A stretch of 64,000 nucleotides of DNA from Methylobacterium sp. (lineage in GTDB: Bacteria > Pseudomonadota > Alphaproteobacteria > Rhizobiales > Beijerinckiaceae): the NCBI GenBank assembly GCA_020253445.1, contig JADCBP010000004.1, positions 124,001 to 188,000 on the forward strand, written 5' to 3'. Under the pieces are notes generated by a model that saw only the letters and a list, made by a program, of their open reading frames with translations, did no database searches and was not told the DNA's origin. The translations under genes and the position numbers were made by a program. Below, one piece after another: positions 1 through 64,000 of this stretch (position 1 is its first letter; the number at the start of each line of letters is the position of its first letter).

Positions 1-450
1 ACACAGGCGCTGCTTTTTGCAGCTGCGCGGCGCGACCATGTGCTGCGTGTCATCCGCCCCGCGCTGGCGGCCGGTCATGTCGTGCTCTGCGATCGCTTCG
101 CGGATTCCACCCGTGCCTATCAGGGCGGGAAGGTGCCGGATGCGATGCTGGAGCAGGTGATCGCGCTGGGGACGGATGGCCTCGAGCCTGATCTGACCTT
201 CCTGCTCGACGTCAATGCCGAACTGGGTCTTGAGCGTGCGCGCTCGCGCTTCACCGGCGTGGAGGACACTTTCGAGAGGTCGAATCTCGCCTTTCATCGC
301 GAGGTGCGGCGGCGCTTCCATGCCATTGCCGCCACCGAACCGCATCGCATCCTCGTCATCGACGCCTCGCAGGACGAGGCTTATGTGGCGGAATCCATCC
401 GCCTCGCGGTGCGCCAGCGCATCTTCGCCGCGCCGGGGGCGGGCGAGTGA
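1..450 (+). CDS. tmk: Thymidylate kinase, 5' end cut by window edge
   Basis: Phosphorylates dTMP to dTDP in the cytoplasm for DNA synthesis. The open frame runs in from base 1 with no start codon, so the first third, including the P-loop, lies outside the window; 149 residues are visible. The segment RDHVLRVIRPAL followed by DRFADSTRAYQGG matches the thymidylate-kinase DR(Y/F)xDSxxAYQG signature, and a FLLDV strand follows. An internal ATG at base 40 is not the start, because the conserved sequence continues upstream of it. The stop TGA (448-450) overlaps the holB start by one base (TGATG), so the two are probably translationally coupled. Confidence 0.93.
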   Translation, partial: TQALLFAAARRDHVLRVIRPALAAGHVVLCDRFADSTRAYQGGKVPDAMLEQVIALGTDGLEPDLTFLLDVNAELGLERARSRFTGVEDTFERSNLAFHREVRRRFHAIAATEPHRILVIDASQDEAYVAESIRLAVRQRIFAAPGAGE

Positions 451-1553
451 TGGAGCGCGTGGAATTCCTGCCACCCGAGCCCGGGGAGCTGCCGGAGATC
501 GACCGCATCGCGGATATCCCGCATCCGCGCGAGATGCTGAGCCTTCTCGGGCAGGCGGCGGCGGAACGGCAATTCCTGCAAGGCTACACGAGCGGCAAGC
601 TGCACCACGCCTTCCTGCTCGCCGGGCCCGAGGGCACGGGCAAGGCGACCTTCGCCTATCGCGCGGCGCGGTTCCTGTTCGAGGAGGGCACGCGGGATGC
701 CGACGCCGAAGCGCTGTTTGCAAGCCCCCCGCCCGAGAGCCTGTTCGTGCCCGTTTCGGCCCGCTCGACGATGCTCGTCGCGCGCGAATCCCACCCCGAT
801 CTCGCGGTGCTGAAGCGGCGTTACGACATCAAGCACAAGCGCTTCCGCGCCGAGATCAGCGTCGAGGAGACCCGCGACGCGCTGCAATTGCTCACGAAAA
901 CCGCGGCCTTCGGCGGCTGGCGCGTGGTCATCATCGATGCCGCGGATGACCTGAACATTTCGAGCGCCAACGCCCTGCTCAAGACCCTGGAAGAGCCGCC
1001 GGCGAAGACGGTGTTCTTCCTCGTGGCGCATCAGCCCGGGCGTCTCCTGCCCACCATCCGCTCGCGCTGCCAGCGCCTCGATTTCGAGCCGCTCCCGGCG
1101 GAAAGCCTCGCGACGCTTCTCAATGCTTTCGGGCGTCCCGTGCCGGATTCCTCGGCGCTGGAGATCGGCTCGGAAGGCTCCATCCGGCGCGCCCTTCGCA
1201 AAGGGTCTGGGGGCGCCGCGCGGATGACGCTCGCGGTCGAGCGCGTGCTCGCGAGCCTGCCGAGGCCTTCCGCGAAGGAGATCGAGGCCGTCACCGAACC
1301 CTTGCGCGGCGGCGCGGACGGTCTTGAGGCGCTCTTGGATCTCATGGACGAAATCGAACGCTTCCTCGCCTGCGAGGCCCGCGCACGTCTCTCCCGGCCG
1401 CACCCCCATGCCGCGATGGCCGATGTGGCCGAGCTCTGGTCGAAGCTCCAAGACGAGGCGCGCAAGGTGGAGGCGCTGAACCTCGATCGCCGCGCTTTCG
1501 CGATGCGCGCGCTGGATGAACTCTCGGTGCTGGTTTCCGGCGCGGAGCGCTGA
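450..1553 (+). CDS. holB: DNA polymerase III subunit delta'
   Basis: Clamp-loader subunit that helps load the beta sliding clamp on primed DNA. The protein is about 367 residues. It has the P-loop [13 protein letters not shown] near residue 60, the DnaX/HolB-type segment [10 protein letters not shown] near residue 175 and the SRC arginine region (RSRCQRLDF) near residue 205. The ATG at 450 is chosen because it overlaps the tmk stop as TGATG, a junction used repeatedly in this window; a GTG at 447 in the same frame is possible. tmk-holB-metG-tatD is a usual alphaproteobacterial gene order. Confidence 0.93.
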
Positions 1554-1620
1554 TAGAAAACAGAAGACACGGGCGGAAAGCCCGAGTCCCGTTGAATTTG
1601 CAAGGTTTTCACGTGATCCC

Positions 1621-3177
1621 ATGGCCCAAGAACGCTTCTTTCTGACCACCGCGATCTCCTATCCGAATGGCAAGCCGCATCTCGGCCATGCCTATGAGCT
1701 CATCGCCTCGGATGCGATCGCGCGTTTCATGCGGCTGGATGGCAAGGATGTGTTCTTCCTCACGGGCACCGACGAGCATGGCCTGAAGATGGTTCAGACC
1801 GCCGAGCGCGAAGGGCTCCCCGTGCGCGATCTCGCGAACCGCAATGCGCAGGCCTTCCGCGACATGGGCAAGGCTTTGGGCGCCTCCAATGACGATTTCA
1901 TCCGCACGACGGAAGAGCGCCATTATGAGGCTTCGCAGGCCATCTGGAAGAAGATGGAAGCGGCGGGAGACATCTATCTCTCGAAGCATTCCGGCTGGTA
2001 TTCCGTGCGCGACGAGGCGTATTTCGACGAAAGCGAACTCACCACGGGCGAGGGCGGCCGGAAATTCGCGCCTTCCGGCGCGCCGGTGGAGTGGTCGGAG
2101 GTGGATAGCTATTTCTTCCGCCTCTCGAAATATCAGGACCGGCTGCTCGACCTTTACAAGGCTCAGCCGAACTTCATCGGGCCCGAAACGCGCCGCAACG
2201 AGGTGGTGAGCTTCGTTTCCGGCGGGCTCAAGGACCTCTCGATCAGCCGCGACACCTTCAGCTGGGGTGTGCCGGTGCCGGGCAACCCGAAGCATGTGAT
2301 GTATGTCTGGGTCGATGCGCTCACGAATTACATCACCGCCTGCGGCTACCCGGATGAAGGCGATCCGCGCTGGAAATACTGGCCGGCGAGCGTGCATATC
2401 ATCGGCAAGGATATCGTGCGCTTTCACGCGGTGATCTGGCCGGCCATGCTCATGAGCGCCGGTCTGCCCATTCCGCAGCGCGTGTTCGGGCATGGATTCC
2501 TCACGAACCGTGGGGAAAAGATGTCGAAATCGCTCGGCAACGTGCTCGATCCGGTGGTCATGGCCGAGCAATACGGCGTGGACCAGATCCGCTATTTCTT
2601 CCTGCGCGAAGTGCCCTTTGGACAGGATGGCAGCTATTCGCATGAGGCGATTGTCGCGCGCATCAATGCCGATCTCGCGAATGATCTCGGCAATCTCGCG
2701 CAAAGATCGCTGTCGATGGTGGCGAAGAATTGCGAGGCAAAGGTGCCCTTGAAGGGCCCGCTTTCGCCGGAGGATGAGGCCATTCTGGCGCAAGCCTATG
2801 GCTTGATCGCGGAATCGCGCGCGGCCATGGCGGATTTCCAGATCCACGCCATGCTCAACGCGATCTGGCGCGTGGTGGCCGAGACGAACCGTTATTTCGC
2901 GGGCCAGGCGCCCTGGGCGCTCAAGAAGACCGATTCCGCCCGCATGGAAACCGTGCTCTGGGTGACGGCCGAGGTTCTGCGTGTCATCGGCATCCTCATC
3001 CAGCCGGTCATGCCGGAATCGGGGGCGAAGCTGCTCGATCTGCTGGCTGTGCCGGCGGAAGCGCGCAACTTTGCTGCGGCGGATTCGGCGCATCGGCTGG
3101 TGCCCGGCACCCCCTTGCCGGAGCCCAAGGGCCTTTTCCCGCGCTTTAACGAACCCGAAGCCGGGCAGGGGGCGTGA
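1621..3177 (+). CDS. metG: Methionyl-tRNA synthetase
   Basis: Class I aminoacyl-tRNA synthetase that charges tRNA-Met in the cytoplasm. It is 518 residues long. The HIGH-type motif is PHLGHAYE near residue 18 and the KMSKS loop is EKMSKSLGN near residue 300, with TGTDEHGLK in between. The segment after the first half of the catalytic domain ([14 protein letters not shown]) lacks the zinc cysteines of E. coli MetG, and there is no C-terminal tRNA-binding extension, so this is the short zinc-free type common in alphaproteobacteria. The frame is open upstream to 1516, but homology begins at [17 protein letters not shown], which fixes the start at 1621. Confidence 0.96.
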
Positions 3178-3194
3178 ATGGCGGAGGACATGAG

Positions 3195-4004
3195 ATGATG
3201 ACCCCGCCCCGCCTCACCGATACCCATTGCCATCTCGATTTCCCGGATTTCGCGTCTGATCTGCCGGGAATCATCGCGCGGGCGCGCGCAGCGGGCGTGC
3301 ACCGCATGGTGACGATCTCCACGCGCGTGAAGAAATCGGAGGTTTATCAAGGTCTTGCGGAGCGTTTCGAGAATGTCTGGTTCTCGGTCGGCACGCATCC
3401 GCACAACGCCGCCGAGGAGCCGGAAGTCACGCTCGACGAGATCATCCGGTTGAGCCAGCACCCGAAATGCGTGGCGATCGGCGAGGCGGGCCTTGATTAC
3501 CACTATGACAAATCCCCGCGCGACCAGCAGGCGGCATCGTTCCGCCTGCAGATCGCGGCGGCGCGGCAGACCGGCCTGCCGCTCGTGATCCATGCCCGCG
3601 CGGCGGATGAGGACATGATCGCGATCCTCGAAGACGAGATGGGGAAGGGGGCTTTTCCGGCCATTCTCCATTGCTTCTCCTCCGGGGCGGAACTTGCCCG
3701 CGTCGGCGTGGAACTCGGCCTTTACGTCTCCTTCTCGGGTATCCTGACCTTCAGGAACTCGACCGAGATCCGCAAGATCGCAGCGGAAATCCCGCTGGAG
3801 CGCCTGCTGGTGGAAACCGACGCGCCCTATCTCGCGCCCGTGCCGCATCGCGGGAAAACGAACGAGCCGGCTTTCACCGCGCATGTTGCGGGCGTTCTTT
3901 CCGAGGTGAAGGGCATGACCCTCGCAGCTTTGGCGCCAATCCTTGAAGCCAACACCAACCGTGTTTTCGGCAGATTGCCGCGCGCAGCCCAGCAAGCGGC
4001 ATGA
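3195..4004 (+). CDS. tatD: TatD family metal-dependent deoxyribonuclease
   Basis: TIM-barrel hydrolase of the TatD family, implicated in 3'-5' exonuclease activity and DNA repair. It is 269 residues long. Metal ligands are visible in DTHCHLDF (near residue 8), IGEAGLDYH (near 95), the HAR histidine (near 130), HCFSSG (near 157) and ETDAPYLAP (near 205). The ATG at 3195 follows a GGAGG at 3183-3187 at good spacing; a GTG at 3174 that overlaps the metG stop would add seven residues. The last bases overlap the next gene as ATGA, which points to one operon. Confidence 0.94.
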   Translation: MMTPPRLTDTHCHLDFPDFASDLPGIIARARAAGVHRMVTISTRVKKSEVYQGLAERFENVWFSVGTHPHNAAEEPEVTLDEIIRLSQHPKCVAIGEAGLDYHYDKSPRDQQAASFRLQIAAARQTGLPLVIHARAADEDMIAILEDEMGKGAFPAILHCFSSGAELARVGVELGLYVSFSGILTFRNSTEIRKIAAEIPLERLLVETDAPYLAPVPHRGKTNEPAFTAHVAGVLSEVKGMTLAALAPILEANTNRVFGRLPRAAQQAA

Positions 4005-4819
4005 GCCTGAAAATCACCATTCTCGGCTGCGGCTCGTCCGGCGGCGTGCCGCGCGTGGCACAGGGCTGGGGCCGATGCGATCCTGCGGAGCCGCGCAACC
4101 GGCGGCGGCGCTGTTCGATTCTTGTCGAGAAATCCGGGCCGTCCGGCGAAACGCGGGTGCTGATCGATACGTCGCCGGATCTGCGCGCGCAGCTGATCGA
4201 TGCGGGCGTGAAGCACCTTGATGCTGTGGTTTTCACGCATCAACATGCGGATCACACGCATGGAATCGATGATTTGCGGCCGCTTTTCATGGCCAGCCGC
4301 CATCGCGTTCCGGTCTATGCCGAGACGCGCACCATGGACCTGCTGCAGGCCCGGTTCGGCTATTGCTTTTCCACGCCCGCCGGCAGCGATTATCCGCCGA
4401 TCCTGACCGGCCATCTTTTCGATGAGCGCAAGCCTCTGGTCATCGATGGTGCAGGCGGCACCCTCGAATTGCTTCCCATTCCGGTCGATCATGGCAGCAT
4501 TCCGTGCCTCGGCTTCCGCATCGGCAGCATCGCCTACATGCCGGATGTCAGCGCCATTCCGGATGCGAGCCTGCCCATGCTCGAAGGCCTCGGATGCTGG
4601 ATCATCGATGCCTTGCGGGACACGCCGCACAATTCGCATTTCTCGCTTTCCGAGGCCCTGGCATGGATCGAGCGCATGACGCCGAGGCATGCCGTGCTCA
4701 CCAATCTGCACACCGATCTCGATTATGGACGCCTGATGCGCGAGACGCCGGCGCATGTCGTGCCGGCCTATGATGGCATGATCATCCGAGAGGATGAGGA
4801 TCTGCGCATAAGCCCTTGA
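4001..4819 (+). CDS. MBL-fold metallo-hydrolase, PhnP-like
   Basis: Metallo-beta-lactamase-fold hydrolase of the PhnP/COG1235 type, 272 residues. The zinc motif HQHADH lies near residue 80 in FTHQHADHTHGIDDLR, and later ligands are plausible at PVDHG (near 165) and the C-terminal LTNLHTDLDY. It begins with ILGCGSSGGVPRVAQGWG, a start typical of the family member found right after tatD in alphaproteobacteria. The gene overlaps tatD by four bases. The family includes a cyclic phosphodiesterase, but the substrate of this tatD-linked branch is not established, so no gene symbol is given. Confidence 0.88.
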   Translation: MSLKITILGCGSSGGVPRVAQGWGRCDPAEPRNRRRRCSILVEKSGPSGETRVLIDTSPDLRAQLIDAGVKHLDAVVFTHQHADHTHGIDDLRPLFMASRHRVPVYAETRTMDLLQARFGYCFSTPAGSDYPPILTGHLFDERKPLVIDGAGGTLELLPIPVDHGSIPCLGFRIGSIAYMPDVSAIPDASLPMLEGLGCWIIDALRDTPHNSHFSLSEALAWIERMTPRHAVLTNLHTDLDYGRLMRETPAHVVPAYDGMIIREDEDLRISP

Positions 4820-4835
4820 GACAGATGATTCCTTG

Positions 4836-4860
4836 CCGGATCTGACTGTCTGAGATCCGG
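4836..4860. terminator. Inverted repeat after the metG-tatD operon
   Basis: A perfect 8-bp inverted repeat (CCGGATCT / AGATCCGG) with a 9-base loop begins 17 bases after the hydrolase stop. It would form a stable hairpin at the end of the tmk-holB-metG-tatD operon. There is no T-tract after it on either strand, so intrinsic termination is uncertain; it may instead stabilise the 3' end of the mRNA. Confidence 0.4.
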
Positions 4861-5034
4861 GGCAGCCAAATGCCTGGCGCCGAGTCTTCGGGTATCAGAT
4901 AGTTCCATAATATGTCTTATGCGAACAAGCTCGCGGTTTCGCACCACGCCCTCCCGGCACCATCTCTCGCCGCTTCGCTTCATGCGGTTTCGGCTCGAAA
5001 GGCATGCGATGTTCGCCTCCAGCACGATGATCTC

Positions 5035-5094
5035 ATTGACTCCGACCTCTTGGCCTCCGATCTAATTGACTCCGATCTCTTTGACTCCAAGTCG
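5035..5094. repeat. 15-bp tandem repeat, four units, upstream of mazG
   Basis: Four 15-bp units in exact register start at 5035, 5050, 5065 and 5080. The best units read ATTGACTCCGATCTC, and each carries TTGACTCC or a close variant. The stretch at 5020-5034 ends in GATCTC like the units and may be a degenerate fifth copy. Each unit contains a TTGAC that resembles a -35 element. The array lies 174 bp upstream of the chosen mazG start. Confidence 0.85.
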
Positions 5095-5267
5095 GTCGCG
5101 GCGCGTCTCGGGTTGCTGCCTCGCCTTTGTTGCATCGCCGAAGGGCGATCCGGTGTCGGCCGCGTGATGCCATGAAACGGACCCGGCTGCTTCTCGCGGA
5201 CACTCCGCTTTCGCCAGAGGAACCGGATGCGCTTGCGATCGATCGCGCGGCGTGGTCAACGGAACAT

Positions 5268-6095
5268 ATGACCCCTGCTCCCGATCTCGCCCAACTCCTC
5301 GCCATCATGGCCGCCCTACGGCACCCCGAGACGGGCTGTCCCTGGGATGTCGCGCAGAATTTCGAGAGCATCGCGCCCTATACGCTGGAAGAGGCGCAGG
5401 AGGTCGCGGATGCCATACGCAGGGGCGATCTCGTTGATCTGAAAGAGGAGTTGGGAGACTTGCTGTTGCAGGTCGTGTTCCATTCCCGGATGGCCGAGGA
5501 ACAGGGCATCTTCGCTTTCCCCGATGTGGTCGAGGCCATCAACCGCAAGCTCATCCGCCGGCATCCGCATGTCTTCGGAGACCGGAAGGCCGGCAATCCC
5601 GGCGCGGTGAAGGAAGCGTGGGACAAGATCAAGGCCGAGGAGAAGGCAGAGCGCGCCGCCGCGCGCGCTGCGGCAGGATTGCCGGATGACCGGCCGAAAG
5701 GGCTGCTCGGAAGCGTGAAGACCGCCCTGCCCGCCCTGCAACGGGCCGTGAAACTTCAGGCAAAGGCTGGCACGGTGGGTTTTGACTGGAAAAACGCGGA
5801 ACGCGTGCTCGACAAGATCACGGAAGAGGCGAGCGAGGTTCGCGAGGCCCTCCGCACGAAAGATGCCGCTGATATCGAAGAGGAAATCGGTGATCTGCTG
5901 TTTGTCATGGCCAATCTCGCGCGGCATGCCGGGGTTGATCCGGAAACGGCTCTGGAAAAGGCCAATGCAAAGTTCACGCGGCGCTTCGGCGCCATCGAGG
6001 CCGCTCTGGCCGCCGAGGGCCGTGGACTCTCCGAAGCAAGCCTCGATGAGATGGAGGCGCTCTGGATCGCCGCCAAGATGGCCGAAAAGGCCTGA
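5268..6095 (+). CDS. mazG: Nucleoside triphosphate pyrophosphohydrolase MazG
   Basis: Hydrolyses nucleoside triphosphates to monophosphates and pyrophosphate, a house-cleaning and stress function. It is 275 residues with two tandem MazG domains. The first holds LEEAQEVADAI followed by DLKEELGDLLLQVVFHS, the EExxE/D pattern that binds magnesium; the second, near residues 165-215, holds EEASEVREAL and EEEIGDLLFVMANLARH. The start is set at 5268 because homology begins at LLAIMAALRHPETGCPWD; in-frame TTG 5127 and ATG 5172 would add residues that look non-conserved. The stop codon abuts the hflX stop on the other strand with no spacer. Confidence 0.93.
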   Translation: MTPAPDLAQLLAIMAALRHPETGCPWDVAQNFESIAPYTLEEAQEVADAIRRGDLVDLKEELGDLLLQVVFHSRMAEEQGIFAFPDVVEAINRKLIRRHPHVFGDRKAGNPGAVKEAWDKIKAEEKAERAAARAAAGLPDDRPKGLLGSVKTALPALQRAVKLQAKAGTVGFDWKNAERVLDKITEEASEVREALRTKDAADIEEEIGDLLFVMANLARHAGVDPETALEKANAKFTRRFGAIEAALAAEGRGLSEASLDEMEALWIAAKMAEKA

Positions 6096-7538
6096 TCAGG
6101 CTGGCGTGAGCGCACCCTCTCCGAAGCGTCGGCGGATGCGCCCTACCGCCTCGGACCCTGCGCGCAGCGTGAGGTGCAAGGCCCCCTCCTCCGCCTCCTC
6201 CCGCGACAGCACCTCCGCCTCGCGATAGAGCCAGGCCAAACCCTCGCCATCGCCGGCGGGCACGGTCATGCGGAAGCTCTGGCGATCATCCGCGAGGCGC
6301 GCCTCGATCGCCGCAAGCAGGGTGTCGATCCCCTCCCCGGTCAGTGCCGAAACGAGGATCGGCGCGCGGTTGGCATCGCTCGCGCCCTGCCGTCGCGCGC
6401 TGATTTCCGCGAGGCGCGCGCGCTCGGATTCGGCGAGCAGGTCGGCCTTGTTCCACACCTCGATGATGCGGCCCTGCGCCGCCGGGCCCAGCCCGAGTTC
6501 GGTGAGCACCTGGCGCACATCCTCGTCCTGCGCGTCCGTATCGGGGTTCGCGATGTCTCGGACATGCAGGATCACGCGGGCGAGGATCACATCCTCCAGC
6601 GTGGCGCGGAAGGCCGCGACCAGCTGGGTCGGCAGGTCGGAGATGAACCCGACCGTATCTGAAAGCACCACCTTGAGGCCATGCGGCAATTCGATGGCAC
6701 GCGTGGTCGGGTCGAGGGTCGCGAAGAGCATATCCTTCGCCAGAACCTCAGCCCGCGTGAGGCGGTTGAAGAGGCTCGATTTGCCGGCATTGGTATAGCC
6801 CACCAGCGCGACCGTGGGATACGGCACCTTTTCCCGGCTCGCGCGATGCAGGCCGCGCGTGCGCTTCACCTCCTCGAGGTCGCGCTCGATGCGGCTCATG
6901 CGCTCCTGGATGAGGCGGCGGTCGGTTTCGATCTGTGTTTCGCCCGGGCCGCCAAGAAAGCCGAAGCCGCCGCGCTGGCGTTCGAGATGGGTCCAGGAGC
7001 GCACGAGTCGCGATTTCTGGTAGGCGAGATGCGCGAGTTCAACCTGCAGCCGCCCCTCCTTCGTCGAGGCGCGGCGACCGAAGATTTCGAGAATGAGGCC
7101 GGTGCGGTCGATCACCTTGGCCTTGAAGGCCTGTTCGAGGTTGCGCTGCTGCACGGGTGAGAGCGCGCAATCCATCATCACAAGGCCGATCTCTTCGGCC
7201 GCGACCCTTCTGGCAATCTCCTCCACCTTGCCGCCGCCGAGATAGGTCGCGGGTCTGATGAGGCGGATGGGCGCGACTTCCGCGCCGATGATCGTGAGGT
7301 CGATGGCCTCCGTAAGGCCCACGGCCTCCTCCAGCCGCGCCCCGGCGCCACGCAGGCCCGGAGTGGCACGTGCGGCTTCCATGCCCGCTCGCGTGAGATA
7401 GGGTCCGATGACGAGTGTGCGCGTGGCGGTCGCGATGGCCTTCTCGGGCTCGAAGGCCGCCTTGCCCTTGAGCATGCGCGAGCCGACGACAGCCTTGCGG
7501 CCTGCGGCTTCATCCATCTCGTCCGGTTCTTCTGTCAC
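6096..7538 (-). CDS. hflX: Ribosome-associated GTPase HflX
   Basis: GTPase that binds the 50S subunit and helps split stalled or heat-damaged ribosomes. The visible G motifs are [14 protein letters not shown] (G1), DPTTR (G2), DTVGFI (G3) and WNKADL (G4). An N-terminal HflX-specific domain covers roughly residues 30-200 and includes [11 protein letters not shown] just before the GTPase part. The start is uncertain: GTG at 7538 (480 residues) has a weak AGGG upstream, and ATG at 7517 is an alternative. The gene follows hfq by 52 bp on the same strand, the usual hfq-hflX pair. The long N-terminal extension possible in this frame overlaps hfq and is not credible. Confidence 0.9.
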
Positions 7539-7590
7539 GGCGATCGCCCTGTTCCTCGGCGCCGGACGCGGCGGCTCGCGGCCGCTCCGG

Positions 7591-7833
7591 TCATTCCTCG
7601 TCGTTCGCGCCGGGAAGATGGATCGGCGAGACCGGCATGATGGTCGAGATCGCATGCTTGTAGACGAGTTGCGATACGCCGTCACGCTTCAGCAAAACAC
7701 AGAAATTGTCGAACCAGGTCACCGCCCCCTGCAATTTGACCCCGTTGACCAGAAAAATCGTGACGGAAATCTTGTTCTTTCGAACATGATTGAGGAAATT
7801 GTCCTGCAGGCTCAGCGTGCGCTCGGTCGCCAT
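7591..7833 (-). CDS. hfq: RNA-binding protein Hfq
   Basis: Sm-like hexameric RNA chaperone that pairs small RNAs with mRNAs; in alphaproteobacteria it also affects nitrogen-fixation and stress genes. The 80-residue protein has Sm1 from [15 protein letters not shown] through VNGVKLQG and Sm2 in [11 protein letters not shown], including the conserved YKHA motif of the proximal RNA-binding face. The C-terminal tail is short and acidic (GANDEE), as usual in alphaproteobacteria. It lies downstream of ntrX with its own likely promoter at 7924-7952, and upstream of hflX. Confidence 0.97.
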
Positions 7834-7923
7834 TTCTTACCCTCGTTGCGCCGTGCCACCCCTTCTCCCCCAGGGTCATGGAGCACGCTGAATAGCCTGC
7901 CTTCCGTCACGGCGATGCGCCGG

Positions 7924-7952
7924 ATCATAGGTAGGGCATCGCCCGTGCGCAA
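7924..7952 (-). promoter_or_regulatory. Candidate sigma-70 promoter for hfq
   Basis: Read on the minus strand, a TTGCGC hexamer (7947-7952) is followed after exactly 17 bases by TATGAT (7924-7929), which is five of six with the -10 consensus. It lies about 90 bases upstream of the hfq ATG in the 167-bp ntrX-hfq gap. The -35 match is only three of six, so this is a reasonable prediction, not a certainty. Confidence 0.5.
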
Positions 7953-8000
7953 GTGCAGCATTGCGACAAGAAAGCAGATGAAGAAAACGTATCAAGCAAT

Positions 8001-9365
8001 TTAAACACCAAGAGATTTCAGCTTTCGGTGCAGCGCCGAGCGCTCCATCCCCACAAATTCCGCCGTGCGTGAAATATTGCCTCCGAAACGATTGATCTGC
8101 GCGATCAGATACTCCCGCTCGAAAATCTCGCGAGCCTCGCGCAGCGCGAGCGAGAGGAGTTTCTCCGCCCCCGCTCCGTTCGGCATCGGCGGCAGGGAAG
8201 CGCCCACGTCCTGCGGAAGCATGTCGGCGGTCACCTCCTGATTGGGATCGCCCGCGGCGAGGATCATCAGCCGCTCGACATTGTTGCGCAGCTGGCGGAT
8301 GTTGCCCGGCCAATCATGGGTTTGCAGCACGGCCATGGCATCGGCCGCAATGCGCCGCCTGGGCAAGCCCGAGGCCACCGCGATCTGCTGCATGAAGTGG
8401 TCGATGAGGCCCGGTATGTCCTCGCGCCGCTCGGCGAGCGCGGGCACGCGGATCGGCACCACATTCAGGCGGTGATAAAGGTCCTCGCGGAAATTCCCGG
8501 CGGCGATCTCCGCCGGCAGGTCGCGGGCCGTGGAGGCGACGATGCGCACATCGACCGCCACTCGGGTGGCTCCGCCGACGCGCTGGAAGTTCTGATCCAC
8601 CAGCACACGCAGGATCTTGCCCTGCGTCTCCTTGGGCATGTCGGCGACTTCATCGATGAAGAGCATGCCGCCATGCGCTTCCTCGAGCGCGCCGACGCGC
8701 CGCGTCCTGCCCTTCTGCGCCTCGATGCCGAACAGCGCTTCCTCCATCCGCTCGGGCGTGATGGTTGCGGCATTGATCACCACGAAAGGCCCGCTCGCAC
8801 GGCTCGACAGCGCGTGGATGGTCCGCGCCGCGAGCTCCTTGCCCGAGCCGGACGGGCCGGCAATCAGGATGCGCGCATTGGTGGGGGCCACGCGCTCGAT
8901 CTGCTGGCGCAATTGCGAGAGCATGGTCGACTGGCCGATCATGCGATCGGGTTCGCCGGAGCGGGCCTTCAAGTCCTTGATCTCGCGCTTCAGGGCCTGC
9001 GCCTCCAGCGCCCGCTCCGCCACGAGCACCAGGCGGTCGGCCTTGAAGGGCTTCTCGATGAAATCGTAGGCGCCCTTCTTGATGGCGGAGACGGCGGTCT
9101 CGATGTTGCCATGCCCCGAGATCATCACGATCGGGATTTCCGGATGCAGTTCCTGGATGCTTTCGAGGAGTTGCAGGCCGTCGAGCCGGCTGCCCTGCAG
9201 CCAGATATCGAGAAAGATGAGATGCGGCCGGCGCTGTTCGATCTGCGCCAGCGCGTCATCCGAGGAGCGCGCGGTGCGCGTGCGATAGCCCTCGTCATCC
9301 AGTATCCCCGCGACCAGCTCACGGATATCGGCTTCGTCATCGACAATCAGAATGTCGCTCGACAT
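8001..9365 (-). CDS. ntrX: Nitrogen assimilation response regulator NtrX
   Basis: Response regulator paired with NtrY, linked to nitrogen metabolism, redox and envelope functions in alphaproteobacteria. It is 454 residues: receiver domain (residues 1-120, phospho-acceptor Asp in LIFLDIWLQGS near residue 53), AAA+ domain (about 145-370, P-loop AGPSGSGKELAAR) and a C-terminal Fis-type helix-turn-helix (NISRTAEFVGMERSALHRK). The sigma-54 contact motif GAFTGA is absent: the equivalent loop reads GIEAQKGRTRRVGALEEAHGG, as in other alphaproteobacterial NtrX proteins, so it probably does not activate sigma-54 in the NtrC manner. It starts 18 bases after ntrY ends. Confidence 0.95.
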   Translation of the reverse strand: MSSDILIVDDEADIRELVAGILDDEGYRTRTARSSDDALAQIEQRRPHLIFLDIWLQGSRLDGLQLLESIQELHPEIPIVMISGHGNIETAVSAIKKGAYDFIEKPFKADRLVLVAERALEAQALKREIKDLKARSGEPDRMIGQSTMLSQLRQQIERVAPTNARILIAGPSGSGKELAARTIHALSSRASGPFVVINAATITPERMEEALFGIEAQKGRTRRVGALEEAHGGMLFIDEVADMPKETQGKILRVLVDQNFQRVGGATRVAVDVRIVASTARDLPAEIAAGNFREDLYHRLNVVPIRVPALAERREDIPGLIDHFMQQIAVASGLPRRRIAADAMAVLQTHDWPGNIRQLRNNVERLMILAAGDPNQEVTADMLPQDVGASLPPMPNGAGAEKLLSLALREAREIFEREYLIAQINRFGGNISRTAEFVGMERSALHRKLKSLGV

Positions 9366-9383
9366 GGCTCAGCCCCTTTGAAC

Positions 9384-11732
9384 TCAACCCGCCAGAGCGG
9401 CGCTTTTCGCGCCGATCGGGGGCAAATGGATGCGGACAAGGGCGCCGGGCGGCTGGGTGCCGTCGGCTTCCGCGGGTGGATCGAGCAGCGACAGCGTCCC
9501 GCCATGATCCTCGAAGATCTTCGCGACGATCGGCAGGCCGAGGCCCGTGCCGCCTTCGCGGGTGGTGACATAGGGCTCCAGCAATTGCTGGCGGTTTTCC
9601 CTCGGAAACCCCTTGCCGTTATCGCGGATATCGAGCTGCATCCCCTCCTCGCCAAGGTCGGCGAGCGAGACGGTGACGCGGCCCTCCCCCGCCTGCCCGG
9701 CGGGACTTTCGGCAATGGCCTCGCAGGCATTCTTCATCAGGTTCTGCACGGCCTGCGCGATGAGGCGGCGGTCGATCAGCGCCATGACAGGCTCCGCCGG
9801 AAGCTCTTCCTCGATCGCAACGCTCGGGTTGCCCACGCGCATCATGAAGGCCACCTCGCGCAAGACCTCCCCGAGGTCATCCGCCACGGGCTGCGGTTTC
9901 GGCATGCGGGCGAAGGAGGAAAACTCGTCCACCATCCGCTTGATATCCTCGACCTGCCGCACGATCGTGTCCGTGCATTGGTCGAAGACGGACTTGTCCT
10001 CGGTGATGACCTTTCCGAACTTGCGGCGGATGCGCTCCGCCGAGAGCTGGATGGGCGTCAGCGGGTTCTTGATCTCGTGCGCGATGCGCCGCGCCACATC
10101 CGCCCAGGCGGCCGAACGCTGTGCGGTGACCAGATTCGTGATGTCGTCGAGCGTGAGGATCTGCCCGCCCGAAGCGTCGCTGACGGCGCGGGCCGAGAGG
10201 ATGCGCTCCACCCCGCGCCGCCGCACCGGGAATTCGCGCTGCACGAGGCGCTGCGGGTTCGCGCGCACCTCGTCCATCATCGAGACGATCTCGGGCAGGA
10301 GTTCCGCCGCGCGCCGGCCCGTGGGGTCGATGCCGCCGAGGCCCAGAATGCCGCGCGCGGCAGGGTTGATCAGCGTGATGAGCCCGTTCTCGTCCACGCC
10401 CAGCACGCCCTCGGGAATACCCGACAGCATCGCCTCCATGAAGAGGCGGCGCTGGTCGATCAGTTCATTCGCGGCCGAGAGCGAATTGTGCTGCTCGCGC
10501 AACGCGGAAGTCATGTTGTTGAAGGTCGCGCCGAGCTGTCCCAGATCCTCGCCCATCTTCGCCACGGGCACCTGCACATAGAGGTTGCCGGCAGAGACCT
10601 GATCGGTCGCCATCATCAGCCGGCGCACGGGGTCGACCAGGCGCGCGGCGTAACCGAGGCCCAAGAGCACCGCGCCGAGCAGCGAGATCAGCGTGATCAG
10701 CGCGAAGACGAGCGCGATGCCGAGCTGCGTCGCGTTGCGGCGTTCATCGAGCTGCTGATATTGCTGGACGCCGGCGCGCGAGACCTCCGGGAATTCCAGC
10801 GCCCGCGGGTCCACCGCCCGGGCAGCCATCAGGAAAGTGCCGGGGCCGAAGCTCTTGAGCGCGATCAGCCCGCCGAGGGATTCCTGCGTGAAAAGGCAGG
10901 GAAGCTCGTCAGTCGCCGCATATTGGTAATCTTCCTCGGCCGGTTGCGGCACGCTGAAACTGCGATGCTGCACCTCCGCCTGCATCACGAGCGATCCATC
11001 ACGCTTGAAAACTACAGCTCTTGGAAAACCAAGGGCTTCGGCCCGATTGTTAATAAATTGCTGGAAACTGTCGCGGTTGCCGAAAAAAAAGCCGCCGGTA
11101 TTCGCGCGGTCAAGATCCGAGGCCATGAGGCGCAGTTCGCGGCCCATGTTCTGGCAGAGTTGCTGCTGGAAGTTCTGCGCAATGGATTCGGAAGTTTCGA
11201 CGAGGCGCTTGAGATCGCCCGCGAACCAGGGCGTGAGGCCGCGATCGAGCGCGAAGAGCCCCGCCCCGGCCACCAGGGCGGTCGGCACGGCCGCGACCAG
11301 CGAGAACAATCCGACCACGCGCCTTTGCAGACGCGCCCCGGTCATTCCCGCCGCGGTTTCGCGCCGCAGCGTCAGCAGGTGCCGCACCACCAGGAACAGC
11401 AGCAGCAGGATGAGCAGCACGTTGAAGCCGAGCAGGCCCAGTGTCACGTTCCCCTGCGGCTCGACCCCGAAAGCGCCCATCAGCACGAGGAAGGTGATGA
11501 TGGCCGACAGGAAGGCGAGCATGACGACGATCGGGCCGGCAATGCCCGTGGTCAGGTCCTGCGAAGCGGCAGCGTCGTCCGGTGCGGGAGACGGCGCTTG
11601 CGCGGCCGGCACCAACAGGCTTTTCGCAACGGGGCGCGCCTCGACGGCCAGCCCCTCTTTCGCATCCTTGTCGCGTGTGGCGTCGTTCAAGCGCGCTTCC
11701 CCGGTTTGCCGGCCAAGACCGGGAATCGTCAC
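9384..11732 (-). CDS. ntrY: Nitrogen sensor histidine kinase NtrY
   Basis: Membrane sensor kinase for NtrX. Order of parts: transmembrane segments near the N-terminus (GPIVVMLAFLSAIITFLVLM, then further segments ending about residue 170), a periplasmic loop, another membrane segment (ALVFALITLISLLGAVLLGLG), HAMP, PAS, the HisKA box with phospho-accepting His in [15 protein letters not shown], and an ATPase domain with QNLMKNACEAI, DNGKGFP and GGTGLGLPI. The start is uncertain: GTG at 11732 gives 782 residues, close to family size, and is preferred over a TTG at 11861 that would take the frame through an AT-rich inverted repeat. Confidence 0.93.
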   Translation of the reverse strand: MTIPGLGRQTGEARLNDATRDKDAKEGLAVEARPVAKSLLVPAAQAPSPAPDDAAASQDLTTGIAGPIVVMLAFLSAIITFLVLMGAFGVEPQGNVTLGLLGFNVLLILLLLFLVVRHLLTLRRETAAGMTGARLQRRVVGLFSLVAAVPTALVAGAGLFALDRGLTPWFAGDLKRLVETSESIAQNFQQQLCQNMGRELRLMASDLDRANTGGFFFGNRDSFQQFINNRAEALGFPRAVVFKRDGSLVMQAEVQHRSFSVPQPAEEDYQYAATDELPCLFTQESLGGLIALKSFGPGTFLMAARAVDPRALEFPEVSRAGVQQYQQLDERRNATQLGIALVFALITLISLLGAVLLGLGYAARLVDPVRRLMMATDQVSAGNLYVQVPVAKMGEDLGQLGATFNNMTSALREQHNSLSAANELIDQRRLFMEAMLSGIPEGVLGVDENGLITLINPAARGILGLGGIDPTGRRAAELLPEIVSMMDEVRANPQRLVQREFPVRRRGVERILSARAVSDASGGQILTLDDITNLVTAQRSAAWADVARRIAHEIKNPLTPIQLSAERIRRKFGKVITEDKSVFDQCTDTIVRQVEDIKRMVDEFSSFARMPKPQPVADDLGEVLREVAFMMRVGNPSVAIEEELPAEPVMALIDRRLIAQAVQNLMKNACEAIAESPAGQAGEGRVTVSLADLGEEGMQLDIRDNGKGFPRENRQQLLEPYVTTREGGTGLGLPIVAKIFEDHGGTLSLLDPPAEADGTQPPGALVRIHLPPIGAKSAALAG

Positions 11733-11775
11733 CCGGGCTTCAACCCTCGCAGACCAGCTAGGACCGCTTGAGGGA

Positions 11776-11806
11776 TTCGCGCAACACTGTTGTTGAATTG
11801 CGACAA
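11776..11806. promoter_or_regulatory. Imperfect inverted repeat between ntrC and ntrY
   Basis: TTCGCGCAA (11776-11784) and TTGCGACAA (11798-11806) form an inverted repeat with seven of nine positions paired, around a centre that itself contains the small palindrome CAACACTGTTG. It sits in the 147-bp gap between the ntrC stop and the chosen ntrY start, where an ntrYX promoter or operator would be expected. No protein is assigned to it. Confidence 0.3.
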
Positions 11807-11879
11807 CTTTCGGGCCGCTCGGCAGAAGCGCCGCCGGCAACCCTCGAAAACCGGTTGGCAAAGTCGACCGCCCGGCCCC

Positions 11880-13367
<1,488 letters not shown>

Positions 13368-13453
13368 CGCGTTCTGGCCCTCGCTTCTTGTCATGCTCCC
13401 CGGCTGAGCCTCTTCGCGGCACCGGTGGATAGCCTTGGCGACCCGTGGCGATC

Positions 13454-14527
13454 CTAGTCCCTCTCCTTGCGGATGGGGAAGAGCATGCGGAACACCGTTT
13501 GACCCCGCAGGCGCTCGCACTCGATCACCCCGCCATGGTCGCTGACCACCTTCGCCACCAAAGCAAGACCGAGGCCAGTTCCCGTCGCCTTGCTGGTGAC
13601 GAAGGGCTCGAACAGATGCGGCATCAGGTTTTCGGGAATGCCCGGGCCATTGTCGATCACGCAGACTTCGAAGGGGAGCGAGACGCGCCGGCCGCTCGAG
13701 GGCACCAGCACCGAGACGCCTGGCCGGAAGGCTGTCGTCATGAGGATGCGACCCTCGGGATGGTCGGGCCCGATGGCTTCCGCGGCGTTCTTCACGAGGT
13801 TCAGCACGGCCTGGATGAGGCGATCGCGATTGCCTGCGATGGTCGGCAGCGAGGGGTCGAAATCCGGCCGGAACGAGATCCGCCGGCCAAAGCCGGATTG
13901 TGCAAGGCGCATCACATGATCGAGCACCTCGTGAATGTTCACCGGCGAAAGCGGCAGCGGCCGCCCATCCGAAAACACCTCGAACCGCTCGACGAGGCGG
14001 ACGATGCGGTCCACTTCCGACCGGATGAGCGCTGAAAGCGGCTTTTCCACCTCCGGCAGCGAGCCTTCCAGCAGCTGCGCCGCGCCGCGGATGCCGGAAA
14101 GCGGGTTCTTGATTTCGTGCGCCAGCATCGAGGCCATGGCGCCCACGGAGCGCACGGCATCGCGATGCGTGAGGTGCCGGTTCATCTTGTCCATGATGGC
14201 CCGGGGCTGCAATACGAGCACGAGATCGCCGGCATTTTCGCCCAACGGCGCAGCGTAAACATCGACAAGCTGGTCGCTTTTCGTCCTCCCCATGGAAAGG
14301 TCGATGCCATATTCGGTCACGCTGCCACCGTGATCCCGGACATGATCGACGAGCAGCATCAGCGGCGAACCGGGCGGCAGCCATTCCGGAAGCGTGCGTT
14401 CGCGCAGGCGCTCGCGGCCCGCGCCGAGAAGCTGTTCGGCGGCCGTATTGGCGGAGCGGATGCGGTTCTTCGCATCGACTTCGATCACGGGCATCGGTAC
14501 CGCGTCGACAAGGTTGCGGATGCTCAT
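13454..14527 (-). CDS. ntrB: Nitrogen regulation sensor kinase NR(II), NtrB
   Basis: Soluble histidine kinase/phosphatase that sets the phosphorylation of NtrC in response to PII. It is 357 residues: a PAS domain in the first 110 residues ([15 protein letters not shown]), the HisKA box with His in [20 protein letters not shown] near residue 140, and the ATPase domain with [19 protein letters not shown] and GTGLGLALV. No membrane segment is seen. The ATG at 14527 overlaps the dusB stop as ATGA and is preceded by a good GGGAGG, which decides the start. Confidence 0.96.
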
Positions 14528-15537
14528 CAGGCCGCCTCCCAAACCGCGCCGGATGCGATGGAAAGAAAGCTTTCGCCCAAGAAGGCCCGCACGAAAGCGG
14601 GGTCGTTGCTGGTCAGCGCATCGGCCATTCGGGCGCGATCAGGCATGGCGCCGCGCCGCCCGGCCTCTTCGGCATAGGCTGCGACATGCTTGCGCGCGTG
14701 GCGGATGCCATGCGCCTCGCCCATGGTTCCCAACAGGGAATCATAATGCGATATTGCCGCTTCCGCGAGCTTTTCCGGGGCGAAACAGGGCTTTTCGCAG
14801 CCATCCAGCGCAGCAGCGATCTCGCCGACGAGCCAGGGCCGGCCAAGGCTCGCGCGGCCGATCATGACGCCATCCGCGCCGGAGAGACGCAGGGCTTCAA
14901 GGGCATGTTCAGCCGTTTCGATGTCGCCGTTCACCAGCAAGGGCAGAGAAATCGCCTCGCGGACCCGCGCGATCGCGCGCCAATCCGCCTGTCCCTTGTA
15001 GAATTGCTGGCGGGTGCGCCCATGCACCGTGATGAGCGCAAGGCCATGCGCCTCGGCCCGCCGAGCGAGTTCGGGCGCGTTGAGGCTGGCATGGTCCCAT
15101 CCAAGACGCATTTTGAGCGTGACGGGGACGGAAACGGCGCCTTTCACGGCAGCAATCAGGCTTTCCGCATGGTCGAGATCACGCATCAGCGCCGAGCCCG
15201 ACCAGCCATTGACCACGCGTTTGGCGGGGCAACCCATGTTGATGTCAATGACATCCGCGCCCGAGGCCTCGGCCACGCGGGCCCCCTCGGCCATGGCGTC
15301 CGGCATGCAGCCCGCGAGCTGCACCACATGCAGGCGAAGCCCCCTGCCCTCGGCGCGCAGGCGCGCTTCTTCCTCGCCGGCCGCGAGTTGGTCGGCTGCG
15401 ACCATTTCGCTCACCACCATGCCGGCACCGAAATCCTCGGCGATCTTTCGGAAGGCATGATCCGTCACGCCAGACATCGGCGCCAGCACCGCGCGTCCAG
15501 GAAGGACATGCCGCCCAATCGACAGAAATGCGACCAT
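14527..15537 (-). CDS. dusB: tRNA-dihydrouridine synthase DusB (NifR3)
   Basis: FMN-dependent enzyme that reduces uridine to dihydrouridine in the tRNA D-loop. It is 336 residues: TIM barrel with [16 protein letters not shown] at the N-terminus, the catalytic cysteine in [20 protein letters not shown] near residue 100, and the FMN-phosphate region [13 protein letters not shown] and [14 protein letters not shown]. It is the usual first gene of the ntrBC operon and overlaps ntrB by four bases. The frame is open far upstream through ispDF, but homology begins at the ATG at 15537. Confidence 0.95.
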
Positions 15538-15696
15538 GATGCTCAGATTGCCCACAAAACAGGCATTGTGATGATTCTGCGATCGTTGGTGCGAATGCCC
15601 GAGCGGCAATTCATCCCGTTCATCCGCAGGCGATACCGGCAAGTGACGCATAATGAAAGCTTTTTCCACTTTCTCCTGAAAGGCGGGATGCGCGGA

Positions 15697-15725
15697 TTGA
15701 CAAAAGGCCCCCGCCCCGATGAAAC
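15697..15725 (+). promoter_or_regulatory. Candidate ispDF promoter in the divergent dusB-ispDF gap
   Basis: A perfect TTGACA (15697-15702) is followed after 17 bases by TGAAAC (15720-15725), a weak -10. The predicted transcription start would leave a leader of about 20 bases before the ispDF start at 15751. The 213-bp gap must also contain the dusB-ntrBC promoter on the other strand, which I could not place. Confidence 0.4.
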
Positions 15726-15750
15726 GATGCAGTAACCAAGGGGGATGGCG

Positions 15751-16941
15751 ATGGCGGATCGCAAGGCGGCTCTGATCATTGTCGCGGCCGGACATGGCAC
15801 GCGACTCCGTGGAGCGCCGAAGCAATATCGCCCGCTGCTTGGCAAGCCGGTCCTCTCGCATCTCATGGCGCGTGCCGCATCCATTTCCGCCATCGGGCCG
15901 ATCATCACGGTCACGCATCCCGATCATGCCGCTTTCTATGGGGAGGCGCTGGCCGCGTCGGGCCTGAAGGATGATCGCGCCTTCCGCGCGCCCGGTGGCG
16001 AAACCCGGCAGGCTTCCGTTTGCAACGGCCTCGAACTGCTTGCCGCGGCGGAATTTCCGGCGGACGGAATCGTGCTTGTTCATGATGCCGCGCGCCCCTT
16101 TCTCAGTGAACTGGTGGTGCTTCGCGCGATCCTCGCGGCGCAGGCCGCAGGTGCGGCGATGCCCGTTTTGCCAGTGGTGGACACCGTGGCGGAGATCGAT
16201 GCAGCGGGCGAGCTTGCCGGCAATCCGGACCGGGCAAGGCTGCGCGTCGTGCAGACCCCGCAATCCTTCCGCTTCGGGCCGATTCTCGCGGCGCATCGTG
16301 CGATGGCCGAGAGAGGGCGGTTCGATTTCACCGATGATGCCGGGCTGATGCTGGCCAATGGCCAGCGTGTCGCGACCTTCGAGGGTGATGACGGCCTCTT
16401 CAAGATCACGCTGGAAGCAGATCTTGCCCGGGCCAAGCGGCATCTGGGGGCGCCCGAGCCTTTTGTCCGCACCGGCCTCGGCTACGATGTGCACGCCTTC
16501 ACCGATGGCAACCATGTGACCCTCGGTGGTGTCGCGATCCCTCACGAACGCGCGCTGCTCGGCCATTCCGACGCCGATCCGCTGATGCACGCGATCACCG
16601 ATGCGCTGCTCGGCACGATCGGCGATGGCGATATCGGCCAGCATTTTCCGCCTTCCGATCCGCGCTGGAAAGGCGCGCCTTCCCGCCTGTTCCTGGAGAA
16701 TGCGCGCGCGAGGGTCGAATCGCGCGGCGGGCGCATCCTCAATGTCGATGGCACGTTGATCTGCGAGGCGCCGAAGATCGGACCCCATCGCGCGGCGATT
16801 GCTTTGGCGATCGGTTCGGTGCTCGGCCTTCCGCCGGAAGCGGTGGGCGTGAAGGCCACGACAAACGAGAAGCTCGGCTTTGCCGGGCGTCGCGAGGGCA
16901 TCGCGGCCATGGCGGTTGCCACGGTTGCCTTTTCAGGCTGA
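15751..16941 (+). CDS. ispDF: Bifunctional IspD/IspF of the MEP isoprenoid pathway
   Basis: Fusion of 2-C-methyl-D-erythritol 4-phosphate cytidylyltransferase (IspD) and 2-C-methyl-D-erythritol 2,4-cyclodiphosphate synthase (IspF). The IspD half (about residues 1-230) has [18 protein letters not shown] and [10 protein letters not shown]; the IspF half (about 235-396) has GLGYDVHAF and the zinc-binding [18 protein letters not shown]. The fused form is usual in alphaproteobacteria. Two ATGs are present, at 15745 and 15751; the AAGGGGG element ends immediately before the first, so spacing favours the second, [14 protein letters not shown]. Confidence 0.96.
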
Positions 16942-16951
16942 AATCCGGGGC

Positions 16952-17470
16952 ATGACACGCCCCCTCACCCTCCCCGCGCTGGCCCGCGCCGTTCTGGCCA
17001 GCGCCCGCAGCGCCGGGCTCACCATTGCCACAGCCGAGAGCTGCACGGGCGGCATGGTGATGGCAGCCCTGACCGGCATCGCCGGTTCGTCGGATGTGGT
17101 GGATCGCGGTTTCGTGACCTATTCCAACGCCGCGAAGGGCCAGATGCTCGGCGTGCCCGAGGCACTGATCGCACGGGTCGGGGCGGTATCGGCCGAGGTC
17201 GCCGCCGCGATGGCGGAAGGGGCAATGAAGGCGTCGGGCGCGGGGCTGGCGGTGGCGATCACCGGAATTGCCGGGCCGGGCGGCGGCTCGGCCGCGAAGC
17301 CCGTGGGTCTTGTGCATCTCGCGGCCGTTTCGCGGCTTGGTCCCGTCAACCGGATCGAGCGGCGTTACGATCCGGCTTTGGGCCGCGCGGGTATCCGTCG
17401 CGCTGCGACTCGCGATGCGCTTCTGATGTTGCTCGACCTCGCGGAGCAGGCCGGCTTCGCTGCGGCGTGA
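16952..17470 (+). CDS. pncC: Nicotinamide-nucleotide amidohydrolase (CinA C-terminal family)
   Basis: Single-domain protein of the CinA C-terminal family, which deamidates nicotinamide mononucleotide to nicotinate mononucleotide in pyridine-nucleotide recycling. It is 172 residues. The motif [10 protein letters not shown] near residue 28 and [18 protein letters not shown] near residue 105 are diagnostic. The start at 16952 lies 10 bases after the ispDF stop, so the two are probably cotranscribed, the usual arrangement. It converges with the Coq10-like gene on the other strand, with 12 bases between stops. Confidence 0.9.
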
Positions 17471-17482
17471 AAACCCCGCGGG

Positions 17483-18001
17483 TCAGCCCTGCGGCCCGCG
17501 CCGCGCCAGCACATCCGCCCGCTTCTCGAACGCTTCGGCCATCTTGCGGAACACGGTCTCGAACACCGCGCCGGCGAGAAGCTGGAAAGTGCGGCTCCTG
17601 AATTCGTAATCGATGAAGAACTGCACCCGGCAGCCCACAGGCGCCGGCATTGTCGCGCCCTCGCCCGAAGGCCGCGCGACGCCTTCCAGCGGCAGGAAGG
17701 TCCAGCGGTTCTCGAGATGCCGGAACGGCCCGTCGACATAGCTGACAAGGATGCGCGGCGGCTGGTCCTCGCCGCCGCGATCCAGAACCACGCGCGTGGT
17801 GAAGACCTCGCGGATCATCTTGTAGCCGATGGCCATGTCGGCGGTCAGAACCTCACGGCCCAGCTCATCCGAGTTGCGGCGACGGATGACGAGGCTCGTG
17901 CACATCGGCACGAATTCGGGATAGCGCTCGATATCCGCGACGAGGTCGAACATCGTCTGCGGCGCGTGGCGCACGAGGCGGGTGGTCTCGAAGCGGGGCA
18001 T
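17483..18001 (-). CDS. Coq10/RatA family START-like protein
   Basis: 172-residue polyketide-cyclase/START-fold protein of the Coq10/RatA family. The N-terminus RLVRHAPQTMFDLVADIERYPEFVP and the central FTTRVVLD and GPFRHLENRW strands match the family. Family members bind ubiquinone or other hydrophobic ligands and are needed for normal ubiquinone function; the RatA toxin name comes from E. coli and is unlikely to describe the role here. It overlaps the lipA stop by one base (ATGA), and lipA-coq10 is a conserved alphaproteobacterial pair. There is no signal peptide. Confidence 0.87.
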   Translation of the reverse strand: MPRFETTRLVRHAPQTMFDLVADIERYPEFVPMCTSLVIRRRNSDELGREVLTADMAIGYKMIREVFTTRVVLDRGGEDQPPRILVSYVDGPFRHLENRWTFLPLEGVARPSGEGATMPAPVGCRVQFFIDYEFRSRTFQLLAGAVFETVFRKMAEAFEKRADVLARRGPQG

Positions 18002-19005
18002 CAGCCGCGTGCTTTGGCCTCGCGCGCCGCCTTCAGACGCGCGAAATCCTCGCCCGCATGGTGGGAGGAGCGCGTGAGCGGGCTCGAGGAGACCATCAGG
18101 AAGCCCTTAGTGTAAGCGATGGTCTCGTAGGCCTTGAACTCGTCCGGCGTCACGAACTTGATGATCGGGTGATGCTTCTTCGAGGGCTGGAGATATTGCC
18201 CGATCGTGATGAAATCCACCTCCGCCGAGCGCAGGTCGTCCATCAATTGCAGCACCTCGTTCCGCTCCTCGCCAAGCCCGACCATGATGCCGGATTTGGT
18301 GAAGATGGTCGGGTCCAGCTCCTTCACCTGCTGCAGCAGGCGGATGGAGTGGAAGTAGCGCGCGCCGGGGCGGACCTTCAGGTAGTTGGACGGCACGGTT
18401 TCGAGATTGTGGTTGAACACATCGGGCCGCGCCTTCACCACCACTTCCAGCGCGCCGGGCTTGCGAAGAAAATCCGGCGTGAGGATTTCAATCGTCGTCT
18501 TGGGCGAGGCCCGCCGAATCGCGCGGATGGTCTCAGCAAAATGCTCCGCACCGCCATCGTCGAGATCGTCGCGGTCGACCGAAGTCACCACCACATGTTC
18601 GAGCCCGAGCTTCGCGGTGGCGGTGGCGACGTAATCCGGCTCATGGGGGTCGAGCGGCTGCGGCATGCCGGTCTTCACGTTGCAGAAGGCGCAGGCCCGC
18701 GTGCAGGTGTCGCCCATGATCATGAAGGTCGCGTGCTTCTTCTCCCAGCACTCGCCGATATTGGGGCAGCCCGCTTCCTCGCAGACGGTGACGAGGCCGT
18801 TCTCCTTCACGATTGTTTGCGTCTCCTTCCAGCCGGGCGAGCCGGGCGCCTTCACGCGGATCCAATCGGGCTTGCGCTGAATGGGGTTATCCGGCCGATG
18901 CGCCTTTTCCGGGTGGCGCGAAAGGGCGCTCACGCCCGTCTTGCCCTGAGAAGAATTCTCACCCTTCCTGCGCGGATCGTTGTTGAGAAGGTCGATCGTG
19001 GCCAT
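18001..19005 (-). CDS. lipA: Lipoyl synthase
   Basis: Radical-SAM enzyme that inserts two sulfurs into protein-bound octanoyl groups to make lipoyl cofactor. It is 334 residues. The auxiliary iron-sulfur cluster motif is [12 protein letters not shown] and the radical-SAM motif is [24 protein letters not shown] and the C-terminal [15 protein letters not shown] are also family marks. It sits downstream of the PDH genes on the same strand. Its likely substrates here are the lipoyl domains of PdhB and PdhC encoded a few kilobases upstream. Confidence 0.97.
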
Positions 19006-19090
19006 GAGGTCCCCGTCTGGAATGGAATGCGCTCAATTAGGGCCCCGGAAAGGCGGAAACAAGCATCGCTTTCAGCATGGGCGCCCTGCA

Positions 19091-19339
19091 TCAACGCCCG
19101 AGGAAACGGCCGATGACGATCACGATCACCCCGCCGAACACCGCCGCGAGGAAGCTCGTGATGATCGGTCCGCCAACCCAGATGCCCAAGGCCCCGAAGA
19201 TCCAGTGGCCGACAAGCGCACCGACAAGGCCAATGACGAGGTTGCGGAGGATGCCACCCGTGCCGCCGACGATTTTCGTGGCAAGCCACCCCGCGACGAG
19301 GCCGAGCAGCAGGGTCCACAGAAGCGGGTAGCCGAACAT
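19091..19339 (-). CDS. GlsB/YeaQ/YmgE family small membrane protein
   Basis: 82-residue inner-membrane protein with three hydrophobic segments and the glycine pattern GLVAGWLATKIVGG ... GLVGALVGHWIFGALG typical of the transglycosylase-associated/GlsB stress family. Its molecular role is unknown. The ATG at 19339 has AAAGG six bases upstream; the in-frame TTG at 19357 lacks such a site. It lies 14 bases after the secreted hydrolase gene, so it is probably in the same transcript as lpdA and lipA. Confidence 0.85.
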   Translation of the reverse strand: MFGYPLLWTLLLGLVAGWLATKIVGGTGGILRNLVIGLVGALVGHWIFGALGIWVGGPIITSFLAAVFGGVIVIVIGRFLGR

Positions 19340-19353
19340 GAGAAACCTTTCGC

Positions 19354-20112
19354 TCAACGCACCATGCCACCAAGAGCGGAGATCGCCGTGCTGCCAATTG
19401 CCCCACCAAAGTTATGCCCGCCGCCCACAATTTGCACCCGCGCGGGCAGTCCCAACGCACGCGCCTTGCTGATATAGGCTTCGGCCAGAGCCGGCGTCGT
19501 GTTCTCGTCACCGGAGCCGGTCACCGCCACAATCGGCGTCCCGGCGGGCACACTGCCGAGATAATCGATCGGGGATTGCGAGGAGGAGCCTCGCTGGCGG
19601 CCACGATGCATATCCCAGGCACGCACATCGCAGGGGCAGGACGCAAGCACCACGCCGTTCAGCAGCCCGGCATTGCTTCCCGCGAGCACGCCGAGGGTGC
19701 CCGCTCCCGCAGAATGGCCAAGGCCGATCACCCGTGTCGCGCCGTATTTCGCCTTAAGTTCGCTGATGGCGCCGGCAATCGTGCGATTGTTCGAGGCATG
19801 GAAGGTGTCGCGCCGCCCGCCATCATGGCCTGAACTGCGCTTACCCTCGCGATCGTAATAGCCCGGCCGCAGCAGTGCCACGGCCACGACGCCCTTGCGC
19901 GAAGCCGCGAAGCTCTTCGCATGGGCATACATGTAATCCGCAGGGCCGCCGCCCGAGACATCGCCATGCAGGAACACGACCAGCGTATTCGCCTTGGCGG
20001 GCCCGTAGGCCGCGTAGGCGAGGCCATTCGCACAATCTCCGCCCTCGCAGGCGCGCGCCGGAGCAGCCGCGAGCATTGCGGCGATCAGCATTCCCAAAGC
20101 CCAGAGACGCAT
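19354..20112 (-). CDS. Secreted alpha/beta hydrolase
   Basis: 252-residue alpha/beta-hydrolase-fold protein with a signal peptide (MRLWALGMLIAAMLAAAPARA, cleavage near residue 21). The nucleophile elbow is GLGHSAGAG near residue 130, the oxyanion region is VVFLHGDVSGGGPADYM, and a candidate catalytic histidine lies in GGGHNFGG near the end. Two cysteines close to the mature N-terminus (CEGGDC) and a CPC further on could form disulfides. The substrate is unknown. The frame extends upstream without homology. It lies between a small secreted protein gene and glsB in the lpdA-lipA interval. Confidence 0.75.
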   Translation of the reverse strand: MRLWALGMLIAAMLAAAPARACEGGDCANGLAYAAYGPAKANTLVVFLHGDVSGGGPADYMYAHAKSFAASRKGVVAVALLRPGYYDREGKRSSGHDGGRRDTFHASNNRTIAGAISELKAKYGATRVIGLGHSAGAGTLGVLAGSNAGLLNGVVLASCPCDVRAWDMHRGRQRGSSSQSPIDYLGSVPAGTPIVAVTGSGDENTTPALAEAYISKARALGLPARVQIVGGGHNFGGAIGSTAISALGGMVR

Positions 20113-20149
20113 CGTTTTCCCCCTTCCCCGTGTTCTCCGTCCGCCGCGA

Positions 20150-20449
20150 TCAGGGCGCGCTCGGCTCGGCGATCTCAACCTTGCCGGTTTTCTTGTCGTA
20201 GAGGCAATAGACCGTGGTGGCCGCATTGTTCATGTGCGGCTGCGGAAAGCGCCCGTTCACGACGCGCACGACCACGGCTTCGAAATCGAGCACAACGTTC
20301 GACTTCGCCTGCTTCAGGCTGGAGGCCTGGAGGCACGCCGCCTCGCTCTTCTTCCAGAGTTCTTCCCACGCATCCGGGCTGGAGGCGAAGGCGGGTATGG
20401 CCGAAGCGACGAAAGCTGGACAGAGCAGGCCATTGAAGAATTTACGCAT
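20150..20449 (-). CDS. Small secreted protein of unknown function
   Basis: 99-residue protein that I do not recognise. It has a clear signal peptide (LLCPAFVASAIPAFA, cleavage near residue 22). The mature part is about 77 residues with two cysteines (CLQASS and VYCLYD) that could pair as a disulfide, ending in a beta-rich CLYDKKTGKVEIAEP. The start overlaps the lpdA stop by eight bases, indicating translational coupling to lpdA, and the secreted hydrolase follows. Composition matches its neighbours. Confidence 0.65.
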   Translation of the reverse strand: MRKFFNGLLCPAFVASAIPAFASSPDAWEELWKKSEAACLQASSLKQAKSNVVLDFEAVVVRVVNGRFPQPHMNNAATTVYCLYDKKTGKVEIAEPSAP

Positions 20450-21881
20450 TCAGCGCCCTTCCATAGGCATCGAGCACGCTCTCCTTCATCATCTCGGAAA
20501 GCGTGGGGTGCGGGAAGATGGTGTGCATCAGGTCTTCCTCGGTGGTCTCGAGGTTCATCGCCACCACATAGCCCTGGATGAGCTCGGTCACTTCCGCGCC
20601 CACCATATGCGCACCGAGAAGCTGGCCGGTCTTGGCGTCGAAGATGGTTTTCACGAGGCCGTTATCCTCGCCGAGCGCGATGGCCTTGCCATTCGCCGCA
20701 AACGAGAACCGCCCGACCTTGAGGGTATAGCCGGCCTCCTTGGCTTTGGCTTCGGTGAGGCCCACGCTCGCCACCTGCGGGTGGCAATAGGTGCAGCCCG
20801 GGATCTTGTGCTTGTCCATCGGGTGAACATCGAGGCCCTTGATGTGCTCGATGCAGATCACGCCCTCATGCTCGGCCTTGTGCGCAAGCATCGGCGGTCC
20901 CGCGACATCGCCAATGGCGTAGATGCCCGGCACGTTGGTGCGGCCGTAACCATCGGTGACGACACAACCGCGATCGGTTTTGATACCAAGGGCCTCAAGG
21001 CCGAGGTTCTCGATGTTGCCGACCACGCCCACGGCCGAGATCATCCGCTCGGCCGTGATGGTCTGCTTTGCGCCCTTGTCGTCCTCGATATGGGCCGTGA
21101 CGGAATTCGCGCCCTTCTCGACCTTCGTCACCTTCGTGCTGGTGAGGATCTTCATTCCCTGCTTCTCGAAGGACTTGCGGGCGATGGCGGAGATCTCGGC
21201 ATCCTCCACCGGCATCACCTGCCCCATCACCTCGACGACGGTCACCTCCGCGCCCATCGTGCGGAAGAACGAGGCGAATTCGATGCCGATCGCGCCCGAG
21301 CCCATCACGATGAGGCTCTTCGGCATCATCGGCGGCACCATCGCCTCGAAATAGGTCCAGATCAGCTTGCCATCGGGTTCGAGGCCCGGCAGCACGCGGG
21401 GACGCGCGCCAGTCGCGACGATGATGTGCTTCGCATTGTAGGTGCCCGGGCCCTGCACGCCCTTGGGAACCGGGTTCTGCGGCTGCACGGCGGGCTTTTT
21501 CGTTTCCGAAACAACCACCTCGCCGGGTTTGCTGATCTTAGCCTCGCCCCAGATCACGTCGATCTTGTTCTTCTTCATCAGGAAGCCGACGCCGCCATTG
21601 AGCCGCGCCGACACGCCGCGCGAGCGCTTCACCACATCGGCCGGATCGAAGGTGATGTTCCCCTCGATCCTGAGGCCGTAATCCTTCGCGTGCTTCGCGT
21701 AGTGGTAGATCTCCGCGCTTCTGAGCAGCGCCTTGGTGGGGATGCAGCCCCAGTTGAGGCAGATGCCGCCGAGATGCTCGCGCTCGACGATGGCGATTCT
21801 GAAGCCGAGCTGCGCGGCGCGGATGGCGGCGACATAGCCGCCGGGGCCGGAGCCGACGATGATGACGTCATAAGCGGACAT
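20442..21881 (-). CDS. lpdA: Dihydrolipoyl dehydrogenase (E3)
   Basis: FAD enzyme that reoxidises dihydrolipoamide on the PDH E2 subunit and passes electrons to NAD. It is 479 residues: FAD-binding GSGPGGYVAAIRAAQLG at the N-terminus, the redox-active disulfide in GGICLNWGCIPTKALL near residue 42, an NAD-binding MGSGAIGIEFASFF near residue 195, a second FAD contact YAIGDVAGPPMLAHKA, and the C-terminal dimer interface with the catalytic His-Glu in HPTLSEMMKE. It follows the PDH genes on the same strand, so it is assigned to this complex. Confidence 0.96.
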   Translation of the reverse strand: MSAYDVIIVGSGPGGYVAAIRAAQLGFRIAIVEREHLGGICLNWGCIPTKALLRSAEIYHYAKHAKDYGLRIEGNITFDPADVVKRSRGVSARLNGGVGFLMKKNKIDVIWGEAKISKPGEVVVSETKKPAVQPQNPVPKGVQGPGTYNAKHIIVATGARPRVLPGLEPDGKLIWTYFEAMVPPMMPKSLIVMGSGAIGIEFASFFRTMGAEVTVVEVMGQVMPVEDAEISAIARKSFEKQGMKILTSTKVTKVEKGANSVTAHIEDDKGAKQTITAERMISAVGVVGNIENLGLEALGIKTDRGCVVTDGYGRTNVPGIYAIGDVAGPPMLAHKAEHEGVICIEHIKGLDVHPMDKHKIPGCTYCHPQVASVGLTEAKAKEAGYTLKVGRFSFAANGKAIALGEDNGLVKTIFDAKTGQLLGAHMVGAEVTELIQGYVVAMNLETTEEDLMHTIFPHPTLSEMMKESVLDAYGRALNA

Positions 21882-21921
21882 GGCCTTCTTCCTTTCGTTC
21901 GGGCCATGTCCGCGCGCCGTT

Positions 21922-22161
21922 TCAGGCAGCGACGAGCATGGCGTAGATCTCGTCTTTCAGTTTCATGCGCTGCTTGCGCAGCTGGTCCATCGAGAGATCA
22001 TCCATCGGCTCCACATGCGTCTCGGCGCGATGCACGGCCCGGTTGATCTCGTGATATTTTTCCGCGAGCTTCGCGAAATGCGCGTTGCCGGTCTTCAGCG
22101 CCGTCATTTTGGAAGCGAATTCGGGGAATTCCTCGTGCAGTTCATGCGGGGTGTTGCTCAT
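21922..22161 (-). CDS. YdcH family protein (DUF465)
   Basis: 79-residue helical protein of the YdcH/DUF465 family, with the usual pattern of an N-terminal ELHEEFPEFASKMTALK helix and a second helix ending in LRKQRMKLKDEIYAML. The family's function is unknown; many members lie near central-metabolism genes. It sits between pdhC and lpdA and reads in the same direction. No signal peptide or membrane segment is seen. Confidence 0.85.
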   Translation of the reverse strand: MSNTPHELHEEFPEFASKMTALKTGNAHFAKLAEKYHEINRAVHRAETHVEPMDDLSMDQLRKQRMKLKDEIYAMLVAA

Positions 22162-22229
22162 CCCATCCTCCTTGGCATTGGGGGTGAAACAAGCCTGAAC
22201 GTTACGCCCCTGTTCCTCCTTGATCGCGG

Positions 22230-22431
22230 TCAAAGGCCAAGAAGATCGCGGATGCCCGGCGCCAGCGCCCGCCCGATGGCGGCGGTGTTCTCGGCATCGA
22301 GATGCGCCGCCCTCGATCGCGAGCGGCCAAGCGACCGTGCTCACATCGAAGAAGCCGCTGCCGAGTTCCGTCGAAGGCCGGCCGTCGACACCGGCTATCC
22401 GCACGCGAACCGGCTCCCGCTTTGCCTGAAC
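22230..22431 (-). pseudogene. C-terminal remnant of an SGNH/GDSL arylesterase, frameshifted
   Basis: The pdhC-to-YdcH gap on the minus strand reads, in one frame, ...RPSTELGSGFFDVSTVAW and, after a frame change, AAHLDAENTAAIGRALAP and IRDLLGL then stop at 22230. Together this matches the C-terminal end of SGNH/GDSL arylesterases (FFDxGTV..., then a DGxHLDAENT block and an ALAPxIRxLL helix). The Asp of the catalytic Asp-His pair is lost, the frame is broken and the first two thirds of the gene are missing. An intact arylesterase gene occupies this place between pdhC and lpdA in other Rhizobiales such as Sinorhizobium, as I recall the synteny. Confidence 0.72.
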
Positions 22432-22442
22432 ATGTTACGCCC

Positions 22443-23777
22443 TCAAACCAGCATCCCCATCGGGTTTTCGATATAGCCCTTGAAGGCGGCCATGAGTTCC
22501 GCACCCAACGCGCCATCCACCGCGCGATGGTCTGTGGAGAGGGTGACGGACATCACCGTCGCAATCGCCAGCTGGCCGTTCTTCACCACCGGGCGCTGCT
22601 CACCCGCGCCCACCGCGAGGATGGTGGCATGCGGCGGGTTCACGATGGCCGCGAAATCCTTCACCCCGAACATGCCGAGGTTGGAAACCGCCGTGGTGCC
22701 GCCCTGATATTCCTCGGGTTTGAGCTTGCGGGCCTTCGCACGCGCCGCGAGATCCTTCATCTCGTTGGAGATGGCGGAGAGGGTCTTGTGGCAGGCATCG
22801 CGGATGACCGGCGTGATGAGCCCGCCGGGGATGGATACCGCCACGCCGATATCGGCATGCTTGTGCTTCAGCATGGCGCTGTCGGTCCAGGAGACATTGG
22901 CATCCGGCACGGCCTTCAGCGCCATCGCCATGGCCTTGATGACCATGTCGTTGACCGAGAGCTTGTAGGCGGGCTTGCCGTCCTTCACCGGGGCGGCCTT
23001 GTTGATCTGTTCGCGCAGGGCCAGCAGCGCATCGAGCTCGCAATCCACCGTCACATAGAAATGCGGAACCGTCTGCTTCGATTCCAAGAGGCGACGCGCG
23101 ATTGTTTTGCGCATGTTGTCATGCGGCACTTCCTCGTAGGAGCCTTCCGCGAAGAGCTTCTTGACCGAATCCGCCGAGGGGCCGGAGGCCATTGCTGCCG
23201 GGGCCGGAGCGGGCGCCGCTGCACCCGGCATCGGGATGATCCTGGCGCCGCCAGGCGAGCCTGCGCCAGCCTTCGCGGCCTCGACATCGGCCATCACCAC
23301 GCGGCCATGCGGGCCGGAGCCCTTCACGGCGGCAAGATCGATGCCCGCTTGCCTGGCGATGCGCCTGGCGAGCGGCGACGCGAAGACGCGCGAACCGGAA
23401 GCGGCCGGCGCGGACGCCGCTACAGGAGCGGGCGCAGCAGCCGAAGCCGCCGCCACAGGAACCGGTGCAGCTGCCGCAGGAACCGGTGCAGCTGCCGCCG
23501 CCCCGCCCCCCACCGCGACAGCCTTCGCATCCTCGCCCTCGCCTGCGATGAGCGCGATGAGCTGGTTCACCGGCACATCCTGCGAGCCCGCCGGAACGAC
23601 GATCTTCGCGAGGATTCCTTCATCGACCGCTTCGACTTCCATCGTGGCCTTGTCGGTCTCGATCTCGGCGATGACATCGCCGGATTTGATCGGATCGCCC
23701 TCTTTTTTCAGCCACTTGGCGAGGTTGCCCTTTTCCATCGTGGGCGAGAGGGCGGGCATCAGGATGTTGATGGGCAT
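22443..23777 (-). CDS. pdhC: Pyruvate dehydrogenase E2, dihydrolipoamide acetyltransferase
   Basis: Core subunit of the PDH complex; transfers acetyl groups from lipoamide to CoA. It is 444 residues: a lipoyl domain with the lipoylated Lys in [15 protein letters not shown] (residues 1-80), an Ala/Pro linker (about 85-145) whose DNA contains an 18-bp tandem repeat, a peripheral-subunit-binding domain ([20 protein letters not shown], about 150-185), a second linker, and the catalytic domain ending in the active-site [15 protein letters not shown]. It lies 24 bases downstream of pdhB. Confidence 0.97.
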
Positions 23778-23801
23778 GGTGTTTCTCCCCGATCCTGATG
23801 C

Positions 23802-25193
23802 TTAGCGATACAACACGGCTTTCGCCGCCGCGACGACCTCGCCGACATTCGGAAGCGCCAGCTTCTCGAGGTTCGCGGCATAGGGCATCGGCACGTCCTT
23901 GCCGGTGACGCGGATGACCGGCGCATCGAGGTAATCGAAGGCCTCTTCCATGATGCGCATGCCGATTTCGCTGGTGACGCCCGATTGCGGCCAGCCCTCT
24001 TCGATGGCGACGCAGCGGTTGGTCTTCTGGATGGAGCGGATGACCGTCGCGATATCCATCGGGCGGATGGTGCGCAGATCGATGACTTCCGCCTCGATGC
24101 CTTCGCCGGCCAGCGCATCCGCCGCCTTCATGGTGTAGGTCATGCCGATGCCGAAGGAGACGAGCGTCACATGCTTGCCCATGCGGGCGACGCGGGCCTT
24201 GCCGATCGGCAGCAGCCAGTCATCCACCTTCGGCACGTCGAAGGACTGGCCGTAGAGGATCTCGTTCTCGAGGAAGATGATCGGGTTCTCGTCGCGGATC
24301 GCGGCCTTCAGCAGGCCCTTCGCATCCGCCGCCGTGTAGGGCTGGATGACCTTCAGGCCGGGGATCTGCGAATACCAGGCCGCGTAATCCTGGCTGTGCT
24401 GGGCCGCGACGCGCGCCGCAGCCCCGTTGGGCCCGCGGAACACGATGGGGCAGCCCAGCTGGCCGCCGGACATGTAGAGCGTCTTCGCGGCCGAGTTGAT
24501 GATATGGTCGATGGCCTGCATCGCGAAGTTGAAGGTCATGAACTCGACGATTGGCCTGAGGCCCGTCATCGCCGCGCCGACGCCGACGCCCGCGAAGCCG
24601 TGCTCGGTGATCGGGGTGTCGATCACGCGCCGCGCGCCGAATTCCTGCAGCAGGCCTTGCGTCACCTTGTAGGCGCCCTGATATTCCGCAACTTCCTCGC
24701 CCATGACGAAGACCTTGTCATCGCGGCGCATTTCCTCGGCCATGGCGTCGCGGAGCGCCTCGCGCACGGTCATCTTCACCATCTCGGCGCCGGCGGGCAA
24801 TTCCGTGCCGGCGTCATAGGCCGGGATTTCGGTTCTGGGTGCAGCAGGAACCGTGGGGGCAACCGCCGCAGCGGGGGCAGCCACAGGAGCCGGGGCCGAA
24901 GCGGCCGTGGCGGCAGCAGCCGGGGCAGAGCCCGCAGCGCCCGCATCCTCACCTTCAGCGGCGATCACAGCGATCCTGGTATTGACCGCGACATTCTCGG
25001 TGCCGTTCGGCACAAGGATCTTCGCGAGAATGCCTTCGTCGACCGCTTCCACTTCCATCGTGGCCTTGTCGGTCTCGATTTCGGCGATCACATCGCCGGA
25101 TTTGATCTTGTCGCCCTCTTTTTTCAGCCATTTGGCGAGGGTTCCGCTCTCCATCGTGGGCGAGAGCGCGGGCATGAGAATGTCGATCGGCAT
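23802..25193 (-). CDS. pdhB: Pyruvate dehydrogenase E1 beta with N-terminal lipoyl domain
   Basis: Beta subunit of the thiamine-diphosphate E1 that decarboxylates pyruvate. It is 463 residues: an N-terminal lipoyl domain (residues 1-80, [15 protein letters not shown]) nearly identical to that of PdhC, an Ala/Pro-rich linker (about 85-135), then the transketolase-like core beginning [15 protein letters not shown] with [12 protein letters not shown], and a C-terminal domain. The extra lipoyl domain on E1 beta is a known alphaproteobacterial trait. The start [15 protein letters not shown] at 25193 is set by homology. The AAGGA ribosome-binding site overlaps the stop codon of the orphan gene upstream. 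Confidence 0.96.
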
Positions 25194-25201
25194 GGGGTTC
25201 C

Positions 25202-25963
25202 TTAGGAATTTTCTTCGCCAGTCGGGACTATAAATTCGAGCCCAACGAACTTGCTGACTGCTTGGATTTGTTCTGGCGGGAGCCAGAGTATACAAATTGA
25301 TCCGCCATCGCCGGAATAACCAAACCGGCTCTTAACACCTGGAGGACAGTTCCTATTCAAGGAACCGAATATCGATTCATCGAAGTCCTTCCAGTGTCGG
25401 AACTGTATCTCAGCCTTATGATTTTCTGACGAAATATAAAGTGTTGATCTCGCCATATTGCCTGGACGCACCAACATAAAATTGACGATATCAATTTCAC
25501 TTAAAGGCCAATCACTTCCTGTAATGGTAAATATCTGAGAAATTAACTCGTAAAATTGTTCTTCTTCTATTACATCATAGCAATGGTCGCCAATGGCAAT
25601 CGCGTTCACAAACGGATAGTATTTAGAGAGCTCCGCCATACCCCAGAGAACGTTCAGTTCCGGGTATGGGGAGAACATCTTGAACCGATTTTGGGTTTCG
25701 TCTACATCATGAAAGCCTATACTGTTCTCAAAAATCCGCAGAATTGACGCGGTATAGGCGGTCAAATCAAATTCAGCGCCAGCATTGATCTTCAGTCCTA
25801 GCACTTCAAGTTGAGCGACTGTGGATTTCACAAATTCTACTTCGGTTGCATTCGGTACAATCTCGCTTTCCTCTTGATCGAAATCTGCAGCAAACGTGGG
25901 GGCGATCGCACCTGCGCCGCCGGTACCCCCGTTACCAAACAATGATTTCAGCCATCCGAACAT
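25202..25963 (-). CDS. AT-rich orphan gene between pdhA and pdhB
   Basis: 253-residue protein that I do not recognise. The N-terminus ([13 protein letters not shown]) could form a short amphipathic helix and is followed by a Gly/Ala and acidic linker (residues 10-40). The rest looks like a mixed alpha/beta globular domain rich in Phe, Ile and Tyr, with [20 protein letters not shown] near residue 220. No signal peptide, Walker motif or catalytic signature is seen. The DNA is markedly AT-rich compared with both neighbours, which suggests recent acquisition. It starts 9 bases after the pdhA stop with a GAGG site and ends 8 bases before pdhB, so it is translated within the PDH operon. An immunity- or effector-type protein is possible but not shown. 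Confidence 0.8.
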
Positions 25964-25972
25964 CAGCCGGCC

Positions 25973-27040
25973 TCACAGCAAGATATCCGTCCAGAGCTCG
26001 GAGACATCCGGCTCGGGATCGACGGTCGCGAATTCCGCACTTTCATTCACGATCTTGCGGATCTCGGCATCGATGGCCTTGATCTCGTCCTCGGAAACCT
26101 TGTGCTTGCCGAGAAGTCGCGCACGCACCTGCTCGATCGGGTCGTGCTCGTTCTTCATCTTCTCCACCTCGTCCTTCGAGCGATATTTCGCCGGGTCGGA
26201 CATGGAGTGCCCACGATAGCGGTAGGTCTGCATCTCGAGGATATACGGCCCCTTGCCGGAGCGGGCATGCGCGATGGCGCGCGCTCCCGCCTCGCGCACG
26301 GCCTGAACATCCATGCCATCCACCTGCTCGCCGGGAATGTTGAAGGAGACGCCGCGCTTCGAAAAATCCTGCTGCGCGGAGGCGCGGCTCACCGCCGTGC
26401 CCATCGCGTAGCGGTTGTTCTCGATGATGTAGACCACCGGCAGGCTCCAGAGCTCCGCCATGTTGAAGCTCTCGTAGACCTGGCCCTGGTTCGCGGCGCC
26501 GTCACCAAAATAGGCGAGGCTCACATTTCCGTTCGAGGTATAGCGGTTCGCAAACGCGAGGCCCGTGCCGAGTGCGACCTGCGCGCCGACAATGCCATGG
26601 CCGCCATAGAAATGTTTCTCGCGGCTGAACATGTGCATCGAGCCACCCTTGCCGCGCGAGTAACCGCCCTTCCGGCCCGTCAGCTCGGCCATGACTCCAT
26701 TGGCTTCCATGCCGCAGGCGAGCATATGCCCATGATCGCGGTAGCCAGTGATGACCTGATCGCCCGCAATGGTCGCCATCTGCATGCCGACCACCACGGC
26801 CTCCTGGCCGATATAGAGGTGGCAGAAGCCGCCGATGAGGCCCATTCCATAGAGCTGGCCGGCCTTCTCCTCGAAGCGGCGGATCAGCAACATGTCGCGA
26901 TAGGCGCGGAGATCTTCGTCCTTCGTGAAGGGCTTAGGGCCGGTGGCACGTTTCGCCGTCGTGACTTTTGCCGCTTTCTTCGCCGGAGCAGGCGCGCCTT
27001 TGGTGGCGTTGCCCGCGATCTGGGCTCCGTTGCTTGCCAT
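25973..27040 (-). CDS. pdhA: Pyruvate dehydrogenase E1 alpha
   Basis: Alpha subunit of the thiamine-diphosphate E1 component. It is 355 residues. An Ala/Lys-rich N-terminal stretch (APAKKAAKVTTAKRATG) precedes the catalytic core; the ThDP motif runs from GDGAANQGQVYESFNMA to IENN near residues 185-215, and the phosphorylation-loop equivalent TYRYRGHSMSDPAKYRSKDE lies near residue 290. The ATG at 27040 has GAGGGGAG just upstream; the frame extends further upstream without homology. It is the first gene of the PDH operon, with a candidate operator about 210 bp upstream. Confidence 0.96.
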   Translation of the reverse strand: MASNGAQIAGNATKGAPAPAKKAAKVTTAKRATGPKPFTKDEDLRAYRDMLLIRRFEEKAGQLYGMGLIGGFCHLYIGQEAVVVGMQMATIAGDQVITGYRDHGHMLACGMEANGVMAELTGRKGGYSRGKGGSMHMFSREKHFYGGHGIVGAQVALGTGLAFANRYTSNGNVSLAYFGDGAANQGQVYESFNMAELWSLPVVYIIENNRYAMGTAVSRASAQQDFSKRGVSFNIPGEQVDGMDVQAVREAGARAIAHARSGKGPYILEMQTYRYRGHSMSDPAKYRSKDEVEKMKNEHDPIEQVRARLLGKHKVSEDEIKAIDAEIRKIVNESAEFATVDPEPDVSELWTDILL

Positions 27041-27251
27041 CTTCTCCCCTCGCATCCTCTCCCCGCCTGGGCGGGGCTGGTGACGTTTCGCTTCCCTCGA
27101 AGCTTCGGCGCCGATCTTGCGAGCCGGACGACCTGCCTCGAATTGCCTAATTGAGCAGAAGCCTAGTGCCACAAACGGGCGAGCGCCAGAAGCTTTTCGC
27201 AAGAAAGAGACCTATGCCATCTGCGCATGGGATGTCACGAAACGGCCGCTT

Positions 27252-27266
27252 TTGTGCGATGCACAA
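27252..27266. promoter_or_regulatory. Palindromic operator upstream of pdhA, PhaR-like
   Basis: TTGTGC-GAT-GCACAA is a perfect 6-bp inverted repeat with a 3-base centre, about 212 bp upstream of the pdhA ATG and 63 bp past the end of ftsB. On both strands it fits TGCRNYGCASMA, the PhaR consensus that I recall from Bradyrhizobium work on polyhydroxybutyrate control. The remaining 288-bp ftsB-pdhA gap must also contain the pdhA promoter, which I could not place with confidence. Confidence 0.5.
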
Positions 27267-27328
27267 TGAGCGGGAGCTGAAAACCCGGCCCAGCCCTGCG
27301 TCTGGCGCATGGCCGATCCGGCGAGCCT

Positions 27329-27643
27329 CTATCTATCGAGGAGGATGACCACGTCGCTGCGGTGCACGAGGTTCAGCATGGCGCGATTGCGTTCGTCGAT
27401 CAGGTCGCGATCCACCTTCTGGTTCGAAAGCTGGCTCACCCGACGCTCCCAGGCCTGTTTTTCGGCCCGGAGATCGGCGATTTCCCGCGTGATCTCCTCG
27501 GTGCGGATCTTGGCCTCGCGCTTGGCCGCAAGCCCGCGATCGCCGGTCTGGGCGGAATGCAGGAAGTAGGCGCTCGCGCTCCAGGCCAGGCTGTGAAAAG
27601 CCACGAGAGCAAGGATGCGGCGGCGGCGGGTATGGACGATCAT
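27329..27643 (-). CDS. ftsB: Septum formation initiator, FtsB/DivIC family
   Basis: 104-residue single-pass membrane protein of the divisome. A membrane segment lies at about residues 9-28 (ILALVAFHSLAWSASAYFL) after an Arg-rich cytoplasmic start, and a coiled coil follows at about 40-80 (REAKIRTEEITREIADLRAE and on). The family usually lies between eno and pdhA in alphaproteobacteria; here two extra genes separate it from eno. Partners would be FtsL and FtsQ, not encoded in the window. Confidence 0.85.
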   Translation of the reverse strand: MIVHTRRRRILALVAFHSLAWSASAYFLHSAQTGDRGLAAKREAKIRTEEITREIADLRAEKQAWERRVSQLSNQKVDRDLIDERNRAMLNLVHRSDVVILLDR

Positions 27644-27768
27644 GCCCCGATGATCGCCGATCAGCGTTAAGGAAGGGTTGGTGGCTACGCTTGCGCCTGC
27701 GCGCCGTTCCGCTTAGGAAGCCGCACCATCAATTCGTTTGATCTGCGACTTGGGAGCAGGAGCGCGGC

Positions 27769-28542
27769 ATGACCATTCCTTCGACAGGACAGAAGACCGG
27801 ATCGGGCGGGTTGCTGGGCCTTTTCCGGCGTCGTCGCAGCTTCCGCCCGCTCTACGCGTCAGACGGGCTTGGCGTGAAGCACAAGAACATCTCCTTCCTG
27901 AGCGACCCGGTCTTCGAGAAGGCCTGGGCGGCCGTGGTGAAGGCGAACGAGCCGCATTGGCCGGAAGTGCCGGATATCCGCTGGCGGGCGCATGTCTGTG
28001 TTTGGGCCGCGAAAAGTGCGCTGCAGCTTCAGGGCAATTTTGTCGAACTTGGCGTGCATACCGGCATATTCTCTTCGATGATCTGCCGCTGCACCGATTT
28101 CGCGAAGCACGCGGATCGCCGCTTCTTCCTGTTCGACACGTTCGCCGGCATTCCCGGCAAGGGCGCCTCGGAGGCCGAATCCGCCGAGATCGCCCGGCGC
28201 AACGCCGTGATGTACCACCGCGATGTCTACGCGTTCACGAAGGCCGTCTTCGCAGATGTGCCGAATGCCGAACTCGTGAAGGGCATACTTCCGCAATCGC
28301 TGGAGGGCATTGAAACCGGGCCGATCGCCTATCTCTCGATCGATCTGAACCATGCCGGCGCCGAGATCTCGTCGGCTGAAATCCTCTGGCCGCGTCTCGT
28401 TCCCGGCGCGGTGATCGTGCTCGATGATTACGCTTTCGCCGGCCACGAGGAACAATATCGCGCCTGGAACGCCTTCGCGGCCAGGCAGGGCCTCTCCATC
28501 CTCACCCTGCCCACGGGACAGGGCATGTTGATCAAGCGCTGA
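27769..28542 (+). CDS. TylF/MycF-type class I methyltransferase
   Basis: 257-residue SAM-dependent methyltransferase of the TylF/MycF family. The SAM-binding region is NFVELGVHTGIFSSMICR near residue 90, followed by RRFFLFDTFAGIPGKGASE, LSIDLNHAGAE and VIVLDDYAF, the metal-binding aspartates usual in this family. Relatives methylate sugars on macrolides or surface polysaccharides, but the substrate here is unknown. AGGAG lies upstream of the ATG. It is the only plus-strand gene between eno and pdhA and converges with the DMT transporter, with three bases between the stop codons. Confidence 0.82.
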   Translation: MTIPSTGQKTGSGGLLGLFRRRRSFRPLYASDGLGVKHKNISFLSDPVFEKAWAAVVKANEPHWPEVPDIRWRAHVCVWAAKSALQLQGNFVELGVHTGIFSSMICRCTDFAKHADRRFFLFDTFAGIPGKGASEAESAEIARRNAVMYHRDVYAFTKAVFADVPNAELVKGILPQSLEGIETGPIAYLSIDLNHAGAEISSAEILWPRLVPGAVIVLDDYAFAGHEEQYRAWNAFAARQGLSILTLPTGQGMLIKR

Positions 28543-28545
28543 GCG

Positions 28546-29424
28546 TCACCGCCTGCTCGTCACCGCGAGGCCAGAGACAATCAGCGCAATTCCCGCCCAT
28601 TGGACCGGGCCCGGCCATTCGGCCAGCAGCGGAATGGCGGAGATTGTGCCGATGACCGGGATGAGCGGCGGGAACCTGCCCGATTCGGCGGCACCCACGA
28701 GCTTCACCGCATGTCCCCACATCCAGAGGCCGATGATCATGTTCAGCACGCCCTGATTGAAGCCGTGAAAAAAAACTGCGCCGATCGGCAGGGCGAGCAA
28801 CCGTTCCGCGCCGTTGAAGAGATACCACGGCCAGAAGACGAGCGCGGAGAGCACGGCCAGCACGGATGTCGCGCGCAGAGCATCCACCTTCCACAATTGC
28901 AGCAGCAGCGGATAGCCTCCCCAGAGCAGGCCCACGCCGAAGAAACAGAGATCACCCAGCAGCACATTGCGCGCGCCGGAGGTTGTCGCTGCGAGCGCAA
29001 TCAGTGCGAGGCCACCCAGAACAACCCCGATTCCCAGCCAGCCCCGCCGGCCGGGATCCGCCCCGAAAATGAGCCAGCCCCCCACCGCGCCGATCACCGT
29101 GACGGTGCCGGGGCCGATGGAAGCGCCGTGCGCGGCCGGCGAGAGCGAAAGCCCCTGCATCATCAGGAGCGTCATCGGCAGACCGGAGGAGAGGGTGAGG
29201 ATCAGCCCCCTGCCCCAGCCGATGCCGGCACAATCGCGCAAGCCACCGGCCTTCAGAAACAATGGAAAAAGCAGGACGGCCGCCACGCCGAAGCGCAGGG
29301 CCGTCATGTCGAGGACGGTGAAGCCGTTCAGCACCGCATGGCGCGAGATGGCGAAGTTGGTGCCATAGATCGACACGGCACCGAGCATCGCCAAGGCCGC
29401 GAGGGCGCGCGGGCTGAGGGTCAT
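28546..29424 (-). CDS. DMT superfamily (EamA) transporter
   Basis: 292-residue inner-membrane protein with about ten hydrophobic segments in two EamA repeats, starting ALAALAMLGAVSIYGTNFAIS and ending GPVQWAGIALIVSGLAV. The substrate cannot be told from sequence; relatives export amino acids or metabolites. The start MTLSPRAL at 29424 lies five bases from the eno stop, so it is likely translated from the eno transcript. The longer open frame overlaps eno and has no homology. Confidence 0.85.
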   Translation of the reverse strand: MTLSPRALAALAMLGAVSIYGTNFAISRHAVLNGFTVLDMTALRFGVAAVLLFPLFLKAGGLRDCAGIGWGRGLILTLSSGLPMTLLMMQGLSLSPAAHGASIGPGTVTVIGAVGGWLIFGADPGRRGWLGIGVVLGGLALIALAATTSGARNVLLGDLCFFGVGLLWGGYPLLLQLWKVDALRATSVLAVLSALVFWPWYLFNGAERLLALPIGAVFFHGFNQGVLNMIIGLWMWGHAVKLVGAAESGRFPPLIPVIGTISAIPLLAEWPGPVQWAGIALIVSGLAVTSRR

Positions 29425-29429
29425 GGCGC

Positions 29430-31087
<1,658 letters not shown>

Positions 31088-31543
31088 ATGGCCGCTCCGT
31101 TCGAAACCATGCAGCTTGGCAAGGCGTCTGCCCTTCCCGCTTCCCCCGAGGAAGCGGTTCTGGATCGCGTGCCCAATCCGCACCCGGACAGCCCCTATCT
31201 CGCGCGCTTCACCTGCCCGGAATTCACCTCGATCTGCCCCGTCACCGGGCAGCCGGATTTCGGCATCCTCGTGATCGATTACGTGCCGGGGAAGTGGCTG
31301 GTGGAGAGCAAATCGCTCAAGCTCTATCTCGGCGCGTTCCGCAATCACGGCGCCTTCCACGAGGATTGCACGGTGGGCATCGGCCGGAAGCTCGTGGAGC
31401 TGCTGGAGCCCTTGTTCTTCCGCATCGGCGGCTACTGGTATCCGCGCGGGGGAATCCCGATCGATGTCTTCTGGCAGCATGGCGAGGCGCCGAAGAATAT
31501 CTGGCTGCCCGATCAGGGCGTGGCACCCTATCGGGGCCGCTGA
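31088..31543 (+). CDS. queF: NADPH-dependent preQ1 synthase
   Basis: Reduces the nitrile preQ0 to the amine preQ1, the base that TGT inserts into tRNA. It is 151 residues, the short unimodular type. The catalytic pair is Cys50 in [12 protein letters not shown] and Asp57, with the usual spacing of seven, and the QueF signature [21 protein letters not shown] is present near residues 80-100. Partner enzymes Tgt and QueA are encoded at about 61-63 kb. It stands alone on the plus strand. Confidence 0.96.
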
Positions 31544-31548
31544 GCCGA

Positions 31549-31791
31549 TCAGACGCCGAAGCCGCGCCGTTCCATGCAGGACATAATTCCCGCCTGCTTG
31601 CCCGGCTCGCGCGCGAAAGCGGAGCGGCCCGGACCGACATGCTCCTCCACCTTGCCGCCATGCGCCGTGATGCAGTGACAATAGGCGTGGCGTTCCTTCT
31701 CGCGGATGCGGTTGCAGGCGGCATCGCCCTCGGTCTGCGGGGCGGAGAAGCCGAACAGAAAAGCCAGCAGGACAGGCGATGTCGAGGACAT
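31549..31791 (-). CDS. Small Cys/His-rich exported protein, unknown
   Basis: 80-residue protein that I do not recognise. The hydrophobic start (MSSTSPVLLAFLFGFSAPQ) could be a signal peptide. Cysteines and histidines cluster in CNRIREKERHAYCHCITAHGG near residues 26-46, a possible metal-binding or disulfide region, and another Cys lies near the end. It lies between kdsA and queF with no operon partner and could be a chance frame; the start could also be upstream at 31860. Confidence 0.4.
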   Translation of the reverse strand: MSSTSPVLLAFLFGFSAPQTEGDAACNRIREKERHAYCHCITAHGGKVEEHVGPGRSAFAREPGKQAGIMSCMERRGFGV

Positions 31792-31866
31792 GGCGGGAAG
31801 GATTGAAGCGGGAGTTGAAGAACCGGCAACCGGGGTGGCGATGCAGTCGCCCAAAGTCAACCCCGC

Positions 31867-32691
31867 TCAGAGGTTTTTCGTCACCTTGTCATAGGCCTTG
31901 AGCCGCGCGAGCAGCGCCTTCATCTCGTGGAGCGGCACCATGTTCGGGCCATCGGAGGGGGCCTTGTCCGGGTTTTCATGCGTCTCGATGAAGAGACCGG
32001 CAACCCCCACCGCGATCGCGGCGCGGGCGAGAACCGGCACGAATTCGCGCTGCCCGCCGGTAGAACCGCCCTGCCCGCCCGGCTGCTGCACGGAATGGGT
32101 CGCATCGAAGATGACGGGGCAGGCGCATTGCTCGGCCATGGTCGGCAGGCCGCGCATGTCGGTGATGAGCGTGTTGTAGCCGAAGCTCGTGCCGCGCTCG
32201 CAGGCCATCACGCGGGTATTGCCGGCATCGATGATCTTCGCGACGACATTCCTCATGTCCCACGGCGCGAGGAACTGGCCCTTCTTCACGTTGATCGCCG
32301 CGCCGGTTTTCGCGGCCGCGACGAGCAGATCGGTCTGCCGGCAGAGGAAGGCGGGGATCTGCAGGCAATCGACGATGCTCGCCACTTCCGCGCATTGGCC
32401 GGGCTCATGCACATCGGTGATGACCGGCAGGCCGAAATCGCTTCGGATATCGGCGAAGACCGCCAGCGCCTTCTCGAGCCCGATGCCGCGCGCCGCCTTG
32501 CCGGAAGTGCGGTTCGCCTTGTCGAACGAGGATTTGTAGACGAGCCCGATACCCAGGCTCTCGCAGATTTCCTTCAGGCTGCCGGCCATCGCGAAGGCAT
32601 GGTCGCGGCTTTCCATCTGGCAGGGGCCGGCGATCAGCGCGAAGGGCCGGCTGTTCCCGAAAGTCACGGGACCGATGGTCACATCCGTCAT
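31867..32691 (-). CDS. kdsA: 3-deoxy-8-phosphooctulonate synthase
   Basis: Condenses arabinose 5-phosphate with phosphoenolpyruvate to make KDO 8-phosphate for lipopolysaccharide. It is 274 residues with [15 protein letters not shown], the [11 protein letters not shown] stretch, [20 protein letters not shown] and [21 protein letters not shown] Cys in the first metal-site motif points to the metal-dependent class, but this was not checked by alignment. The ATG at 32691 has GAGG eight bases upstream; the longer frame (to 32772) has no homology. Confidence 0.96.
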
Positions 32692-32796
32692 CGAGGATCC
32701 TCTGTTCTCCGGGAGGGGTCCGGAGCGGCCTTCGCGATAGGCCCTCGGCGGTTTGATCGCAAGCCCCGCCATGCCGGGAGGCCCGGCCAGCGGCCG

Positions 32797-33669
32797 TCAC
32801 GCCACCAAACGCTCAAGCCGGATCGCGGTGGCGAAGCCGGGGCGCGGCTCGATGGTGAAGACATCGCCGGCGGCAACCATGCCAAGCCCCATCCGCACCG
32901 CCTGCCTGGCGACCGCGGCCGGCTCGGCGACCCTCAGGCCAAAGCCGGCGAAATGCGGGGGGCTCGTCCGGGCTTCGACACCATAGAGGAAGCGGAACGT
33001 GTCGGGCGTGACAATTTCCACCCGTGTCCGGCCGCAATCCAGCGCGATCCCCGATGAAGAGGCGCGCATCTCGCGGCAATCGGCGAAAGCCGAGAGGAAG
33101 ATGTGATGATCGGAGGGGTTTTCCGCCACGAGCGTCACGCGGGAGATGCCGCTGGCACCATTGGGGTGCTGCTGGAGCGCCGGCGACCAGAAATTCTCCG
33201 GAAAATGCTGCTGGCAGACGAAGAAACCGCATTCGGCCAGGTCTCGCGCATGCGCGAAGGCCAGTGTGAAGGCGACTTCCACCTCCGTGCCATCCGCCTT
33301 CACGCCCTTGCGGGCAAAATCGAACGGGGCGAAGGAGCCCACGCCTTCGCTTGCGAAGCGCATGGCATCGGCCTTCGCATTCTCGCTTCTGAGCACCATC
33401 ATCGAGAGACCGGGCCGGCGCGCGATGGCCTCCGCCACGAAGGCACCGAAGGAAAAGAAACCCGGCTGATGCGGCGGCACCTGCGCGCCCTCGCCCACCG
33501 AGATCAATTCGAGAAAGGTTTCGTCCGCGAACTGGATCAGGCGGTTTTCCGTGCCCCATGGATGGCGGTTGCGCGCGCCCACGCGCCAGCCCAGCGCCTC
33601 GAACTCTCCGGCGAGCTGATCGAGATCGGTGGTGCCGAGAACCAGGTGATCGAGGGGGCGCGGCGGCAT
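32797..33669 (-). CDS. VOC family protein with glyoxalase-like domain
   Basis: 290-residue protein with an N-terminal glyoxalase-like domain: RPLDHLVLGTTDLDQLAGEFE, then GTENRLIQFADETFLELISVG. A second related half follows, with a possible metal ligand in FFVCQQHFPENFW. The family's enzymes act on varied substrates and no reaction can be assigned. A strong AAGGAG lies before the ATG at 33669. The gene precedes kdsA on the same strand. Confidence 0.8.
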   Translation of the reverse strand: MPPRPLDHLVLGTTDLDQLAGEFEALGWRVGARNRHPWGTENRLIQFADETFLELISVGEGAQVPPHQPGFFSFGAFVAEAIARRPGLSMMVLRSENAKADAMRFASEGVGSFAPFDFARKGVKADGTEVEVAFTLAFAHARDLAECGFFVCQQHFPENFWSPALQQHPNGASGISRVTLVAENPSDHHIFLSAFADCREMRASSSGIALDCGRTRVEIVTPDTFRFLYGVEARTSPPHFAGFGLRVAEPAAVARQAVRMGLGMVAAGDVFTIEPRPGFATAIRLERLVA

Positions 33670-33794
33670 GCCATCTCCTTGTGGTTCGGGACTGCGCTGC
33701 GGTCGAGTTTCCGCGTGCGGGCCGTTCGAGCGTTTAGCCCATGCGTTCCTTGCGCGCAAAGCCTGCCAGAGTTCGGCCAAGGGCCGGCCCTCCG

Positions 33795-34955
33795 TCAGGG
33801 CTCGATGACATGCGGCACGAAGCGCGCGAGATTGCCGGTGATGAGGCTCGAATCCTCGCGGATCAGCATGCCCGCCGGCTGGCTCGCGACCATCCAGGCG
33901 CCGATCACCACATGGCCACCGCCGAAATCGGGGATATCGACGAGCTTCTGGCGCATGATCGGGCCGTCATAGGGACCCGAGGTCTCGGCGACCGGCTTGC
34001 CGTCGCGGATGATCCGGATATTCGCGCCCTCGCGGGAATGGATCGGCTTCTCGACGAAAGACGCGCCGAGATCATCGCCTTCCAGCCCGGCAAAATAGGC
34101 CGGCAGCAGGTTCGGATGTCCCGAATGCATCCGCCAGAGATGCGGCAGCAACGCCTTGGTGGAGAGAACGGCTTTCCAGATCGGCTCGATGAATTGCGTG
34201 CGGCTGCCGATGACCGATTGGCCGAATTCCTCCCGGAACATCCATTCCCAGGGGTAGAGCTTGAACAACACGTCGATCTCGCCATTGGCGAGGTCCACGA
34301 AGGTGCCGTCGCGCGCAATGCCGATCTCGTCCATGAAGAGGAACCGCGTCGAAAGGCCCGCGGCCTTCGCGCAATCCTCGAGATAGGCGACCGTGCCGCG
34401 ATCCTCGGCGCTATCCCTCGCGCAGGCAAGATGCAGCCGGTAGGCTGAACCGCCCCTGAGATGGCGAAACGCCTCCACGAGCCTTTCATGCACGGAGTTA
34501 TACTGGTCCGAACCGGCGGGCAGCACGCCGCGCGCGATCTGCTCTTCCAGCCAGTGCCACTGGAACACGCCGGTCTCGAACAGGGCCGTGGGCGTATCCG
34601 CGTTGTATTCCAAGAGCTTGGCTGGTCCGGTGCCCGCATAGGCGAAATCGAACCTTCCATAGAGATTGCGATCGCCGCGTTGCCAGCTCTCGTGGATCGC
34701 GCCCCAGAAATCGCGCGGAATGCCCAGCGAAGTGAGGATTTCCTCGCTGCCGATCGCCTCGGCCACGAAGGCGAGGCACATCTCTTCGAGTTCGGCGGAG
34801 GGGGCTTCGATGCCTTCCTCGACCTCGCGGAGGCTGAAGGCGAAAGCTGCGCTCTCGTCCCAATAGGGCGTGCCCTCCGCCGTGTGAAAGGTGAAGCCCA
34901 TGCGCTGCGCCGTGTCGCGCCAGTCCGGCCGTTCGGGAAGCGTCAGGCGACGCAT
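33795..34955 (-). CDS. Glutathionylspermidine synthase-like ATP-grasp ligase (YjfC/YgiC type)
   Basis: 386-residue ATP-grasp enzyme of the glutathionylspermidine synthase preATP-grasp family. Visible marks are LLEYNADTPTALFETG near residue 100, DVLFKLYPWEWMFREEFG near 240, and the ATP/Mg region FVEKPIHSREGANIRII near 310. True glutathionylspermidine synthase has an extra amidase domain that is missing here, so this is the stand-alone YjfC/YgiC kind, thought to form a peptide or amide bond on an unknown substrate. Its start overlaps the DUF1190 stop (ATGA), and DUF350 precedes, the same trio as YjfL-YjfM-YjfC. Confidence 0.88.
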   Translation of the reverse strand: MRRLTLPERPDWRDTAQRMGFTFHTAEGTPYWDESAAFAFSLREVEEGIEAPSAELEEMCLAFVAEAIGSEEILTSLGIPRDFWGAIHESWQRGDRNLYGRFDFAYAGTGPAKLLEYNADTPTALFETGVFQWHWLEEQIARGVLPAGSDQYNSVHERLVEAFRHLRGGSAYRLHLACARDSAEDRGTVAYLEDCAKAAGLSTRFLFMDEIGIARDGTFVDLANGEIDVLFKLYPWEWMFREEFGQSVIGSRTQFIEPIWKAVLSTKALLPHLWRMHSGHPNLLPAYFAGLEGDDLGASFVEKPIHSREGANIRIIRDGKPVAETSGPYDGPIMRQKLVDIPDFGGGHVVIGAWMVASQPAGMLIREDSSLITGNLARFVPHVIEP

Positions 34956-35608
34956 CAGGAGGACGAGGAGGAGGAGGTCGAGCGCGCGGTCGAGCCGAAG
35001 CCGCCGCGCGTCACGGTCGAACTCTGCACGCTCGGCACGCCACCCCGCCCGGTGGTGATGCTGCGAGGCACGGTGACGGGGCCGGGCTGGGATGCATTTC
35101 GGCTCACGGTCGTGCCGGCGGCGGTGGAATAGCTGCGCCAGCCGCCCGCCGCGCCGGTAGAGGAGGTCGAGCGCGGCACCACGCAGCCCGGCTGTGTGGC
35201 CGGCGTGAAGCCCGGCGCGCAGGGCTGCTGGTTGCGCAAAGGCGGCAGAAGCGCTTGCGGCTGGCGCTGGCCGAGAAGCCTCTGCGCGATCATCACGCCC
35301 GCAAGGCTGGGCAGGAAGGAGGTCGTGCCGGCCATGGTCGCGGGCTTGCACTGGCCCGGGCCATATTGCGCTTCACAATCCCCCTGCGCGTTGAAGCGCG
35401 GCGCCTCCGTGAGGTGTTTTTCCTCGGCGGCCGCGAATTCCGCCTCGCATTGCTCGCGCGTCATCGCGCTGGCGGTCACGCAGGCGCTGAGGCTCTCGTA
35501 GATCTCGGCCTTGTCGCTGTCGGAAACCGGTCCGCCCGAACGGCCGAGCCATGCGCCGGCGATCAGCAGGCCGGTCGCACCGAGGAAGATCATCGAGGAG
35601 CGTTTCAT
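34955..35608 (-). CDS. DUF1190 protein (YjfM/YgiB type)
   Basis: 217-residue envelope protein with an N-terminal membrane or signal segment (MIFLGATGLLIAGAWLG). A cysteine-bearing DUF1190 core follows (ACVTASAMTREQCEAEF, DCEAQYGPGQCKP). The C-terminal half is low complexity, rich in Ser, Thr, Gly and Arg and ending in a run of serines. It is likely exported or membrane-anchored. It is coupled by ATGA overlap to the ATP-grasp gene, which makes it a possible substrate of that ligase; this is inference. Confidence 0.85.
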   Translation of the reverse strand: MKRSSMIFLGATGLLIAGAWLGRSGGPVSDSDKAEIYESLSACVTASAMTREQCEAEFAAAEEKHLTEAPRFNAQGDCEAQYGPGQCKPATMAGTTSFLPSLAGVMIAQRLLGQRQPQALLPPLRNQQPCAPGFTPATQPGCVVPRSTSSTGAAGGWRSYSTAAGTTVSRNASQPGPVTVPRSITTGRGGVPSVQSSTVTRGGFGSTARSTSSSSSS

Positions 35609-35619
35609 CGCCGATGCCC

Positions 35620-36045
35620 TTACACGCTCATCGAGGCAGCATTGAGGAGCCCCGCCCCGAGGCTGACGCTCGCGACCGTGATGCCCGCCGCGATGTTGCC
35701 CGCGCCGACCTTCGCCGAGAGACCCGGCACGATGAAGCGGCAGACGAGATAGGCGAGAAGCTGCACCACGAAAGCGGCGAAACCCCAGACGAGCATGTCG
35801 GGGATGCTCACGGCCTGCGCGACGGCCTTCGAGAGCGGCAGCACGAAACCGATCAGGCTCCCGCCCAGCGCGATGGCCGCCGCGACATTCCCCTCGCGGA
35901 TCAACGCGATTTCGTCATGCGCGGTCAGGCGCATATAGACGAGCACGAAGATCGTCAGCAGGGCGGCCGCGACGATGAAATACAGGATGAAATGCGGCAG
36001 GCCGCCGAAAGTGCCCGCGAACATCCGTCCCTCGATCTCGAACAT
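35620..36045 (-). CDS. DUF350 membrane protein (YjfL type)
   Basis: 141-residue inner-membrane protein with four predicted membrane segments: FILYFIVAAALLTIFVLVYM, NVAAAIALGGSLIGFVLPL, LVWGFAAFVVQLLAYLVCRF and NIAAGITVASVSLGAGLL. These match DUF350, a pair of two-helix repeats. It is the first gene of the DUF350-DUF1190-ATP-grasp cluster, 11 bp ahead of the DUF1190 gene. The function is unknown. Confidence 0.87.
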   Translation of the reverse strand: MFEIEGRMFAGTFGGLPHFILYFIVAAALLTIFVLVYMRLTAHDEIALIREGNVAAAIALGGSLIGFVLPLSKAVAQAVSIPDMLVWGFAAFVVQLLAYLVCRFIVPGLSAKVGAGNIAAGITVASVSLGAGLLNAASMSV

Positions 36046-36103
36046 GGCGATTCCCCCGGCTGCGGCGCAATATCCTGCCTCGCCAGAGCCGGAAAGGAAA
36101 GCG

Positions 36104-37744
<1,641 letters not shown>

Positions 37745-37754
37745 TTAATCCAGC

Positions 37755-37769
37755 GCGCCGATTCGGCGC
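37755..37769 (-). promoter_or_regulatory. Second hairpin in the pyrG leader
   Basis: GCGCCG-AAT-CGGCGC (minus strand) is a perfect 6-bp inverted repeat located 22 bases upstream of the pyrG ATG, between the secG-pyrG terminator and the start codon. It could be a leader RNA structure or an operator. No regulator is assigned. Confidence 0.35.
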
Positions 37770-37774
37770 AAATG

Positions 37775-37803
37775 AAAAAGGCGCCATCCACAAGGATGAC
37801 GCC
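37775..37803 (-). terminator. Rho-independent terminator after secG, ahead of pyrG
   Basis: On the minus strand GGCGTCATCC, loop TTGT, then GGATGGCGCC forms a 10-bp stem with one G-U pair, followed by TTTTTC. This is a good intrinsic terminator for secG. It lies 42 bp upstream of pyrG with no room for a full promoter after it, so pyrG must be read through it or from a promoter that overlaps it. Confidence 0.8.
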
Positions 37804-37834
37804 CCGGTTTCGGGCCCAGGCCCTGATCGAACGT

Positions 37835-38197
37835 TTACTGGGTCGGTGCGGTGCCGCCCTGCAGGTTGCGGAGCTGGTCGAGAACGTTCGGGGCCGAGCC
37901 CGGAGCCGGCGCGGTCTGGCCCGGCAGGGTCGGCGGGGCCGGCGCGTCAATGCCAACCGGGGCGCGCTTCGGCGCGTTGCGGGCGGCCATGACGCCGAGG
38001 GTCAGCGAGGTGACGAAGAACGCCGCGCCGAGGATCGCCGTGGTGCGCGAGAGCAGGTTCGTCTGCCCGCGGCCCGTCATGAAGGAAGAGGGGCTCGAAC
38101 CCATGCCGAGGCCGCCGCCTTCCGAGCGCTGCAACAGCACCACGCCGGCCAGCGCCAGCACGATGACGAGGTGAATGGCAATCAGAACGGTTTCCAT
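37835..38197 (-). CDS. secG: Preprotein translocase subunit SecG
   Basis: 120-residue inner-membrane component of the SecYEG translocon. Two membrane segments flank the conserved loop: LIAIHLVIVLALAGVVLLQ, then RSEGGGLGMGSSPSSFMTGRG, then LLSRTTAILGAAFFVTSLTLG. A Pro/Ala-rich cytoplasmic tail of about 45 residues follows, typical of alphaproteobacteria. A terminator follows the gene. tpiA-secG-pyrG is a conserved order, interrupted here by the DUF4258/HTH pair. Confidence 0.94.
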   Translation of the reverse strand: METVLIAIHLVIVLALAGVVLLQRSEGGGLGMGSSPSSFMTGRGQTNLLSRTTAILGAAFFVTSLTLGVMAARNAPKRAPVGIDAPAPPTLPGQTAPAPGSAPNVLDQLRNLQGGTAPTQ

Positions 38198-38280
38198 CGA
38201 CAGCTTTCTTGTCCCAGAACAAAACTCTGCTGCCTTTTAGCCTCGACGTCTGGAAAGGCAACGCTCAATTCCGGAAACCC

Positions 38281-38733
38281 TCATGCCGCCCTTCGCCATT
38301 CCATATCGGCATTTGCTAGATGCAGGTCGGTAGCTGCAAGATCGGCGTCAAGGTCGGTAATCCGCTCCATCACGGTTTTCAGGTGCGAATTTGGGTTGAG
38401 GCAATCCAGATAAATCCCCCGGAGAAGACGTTCTGCAGACTGATTAGGAATCGGCTTATGCCTAGCCTTTTCCCACATTCGAATGCTCTGCTCCCCAACC
38501 CCCAAAAGGCGCGCGAGAACCCGCTGAGAATTGTCTAGCTCAATCCGCAGAAATTTGAATTCGGCACCAGTCAACCTCCGTGGCAATGTCGCGAGCCACT
38601 GACCGATTTGGTCATGCAACCCGCGAACATTCTGAATGGACACAAGCTGCCCATAATTCGGATGGTCTTCAACAGTGAACCCGTTTTGCAGCCAGACATT
38701 GTCGAGGCCAGATTCCTTATATTTGTAATTCAT
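38281..38733 (-). CDS. HTH regulator/antitoxin paired with DUF4258 protein
   Basis: 150-residue protein with a Cro/C1-type helix-turn-helix at about residues 65-105 (NSQRVLARLLGVGEQSIRMWE, then RLLRGIYLDC). The N-terminal YKESGLDNVWLQNGF is typical of a regulator family that is usually encoded next to a DUF4258 gene. A strong GGAGAGGAGG lies before the ATG at 38733. It follows the DUF4258 gene by 17 bases. The MqsA-like arrangement (toxin gene first, HTH antitoxin second) is inferred; the zinc cysteines of MqsA are absent. Codon and base use are more AT-rich than in the neighbours. Confidence 0.75.
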   Translation of the reverse strand: MNYKYKESGLDNVWLQNGFTVEDHPNYGQLVSIQNVRGLHDQIGQWLATLPRRLTGAEFKFLRIELDNSQRVLARLLGVGEQSIRMWEKARHKPIPNQSAERLLRGIYLDCLNPNSHLKTVMERITDLDADLAATDLHLANADMEWRRAA

Positions 38734-38750
38734 CCTAACCTCCTCTCCCA

Positions 38751-39068
38751 TCAGAACGCCGTGATCACGATTACCTGACATTCCCACTCAATAGCAGCGA
38801 CAACCGTCATTTGTTCTCCTGCCATATGGCGAAAAACCTCAGCCTGAAAATTTCCAAATTTGTTCTTGTAAGGGTCTTGCTGAACCGTGCCTTTCTCAAG
38901 GCACCGTTCGATCATAGCCTGCGTAATTCCTCGTTCCGGATGATCACGGTAGAGATGCGTGGCAACCCGGATGTTTCCTTTAGCAACCATGTCCATCACG
39001 ATCGCCTTGAATTCCTGCCGGGACATCCGGCTGGGTTCAGGCTTTCTGAACGGCAATACGTTGCTCAT
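38751..39068 (-). CDS. DUF4258 protein, likely toxin of a type II pair
   Basis: 105-residue protein. The DUF4258 domain covers about residues 30-105: IRVATHLYRDHPERGITQAM, IERCLEKGTVQQDPYKNKFG and VVAAIEWECQVIVITAF. The family is proposed to contain RelE/MqsR-like RNA-cleaving toxins, with the N-terminal His and the ERGIT region conserved. An alternative start at Met15 exists. AAGGA precedes the ATG, and a perfect palindrome overlapping likely promoter elements lies 26 bp further upstream. Acquired-gene composition and the position between tpiA and secG suggest insertion. Confidence 0.75.
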   Translation of the reverse strand: MSNVLPFRKPEPSRMSRQEFKAIVMDMVAKGNIRVATHLYRDHPERGITQAMIERCLEKGTVQQDPYKNKFGNFQAEVFRHMAGEQMTVVAAIEWECQVIVITAF

Positions 39069-39093
39069 GGTTCCTTACCAAATTATGGCAACA

Positions 39094-39110
39094 CCTATAA
39101 ATTTTATAGG
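39094..39110. promoter_or_regulatory. Perfect palindrome upstream of the DUF4258/HTH pair
   Basis: CCTATAAA-T-TTTATAGG is an 8-bp perfect inverted repeat with a single central base, 26 bp upstream of the DUF4258 ATG. It overlaps TATAAA sequence that could serve as a -10 on the minus strand, so a repressor bound here would block transcription. The HTH protein of the same operon is the obvious candidate to bind it. Confidence 0.6.
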
Positions 39111-39220
39111 CACCTCTCTCTAAGCACTCTCGACCGGTCCGGGGCAAGACCAAAATCACCTCTAATGTAAAAAAAATCCCCGTTTCTTCGCTTAAAATAT
39201 TGAATTTTATGACGAATAGC

Positions 39221-39973
39221 TCATTTGGCCGCGTTGGCGATGGCGAGGAAATCCGCCGCCTTGAGGCTCGCGCCACCCACCAGCGCGCCATCGACATCCT
39301 CGAGCGCGAGGATTTCGGTCGCGTTCGAAGGCTTGACCGAACCGCCATAGAGTATGCGGCACTTCTCGGCCTCGCCCTTCGCGAGCACGCCTCGCAGCGT
39401 CTTGCGGATATCCGCGTGCATCTCGGCGATATCCGCAGGGGTGGGGGTGAGGCCCGTGCCGATGGCCCAGACCGGCTCATAGGCAACAACAACCTGATCC
39501 GCCCGCGCGCCGGCGGGGACCGAGCCCCTGATCTGGCGACGCACGACCGACAGCGCCTTGCCGGCCTCGCGCTCGGCGCGCGTTTCGCCCACGCAGATGA
39601 TGGCGATCATCCCCTGCCCGATCGCGGCTTCCGCCTTGGCCTTCACTTGCGTATCCTTCTCGGCATGATCCGTGCGGCGCTCGGAATGGCCGACGATGAT
39701 CGCGCTCGCACCCGCTTCGAAGAGCATGCCGGCGGAGAGATCGCCGGTATGCGCGCCGGAGGCTTTGGCATGGCAATCCTGCGCGCCGACACCGATTCCC
39801 GTGCCGATGCATAGGGCGGCCGCGGTAAAGATCAGCGTTGCCGGCGGGCAAACCAGCAGATCGACCCTGGCGCGCAGGGCGGGTGTCGCGCCCTTCCCCA
39901 TCGCCTGGATTTCCGCAAGGTCGGCCCGGAGGCCGTTCATCTTCCAGTTTCCGGCGATCAGGGTCTTGCGCAT
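39221..39973 (-). CDS. tpiA: Triosephosphate isomerase
   Basis: Interconverts dihydroxyacetone phosphate and glyceraldehyde 3-phosphate. It is 250 residues with the catalytic Lys in GNWKMNGL (near residue 11), His in IIVGHSERR (near 97), Glu in [13 protein letters not shown] (near 167) and the phosphate loop [11 protein letters not shown]. It is divergent from ppiD across a 177-bp gap that should hold both promoters. Confidence 0.97.
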
Positions 39974-40150
39974 GGATCAGGTTCCATCAAGGCAGGGATT
40001 GTTCCGGCCCGGCCGGTAGCATGCCGCGCGCGAGCGTTCAACGCGCGAGCAGGCCGCGCCTTGCCTTCTGTTTTCGCCATCCCTATGGTCCGGCCCGATT
40101 TTTGATCCACGCGCACTGAGCGTCAAAGCTACCGGAGCACCGATCCGCCC

Positions 40151-42073
40151 ATGATGACCGCCATCCGCTCCGCTGCTGCCAACTGGCTCGGCCGCGTCGT
40201 CCTCACCGTCGTGATGGGCTTGCTGATCGTTTCCTTCGCGATCTGGGGCATCGGCGACATCTTCCGCGGCGGTTCCACCCGCAATGTCGCGACCGTGGGC
40301 AAGGAAGTGATCTCGGCCGAAGCCTATCGCAACGCCTTCAACACGGAACTGCAGAACCTGCAGCGGCGCATCCGCCGCCCGGTGACGACCGCCGAGGCGC
40401 GCGCTTTCGGGCTTGATCGCGAGATCCTGAACCGCCTGATCGACGAAGCGGCACTCTCGGCCAAAGCCAATCGCCTGGGCCTCGCGCTCGACGAGCAGGG
40501 CGTGAACCGCTCCGTTCTCGAAGCCGAGATCTTCCAGACCGGCGGCCGCTTCGATCGTGAACGCTATCTCTCGCTGCTCCAGCAGAGCGGGCTTTCCGAG
40601 CCTGCCTTCCTGCGCCAGCAGGGCGAATTCCTGCTGCGCCAGCAACTCGTACAGGGCCTTGTGGGTGGCATGACCGCGCCTTCGACCTTCAACGCGGCCC
40701 TGCACCAGTATCGGGAGGAGGAGCGCAGCCTCGAGGTGGTGGCCATCCCCACCGCGAAGGTGCCCGAGCCGGCCGAACCGACGGCGGAAGCGCTCAAGGC
40801 CTTCCACGAGGAGCGCAGGGCGGAATTCCGCACCGTGGAAACCCGGCAGGCGACGGTTCTCACCGTTTCGCCCCAGATTTTCGCGGGCAGCGTGACGTTG
40901 AGCGAGGCAGAACTGCGCGCCTTCTATGATCAGGCGGTGTCGAATGGCCGCTTCGGCTCGCCCGAGCGTCGCCGTGCCCTGCGCGTGCTCTTCGATTCCG
41001 AGGCCGCCGCAAGGGCCGCGGCCGATCGGCTCGCCGGTGGCCTCACTTTCGAGGCGCTGCTGGCCGAGAAGAACCTCAGGGAAGTCGATGTCGATCTTGG
41101 CCTCCAGACCCGCGCGCAAGTGGCGGATGCCGCAACGCGCGACGCGATCTTCTCGCTGCCGGAAGGGGGTGTGAGCGCGCCGATCCGCGACCCGTTCGGC
41201 TTCGTGCTGATCCGCGTGGCGAAGGTCGAGCCCGGCCGGGCGACGCCGTTCGCCGAGGTGCGCGCCGAGGTGGAATTCGATGCCCGGACGCAGAAACTCA
41301 CCACCGACCCGGCCGTGAGGCAAAAGGTGGATGACCTCGTGAAGAAGATCGAGGACCAGCGTATCGCCGGCAAGTCGCTCACCGAAGCCGGGCAGGCGGC
41401 AGGGCTCAGCCCGCTCGTGATCGAGGGTCTGGATCGCAACGGCAATGGCCCCGGTGGCCAGCGCCTGACGGTGCCGGGCGGCACGGAGACGCTGAACGCG
41501 ATCTTTGCCTCCGATATCGGCCTCGACAACGAGGCGCTCCACCTGCGTGACGGCAGCCATGTCTGGTTCGAGGTGAACCGCGTCGATCCCGCGCGCGACA
41601 AGGCCTTCGAGGAGGTCGAGGCGGAGATCCGCACGCGCTATCTGGCCGATCAGAAGTCCCGGGCGATGGGCGAATTCGCGACCGCGCTCGTGAAGCGCAT
41701 CGAGGCTGGCGAGAGCTTCCACTCCGTCGCGGCCGAACTCGGCGCGCCGGTGCAGACTTTCTCGGCCATCCGCCGCACCTCGAATGATCCGGTTCTCGGC
41801 CGCAATGGGGTGGAGCGCGCCTTCGCGGGCGAGATCGGCAAGGTGGCGAGCGCGGTGGCACCGGACGGCATCGGTCGCCTGCTGATCCTGCCGAAGGCAT
41901 CGACCCTGCTGCCCTATGATGCGGCGGCGGATGCCAATTCGGCCTTCTCGCGCCAGCTGGCGCAGGGCATGGCGGATGATGTGTTCCGACAATATGTCGC
42001 GGCTCTGCGCAAGGAAGCCGGCGTATTCATCAACGAGGCGCTACTGGCCCAGACCCTGGGGCAGGCGAACTGA
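40151..42073 (+). CDS. ppiD: Periplasmic peptidylprolyl isomerase D (SurA-N/parvulin type)
   Basis: 640-residue membrane-anchored chaperone at the exit of the Sec translocon. One N-terminal membrane segment (VVLTVVMGLLIVSFAIWGIG, residues 15-35) is followed by a SurA-N-like helical region (to about 190) and a parvulin domain near residues 245-370 (GLTFEALLAEKNL, FGFVLIRVAKVEPG). Two start ATGs are adjacent (40151 and 40154). The stop overlaps trpE as TGATG; the ppiD-trpE coupling is common in alphaproteobacteria although the functions are unrelated. Confidence 0.92.
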   Translation: MMTAIRSAAANWLGRVVLTVVMGLLIVSFAIWGIGDIFRGGSTRNVATVGKEVISAEAYRNAFNTELQNLQRRIRRPVTTAEARAFGLDREILNRLIDEAALSAKANRLGLALDEQGVNRSVLEAEIFQTGGRFDRERYLSLLQQSGLSEPAFLRQQGEFLLRQQLVQGLVGGMTAPSTFNAALHQYREEERSLEVVAIPTAKVPEPAEPTAEALKAFHEERRAEFRTVETRQATVLTVSPQIFAGSVTLSEAELRAFYDQAVSNGRFGSPERRRALRVLFDSEAAARAAADRLAGGLTFEALLAEKNLREVDVDLGLQTRAQVADAATRDAIFSLPEGGVSAPIRDPFGFVLIRVAKVEPGRATPFAEVRAEVEFDARTQKLTTDPAVRQKVDDLVKKIEDQRIAGKSLTEAGQAAGLSPLVIEGLDRNGNGPGGQRLTVPGGTETLNAIFASDIGLDNEALHLRDGSHVWFEVNRVDPARDKAFEEVEAEIRTRYLADQKSRAMGEFATALVKRIEAGESFHSVAAELGAPVQTFSAIRRTSNDPVLGRNGVERAFAGEIGKVASAVAPDGIGRLLILPKASTLLPYDAAADANSAFSRQLAQGMADDVFRQYVAALRKEAGVFINEALLAQTLGQAN

Positions 42074-43602
42074 TGGAGGCTGCGCAGGATTTCGAGACGT
42101 TCGAGCGCCTGTATCGGGCGGGCCAGCCCCAATGCGTGGCGTTGCGGCTGGTTTCGGACCTCGAAACGCCTGTATCGACCTATCTCAAGCTGAAATCCCA
42201 TGCAGGCGAGCATCCCTCGTTCCTGCTCGAATCCGTGGAAGGTGGCGCCACCAAGGGCCGGCACTCGATCATCGGCCTCCTGCCGGATCTGGTCTGGCGC
42301 TGCCGCAACGGCACGAGCGAAATCTCCCGCAACGGCTCGGAATTCGCGGCCATGCCGGGCAAGCCGCTGGAAGCCTTGCGCGCCGTTCTGGCAGAGAGCC
42401 GCATTCCCGGCCTCGAGCATCTCCCGCCCATGGCGAGCGGCGTTTTCGGCTTCATGGGCTATGACATGGTGCGCGAGATGGAGCGCCTCGCGCCCGCGAA
42501 GCCCGACCAGATCGGTGTCCCCGACGCACTGATGATCCGCCCGACGGTCGTGCTGATCTTCGACAATGTGAAGGACGAGCTTGTGCTGGTGACGCCGGTT
42601 TTCCCGAAATCGGCAACACCGCCAGCCGCGGCCCATGAATCGGCGCTGGCCCGTCTTCATGACGTGCTCGCCCGGCTCGGTGAGCCCCTGCCGCATGGCG
42701 GTGATGCGGGCGACCTGCTTGCGCGCATTCCCGAGGCGCAATCCAACACCACGCCTGCGGAATTCCACGCGATGGTCGCCAGGGCCAAGGACTACATTCT
42801 CGCGGGCGATATCTTCCAGGTCGTGCTCTCGCAGCGCTTTTCCGCGCCTTTCGATCTCGATGCCTTTTCGCTCTATCGCGCCGTGCGCCGCGTGAACCCC
42901 TCGCCCTATCTCTGCTATCTCGATTTCCAGGATTTCCAGATCGTCTGTTCGAGCCCGGAAATCCTCGTGAAGGTGGTGGATGGGCCGGAGAAGAAAAAGG
43001 TGGTGACGATCCGCCCCATCGCCGGCACCCGCAGGCGGGGCGCCACCCCGGCCGAGGACATGGCGCTGGAGAAGGAACTTCTCGCCGACCCCAAGGAGCG
43101 CGCGGAGCATCTCATGCTGCTCGATCTCGGTCGCAATGATGTGGGCCGGGTCGCGGAGATCGGCTCGGTGGAAGTGACGGATTCCTTCTTCGTCGAGCGC
43201 TACAGCCAGGTGATGCACATCGTCTCGAATGTCGAGGGGCGGCTCGATCGGGCGAGATACGATATCCTCGATGCGCTGGCGGCGGGTTTCCCGGCCGGCA
43301 CGACCTCCGGCGCGCCGAAGATCCGCGCGATGGAGATCATCGACGAACTCGAGAAGGACAAGCGCGGGACCTATGCCGGCACGATCGGCTATTTCGGCGC
43401 GGATGGCGCGATGGATACCTGCATCATGCTGCGCACGGCGCTGGTGAAGGACGGCATGATGCATGTGCAGGCCGGCGCCGGCATCGTGCATGACTCAGTG
43501 CCTGCTTCCGAACAGGCGGAATGCGAGAACAAGGCCAAGGCCCTGTTCCGCGCGGCGGAGGAAGCGGTGCGATTTGCATCCCGCGGCAAACGCGGGCAAT
43601 GA
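42073..43602 (+). CDS. trpE: Anthranilate synthase component I
   Basis: Makes anthranilate from chorismate with ammonia supplied by TrpG. It is 509 residues. The tryptophan feedback-site motif LLES appears near residue 53 in FLLESVEGG; the catalytic chorismate-binding part includes IRPIAGTRRRGATP, LLDLGRNDVGRV and GAPKIRAMEIIDELE. The ATG overlaps the ppiD stop as TGATG, so translation is coupled. No TrpL leader peptide is possible in this position, so any tryptophan attenuation would have to be elsewhere. Confidence 0.96.
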   Translation: MEAAQDFETFERLYRAGQPQCVALRLVSDLETPVSTYLKLKSHAGEHPSFLLESVEGGATKGRHSIIGLLPDLVWRCRNGTSEISRNGSEFAAMPGKPLEALRAVLAESRIPGLEHLPPMASGVFGFMGYDMVREMERLAPAKPDQIGVPDALMIRPTVVLIFDNVKDELVLVTPVFPKSATPPAAAHESALARLHDVLARLGEPLPHGGDAGDLLARIPEAQSNTTPAEFHAMVARAKDYILAGDIFQVVLSQRFSAPFDLDAFSLYRAVRRVNPSPYLCYLDFQDFQIVCSSPEILVKVVDGPEKKKVVTIRPIAGTRRRGATPAEDMALEKELLADPKERAEHLMLLDLGRNDVGRVAEIGSVEVTDSFFVERYSQVMHIVSNVEGRLDRARYDILDALAAGFPAGTTSGAPKIRAMEIIDELEKDKRGTYAGTIGYFGADGAMDTCIMLRTALVKDGMMHVQAGAGIVHDSVPASEQAECENKAKALFRAAEEAVRFASRGKRGQ

Positions 43603-43621
43603 TCGGCAGATGGAGCCCCCC

Positions 43622-44218
43622 ATGCGCATCGCGTTGATCGACAATTACGACAGCTTCACCTTCAACGTCGTGCACGCGCTCGGACGCGAGGGCGCAAAGG
43701 TCGAGGTTTTTCGCAATGATGCCATGAGCGCGGAGGAACTCCTTGCGCTGGGCCATGAGGCGATTGTCATCTCCCCCGGCCCCTGCACGCCTTCGGAAGC
43801 AGGGATTTCGGTTGAGACCATCGAGAAGGCCAATGGCAAGGTGCCGCTGCTTGGCGTCTGCCTCGGTCATCAGGCGATCGGGCAGGCCTTCGGCGGGAAT
43901 GTCATCCGCGCCTATCCCGTGCACGGCAAGGTTTCGACGATCACGCATGATGGCAGGGGCCTGTTCCGCGGCATGAACCAGGGCCTCACGGTCACGCGCT
44001 ATCATTCGCTGGTGGTGGAGCGCGCGAGCTTCCCCGCCTGCCTCGTGCCCACGGCCGAGAGCGAGGATGGCCTCGTGATGGCGCTCCAGCATCGCGATTG
44101 CCCGACCTTCGGCGTCCAGTTCCACCCCGAGAGCATCGCGACCGAGGGCGGGCAGCAGATTTTCCGCAATTTCCTGGATATGGCGCGTGAATTCCGCGCG
44201 CATCGCCAGGCCGCGTGA
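43622..44218 (+). CDS. trpG: Anthranilate synthase component II, glutamine amidotransferase
   Basis: 198-residue class I amidotransferase. It begins [20 protein letters not shown], with an oxyanion loop [13 protein letters not shown], the nucleophile Cys in [16 protein letters not shown] near residue 80, and His-Glu in [12 protein letters not shown] near 170. The start at 43622 is set by homology; ATG 43610 would add four residues. It lies 19 bases after trpE. The stop overlaps an in-frame GTG of trpD. Confidence 0.96.
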
Positions 44219-44229
44219 CGAGTATCCCG

Positions 44230-45243
44230 ATGGAAGCCTTCAAGCCCCTGATCGCCAAGGCAGCCGCCGGCCTGCCCCTCTCCCGCGAGGAAGCCTCGCT
44301 CGCCTTCGCGCAGATGCTCTCGGGCGAGGTGACGCCGGCGCAGATGGCAGGCTTCCTGATGGCCTTGCGTGTTCGCGGCGAAAGCGTCGAGGAAATCACC
44401 GGCGCGGTGAGTGCCATGCGCGACCGCATGGTGAGGGTCGAGGCCCCGGCCGGCGCGATCGACGTGGTGGGCACGGGCGGCGATGCCTCGGGCTCGTGGA
44501 ATGTCTCGACGCTCGCCGGGTTGATCGTCGCGGCCTGCGGCGTGCCGGTCGCCAAGCATGGCAACCGCGCGGCCTCCTCGAAATCCGGCGCGGCGGATGT
44601 GCTTCAGGCGCTGGGTGTGAAGATCGGGCAATCCCCGGATATCGTGGCGAAAATCCTCACGGAAACCGGCTTTGCCTTCATGCTCGCGCCGGCGCATCAC
44701 CCCGCCATGCGCAATGTCGCGCCGGTGCGCACCGAACTCGGCACGCGCACGATGTTCAACATCCTCGGCCCGCTCTCGAACCCCGCGGGCGTGAAGCGCA
44801 TCCTGCTCGGCGTGTTCTCCGCGAGCTGGCTGGAGCCCATCGCCGAGACCCTTCGCGATCTCGGCACCGAGCGCGCCTGGATCGTCCATGGTTCGGATGG
44901 CCTCGACGAGATGACCACCACCGGCCCGACCCATGTGGTGGAACTCGCGAATGGCCGGCTTCGTCGCTTCGAGGTCACGCCCGAGGAAGCGGGACTTCCC
45001 CGCTCCGAGCCCGAGGCGCTGAAGGGCGGCGAGCCCGGCCGGAACGCGGCGGCTTTGCGCGATGTCGTCTCCGGCAAGCCCGGGGCTTATCGCGATATCG
45101 CGATTTTCAACGCGGCGGGCGTTCTGGTGGTGGCGGGCAAGGCCGCGACCCTGAAGGACGGTGCCGGGATGGCCGCCGAGGCGATCGATTCCGGCAAGGT
45201 CTCCGCCCTGCTCGACCGCGTGATCGCGGTTTCGAACGCGTGA
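44230..45243 (+). CDS. trpD: Anthranilate phosphoribosyltransferase
   Basis: Joins anthranilate to phosphoribosyl pyrophosphate. It is 337 residues with the PRPP-binding [19 protein letters not shown] near residue 80, [17 protein letters not shown] and [14 protein letters not shown] 44230 gives the usual family length; a GTG at 44215 overlapping the trpG stop would add five residues. An 11-bp tandem array begins seven bases after the stop and runs into the trpC start. Confidence 0.95.
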
Positions 45244-45249
45244 GGGTCG

Positions 45250-45326
45250 CCAGAAGCACGCAAGAAGCGCCCAAGAAGTGTCAGATGAGGGGCACATGAG
45301 GGGCACATGAGGGGCATATGAGCGAC
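45250..45326 (+). repeat. 11-bp tandem array containing the trpC start codon
   Basis: Seven 11-bp units in exact register start at 45250, 45261, 45272, 45283, 45294, 45305 and 45316. The first three read like CCAAGAAGCGC variants, and the last four ACATGAGGGGC or close variants. From 45285 each unit carries its own ATG and GAGGGG. The reading frames from ATGs at 45285, 45296 and 45307 encode MRGT, MRGT and MRGI, and each stop overlaps the next ATG as ATGA. The last one ends on the trpC start at 45318. Confidence 0.93.
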
Positions 45327-46130
45327 ATTCTCCGCACCATCGAGGCGACGAAGCGCGAGGAAATCGCCGCCGCCAGGGCGCGCCTTCCGCTGGCGGAGCT
45401 TCGCGCCCGCGCCGAGAAGAAGCGTGCTCCGCGCGGGTTTCTCGCGGCTCTGGAAAAGAAGGTTCGGGCGGGGCAATTCGCGCTCATCGCCGAGATCAAG
45501 AAAGCGAGCCCCTCCAAGGGCCTGATCCGCGCGGATTTCGATCCGCCGGCCCTGGCGCGCGCCTATGAAGCCGGCGGCGCGGCCTGCCTCTCGATCCTTA
45601 CGGACCGGAAATATTTCAAGGGTGCCGCGAGCCACCTCACCTCGGCGCGCGCGGCGGTGAGCCTGCCCGTGATCCGCAAGGATTTCCTGATCGACCCCTA
45701 TCAGGTGTTCGAGGCCCGCGCGATGGGCGCGGATTGCATCCTGGTGATCATGGCGAGCGTCGATGACGCGCTCGCGGCCGATCTCGTCGCCACGGCCTCG
45801 GCGCTCGGCATGGACAGCCTCATCGAGGTGCATGACGAGACCGAACTGTCGCGCGCGCTCAGGCTGCCCTCGCCTCTTCTCGGCATCAACAACCGCGACC
45901 TGAAGACCTTCCATGTCGATCTCGCGGTTTCCGAGCGGCTGGCGAAGCGCGTTCCGAAGGACAGGCTGCTCGTGGGCGAAAGCGGCATCTTCACGCAGGC
46001 GGATTGCCAGCGCCTTCGGGAAAGCGGCATCTCGACCTTCCTGGTGGGCGAAAGCCTGATGCGGCAGGCGGATGTGGAAGCCGCGACGCGCACGCTTCTC
46101 GGCCTGAAGCCTGCCCTGAAGGTCGCGTGA
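45318..46130 (+). CDS. trpC: Indole-3-glycerol phosphate synthase
   Basis: Fourth step of tryptophan synthesis from chorismate. It is 270 residues: TIM barrel with [21 protein letters not shown] near residue 55, [43 protein letters not shown] (in parts), [15 protein letters not shown] and the phosphate-binding VGESGIFT. The start codon is the last unit of an 11-bp tandem array. Its stop overlaps the moaC ATG as TGATG. Confidence 0.96.
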
Positions 46131-46615
46131 TGAGCAAGCTCACGCATCTCGATGCTTCCGGCGCAGCCCATATGGTCGATGTGGGCGAGAAAGCCTTGAC
46201 CTCGCGCGAGGCCGTGGCCGAAGGCCGCGTGGTGATGGCGCCGGAAACCCTGGCGCTCATCCGCGATGGCCTTGCGAAAAAGGGGGATGTCATCGCCACC
46301 GCGCGCATCGCCGGCATCATGGCCGCGAAGAAGACGCATGAACTCATTCCGCTCTGCCATCCGCTGCTGCTCACGAAGGTTTCGCTCGATATCGAGGCCG
46401 ATGCGAGCCTGCCCGGCCTCGTCGTACGCGGGCGCGCGCGCGTCACCGGCCAGACCGGCGTCGAAATGGAAGCGCTGACCGCCGTCTCCGTCGCCTGCCT
46501 CACGATCTACGACATGGCGAAGGCGGTTGATCGCGGCATGCGCATCGAGGGCATCCGCCTGCTCGAGAAGCGCGGCGGCAAGAGCGGCGACTGGGTCGCC
46601 GATCCGAGCGGCTGA
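46130..46615 (+). CDS. moaC: Cyclic pyranopterin monophosphate synthase
   Basis: Second enzyme of molybdenum-cofactor synthesis, acting after MoaA. It is 161 residues, with [33 protein letters not shown] and [20 protein letters not shown]. Translation is probably coupled at both ends by TGATG overlaps with trpC and moeA. trpC-moaC-moeA is a conserved alphaproteobacterial order. Confidence 0.96.
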
Positions 46616-47838
46616 TGGGCGGCGACACCCCGCTTCTGCCGGTGGCGCAAGCGCTTGCGCGCCTGCTTGCGCGAGCGGAAGCCTTGCCGAAACAGGCCGA
46701 AACCGTGCCGATCATCCGCGCCGCGGGTCGCGTCCTGGCGGCGGATCTCGTGGCCACGCGCACGCAACCCCCTTTCGCCATGTCCGCGATGGATGGCTAT
46801 GCCCTGCGCGCGGAGGATTGCAGGCCCGGCAAACCCTTGCGTCTCCTGGGCGAAAGTGCTGCCGGCCACCCCTTCGAGGGCAGGCTCGAACCCGGTGCCG
46901 CCATCCGCATCTTCACGGGCGCTAAGCTTCCAGACGGTGCCGATTCGGTGCTGATCCAGGAGGATGCGCGCGCGGAGGGTGGGTTCGTGACGCCGGAGAG
47001 CCCTGCGAGACCCGGCGGTTTCATCCGCCGCGCCGGGCGTGATTTCACCGCCGGCGAGACCGGTCTTTCCGCCGGAACGCGGCTCTCCCCGGCGCATATC
47101 GCGCTGGCCGCGGCCATGAACCACGCTTGCGTGCCGGTCTATCGCCAGCCGCGCATTGCTCTTCTGGCCACGGGCGATGAACTCGCCCTGCCCGGCCCGG
47201 ATGTGCCGCTCGCAGCCACCATTGCCTCGAATCTCATCGGCCTTTCCGCGCTGGTGGAGGCGCGGGGCGGCGTGGTGCTCGATCTCGGAATCGCCCGCGA
47301 CACGCCGGAAAGCCTGAACACCGCGATGGATCGTGCGATGGCCGAAGGGGCCGATCTGCTGGTGACCATCGGCGGCGCATCCGTGGGCGACCGCGATCTC
47401 GTGCGCCCCGTCCTGACGGCGCGTGGCGCGGTGCTTGATTTCTACCGCATCGCCATGCGGCCGGGAAAGCCGCTGAATTTTGGCAGCCTCGGCGCCATGC
47501 TCTATCTCGGCCTGCCGGGAAATCCGGTCTCCGCCCTGGTTTGCGGCACATTGTTCCTGGCGCCACTCGTGCTGGCGATGCAGGCCGATGCGCAAGCGGG
47601 CGCGGATCGCACCCGGACGGCGCTGCTCGGCCGTGACCTTCCCGAGAATGATCGGCGTGAGGATTATCTGCGCGCCAGCCTCTCGATTGATGCCACTGGC
47701 ATGCCGGTCGCCACGCCCTTCGCGGATCAGGATTCATCGCTGCTCTCGGTGCTGGCGCGAGCCGGGGCGCTGGTGATCCGCGCGCCGGGCGCGGCCGCCG
47801 CGACCGCCGGCGAAACCTGCCGCATCCTGTATCTTTAA
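46615..47838 (+). CDS. moeA: Molybdopterin molybdenumtransferase
   Basis: Inserts molybdate into adenylated molybdopterin. It is 407 residues: PFAMSAMDGYALRAED near residue 55, the FTGAKLPDGADSVLIQED segment, the MoeA fold with ITIGGASVGDRDLVRPVL near 260, MRPGKPLNFG and LGLPGNPVSALVCG. It overlaps the moaC stop by one base. MoaA, MoaB and MoeB are not in the window. Confidence 0.95.
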   Translation: MGGDTPLLPVAQALARLLARAEALPKQAETVPIIRAAGRVLAADLVATRTQPPFAMSAMDGYALRAEDCRPGKPLRLLGESAAGHPFEGRLEPGAAIRIFTGAKLPDGADSVLIQEDARAEGGFVTPESPARPGGFIRRAGRDFTAGETGLSAGTRLSPAHIALAAAMNHACVPVYRQPRIALLATGDELALPGPDVPLAATIASNLIGLSALVEARGGVVLDLGIARDTPESLNTAMDRAMAEGADLLVTIGGASVGDRDLVRPVLTARGAVLDFYRIAMRPGKPLNFGSLGAMLYLGLPGNPVSALVCGTLFLAPLVLAMQADAQAGADRTRTALLGRDLPENDRREDYLRASLSIDATGMPVATPFADQDSSLLSVLARAGALVIRAPGAAAATAGETCRILYL

Positions 47839-47852
47839 TCCCGCGCCAGAAC

Positions 47853-47878
47853 GAACGCTTGCGGAACACAAGCCGAAC
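47853..47878 (+). promoter_or_regulatory. Double LexA operator upstream of lexA
   Basis: Three GAAC half-sites start at 47853, 47864 and 47875, each separated by exactly seven bases, making two overlapping GAAC-N7-GAAC boxes, the alphaproteobacterial LexA target. A fourth GAAC lies at 47849 out of register. The site is 62-87 bp upstream of the lexA start and implies autoregulation. Confidence 0.9.
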
Positions 47879-47939
47879 ATGGTAAAGATGTTCAGGATTT
47901 GTTTTGGCCGAGTCGGGGCCGCAGGCGGGGTTCGGGGAC

Positions 47940-48638
47940 ATGCTCACACGCAAGCAGATGGAATTGCTGCGCTTCATTCACGAGCGCCTTCAGGAGAACG
48001 GGGTTCCCCCCTCCTTTGATGAAATGAAGGAAGCTCTGGACCTGAAATCCAAATCCGGCATCCATCGGCTCATTCTCGCGCTGGAGGAGCGTGGCTTCAT
48101 CCGTCGCCTGCCGAACCGTGCCCGCGCGCTGGAGGTCATCCGCTTGCCGGATGTTCAGACACCCCGGCCCGGTCGCCAGCGTTTCGCGCCGAGCGTCATC
48201 GAAGGGGATCTCGGCAAGGTGCGCGCGCTCGCGCCGACCGAACCGGAGACGCAGCGCCCGGTTGCCATTCCCATCATGGGCCGCATCGCGGCGGGCACAC
48301 CGATCTCCGCAATCCAGAACCGCGCCTCAACCATTGATGTCTCGCCCGAGTTCCTCAGCCATGGTGAGCATTTCGCGCTGGAAGTGCGCGGCGATTCGAT
48401 GATCGAGGCGGGCATCTTCGATGGCGATCTGGTGATCATCCGCAAACAGGAAAGCGCCAATACGGGTGATATCGTCGTTGCGCTGATCGACGACGAGGAG
48501 GCCACTCTGAAACGGATGCGCCGCAAGGGCGCTTCGATTGCGCTGGAAGCCGCCAATCCGAACTACGAAACCCGCATTTTCGGGCCAGATCGCGTGCGCG
48601 TGCAAGGACGTCTGGTCAGCCTCATCCGCCGTTATTGA
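47940..48638 (+). CDS. lexA: LexA repressor
   Basis: SOS repressor that cleaves itself when RecA is activated. It is 232 residues: winged helix at the N-terminus ([20 protein letters not shown], then [18 protein letters not shown]), a cleavage site Ala-Gly in GRIAAGTPI, the catalytic Ser153 in [15 protein letters not shown] and Lys191 in EATLKRMRR. The ATG at 47940 starts the family sequence; the frame opens 12 codons earlier. The 3' end overlaps the comEC stop on the other strand by seven bases. Confidence 0.96.
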
Positions 48639-51031
48639 GGCGAGAGGGCGGGGTCTTCCTCCGGTTCGAACCGGGCGGGGGGCCGTGGCCGCTGCGGGGA
48701 TGTGGCCGGGCCTTCGGGGAAGCCGGTGGCGCTCGGGCCGGTTTCCGGCTCTTCGGTCATCGGGGGTGGCGTCTTGCGCAAGGCTCTTGTCTTGCGCCAG
48801 GGTCTTGTCTTGCGCGGATCGAGGCTGGTGTCACGGGCAGCGATCCGGCCGTCGCGCAAGTGGATCTGCTGGGCGCCAAGGCGGGCGAAGCTCTCCCCGG
48901 AGAGGAGCAGGCGGTTGGGTCCGCACAGCGCGGCATCAGCCGTGACCGGGGTGATGATGATCTGCGCGCGTTGGCAATCGAGGCGAGCGGCTTCCGGCGT
49001 GAGAGAGAGGGCCACATTCCGGCCATCCGGAAGGGTGCCGGTGCAGCCCGTCCGGTCGCAACGCGCGCGTTGACGCAGCGTCGGGTCATCGGGTCGGCGG
49101 GCATCGCCGAGCGCGGGCAGCCATTGCTGGAGCGTGAAGCCCGAGGGAGAAGCGGGCGAGAGCAAAGTATAGCTTCCGCTTGCATCGCGGAGCAGCGCCA
49201 TGCGGCCATCGGGTGCGATCATCAGGTCCGGCAAGGGCGTGGCCTTGAGCAGAATGGCCCAGAGCAGAACTAGCGGCACTGCGAGCAAGCGCAGGGGCGA
49301 ACGGAAAATCACCAGCACCAACAGGGCGATGACCAGCAATGCAAAGAGATGGCCCGGTGCTTTCGACACGGGCGGCGCGGCCCCCTCGATGCCGGCGACC
49401 TTCTCGGCCACGAACAGAACGCCGCGGGTTCCCTCGCCCATCACGCGCCAGACCCAGCCATCAAGCCCAAAAGGCAGGAGCATGGTTCCGATCACGCCGG
49501 CGGGCATCACCACGAGGCTCACGAGCGGGATCGCCAGCGCGTTGCCGATGAGGCCATAAGGGTTCAGCCGGTGGAAATGCCAGGCCGAGAACGGTGCGGT
49601 CGCGAGGGACGCGAGCAGGGTCGTTGCAACAATGCCGAGGAAGGCAAAAACCATGGCCCGCCCTGCCCGCTCCAGGAAACCCGGCCGGAAGCGACCGCGC
49701 AATTCGGGCTCGGGCTCCGGCCGGTAACGCCGCCAGAGATCATTTCCGGCGATCAGCGCCGCCACAGCCGCATAGGACATCTGGAAGCTTGGCCCCAGCA
49801 GGGCCTCGGGCTCCCGCGCGAGCACGATCAGCGCGGAAATCGCGACATTCCGCAGGGCGAGCGCCGGGCGATCCACGAGAATCGCCCCGAGCATCACGAG
49901 CATCATGATCAGCGAGCGCTCGGTGGCCACTTCGGACCCCGAGAAGACACAATAGCCGATGGAGCCGAGCATGGCCCCGGCCGCCGCCCATTTCTTGATA
50001 GGGTATCGCAAGGCAAGCGCCGGCGAGAGTGCCAGCAGGGCGCGGAGGGTCCAGAACATCACGCCGGCCGCCAGCACCATGTGCAGGCCGGAAATCGAGA
50101 CGATGTGATAGAGGCCGGATGCGCGCAGAACGTCATTCGTCTCGTTCGAGATCAGCCCGCGTTTCCCGGTGATCAGGGCGGCCGAGAGCGCGCCGGCCTC
50201 GCCACCGATGGCCTGCGCGATGCGATCGGTCATCGCATTGCGGGCGCGATCGATGAAGGCATTGAAACGCAGGCTGAAATCGGGCTCCCCCCTGGGGGGC
50301 GTGACCTCGATGCGGCCGATGGCGTAGCCGATGCCGCCCACGGCGCGGAAGAAGGAATCGCGCCGGAAATCATAGCCGCCCGGCATGGCCGGCTCGGAGG
50401 GCGGCGCGAGCCGCGCGCGCAGGGTGACATGGGTGCCAGCCTCGATCATCGGTCGACCCGGCGCGCCGATCCGTACGCGGTAGGGCACGCTTTGCGGCCT
50501 GGCAGCGCGATCATCCGCGAGGTGGGTGACGCGCAACAGGATGCGATGACGAAGCGGGCCGGCATCGACCTGCTCGACATGGCCCGAGATGCTCACCGGG
50601 ATCGCGCGTTCCAGCATCGGCGCGGCCATGCCGGCGGTGCGCCATGTCCCGGCAGTGAATCCCGCCGCCATCATCGCGAGGGCAATGGCGATCGCGCGTG
50701 GAATTCCTTCGAATCGGATCGCGAAAATGGCCGCGATCAGCAGCAGAACCGGCCCGGCCCAGGGCGCCGGCTCGTCGGATGCGGCAAAATAGGCAAGGAT
50801 GCCCAGCGCGAAAGCCACGGGCAGCAAGAGGAAGCCGGTGCGCCTGTCGCGCTCTTCTTCCACCCAGCGACCCAGCAGGCTTCCGACGCGCCCCTGAAAC
50901 CCTGCATGCCACCACGCGCCGGGGCTTGCGAGCACACCGGCAGAAGCGCGAGAGGGGGCCCGGCGGATCATCGGCGCGGCGCTCCCTCTCGCGCAAGGAT
51001 GAAACGGGCATTTGCGCACCCGCTCCTTCAT
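48632..51031 (-). CDS. comEC: ComEC/Rec2 family competence protein
   Basis: 799-residue inner-membrane protein of the DNA-uptake channel family. Order: N-terminal membrane segments ([18 protein letters not shown]), DUF4131 ([17 protein letters not shown]), then the multi-pass competence domain with [20 protein letters not shown] and [17 protein letters not shown]. The C-terminal region has no HxHxDH zinc motif, so the metallo-beta-lactamase domain of full ComEC is missing or degenerate. The tail is Arg/Pro-rich and includes a short repeat [15 protein letters not shown] 51031 or 50971 could be the start. lexA-comEC-gltX is a conserved neighbourhood. Confidence 0.9.
48771..48816. repeat. 18-bp tandem repeat in the comEC 3' end
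   Basis: Two full 18-bp units (starting 48771 and 48789) and part of a third (48807) share GTCTTGCGC at their start. The length is a multiple of three, so the repeat stays in frame and produces RKT-type hexapeptide copies in the basic tail of ComEC. Confidence 0.8.
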
Positions 51032-51102
51032 GCTAGATCGCGCGGCAAAGCCGGGCAATGCCCGCCGAACTCCGATTTTCCAAGGTGAAAGCCGCTTTTC
51101 CC

Positions 51103-51206
51103 ATGTCTGGTCCCCATGTCTGGTCCCCATGTCATGTCCCCATATCTGGTCCCCATGTATGATTTTTGTGTCTGATCCCCATGTCTGATCCCCATGTCTG
51201 ATCCCA
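51103..51206 (+). repeat. 13-bp tandem array containing the gltX start codon
   Basis: Eight 13-bp units in exact register start at 51103, 51116, 51129, 51142, 51155, 51168, 51181 and 51194; the eighth is the gltX start itself. The consensus is ATGTCTGATCCCC, with GGT for GAT in early units; unit four begins ATA, unit six GTG and unit five is degenerate (GATTTTT). The ATG at 51181 and the GTG at 51168 would encode MSDPHV then stop, overlapping the next unit's start. In-frame unit 51155 stops at 51173, so no upstream unit can extend GltX. Confidence 0.93.
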
Positions 51207-52627
51207 TCATCACGCGCTTCGCCCCGTCGCCCACGGGGTTCCTGCATATCGGCGGCGCGCGCACGGCGCTTTTCAACTGGCTGCTCGCACGCCGCCATGG
51301 CGGGAAGATGCTGCTGCGCATCGAGGATACCGACCGCGTGCGATCCACACCCGAGGCGATTGACGCGATCATCGACGGCCTGAAATGGCTGGGCCTCTCC
51401 TGGGATGGCGATGTCATCTACCAGTTCGCGCGCGCCCCGCGGCACAAGGAAGTGGCCGAGGCGATGCTTGCCAATGGCCGCGCCTACAAATGCTATGCGA
51501 CATCGGAAGAACTCGAGGCGATGCGCGAGGCCGCGAAGGCGGCGGGCAAACCGATGCGCTATGACGGCCGCTGGCGCGACAAGAGCCCGGAGGACCACGC
51601 GAAGGCCGAGGCCGAGGGCCGCAAATACGTGATCCGCCTGAAGGCGCCGCTCGGCGGGCAGACCATCGTGCAGGATCTCGTCCAGGGCACGGTGACCTGG
51701 GACAACGAGAATCTCGATGACCTCGTGCTCCTGCGTTCGGATGGCACGCCGACCTACATGCTCGCGGTGGTGGTGGATGACCACGACATGGGCGTGACGC
51801 ACATCATCCGCGGCGATGATCACCTGACCAATGCCGCGCGACAGACGCAGATCTACGAGGCAAATGGCTGGAAGGTGCCACAGATGGCGCATATCCCGCT
51901 GATCCACGGGCCGGACGGCGCGAAGCTTTCCAAGCGCCATGGCGCGCTGGGTGTCGATGCCTATCGTGCGCTGGGCTACCTGCCGGAAGCTTTGCGGAAC
52001 TATCTCGTGCGTCTGGGATGGGCGCATGGCGACCAGGAGATCTTCTCGACCGACGAGATGACCGCCGTGTTCGACCTCAGGAATGTGGGCCGCTCACCCG
52101 CGCGTTTCGATTTCGCGAAGCTCGAGAGCATCAACGGCCATTACATGCGCAAGACCGATGACGCGGCGCTGCTGGCGGCGCTTCGTCCCGTGCTGGCGCA
52201 TGTCGAGGGGGGTGAGGCGATCGCCGCCGCGCTGACGCCGGAAAAGGAAGCACAGTGGATCGCGGCCATGCCGGGCCTGAAAGAGCGCGCGAAGACGCTG
52301 GTGGAACTCATTGATGGGTCGCGCTTTCTCTTCGCTGCGCGGCCGCTCGTGATGGACGAAAAGGCGCGCGACATCCTCGCGAAGGATGGCAAGGCGATCC
52401 TCGCGCGGCTGCTCGCGCGCCTCGAGGCCGTTCCGCTGTGGGAAACCGCAAGCCTGGAGGAGGCGGTGCGTGCGGAAGCCGAATCCAGCGGCCTGAAGCT
52501 CGGTGCCCTGGCCCAGCCCCTGCGCGCCGCCCTTACCGGGCGGGCGACCTCACCAGGAATCTTCGAGGTTCTCGTGGTGCTTGGCCGCGAGGAATGCCTC
52601 GGTCGATTGCGGGATCAGGCCGCGTGA
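51194..52627 (+). CDS. gltX: Glutamyl-tRNA synthetase
   Basis: Class I synthetase that charges tRNA-Glu (and possibly tRNA-Gln in organisms using the transamidation route). It is 477 residues: [20 protein letters not shown] (the HIGH motif) at the N-terminus, [15 protein letters not shown], the KMSKS loop as [12 protein letters not shown] near residue 245, and a helical anticodon-binding domain. The start at 51194 is fixed by homology. It has no purine-rich ribosome-binding site, because the bases upstream are the 13-bp repeat. Confidence 0.95.
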
Positions 52628-52833
52628 CAGAAAGGTGGGGGAATGCACATCTTGCGGCAGCCCCATGCGACAACACGCGGCATCATCCGGAAGCCCAACT
52701 TGACAGGCGGGGTGGTTTGTTTACGCCTCCATCCTAGGGTCTTGCGGCAGCGCAACATAGGGCGGCGAGACCAGGGATTGATGGCCGGGACGCAGGGATG
52801 CGGCAGGCCAAGCGAAACAGAAGGGAGGGTGCC

Positions 52834-54126
52834 GTGACAGCCCATTCGATGACCTTGAAAATGGACGACAAGGTATTGGACCTCCCGGTGCGAGCCGGCA
52901 CGATCGGTCCGGCCGTGGTGGATATCAGCAAGCTCTATGCGAGTACCGGCATGTTCACCTACGATCCGGGCTTCACCTCCACGGCGGCCTGCGAATCCAA
53001 GATCACCTATATCGACGGCGACGAGGGTGTGCTGCTCTATCGCGGCTACCCGATCGAGCAGCTTGCCGAGCATGGCGACTTCCTCGAGACCTGCTATCTG
53101 CTGCTTTACGGGGAACTCCCCACCATCGCTCAGAAGAACGACTTCTTGAACCGCGTCACGCGCCACACCATGGTGCACGAGCAGATGGCCCGCTTCTTCC
53201 AGGGCTTCCGCCGCGACGCGCACCCGATGGCCGTGATGGTCGCCTCTGTCGGCGCGATGTCGGCATTCTATCACGACTCGACCGACATCTCGGACCCGTA
53301 TCAGCGCATGGTCGCGTCCATCCGCATGATCGCGAAGATGCCGACGCTGGCGGCGATGGCCTACAAGTATTCCATCGGCCAGCCCTTCGTGTATCCGCAG
53401 AACAGCCTCGACTACACCTCGAACTTCCTGCGCATGTGCTTCTCGGTGCCGTGCGAGGAATACAAGGTGAACCCGGTGCTGAGCCGCGCGCTGGACCGCA
53501 TCTTCATTCTGCACGCTGACCACGAGCAGAACGCCTCGACCTCGACCGTTCGTCTCGCCGGTTCCTCGGGCGCGAATCCCTTCGCCTGCATCGCGGCGGG
53601 CGTGGCCTGCCTCTGGGGCCCGGCCCATGGCGGCGCGAACGAAGCGGCCTTGCAGATGCTGCAGGAGATCGGCCATGTCGACAACATTCCGAAATATATC
53701 GCCAAGGCGAAGGACAAGAACGATCCGTTCCGCCTGATGGGCTTCGGCCACCGCGTCTACAAGAACTATGATCCGCGCGCGAAGATCATGCAGAAGACCT
53801 GCCATGAGGTTCTCGCCGAACTCGGCATCAAGGATGACCCGCTGCTCGATGTGGCGGTGGAACTCGAGCGCATCGCTTTGTCGGACAGCTATTTCATCGA
53901 GAAGAAGCTCTACCCGAACATCGATTTCTATTCGGGCATCACGCTGAAGGCGATGGGCTTCCCCACGGACATGTTCACGGTGCTCTTTGCGCTCGCGCGC
54001 ACCGTGGGCTGGATCGCCCAGTGGAAGGAAATGATCGAGGATCCCTCGCAGCGTATCGGTCGTCCGCGCCAGATCTATACCGGCGCGCCGTTGCGCGATT
54101 ACACGCCGGTGGCGCAGCGGCGCTGA
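52834..54126 (+). CDS. gltA: Citrate synthase, type II
   Basis: Condenses acetyl-CoA and oxaloacetate, first step of the TCA cycle. It is 430 residues: [18 protein letters not shown] near the N-terminus, the active-site His in [18 protein letters not shown] near residue 230, [12 protein letters not shown], and [18 protein letters not shown] near 310. GTG 52834 follows AAGGGAGG at ideal spacing and is preferred over ATG 52849. The 206-bp gap after gltX contains a TTGACA at 52700-52705 but no clear -10, so the promoter is not placed. A strong terminator follows. Confidence 0.95.
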
Positions 54127-54153
54127 TCCGGTTGCGCCAGTTACGGAAATACG

Positions 54154-54179
54154 AAGGGCGCCGAAAGGCGCCCTTTTTT
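54154..54179 (+). terminator. Rho-independent terminator of gltA
   Basis: AGGGCGCC, loop GAAA, GGCGCCCT forms an 8-bp perfect stem followed by TTTTT. It lies 27 bp after the gltA stop. The stop codon of the VOC gene on the opposite strand is placed inside the T-tract. Confidence 0.93.
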
Positions 54180-54612
54180 ATTCCGGCAGTCGTTTCGATG
54201 GCACCCAGCAATAGCCGTCGGGATCAAGAATGAAGCATTCCCGCAGTCCATGGGGGCGATCCAGCGTTTCCCGGAGGATCATGTCCCCGCGTGCTCTGGC
54301 TCGCGCTTCGGCATTGTCCGGGTCGCTCTCGAAGAGCCGCAATTCGATCCCCGCTCCGCGCGCGCCGGCCTCCGGCAGCAGCGAAGGCAAGGGATGCTCG
54401 GCGTAGACGGCGTCCTCATGGATCTGGATCAGGATGGAGCCGAGGCGAAAGAGCCCGTAGCCATCTCCGAGGCGGATCTGCGTGAAACCGAAGACCTCCG
54501 TCAGGAACGCTGCGGTCCGCTTTCCGTCCCGGACCAGCAGGTTGATGCCGAAAGGCGTCAGTGTCCGCCCGATTTCGGGGCCAGATGCCCGAGCCAGCTT
54601 GTGGTCGTCCAT
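54178..54612 (-). CDS. VOC family protein, glyoxalase/bleomycin-resistance type
   Basis: 144-residue vicinal-oxygen-chelate protein with two babab halves: PFGINLLVRDGKRTAAFLTE, VFGFTQIRLGDGYGLFRLG, and RECFILDPDGYCWVPSKRL at the end, where a metal-binding Glu usually sits. No substrate can be assigned. The ATG overlaps the glmS stop (TGATG), so it is read as the last gene of a glmS transcript. The stop codon lies in the gltA terminator. Confidence 0.8.
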   Translation of the reverse strand: MDDHKLARASGPEIGRTLTPFGINLLVRDGKRTAAFLTEVFGFTQIRLGDGYGLFRLGSILIQIHEDAVYAEHPLPSLLPEAGARGAGIELRLFESDPDNAEARARARGDMILRETLDRPHGLRECFILDPDGYCWVPSKRLPE

Positions 54613-56438
54613 CACTCCACCGTGACACTTTTCGCCAAATTTCGCGGCTGGTCCACGTCTTTCCCCATCACCACCGCCGTGTGATAGGCGATGAGCTGCG
54701 CGGGGATGGCATAGACGAAGGCCGAGAAGTCTGGCGCCATCTCCGGCATGGCGATTTCGGCCAGCGTATCGACCGCCACTTCGCGCCCCACGCCCTCCGG
54801 CCCGATCAGCACGATCGCGCCGCCACGCGCGGCGACTTCCTGCACGTTCGAGACGGTCTTCTCGAACCAGGGATCGCGCGGGGCCATCACGATGACCGGC
54901 ATGGTCTCGTCGATGAGCGCGATGGGCCCATGCTTCAATTCACCCGCCGCATAACCCTCCGCGTGGATGTAACTGATTTCCTTGAGCTTCAGCGCCCCTT
55001 CCATCGCCAGCGGGAAGGAGGTTCCGCGGCCGAGATAGAGCACATCCGTCGCCTTCGAGAGTTCGCGCGCCAGCGCCTCGATCGGCGCCTCGTGCTTCAG
55101 CGCTTCGGCCACAAGACCGGGAATGGCGATGAGTTGCGTCACGAGCTCCTTCTCGCGGCGCCCGCTCAGAACGCCGCGTGCCCGGCCCGCGGCGATGGCG
55201 AGGCAGGCGAGCACGGTCAACTGGCAGGTAAACGCCTTGGTGGAGGCGACGCCGATTTCCGGCCCCGCGAGCGTGCCCGCGACCACATGGCTCTCGCGCG
55301 CGATGGTGCTCGTCGGCACATTCACCACCGACATCACATGCTGCTTCTGGTCTTTCGCATAGCGCAAGGCTGCGAGCGTATCCGCCGTCTCGCCCGATTG
55401 GGAGATCACGAGCATCACGTCGCCGGGCGTCATCGGCGCCTCGCGGTAGCGGAATTCCGAGGCGATATCGATCTCGACCGGCAGGCGCGCCAGGCGCTCG
55501 AACCAGTATTTGCCGATCTGCCCGGCGAGATAGGCCGTGCCGCAGGCGGAAATCGAGAGCCGGCCCACCTTGGCCCAGTCGAAGGGCAGGCCGAAAGGCA
55601 GGCGGACCTCGCCGGTGCCCATGTCGATGTAATGCGCCAGCGTGCGGCCGATCACTTCCGGCTGCTCGTGGATTTCCTTCGCCATGAAGTGGCGATGGTT
55701 GCCCTTATCCACCAGGAAGGCGCCGGCCTGCGTTTTCTGCGCCTTGCGCTTCACCGGCTGGTTCTTCTCGTTGAAATAGCGGGCGGAAGCGCGGTTCAGC
55801 ACCACCCAGTCGCCATCTTCAAGATAGGTGATGGTATCCGTGAAGGGCGCGAGTGCCAGCGCATCCGAGCCGAGATACATCTCGCCATCGCCATGGCCTA
55901 CGGCCAGAGGCGCGCCGCGTCGCGCGCCGATGAGCAGGTTGTCCTCGCCCCTGAACACGAAACCGAGCGCGAAGGCGCCATGCAGGCGCGGCAGGGCGGC
56001 GGCGACCGCCTCCTCCGCGCTCATCTGCTTGTCCATCAGCGCGGTGACGAGATGCGCCACCACTTCCGTGTCGGTCTCGGAGGCGAAAACGCGGCCCTCG
56101 GCCTGCAATTCCTCGCGCAATTCACGGAAATTCTCGATGATGCCGTTATGAACGACCGCAAGCCGCTCGGTGGCATGGGGGTGCGCGTTGTTCTCGGTCG
56201 GCTTGCCATGCGTGGCCCAGCGCGTATGCCCGATGCCGGCGCGGCCGGAAAGCGGCGCCTCGCGCAGTTTCGCCTCGAGGTTCTTCAGCTTGCCCTCCGC
56301 GCGGACGCGGGTGATCTCCCCGCCTTCGAGCACCGCGACACCGGCGGAATCATAGCCGCGATATTCCAGCCGCTTCAGGCCCTCGACGAGGTCGAACGCG
56401 ATCGCTTCCCTGCCGAGAATGCCGACGATGCCGCACAT
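54612..56438 (-). CDS. glmS: Glutamine-fructose-6-phosphate aminotransferase (isomerizing)
   Basis: Makes glucosamine 6-phosphate, the entry to peptidoglycan and lipopolysaccharide amino sugars. It is 608 residues: the class II amidotransferase domain with the nucleophile Cys1 exposed after Met removal (MCGIVGILG), GHTRWATHGKPTENNAHPH near residue 75, two SIS sugar-isomerase domains (SQSGETADTLAA; GRGTSFPLAMEGALKLKE) and the C-terminal RNLAKSVTVE. The frame opens further upstream without homology. No glmS ribozyme is seen in the 109-bp gap. Confidence 0.97.
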   Translation of the reverse strand: MCGIVGILGREAIAFDLVEGLKRLEYRGYDSAGVAVLEGGEITRVRAEGKLKNLEAKLREAPLSGRAGIGHTRWATHGKPTENNAHPHATERLAVVHNGIIENFRELREELQAEGRVFASETDTEVVAHLVTALMDKQMSAEEAVAAALPRLHGAFALGFVFRGEDNLLIGARRGAPLAVGHGDGEMYLGSDALALAPFTDTITYLEDGDWVVLNRASARYFNEKNQPVKRKAQKTQAGAFLVDKGNHRHFMAKEIHEQPEVIGRTLAHYIDMGTGEVRLPFGLPFDWAKVGRLSISACGTAYLAGQIGKYWFERLARLPVEIDIASEFRYREAPMTPGDVMLVISQSGETADTLAALRYAKDQKQHVMSVVNVPTSTIARESHVVAGTLAGPEIGVASTKAFTCQLTVLACLAIAAGRARGVLSGRREKELVTQLIAIPGLVAEALKHEAPIEALARELSKATDVLYLGRGTSFPLAMEGALKLKEISYIHAEGYAAGELKHGPIALIDETMPVIVMAPRDPWFEKTVSNVQEVAARGGAIVLIGPEGVGREVAVDTLAEIAMPEMAPDFSAFVYAIPAQLIAYHTAVVMGKDVDQPRNLAKSVTVE

Positions 56439-56547
56439 GAGCCCTCCGATTCCCTTGGTATTCCGGCGCGAGAGACGAGTGCCAGAACCTTCGCATGCGC
56501 ACAAATCACGTTGCGAAACGGTTTGTGACGCCAGGAAGGCCGGTTTT

Positions 56548-57924
56548 TCAGCGGGATGGTTTTTGCCTTACCTGATTCTCCGGGCGCGCACGGAACTGGT
56601 CGGCCCAGCCTTCCTTCGTCACCTGCCGCCCGCGGGCCACCGCCAGCGCATTGGGTGGCACGTCCTTCGTGACAACGGAACCCGAGCCGACGAAAGCGCC
56701 CGCCCCGATGATGACCGGCGCGACAAGCGAGGAATTCGAGCCGATGAACGCGCCCGCCCCGATCTTCGTGCGGAACTTGTGGAAGCCATCGTAGTTGCAG
56801 GTGATCGTGCCCGCGCCGATATTCGCCTCCGCGCCGATGGTGGCATCCCCGAGATAGGTCAGGTGGCTCACCTTCGCGCCCGCGCCGAGATCGGCGTTCT
56901 TCACCTCGACGAAATTCCCCACCTTCGCGCCCTTGCCCAGCGAGGCACCGGTGCGGAGCCGCGCGAAGGGGCCAACCGTGGCGCCTGCAGCCACCGTCGC
57001 GCCTTCGAGATGCGAGAAGGCATGGATCACCGCATTCTCGGCGATGCTGACGCCAGGGCCGAAGACGCAATTCGGTTCGATCAGCACATCGCGGCCAATC
57101 ACCGTATCGGTGGCGAAGAACACGGTTTCGGGCGCGATCAGCGTCACGCCGTTGCGCATGTGCCGCTCCCGCAGGCGGTTCTGCAGCACGGCCTCGCAGG
57201 CGGCGAGCTGCACGCGATCATTCACGCCAAGCGCCTCTTCCTCCGCCACCTCGATGACCCGCGCCGAAAACCCGCGCGCGCGGGCGAGGCCCACGCAATC
57301 CGTGAGGTAGAATTCGTTCTGCGCATTCCTGTTCTGCACGGATTTGAGGAGATCCAGCGCGAGTTCGCCGCGCAGGGCCATCAGCCCGCCATTGCAGAGC
57401 GTGATCGCCCGCTCCTTCTCGCTCGCATCCCTGTGCTCGCGAATGTCGACGAGATCGGTGCCATCGAGGATCAGCCGGCCATAGCCTGCGGGGTCCTTCG
57501 CCTGAAATCCCATCACCGCTACGGCCGTCTTGCCCTGCCGCACGGCTTCCGCCAGCGCGCGGATCGTCTCGGGCCGCACGAGCGGGGTATCGCCGAACAG
57601 AACCACAATCGCCTCGTGGCCCGAAGCGATCGCGCGCTCCGCCTGCAGCACCGCATGGGCCGTGCCGCGCCGCTCGCGCTGCTCCACCACCTCGGCTTCG
57701 GGCATGAGGCGGGTGACTTCCTTCGCGACATCCGGCCGGTCCGGCCCGATCACCACCACCGCGCGGCCGATGCCCGCGGCTTCGGCGCTCTTCAGCGCGT
57801 GGCCCACGAGGCTGAGCCCCGCCACCTCATGCAGCACCTTGGGGCGGGTGGATTTCATCCGCGTCCCCTCGCCGGCCGCGAGAATGACGGCGAGGCAGGA
57901 AGCGGCTTCGTTCGGGGTGGACAT
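56548..57924 (-). CDS. glmU: Bifunctional GlmU, UDP-GlcNAc synthesis
   Basis: Acetylates glucosamine 1-phosphate and then makes UDP-N-acetylglucosamine. It is 458 residues: the pyrophosphorylase domain with VILAAGEGTRMKSTRPKVLH at the N-terminus and VLFGDTPLV near residue 105, and the left-handed beta-helix acetyltransferase domain (about 255-440) with hexapeptide repeats, VGNFVEVKNADLGAG and NYDGFHKFRTKIGAGAFIGS. It stands upstream of glmS on the same strand, so the two steps are coexpressed. Confidence 0.97.
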   Translation of the reverse strand: MSTPNEAASCLAVILAAGEGTRMKSTRPKVLHEVAGLSLVGHALKSAEAAGIGRAVVVIGPDRPDVAKEVTRLMPEAEVVEQRERRGTAHAVLQAERAIASGHEAIVVLFGDTPLVRPETIRALAEAVRQGKTAVAVMGFQAKDPAGYGRLILDGTDLVDIREHRDASEKERAITLCNGGLMALRGELALDLLKSVQNRNAQNEFYLTDCVGLARARGFSARVIEVAEEEALGVNDRVQLAACEAVLQNRLRERHMRNGVTLIAPETVFFATDTVIGRDVLIEPNCVFGPGVSIAENAVIHAFSHLEGATVAAGATVGPFARLRTGASLGKGAKVGNFVEVKNADLGAGAKVSHLTYLGDATIGAEANIGAGTITCNYDGFHKFRTKIGAGAFIGSNSSLVAPVIIGAGAFVGSGSVVTKDVPPNALAVARGRQVTKEGWADQFRARPENQVRQKPSR

Positions 57925-58160
57925 GGCGGATTTCTCCCGAGGGCGGACAGGCAGAGGCGCGGTGCAATCGTGGATGCGCCTATACGAAGTGTTTCGACTT
58001 GTCTCCTGCGCATCGCGCGGGCTCGCCTGCCCTTTTCACATGGGCGCCCCCGGCCAGCGCGCGATGAAGCTTAACCCGGAGGCCCGTGGCCTGGTCCGCC
58101 ATGCCATTTTCTTTTCCCGCCCGGGCTTTCCTGCCGGCGTCTCTTTTCACGGCAAGCCGG

Positions 58161-58189
58161 TTGACCCGTCCTCTCGAACCGCCTATCTC
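58161..58189 (+). promoter_or_regulatory. Promoter of tRNA-Lys
   Basis: TTGACC (58161-58166), a 17-base spacer, then TATCTC (58184-58189). The -35 matches five of six consensus bases. It ends 18 bases before the mature tRNA 5' end, a typical position for a tRNA promoter. I see nothing else in the rest of the 283-bp glmU-tRNA gap. Confidence 0.7.
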
Positions 58190-58207
58190 GCCCCCACCAG
58201 TTGGTGA

Positions 58208-58283
58208 GAGCTCGTAGCTCAGTCGGTAGAGCACGTGACTTTTAATCATGGGGTCGTGGGTTCGAATCCCACCGAGCTCACCA
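58208..58283 (+). tRNA. tRNA-Lys(UUU)
   Basis: 76 bases with an encoded CCA. Acceptor GAGCTCG pairs with CGAGCTC, the D-stem is GCTC/GAGC, and the anticodon stem CGTGA/TCATG encloses the loop CTTTTAA, giving anticodon TTT at 58241-58243. The T-arm GTGGG-TTCGAAT-CCCAC is perfect. All arms fold without mismatch apart from one G-U pair in the anticodon stem. Confidence 0.98.
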
Positions 58284-58317
58284 TTGGAATCCTTGGTGCC
58301 GTCGAGCGAATTGCCCC

Positions 58318-58530
58318 ATGAACGACACCTCCCCCTGCATCAAGCTCTGCACACTCGATCCCGTCACCGGCTTCTGCCTGGGCTGCGGGCGCACGGGCGC
58401 GGAGATTGCAAGCTGGATCGGCATGAGCCGCGAGGAGCGCATCGCGCTGAAGCAGGTTCTGCCGCGGCGGCTGGCCGGGCTCGCCGCGCGCGACGGGCGC
58501 TGCGTGGTTCGGCAGAAAACGACGCGTTGA
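58318..58530 (+). CDS. DUF1289 family protein
   Basis: 70-residue protein of the DUF1289 family. The four-cysteine motif CIKLC...GFCLGCGRT near residues 7-25 (spacing C-x3-C-x8-C-x2-C) suggests a small metal-binding knuckle, followed by [12 protein letters not shown]. Function unknown. Its stop abuts the folD stop on the other strand, giving TGATCA with no spacer. Confidence 0.85.
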
Positions 58531-59394
58531 TCAGCCAAGCTTCAGCTCGTAGCTGTCAAGTGTGTTCTCGAGCAGGCAGGCGATGGTCATCGGGCCGACG
58601 CCACCGGGAACGGGCGTGATCGCGCCGGCAATACCGCGAACCGCCTCGAAATCGACATCGCCCACGAGTTTCGTCTTCTCGCCCGCAGGCACGCGGTTGA
58701 TCCCGACATCGATGACGATGGCGCCGGGCTTCACATGCGCGGCGTTCAGCATCAGGGGACGACCCACCGCCGCGACGAGGATATCCGCCTGCCGGCAGAT
58801 ACCCGGCAGATCCGTCGTGCGGGAATGCGCGATGGTCACCGTGCAATTCGCGGCCAGCAACAATTGCGCCATCGGCTTGCCCACGATGTTCGAGCGCCCG
58901 ACCACCACGGCGTGAAGGCCCGAAAGATCGGCGCGCACCGTGCGGATCAGGCGCATGGAGCCGCGCGGCGTGCAGGGCACGAAGGCCTTTCCGCCCGTGG
59001 CGAGGCGGCCAACATTGACCGGGTGGAAGCCATCGACATCCTTCGCGGGGTCGATCGCCTCGATGATCGCATCGGCATCAATGTGCGGCGGCAGAGGCAA
59101 TTGCACGAGAATGCCATCGACGCTCGGATCGGCGTTGAGCTTGGCGATCCGCGCCAGCAGATCGGCCTGGGAGGTCTCCACCGGAAGCTTGTGCTCGATC
59201 GAGACCATGCCGATCTCGGTGGTTTGCTTCGCTTTCGAGGCGACATAGACCTGGCTCGCCGGGTCTTCGCCCACGAGCATCACGGCGAGGCCCGGCGCGC
59301 GCTTGCCCGCCGCGACATGAGCCGCAACCCGCATCGCAAGCTTCGCGCGCAGGCTGGCGGCGACGGCCTTGCCGTCAATCAGGGTCGCGGGCAT
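58531..59394 (-). CDS. folD: Methylenetetrahydrofolate dehydrogenase/cyclohydrolase
   Basis: Interconverts methylene-, methenyl- and 10-formyl-tetrahydrofolate. It is 287 residues: [17 protein letters not shown], then [11 protein letters not shown] carrying the catalytic Lys, [11 protein letters not shown], the Rossmann [18 protein letters not shown] and the C-terminal [19 protein letters not shown]. The start [11 protein letters not shown] at 59394 is set by homology. It lies next to fhs on the same strand, so the C1 folate route is clustered. Confidence 0.96.
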
Positions 59395-59476
59395 GGGCGT
59401 GCTCCGGTCTGGCGAGAGCCCCGCGCTTAGCACCCCATGGCGCAATGCAAAAGCGGCTTTCGATGCAAATTCCCGA

Positions 59477-61147
59477 TCAGAACAGGCCTTCCACCACGCC
59501 ATCCGCCGTGAGGTGGATGCGCTCGGCCGCCGGTTCGCGCGGCAAACCGGGCATGCGCAGGATATCGCCGCAGATCATCACGACGAAGCCTGCGCCGGCG
59601 GAGAGCATGGCATCCCGCACCGGCACGACATGCCCCGAGGGCGCGCCGAGCAGCTTCGGATCGGCGGAGAAGGAAACTTGCGTCTTCGCGACGCAAACCG
59701 GGAGATGGCCGAAGCCCATTTCCGTAAAGCGCGCGATCCTTGCCGCGGCATCGGGCGCGATCGCGATATCCGCCGCGCCATAGATCTCGCGGGCGATGGT
59801 CCGCATTTTCTCCGCGAGCGGCAGGGAATCCGGGTAGAGCGGCTGGAAACGCGCCGAACCGCTCTCGGCGATCTCCGCCACGCGCCGCGCCAGCGCCTCC
59901 GCGCCCTTGCCGCCTTCCGCCCAGTGCCTGCAGAGGAAAGCCTCGGCCCTTGCCTCTTCCTTCACGAGGCGGATGAGCTCCGCCTCCTCCTCCGCGCTGT
60001 CGGCGGAGAAGTGGTTGATCGCGACCAGCGGTTCGAGGCCGAATTTGCGCATATTGCCGATGTGCCGCGCGAGATTGACGAAGCCCGCGCGCAAGGCGCT
60101 GACATTCGGCTGGCCGAGTTCGGCCTTGGCGACGCCGCCATGCATCTTCAGCGCCCGCAAGGTTGCGACGATCACGATCGCCGACGGCGCAAGCCCGCCC
60201 ATGCGGCACTTGATGTCGAGAAACTTCTCCGCGCCGAGATCGGCCCCGAAGCCCGCTTCGGTGACCACGAAATCTCCGAGCGAAAGCGCAGTTTTCGTGG
60301 CGATCAGCGAATTGCAGCCATGCGCGATATTCGCGAAAGGTCCGCCATGAACGAAGGCGGGGCTGCCTTCCAGCGTCTGCACCAGGTTGGGTTGCAGCGC
60401 ATCCTTCAAGAGCACGGTCATCGCGCCATGGGCCTTGAGGTCGGCCGCGGTCACGGGCTTGCGGTCGCGCGTTTCCGCCACGATGATCCTGGCGAGGCGC
60501 GCCTCGAGATCGGCGAGGCTCTCCGCGAGGCAGAAGGCCGCCATCACCTCGGAGGCGACGGTGATGTCGAAACCATCCTCGCGCGGGAAGCCGTTCGAGA
60601 CCCCGCCCAGCGAGGAGACGAGGCCGCGCAAGGAGCGGTCATTCATGTCGATCGCGCGCCGCCAGGTGATGCGCCGGGTATCGATTCCCAGCGCATTGCC
60701 CCAGTAGATGTGATTGTCGAGCATGGCCGAGAGCAGGTTATGCGCGGCGCTGATCGCGTGGAAATCTCCCGTGAAATGCAGGTTGATCTGCTCCATCGGC
60801 ACGATCTGCGCATGGCCGCCGCCGGCCGCCCCGCCCTTCACCCCGAAACAGGGGCCGAGCGAGGGTTCGCGCAGGGCGATGACGGTCTTCTTCCCGATGC
60901 GGTTGAGCGCATCGCCGAGGCCAACCGTGGTCGTGGTCTTTCCCTCCCCGGCCGGCGTCGGGTTGATGGCCGTGACGAGCACGAGCTTGCCCGGCTTCCT
61001 GCGATTGGTCTTCAGCCAATCGAGATCGACCTTCGCGACATGTTTGCCATAGGGCGAAAGCGCCTCATCGGGGATGCCGAGCTTTTCCGCGATGGCGCCA
61101 ATGGGCAGAAGGCGTGCGGCGCGCGCAATCTCGATATCGCTCGGCAT
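59477..61147 (-). CDS. fhs: Formate-tetrahydrofolate ligase
   Basis: ATP-dependent synthesis of 10-formyl-tetrahydrofolate from formate. It is 556 residues with the P-loop [20 protein letters not shown] near residue 65, [33 protein letters not shown] and the C-terminal [13 protein letters not shown]. Together with FolD it can link formate to methylene-tetrahydrofolate, as in methylotrophic and formate-using alphaproteobacteria. Confidence 0.96.
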
Positions 61148-61174
61148 GAGGCTCTCCCGACTTTCGGGATGGAT

Positions 61175-62308
61175 TCATGGCGCGCCGCGCGCCCAGCCTT
61201 CCCTCGTCTCCAACACGTAATCCGCATAGCGCCCCGCGGCAATGGCTGCGCGTGCGCCGGCCACAAGCTGCTGGTAATAGGCGATGTTGTTCCAGGTCAG
61301 CAGCATCTGCCCCAGCATCTCGCCCGATTTCGTGAGATGATGCAGATAGGCGAGCGAATAATCCCGCGCGGCCGGGCATGTTGAGGTCTCATCCATCGGC
61401 CGCTTTTCCTCGGCATATCTGGCGTTGCGCAGGTTGAGTTTGCCGTGGCGCGTATAGGCCGTGCCGTGGCGGCCCGCGCGCGTCGGCATCACGCAATCGA
61501 ACATGTCGACGCCGCGCCGGATAGCCTCCAGGATGTCATCGGGCGTGCCCACGCCCATGAGGTAGCGCGGCTTCTCGCGCGGGAGAGTGGGCTCGGTCGC
61601 CTCGATGGTCGCGAGCATCTCGGCCTGCGGTTCACCCACCGCGAGGCCGCCGATGGCATAGCCCGGCAGATCGAGTGCCGCGAGGGCCTCTGCACTCTCG
61701 CGGCGCAGATGCGGCAGGGTCCCGCCTTGCACGATGCCGAACAGCGCACGGCCCGGCTGGTTTCCGAAGGCGGCTTTCGACCGTTCCGCCCAGCGGAGCG
61801 AAAGACGCATGGCGCGCTCGACTTCCCTCTCGGGTGCGGGCAAGCGGATGCACTCGTCGAGCTGCATGATGATGTCACTGTCGAGCAGGAGCTGGATCTC
61901 GACCGATCGCTCGGGAGTCAGCTCATGTTTAGAACCGTCGATATGCGATTGAAAGATCACGCCCTTTTCGTCGAGCTTGCGCAGTGCCGAGAGCGACATC
62001 ACCTGGAAGCCGCCACTGTCCGTGAGGATGGGGTATGGCCAGCGGGCCATCTCGTGCAGGCCGCCGAGCCGCGCCACGCGCTCCGCGCCCGGCCGGAGCA
62101 TGAGGTGATAGGTGTTCCCGAGGATGATATCGGCTCCCGTCCCCCTCACCTGCTCCATGTAAAGGCCCTTCACCGTGCCGGCGGTGCCCACGGGCATGAA
62201 GGCAGGCGTGCGGATATCGCCGCGCGGCATGGCGAGCACGCCCGAGCGGGCCGCGCCATCCGTGGCGTGAAGCGTGAAGGTGACGCGAGGCATTGAAGTC
62301 GTGTTCAT
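61175..62308 (-). CDS. tgt: tRNA-guanine transglycosylase with degenerate zinc site
   Basis: Exchanges guanine 34 for preQ1 in tRNAs with GUN anticodons. It is 377 residues. The proton acceptor Asp is in [12 protein letters not shown] and the nucleophile region is [13 protein letters not shown] near residue 271, both intact. The zinc-binding segment normally reads C-x-C-x2-C ... H; here it is S309-T-C311-P-A-A314 and N340 ([21 protein letters not shown]), so only one of four ligands remains. Spacing to Zymomonas Tgt is the same. The ATG at 62308 overlaps the queA stop as ATGA. Confidence 0.93.
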
Positions 62309-63423
62309 GCACCCCCCGGCCAGAGCAGCGACGAATCCCCGTAGGAATAGAAGCGATAGCCGTTCTCGATGGCATGCCGGTAGGCGCGTTTCGTCGTCTT
62401 GGTGCCTGCAAAGGCCGAGACGAGCATCAGCAGCGTCGATTTCGGCAGATGAAAATTGGTGATCAGCGCATCCATGCCCCTGAAAACATGGCCGGGCCGG
62501 AGGAAGATGTCGGTCTCGCCGAGGAAGGGCTGGATGTGTCCGCTTGCATCCACCGCGCTTTCGAGCAGGCGGCAGACCGTGGTGCCGACCGCGATGATCC
62601 GCCCGCCTTTCGCCCGCGTCTCGTTGATGCGGCGTGCGGTTTCGGCGCGGATCTCGCCCCATTCGGCATGCATGCGATGGTCGGCGATGTTCTCCGCCTT
62701 CACCGGCAGGAAGGTGCCCGCGCCGACATGCAGGGTGAGAAAGGCATGGCCGATGCCCTTCGCCGAAAGCCGCTCGATGAGGGCCGGCGTGAAATGCAGC
62801 GAGGCCGTGGGGGAAGCGACCGCGCCCTCCTTCTTCGCGAAAACGGTCTGGTAATCGGCGGCATCCGCGGCTTCATCCGCGTCGCCCAGCCTTTTGCGCG
62901 CCTCAAGGATGTAGGGCGGCAGCGGCATGGCCCCGACCAGCGCGATGGCCTCGTCGAGACAGGCGCCGGCGCGATCGAAGCGGAAGGTCACGATCCCCTC
63001 CTCGCCCTTCTCCACCATTTCGGCGGAGAGCGAGCCCATGAGGCAGACCTGCCCCCTTTCGCCGAAAGTCACGCGATCGCCCGGTTTCAGGCGTTTTCCC
63101 GGCTTGGCGAAGGCGGTCCAGGTGGAATCGTCGAGCCGTTTCAGCAGAAGGGCCTCGATCGAAACGCGGTTTCCCTCACGCTCCCGCTCGCCGAGAAGCC
63201 GGGCGGGAATCACGCGGGTATCGTTGAAAACGAGGAGATCGCCCGCGTTCAGCAGGTCGGGCAGGTCGTGGAAGATGCGATCCTCGAAATGGTCCTGCCC
63301 CACCACGAGCAGTTTCGAAGCATCGCGCGGGGAAACCGGATGCAGCGCAATGCGCGCTTCCGGCAGGTCGTAATCGAAATCGGCGAGCGTCGGCGACGCC
63401 TCGCCCGCCGGTTTCGTGGTCAT
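62305..63423 (-). CDS. queA: S-adenosylmethionine:tRNA ribosyltransferase-isomerase
   Basis: Converts preQ1-tRNA to epoxyqueuosine-tRNA. It is 372 residues: [20 protein letters not shown] at the N-terminus, [48 protein letters not shown] and [19 protein letters not shown] near the C-terminus. It precedes tgt with a four-base overlap and follows a cyclophilin gene by three bases, all in one transcript. Confidence 0.96.
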
Positions 63424-63426
63424 GGC

Positions 63427-63891
63427 TCACGCATCCGCCGCGATTGTGGCCTTGTTGATGCGGTCCGGGTTGCGCACGGGCTCGCCACGCGCGAAGAGGT
63501 CCACATTCTCCATGCCCTCGATCACCTTGCCCCAGACCGTGTATTGCTTGTCGAGGAAGGTCGCGTCGTCGAACACGATGAAGAACTGCGAATTCGCCGA
63601 ATCGGGGCTGCGCGCGCGGGCCATGGAGCAAACACCGCGCAGATGCGGCTCGGCGTTGAACTCGGCCTTGAGGTCGGGGTAGCTGGAGCCGCCCATGCCG
63701 GTGCCATCCGGGCAGCCGCCCTGCGCCATGAAGCCATCGATCACGCGATGGAACGACAGGCCGTCATAGAAGCCCTCGCGCACGAGCTTCTTGATATGCG
63801 CAACATGGCCTGGGGCCAGATCCGGGCGCATCTCGATGGTCACGACGCCCTTGGTCGTGTCGAGGATGAGGGTGTTTTCGGGTTCAGCCAT
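63427..63891 (-). CDS. ppiB: Cyclophilin-type peptidylprolyl isomerase
   Basis: 154-residue cytoplasmic cyclophilin without signal peptide. The catalytic Arg is in YDGLSFHRVIDGFMAQGGCP near residue 48, with FNAEPHLRGVCSMARARSPDSANSQFFI (in parts) and YTVWGKVIEGMENVD. It is immediately upstream of queA. A second cyclophilin-like gene precedes it. Confidence 0.93.
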   Translation of the reverse strand: MAEPENTLILDTTKGVVTIEMRPDLAPGHVAHIKKLVREGFYDGLSFHRVIDGFMAQGGCPDGTGMGGSSYPDLKAEFNAEPHLRGVCSMARARSPDSANSQFFIVFDDATFLDKQYTVWGKVIEGMENVDLFARGEPVRNPDRINKATIAADA

Positions 63892-63928
63892 CGGGCACTC
63901 CTTGATCGATCAATCGGGAATTCGAAAG

Positions 63929-64000
63929 TCAGCGGATATCGGCGGCGACGCGCACGCGGATCATCTTGTCGAGCTGCTCCTTGGGGACGCGCTCGCGCTG
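63929..64000 (-). CDS. C-terminal end of a second, probably exported cyclophilin
   Basis: The minus strand at the window edge is open for 23 residues and a stop: ERVPKEQLDKMIRVRVAADI at the end. The VRVAADI ending resembles the C-terminus of the peptidylprolyl isomerase that commonly precedes ppiB-queA-tgt in alphaproteobacteria. Too little is visible to be certain. Confidence 0.55.
   Translation of the reverse strand, partial: QRERVPKEQLDKMIRVRVAADIR

Follow-up and report, generated by a model that had tools for sequence, protein, structure and literature searches.

Several kinds of repeat or short reading frame at gene starts have been described. Mycobacterial interspersed repetitive units (MIRUs), the closest described kind to the array reported below, are apparently mobile elements that insert at start codons and carry an internal ORF coupled to the following gene at -4 nt, and their insertion likely has little effect on expression (PMC12548453, a 2025 review). 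Termination-reinitiation takes place at 4-nt ATGA stop/start overlaps (PMC10666635, PMC6728339), and in E. coli a spacing of 38 nt lowered reinitiation by 80-90% in two of three reporter pairs and abolished it in the third (PMC10666635). In Beggiatoaceae, TAACTGA direct repeats abut start codons at many genes, and a translation role has been proposed for them (PMC4679880). Moreover, a synthetic short upstream frame with an internal Shine-Dalgarno (SD) sequence raised expression up to 20-fold (PMC13255528).

The window analysed here, a stretch of 64,000 nucleotides from a Methylobacterium genome (G000), carries a tandem array between trpD and trpC on its forward strand, to which all coordinates at this locus refer. 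The trpD gene (44215..45243, 342 codons, stop TGA at 45241-45243) encodes anthranilate phosphoribosyltransferase, as its ORF and the Pfam families Glycos_transf_3 (7.5e-88) and Glycos_trans_3N indicate, while trpC (45318..46130; Pfam IGPS, 1e-93), with a start region conserved in relatives, encodes indole-3-glycerol phosphate synthase; the gap between the two is 74 bases. At the trpD end lies a leftover copy of the ancestral junction (45241..45251), in which the trpD TGA overlaps an SD-like GAGGG followed by TCGCC, as assigned by eye alignment with TGAGGGACGCATGAGC of G004 and G010. It is followed by three 11-bp AGAAG units (45252..45284), recognized by self-match at lag 11, which start at 45252, 45263 and 45274 (AGAAGCACGCA, AGAAGCGCCCA and AGAAGTGTCAG) and hold neither an ATG nor a strong SD. 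Three near-identical ATG units with the consensus ATGAGGGGCAY occupy 45285-45317, starting at 45285, 45296 and 45307 (ATGAGGGGCAC, ATGAGGGGCAC and ATGAGGGGCAT), and the trpC start at 45318 (ATGAGCGACAT) closes seven 11-bp steps from 45252. The first-pass annotation had described seven 11-bp units in register; the seven in-register steps to trpC hold, but the units form two sub-arrays, three of AGAAG type and then those of ATG type, within a common period.

The ATG units, read directly, give three 4-codon frames: mini-ORF 1 (45285..45299, M R G T stop), mini-ORF 2 (45296..45310, M R G T stop, with the SD GAGGGG at 45287-45292) and mini-ORF 3 (45307..45321, M R G I stop, with its SD at 45298-45303). 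Mini-ORFs 1 and 2 share the ATGA at 45296-45299, and mini-ORF 3 shares 45307-45310 with mini-ORF 2 and 45318-45321 with trpC, giving three ATGA stop/start overlaps in succession, the last on the trpC start. This chain, and its production by a repeat whose length is not a multiple of three, had been recognized at first pass. Each unit had also been credited with its own GAGGGG and ATG; both are present, but the GAGGGG sits 3' of its own ATG and so is positioned for the next one. Because each GAGGGG serves the following ATG, the SD of the first rung (45285) is weak, with a best duplex of -2.0 kcal/mol compared with -8.0 for rung 2 (a value that includes pairs beyond the SD), -6.9 for rung 3 and -6.9 for trpC. 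The last GAGGGG (45309..45314) is the SD of trpC itself and is placed as the GAGGG is in G004 and G010. The anti-SD tail used for these energies is an assumed one, because the host's own 16S rRNA gene was not found: an Rfam model search of G000 gave 0 of 1, despite a completeness rating of 100%. G000 is perhaps an assembled metagenome bin.

The trpC ladder is real and beyond chance. At lag 11, 27 successive positions match with no more than one mismatch, whereas the longest such run in 300 Markov-generated versions of the whole window was 18, whichever lag from 8 to 30 was used; TRF reports 3.5 copies (96%, score 69). Within the AGAAG segment, 20 of 30 positions are self-matches at lag 11, a figure that none of 5000 shuffles attained, and 17 of 33 positions agree with the ancestral junction unit, which was reached by 232 of 5000. 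To judge from these matches, the segment is a true 11-bp array with only a weak likeness to the ancestral unit, and it may have another origin. Two other roles for the mini-frames were rejected. They hold no Trp codon and lie between trpD and trpC, which speaks against an attenuator or leader peptide, and an in-frame upstream extension of trpC fails as the in-frame ATG at 45285 meets a stop at 45297-45299.

Compared with the described systems, the ladder is like a MIRU in being a short repeat at a gene start whose ORF overlaps the gene by -4, here at the MRGI stop/trpC ATGA (45318-45321). Unlike MIRUs, which PMC12548453 presents as apparently mobile and which lie at several sites of a genome, the 11-bp-spaced tandem pattern occurs in its own genome only at trpC. 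Its unit, again unlike a MIRU, is built from parts of the junction itself. MIRU units measure some tens of bases or more, whereas the trpC unit is 11 bp. The ATGA overlaps are those of termination-reinitiation junctions, but at trpC there are three in a row, and the pairs studied in PMC10666635 join two genes directly, whereas the ladder interposes several mini-frames. With the TAACTGA repeats the ladder shares tandem units that abut start codons; TAACTGA (PMC4679880) is a single invariant heptamer that lacks an ATG and has little of an SD about it, while each ladder has its own unit per locus with an SD and a start, ATGAGGGGCAY at trpC. The rungs also resemble the synthetic booster of PMC13255528, a short frame with an internal SD that ends at or near the next start, although the booster is engineered, single and longer, and its expression was measured. 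The ancestral TGAGGG between trpD and trpC is of the ordinary kind in which a stop overlaps the SD of the next gene, without repetition (PMC2784483). Among the matches listed, mostly from outside subscription journals, no title or abstract opening described overlapping mini-frames arranged in tandem on this small, local scale. The earlier remark that no such case is described at trpC thus needs qualifying, since the arrangement also occurs at other genes (below) and coupled-repeat MIRUs are described (PMC12548453).

The trpD-trpC junction was checked at 112 loci, among which at least 13 contigs appear twice; two were the window's own, two (L020 and L023) had no trpD upstream, and the ladder was absent at all other 108. 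A comparison of unit number among relatives had been proposed, and the congeners proved to have a normal trpD-trpC gap: 16 other genomes of the genus were available, one of which (G005) has no trpC match, and the ladder was seen in 0 of the 15 with a readable junction. Absence of the array in relatives is one of the marks of a bacterial VNTR or minisatellite. In the nearest relatives, G004 and G010, whose trpC is 95 and 96% identical (over 97 residues in G010), the junction reads TGAGGGACGC-ATGAGC (TGA-GGGACGC-ATGAGC) with a gap of 7, and other congeners have gaps of 4, 1, -1 or -4, except that G006 and G016 carry inserts of a different kind. The gaps of these two (L013/L037 and L015/L049) are 88 and 82 nt and share a hairpin-like motif, and in G006 the first trpC codons occur twice. 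As well, ATGAGG twice plus ATGA at 11-bp spacing was found in 1 of 199 genomes, only at trpC, and a 551-base query of the array with its flanks matched its own genome once. Among the genomes examined, the trpC ladder is therefore present only in its own genome; its origin is ordinary and its form unusual, with parallels elsewhere.

The window is longer than the G004 junction by 67 bases, i.e., 6 x 11 + 1, and the clean units contain the junction's elements, namely a trpD-type stop TGA, the SD GAGGG, a spacer and the A of the next ATG. Since the unit carries the junction's parts and the lineage is rich in arrays, the ladder is read as a local tandem duplication, which agrees with the origin proposed at first pass, and we consider it rather probable that the trpD-trpC junction underwent a tandem expansion specific to this lineage. 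The ancestral junction holds TGAG twice, 11 bp apart, and replication slippage between these two words might have grown the ladder. With the junction's elements in each clean unit, every added 11 bp brings one more 4-codon frame, whose stop forms an ATGA with the next start. Variation in copy number had been suggested as well; it is seen between species at another gene pair, rsmI-yraN, while at trpC there is only one ancestral junction to set against several units.

The abundance of tandem arrays was sampled with TRF (score of at least 50), counting arrays whose period is not a multiple of three. G000 has 20 in 464 kb. The G004 samples gave 11 in 380 kb and 1 in 34 kb, and a further 12 in 360 kb taken from contig starts, where arrays may be overrepresented; the counts are 3 in 400 kb for G003 and 4 in 400 kb for G001. 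Arrays lying within 15 bases of a called start number 7 of 62 in G000, 8 of 71 in G004, 2 of 20 in G003 and 2 of 20 in G001, by a simple gene-call model of our own that missed the gltX start. There is no sign in these four genomes that arrays are targeted to starts, the share being about 1 in 9-10 in all; with shares so alike, arrays at starts seem to be a by-product of an overall surplus of arrays. At 51100-51205 the window contains a further start array, of 8.2 13-bp units (CCCATGTCTGATC), which ends in the start of gltX (51194; Pfam tRNA-synt_1c). Its unit is single or absent in 8 of 9 relatives, the ninth, G010, being cut at a contig end, and has no SD, unlike that of trpC. The same genome has a second closed ladder (G000:C2:73794-73839; L268 1795-1840) of period 14, with ATGAAGGAGRAGGY units and SD duplexes of -9.5 to -12.8 kcal/mol, which precedes a transporter permease and is a single unit in G003. 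A 14-bp start array of ATGGCAGGAG type was observed at apparently the same gene in G000 (L130 14425-14451) and G004 (L142 18788-18824), so some start arrays may predate the species split. Elsewhere in G000, tandem copies of 47 bp (4.4 copies, L124 13791-13997) and 43 bp (3.6 copies, L121 19744-19898), with matches of 98-99%, resemble intrinsic terminators with a hairpin and a T run.

The trpD stop lies 41 nt upstream of the first rung, and given the effect of 38 nt in PMC10666635, the hand-over from trpD to the ladder is probably weak; in the earlier proposal that ribosomes could be handed down the ladder, a supply from trpD is thus doubtful. The trpC start probably relies on its own SD. The strength of this SD is kept relative to G004, -6.9 against -6.5 kcal/mol (the best duplex of G004/G010, internal loops included), whereas for trpC of G007 this measure (+0.3) indicates no SD, and SD strength at trpC is therefore not conserved across the genus. 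RNA folding gave no clear contrast, the start being unpaired at 0.57 in the window and at 0.31-0.64 in five relatives. We infer that trpC would be translated mainly from 45318 via the last GAGGGG, as before the expansion, and that the AGAAG segment would loosen its coupling to trpD. Ribosomes starting on rung 2 or 3 would stop on the next start and could restart there; these rungs might occasionally be translated and pass ribosomes on, with little net effect. Because terminating ribosomes can restart, the cost of extra rungs would be small, and the rungs may give a slight local supply of ribosomes.

Closed ladders were also found at other alphaproteobacterial genes, mostly with period 14 or 17 among the matches listed, by scanning overlapping sets of 249, 385 and 397 genomes (handles to G908) for ATGARGG twice plus ATGA. 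Counting equally spaced arrays of period 10-17 not divisible by three, with units at least 70% alike and G000 omitted, gave at least 19 with a period of residue 2 modulo 3 against at least 10 of residue 1 among the matches listed (one-sided 0.068). This excess is only suggestive, and it went, as lower bounds among the matches listed, from 15 against 4 after two scans to 19 against 10 after three. Dropping the likeness rule gives at least 20 against at least 11, adding G139 (59% alike) and G335 (62%). The recount used 68 of the listed strings, with repeats of the same array and plainly unequal spacings dropped; G409 (alternating 17/14 units of TGATG type), G142 and G212 (periods 25 and 26, outside the range) and G073 (second spacing different) were left out. 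Three of the 10 residue-1 arrays come from one genome, G052, which is 88% complete. Residue-0 arrays are commoner, at least 41 in the same range with G000 not included, and are indistinguishable here from coding repeats.

Loci were read for the 29 counted arrays, for G139 (59% alike) and for both ladders of G000. Outside G000 and with G139 counted, 12 of 20 residue-2 arrays end on the start of an ORF that has at least 80 codons or runs off the contig, and 10 of these 12 genes have a Pfam family (G004, G146, G162, G185, G117, G414, G440, G462, G600 and G766); the G065 gene has none, and G139 lay outside the Pfam scan. In three further arrays (G551, G506 and G816) an ORF starts 11-42 nt further on, and five show no gene start, one of them at a contig end. 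An upstream ORF of at least 100 codons stops on the chain's own ATGA in 6 of the 12 cases (7 with G139). Pfam families are present on both sides at cheW-cheR (G185, 3 rungs), hemC-hemD (G462, 2), rsmI-yraN (G414, 2), a permease pair (G117, 2) and an ABC-transporter pair (G146, 1), while in G065 Pfam names only the upstream side (enoyl-CoA hydratase family). Among the 10 residue-1 arrays, two end on a gene start (G468 and G368), four have an ORF starting one unit earlier, and four have none. In G468, two 13-bp steps link a histidine kinase gene with that of a sigma-54-type response regulator, and the first frame of the array still closes on the gene start because 2 x 13 = 26 is 2 modulo 3. As read from its sequence, the dut ladder of G004 (Pfam dUTPase; L206 19221-19274) is the closest parallel to trpC, with the same architecture: the stop TGA of a 411-codon ORF, presumably coaBC-like by position, opens three 17-bp ATGA steps. 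ORF length alone is weak evidence in such GC-rich DNA; the trpC chain, for example, is also where a spurious ORF of 406 codons ends. At the two-gene bridges serial reinitiation is a reasonable reading, because the chain there is unbroken.

Related species show such ladders at different sizes. In the genus of G414, rsmI-yraN has 0 rungs in G910, 1 in G510, 1 in G909 and 2 in G414 (loci L315, L317, L318 and L319, with 2, 1, 0 and 1 rungs), in 14-bp steps and with the upstream stop on the first ATGA; G910 is a plain ATGA overlap, G287 and G912 are plain overlaps, and G911 has a TGATG overlap. At hemC-hemD there are 2 rungs of 17 bp in G462, again with the upstream stop on the first ATGA, whereas its sister G626 has none and shows a plain ATGA overlap. 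For these comparisons, Pfam identified the upstream gene in G414 and G462 only. The comparisons show ladders that grow through tandem duplication at overlaps while the chain stays closed. When an ATGA overlap is duplicated in this way, all stop/start pairs remain closed, which fits persistence through surviving coupling.

Several readings of the trpC ladder can be weighed against these results. It is doubtful that the ladder is a serial reinitiation device, loaded at its early rungs and handing ribosomes down repeatedly, in which unit number sets trpC output under selection. The closed frames with an SD before rungs 2 and 3, the two-gene closed ladders at cheW-cheR, hemC-hemD, rsmI-yraN and others, the surplus of residue-2 periods among the matches listed and the synthetic frame of PMC13255528 are all in keeping with such a device; yet rung 1 has a weak SD and lies 41 nt from the trpD stop, the synthetic frames, whose effect grew with length, are longer than these frames of 4 codons, the period excess is only suggestive, and no relative read has a ladder at trpC. 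A meaningless minisatellite, in which duplication struck as it does in other noncoding DNA of the clade and the rungs stay untranslated, has several observations on its side: the high array density in G000 and G004, the gltX array with its period of 13 and no SD, the proportionality of start-touching arrays to all arrays, and the 4 of 10 residue-1 and 5 of 20 residue-2 arrays outside G000 with no gene start. We consider it somewhat unlikely, as the SD energies of rungs 2 and 3 resemble that of trpC itself and the chains in the two-gene bridges are closed. A wrong unit number in a draft genome, such as this one of 18 contigs and 3.28 Mb, is highly improbable: the array is 77 bp, differences between units place most copies, and similar ladders grow stepwise in other species. 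Common sequencing reads are also longer than 77 bp.

Beyond the expansion at trpC that we favour, we tentatively propose that closed micro-ladders are recurrent in operons, where units of length 2 modulo 3 may keep coupling via serial reinitiation on 4-6-codon frames and unit number may tune the downstream gene, trpC being a case with a decayed upstream end. Serial reinitiation, if true, would provide a natural test of how many stop/start steps one ribosome manages, and the 0-, 1- and 2-rung natural forms of rsmI-yraN in sister species are a ready comparison set. It would also offer a route for tandem duplications to persist within operons, in which the remainder of the unit length on division by 3 determines whether coupling can be preserved. 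Even with silent rungs, the locus is a record of a clade rich in intergenic tandem arrays, some of them reaching gene starts.
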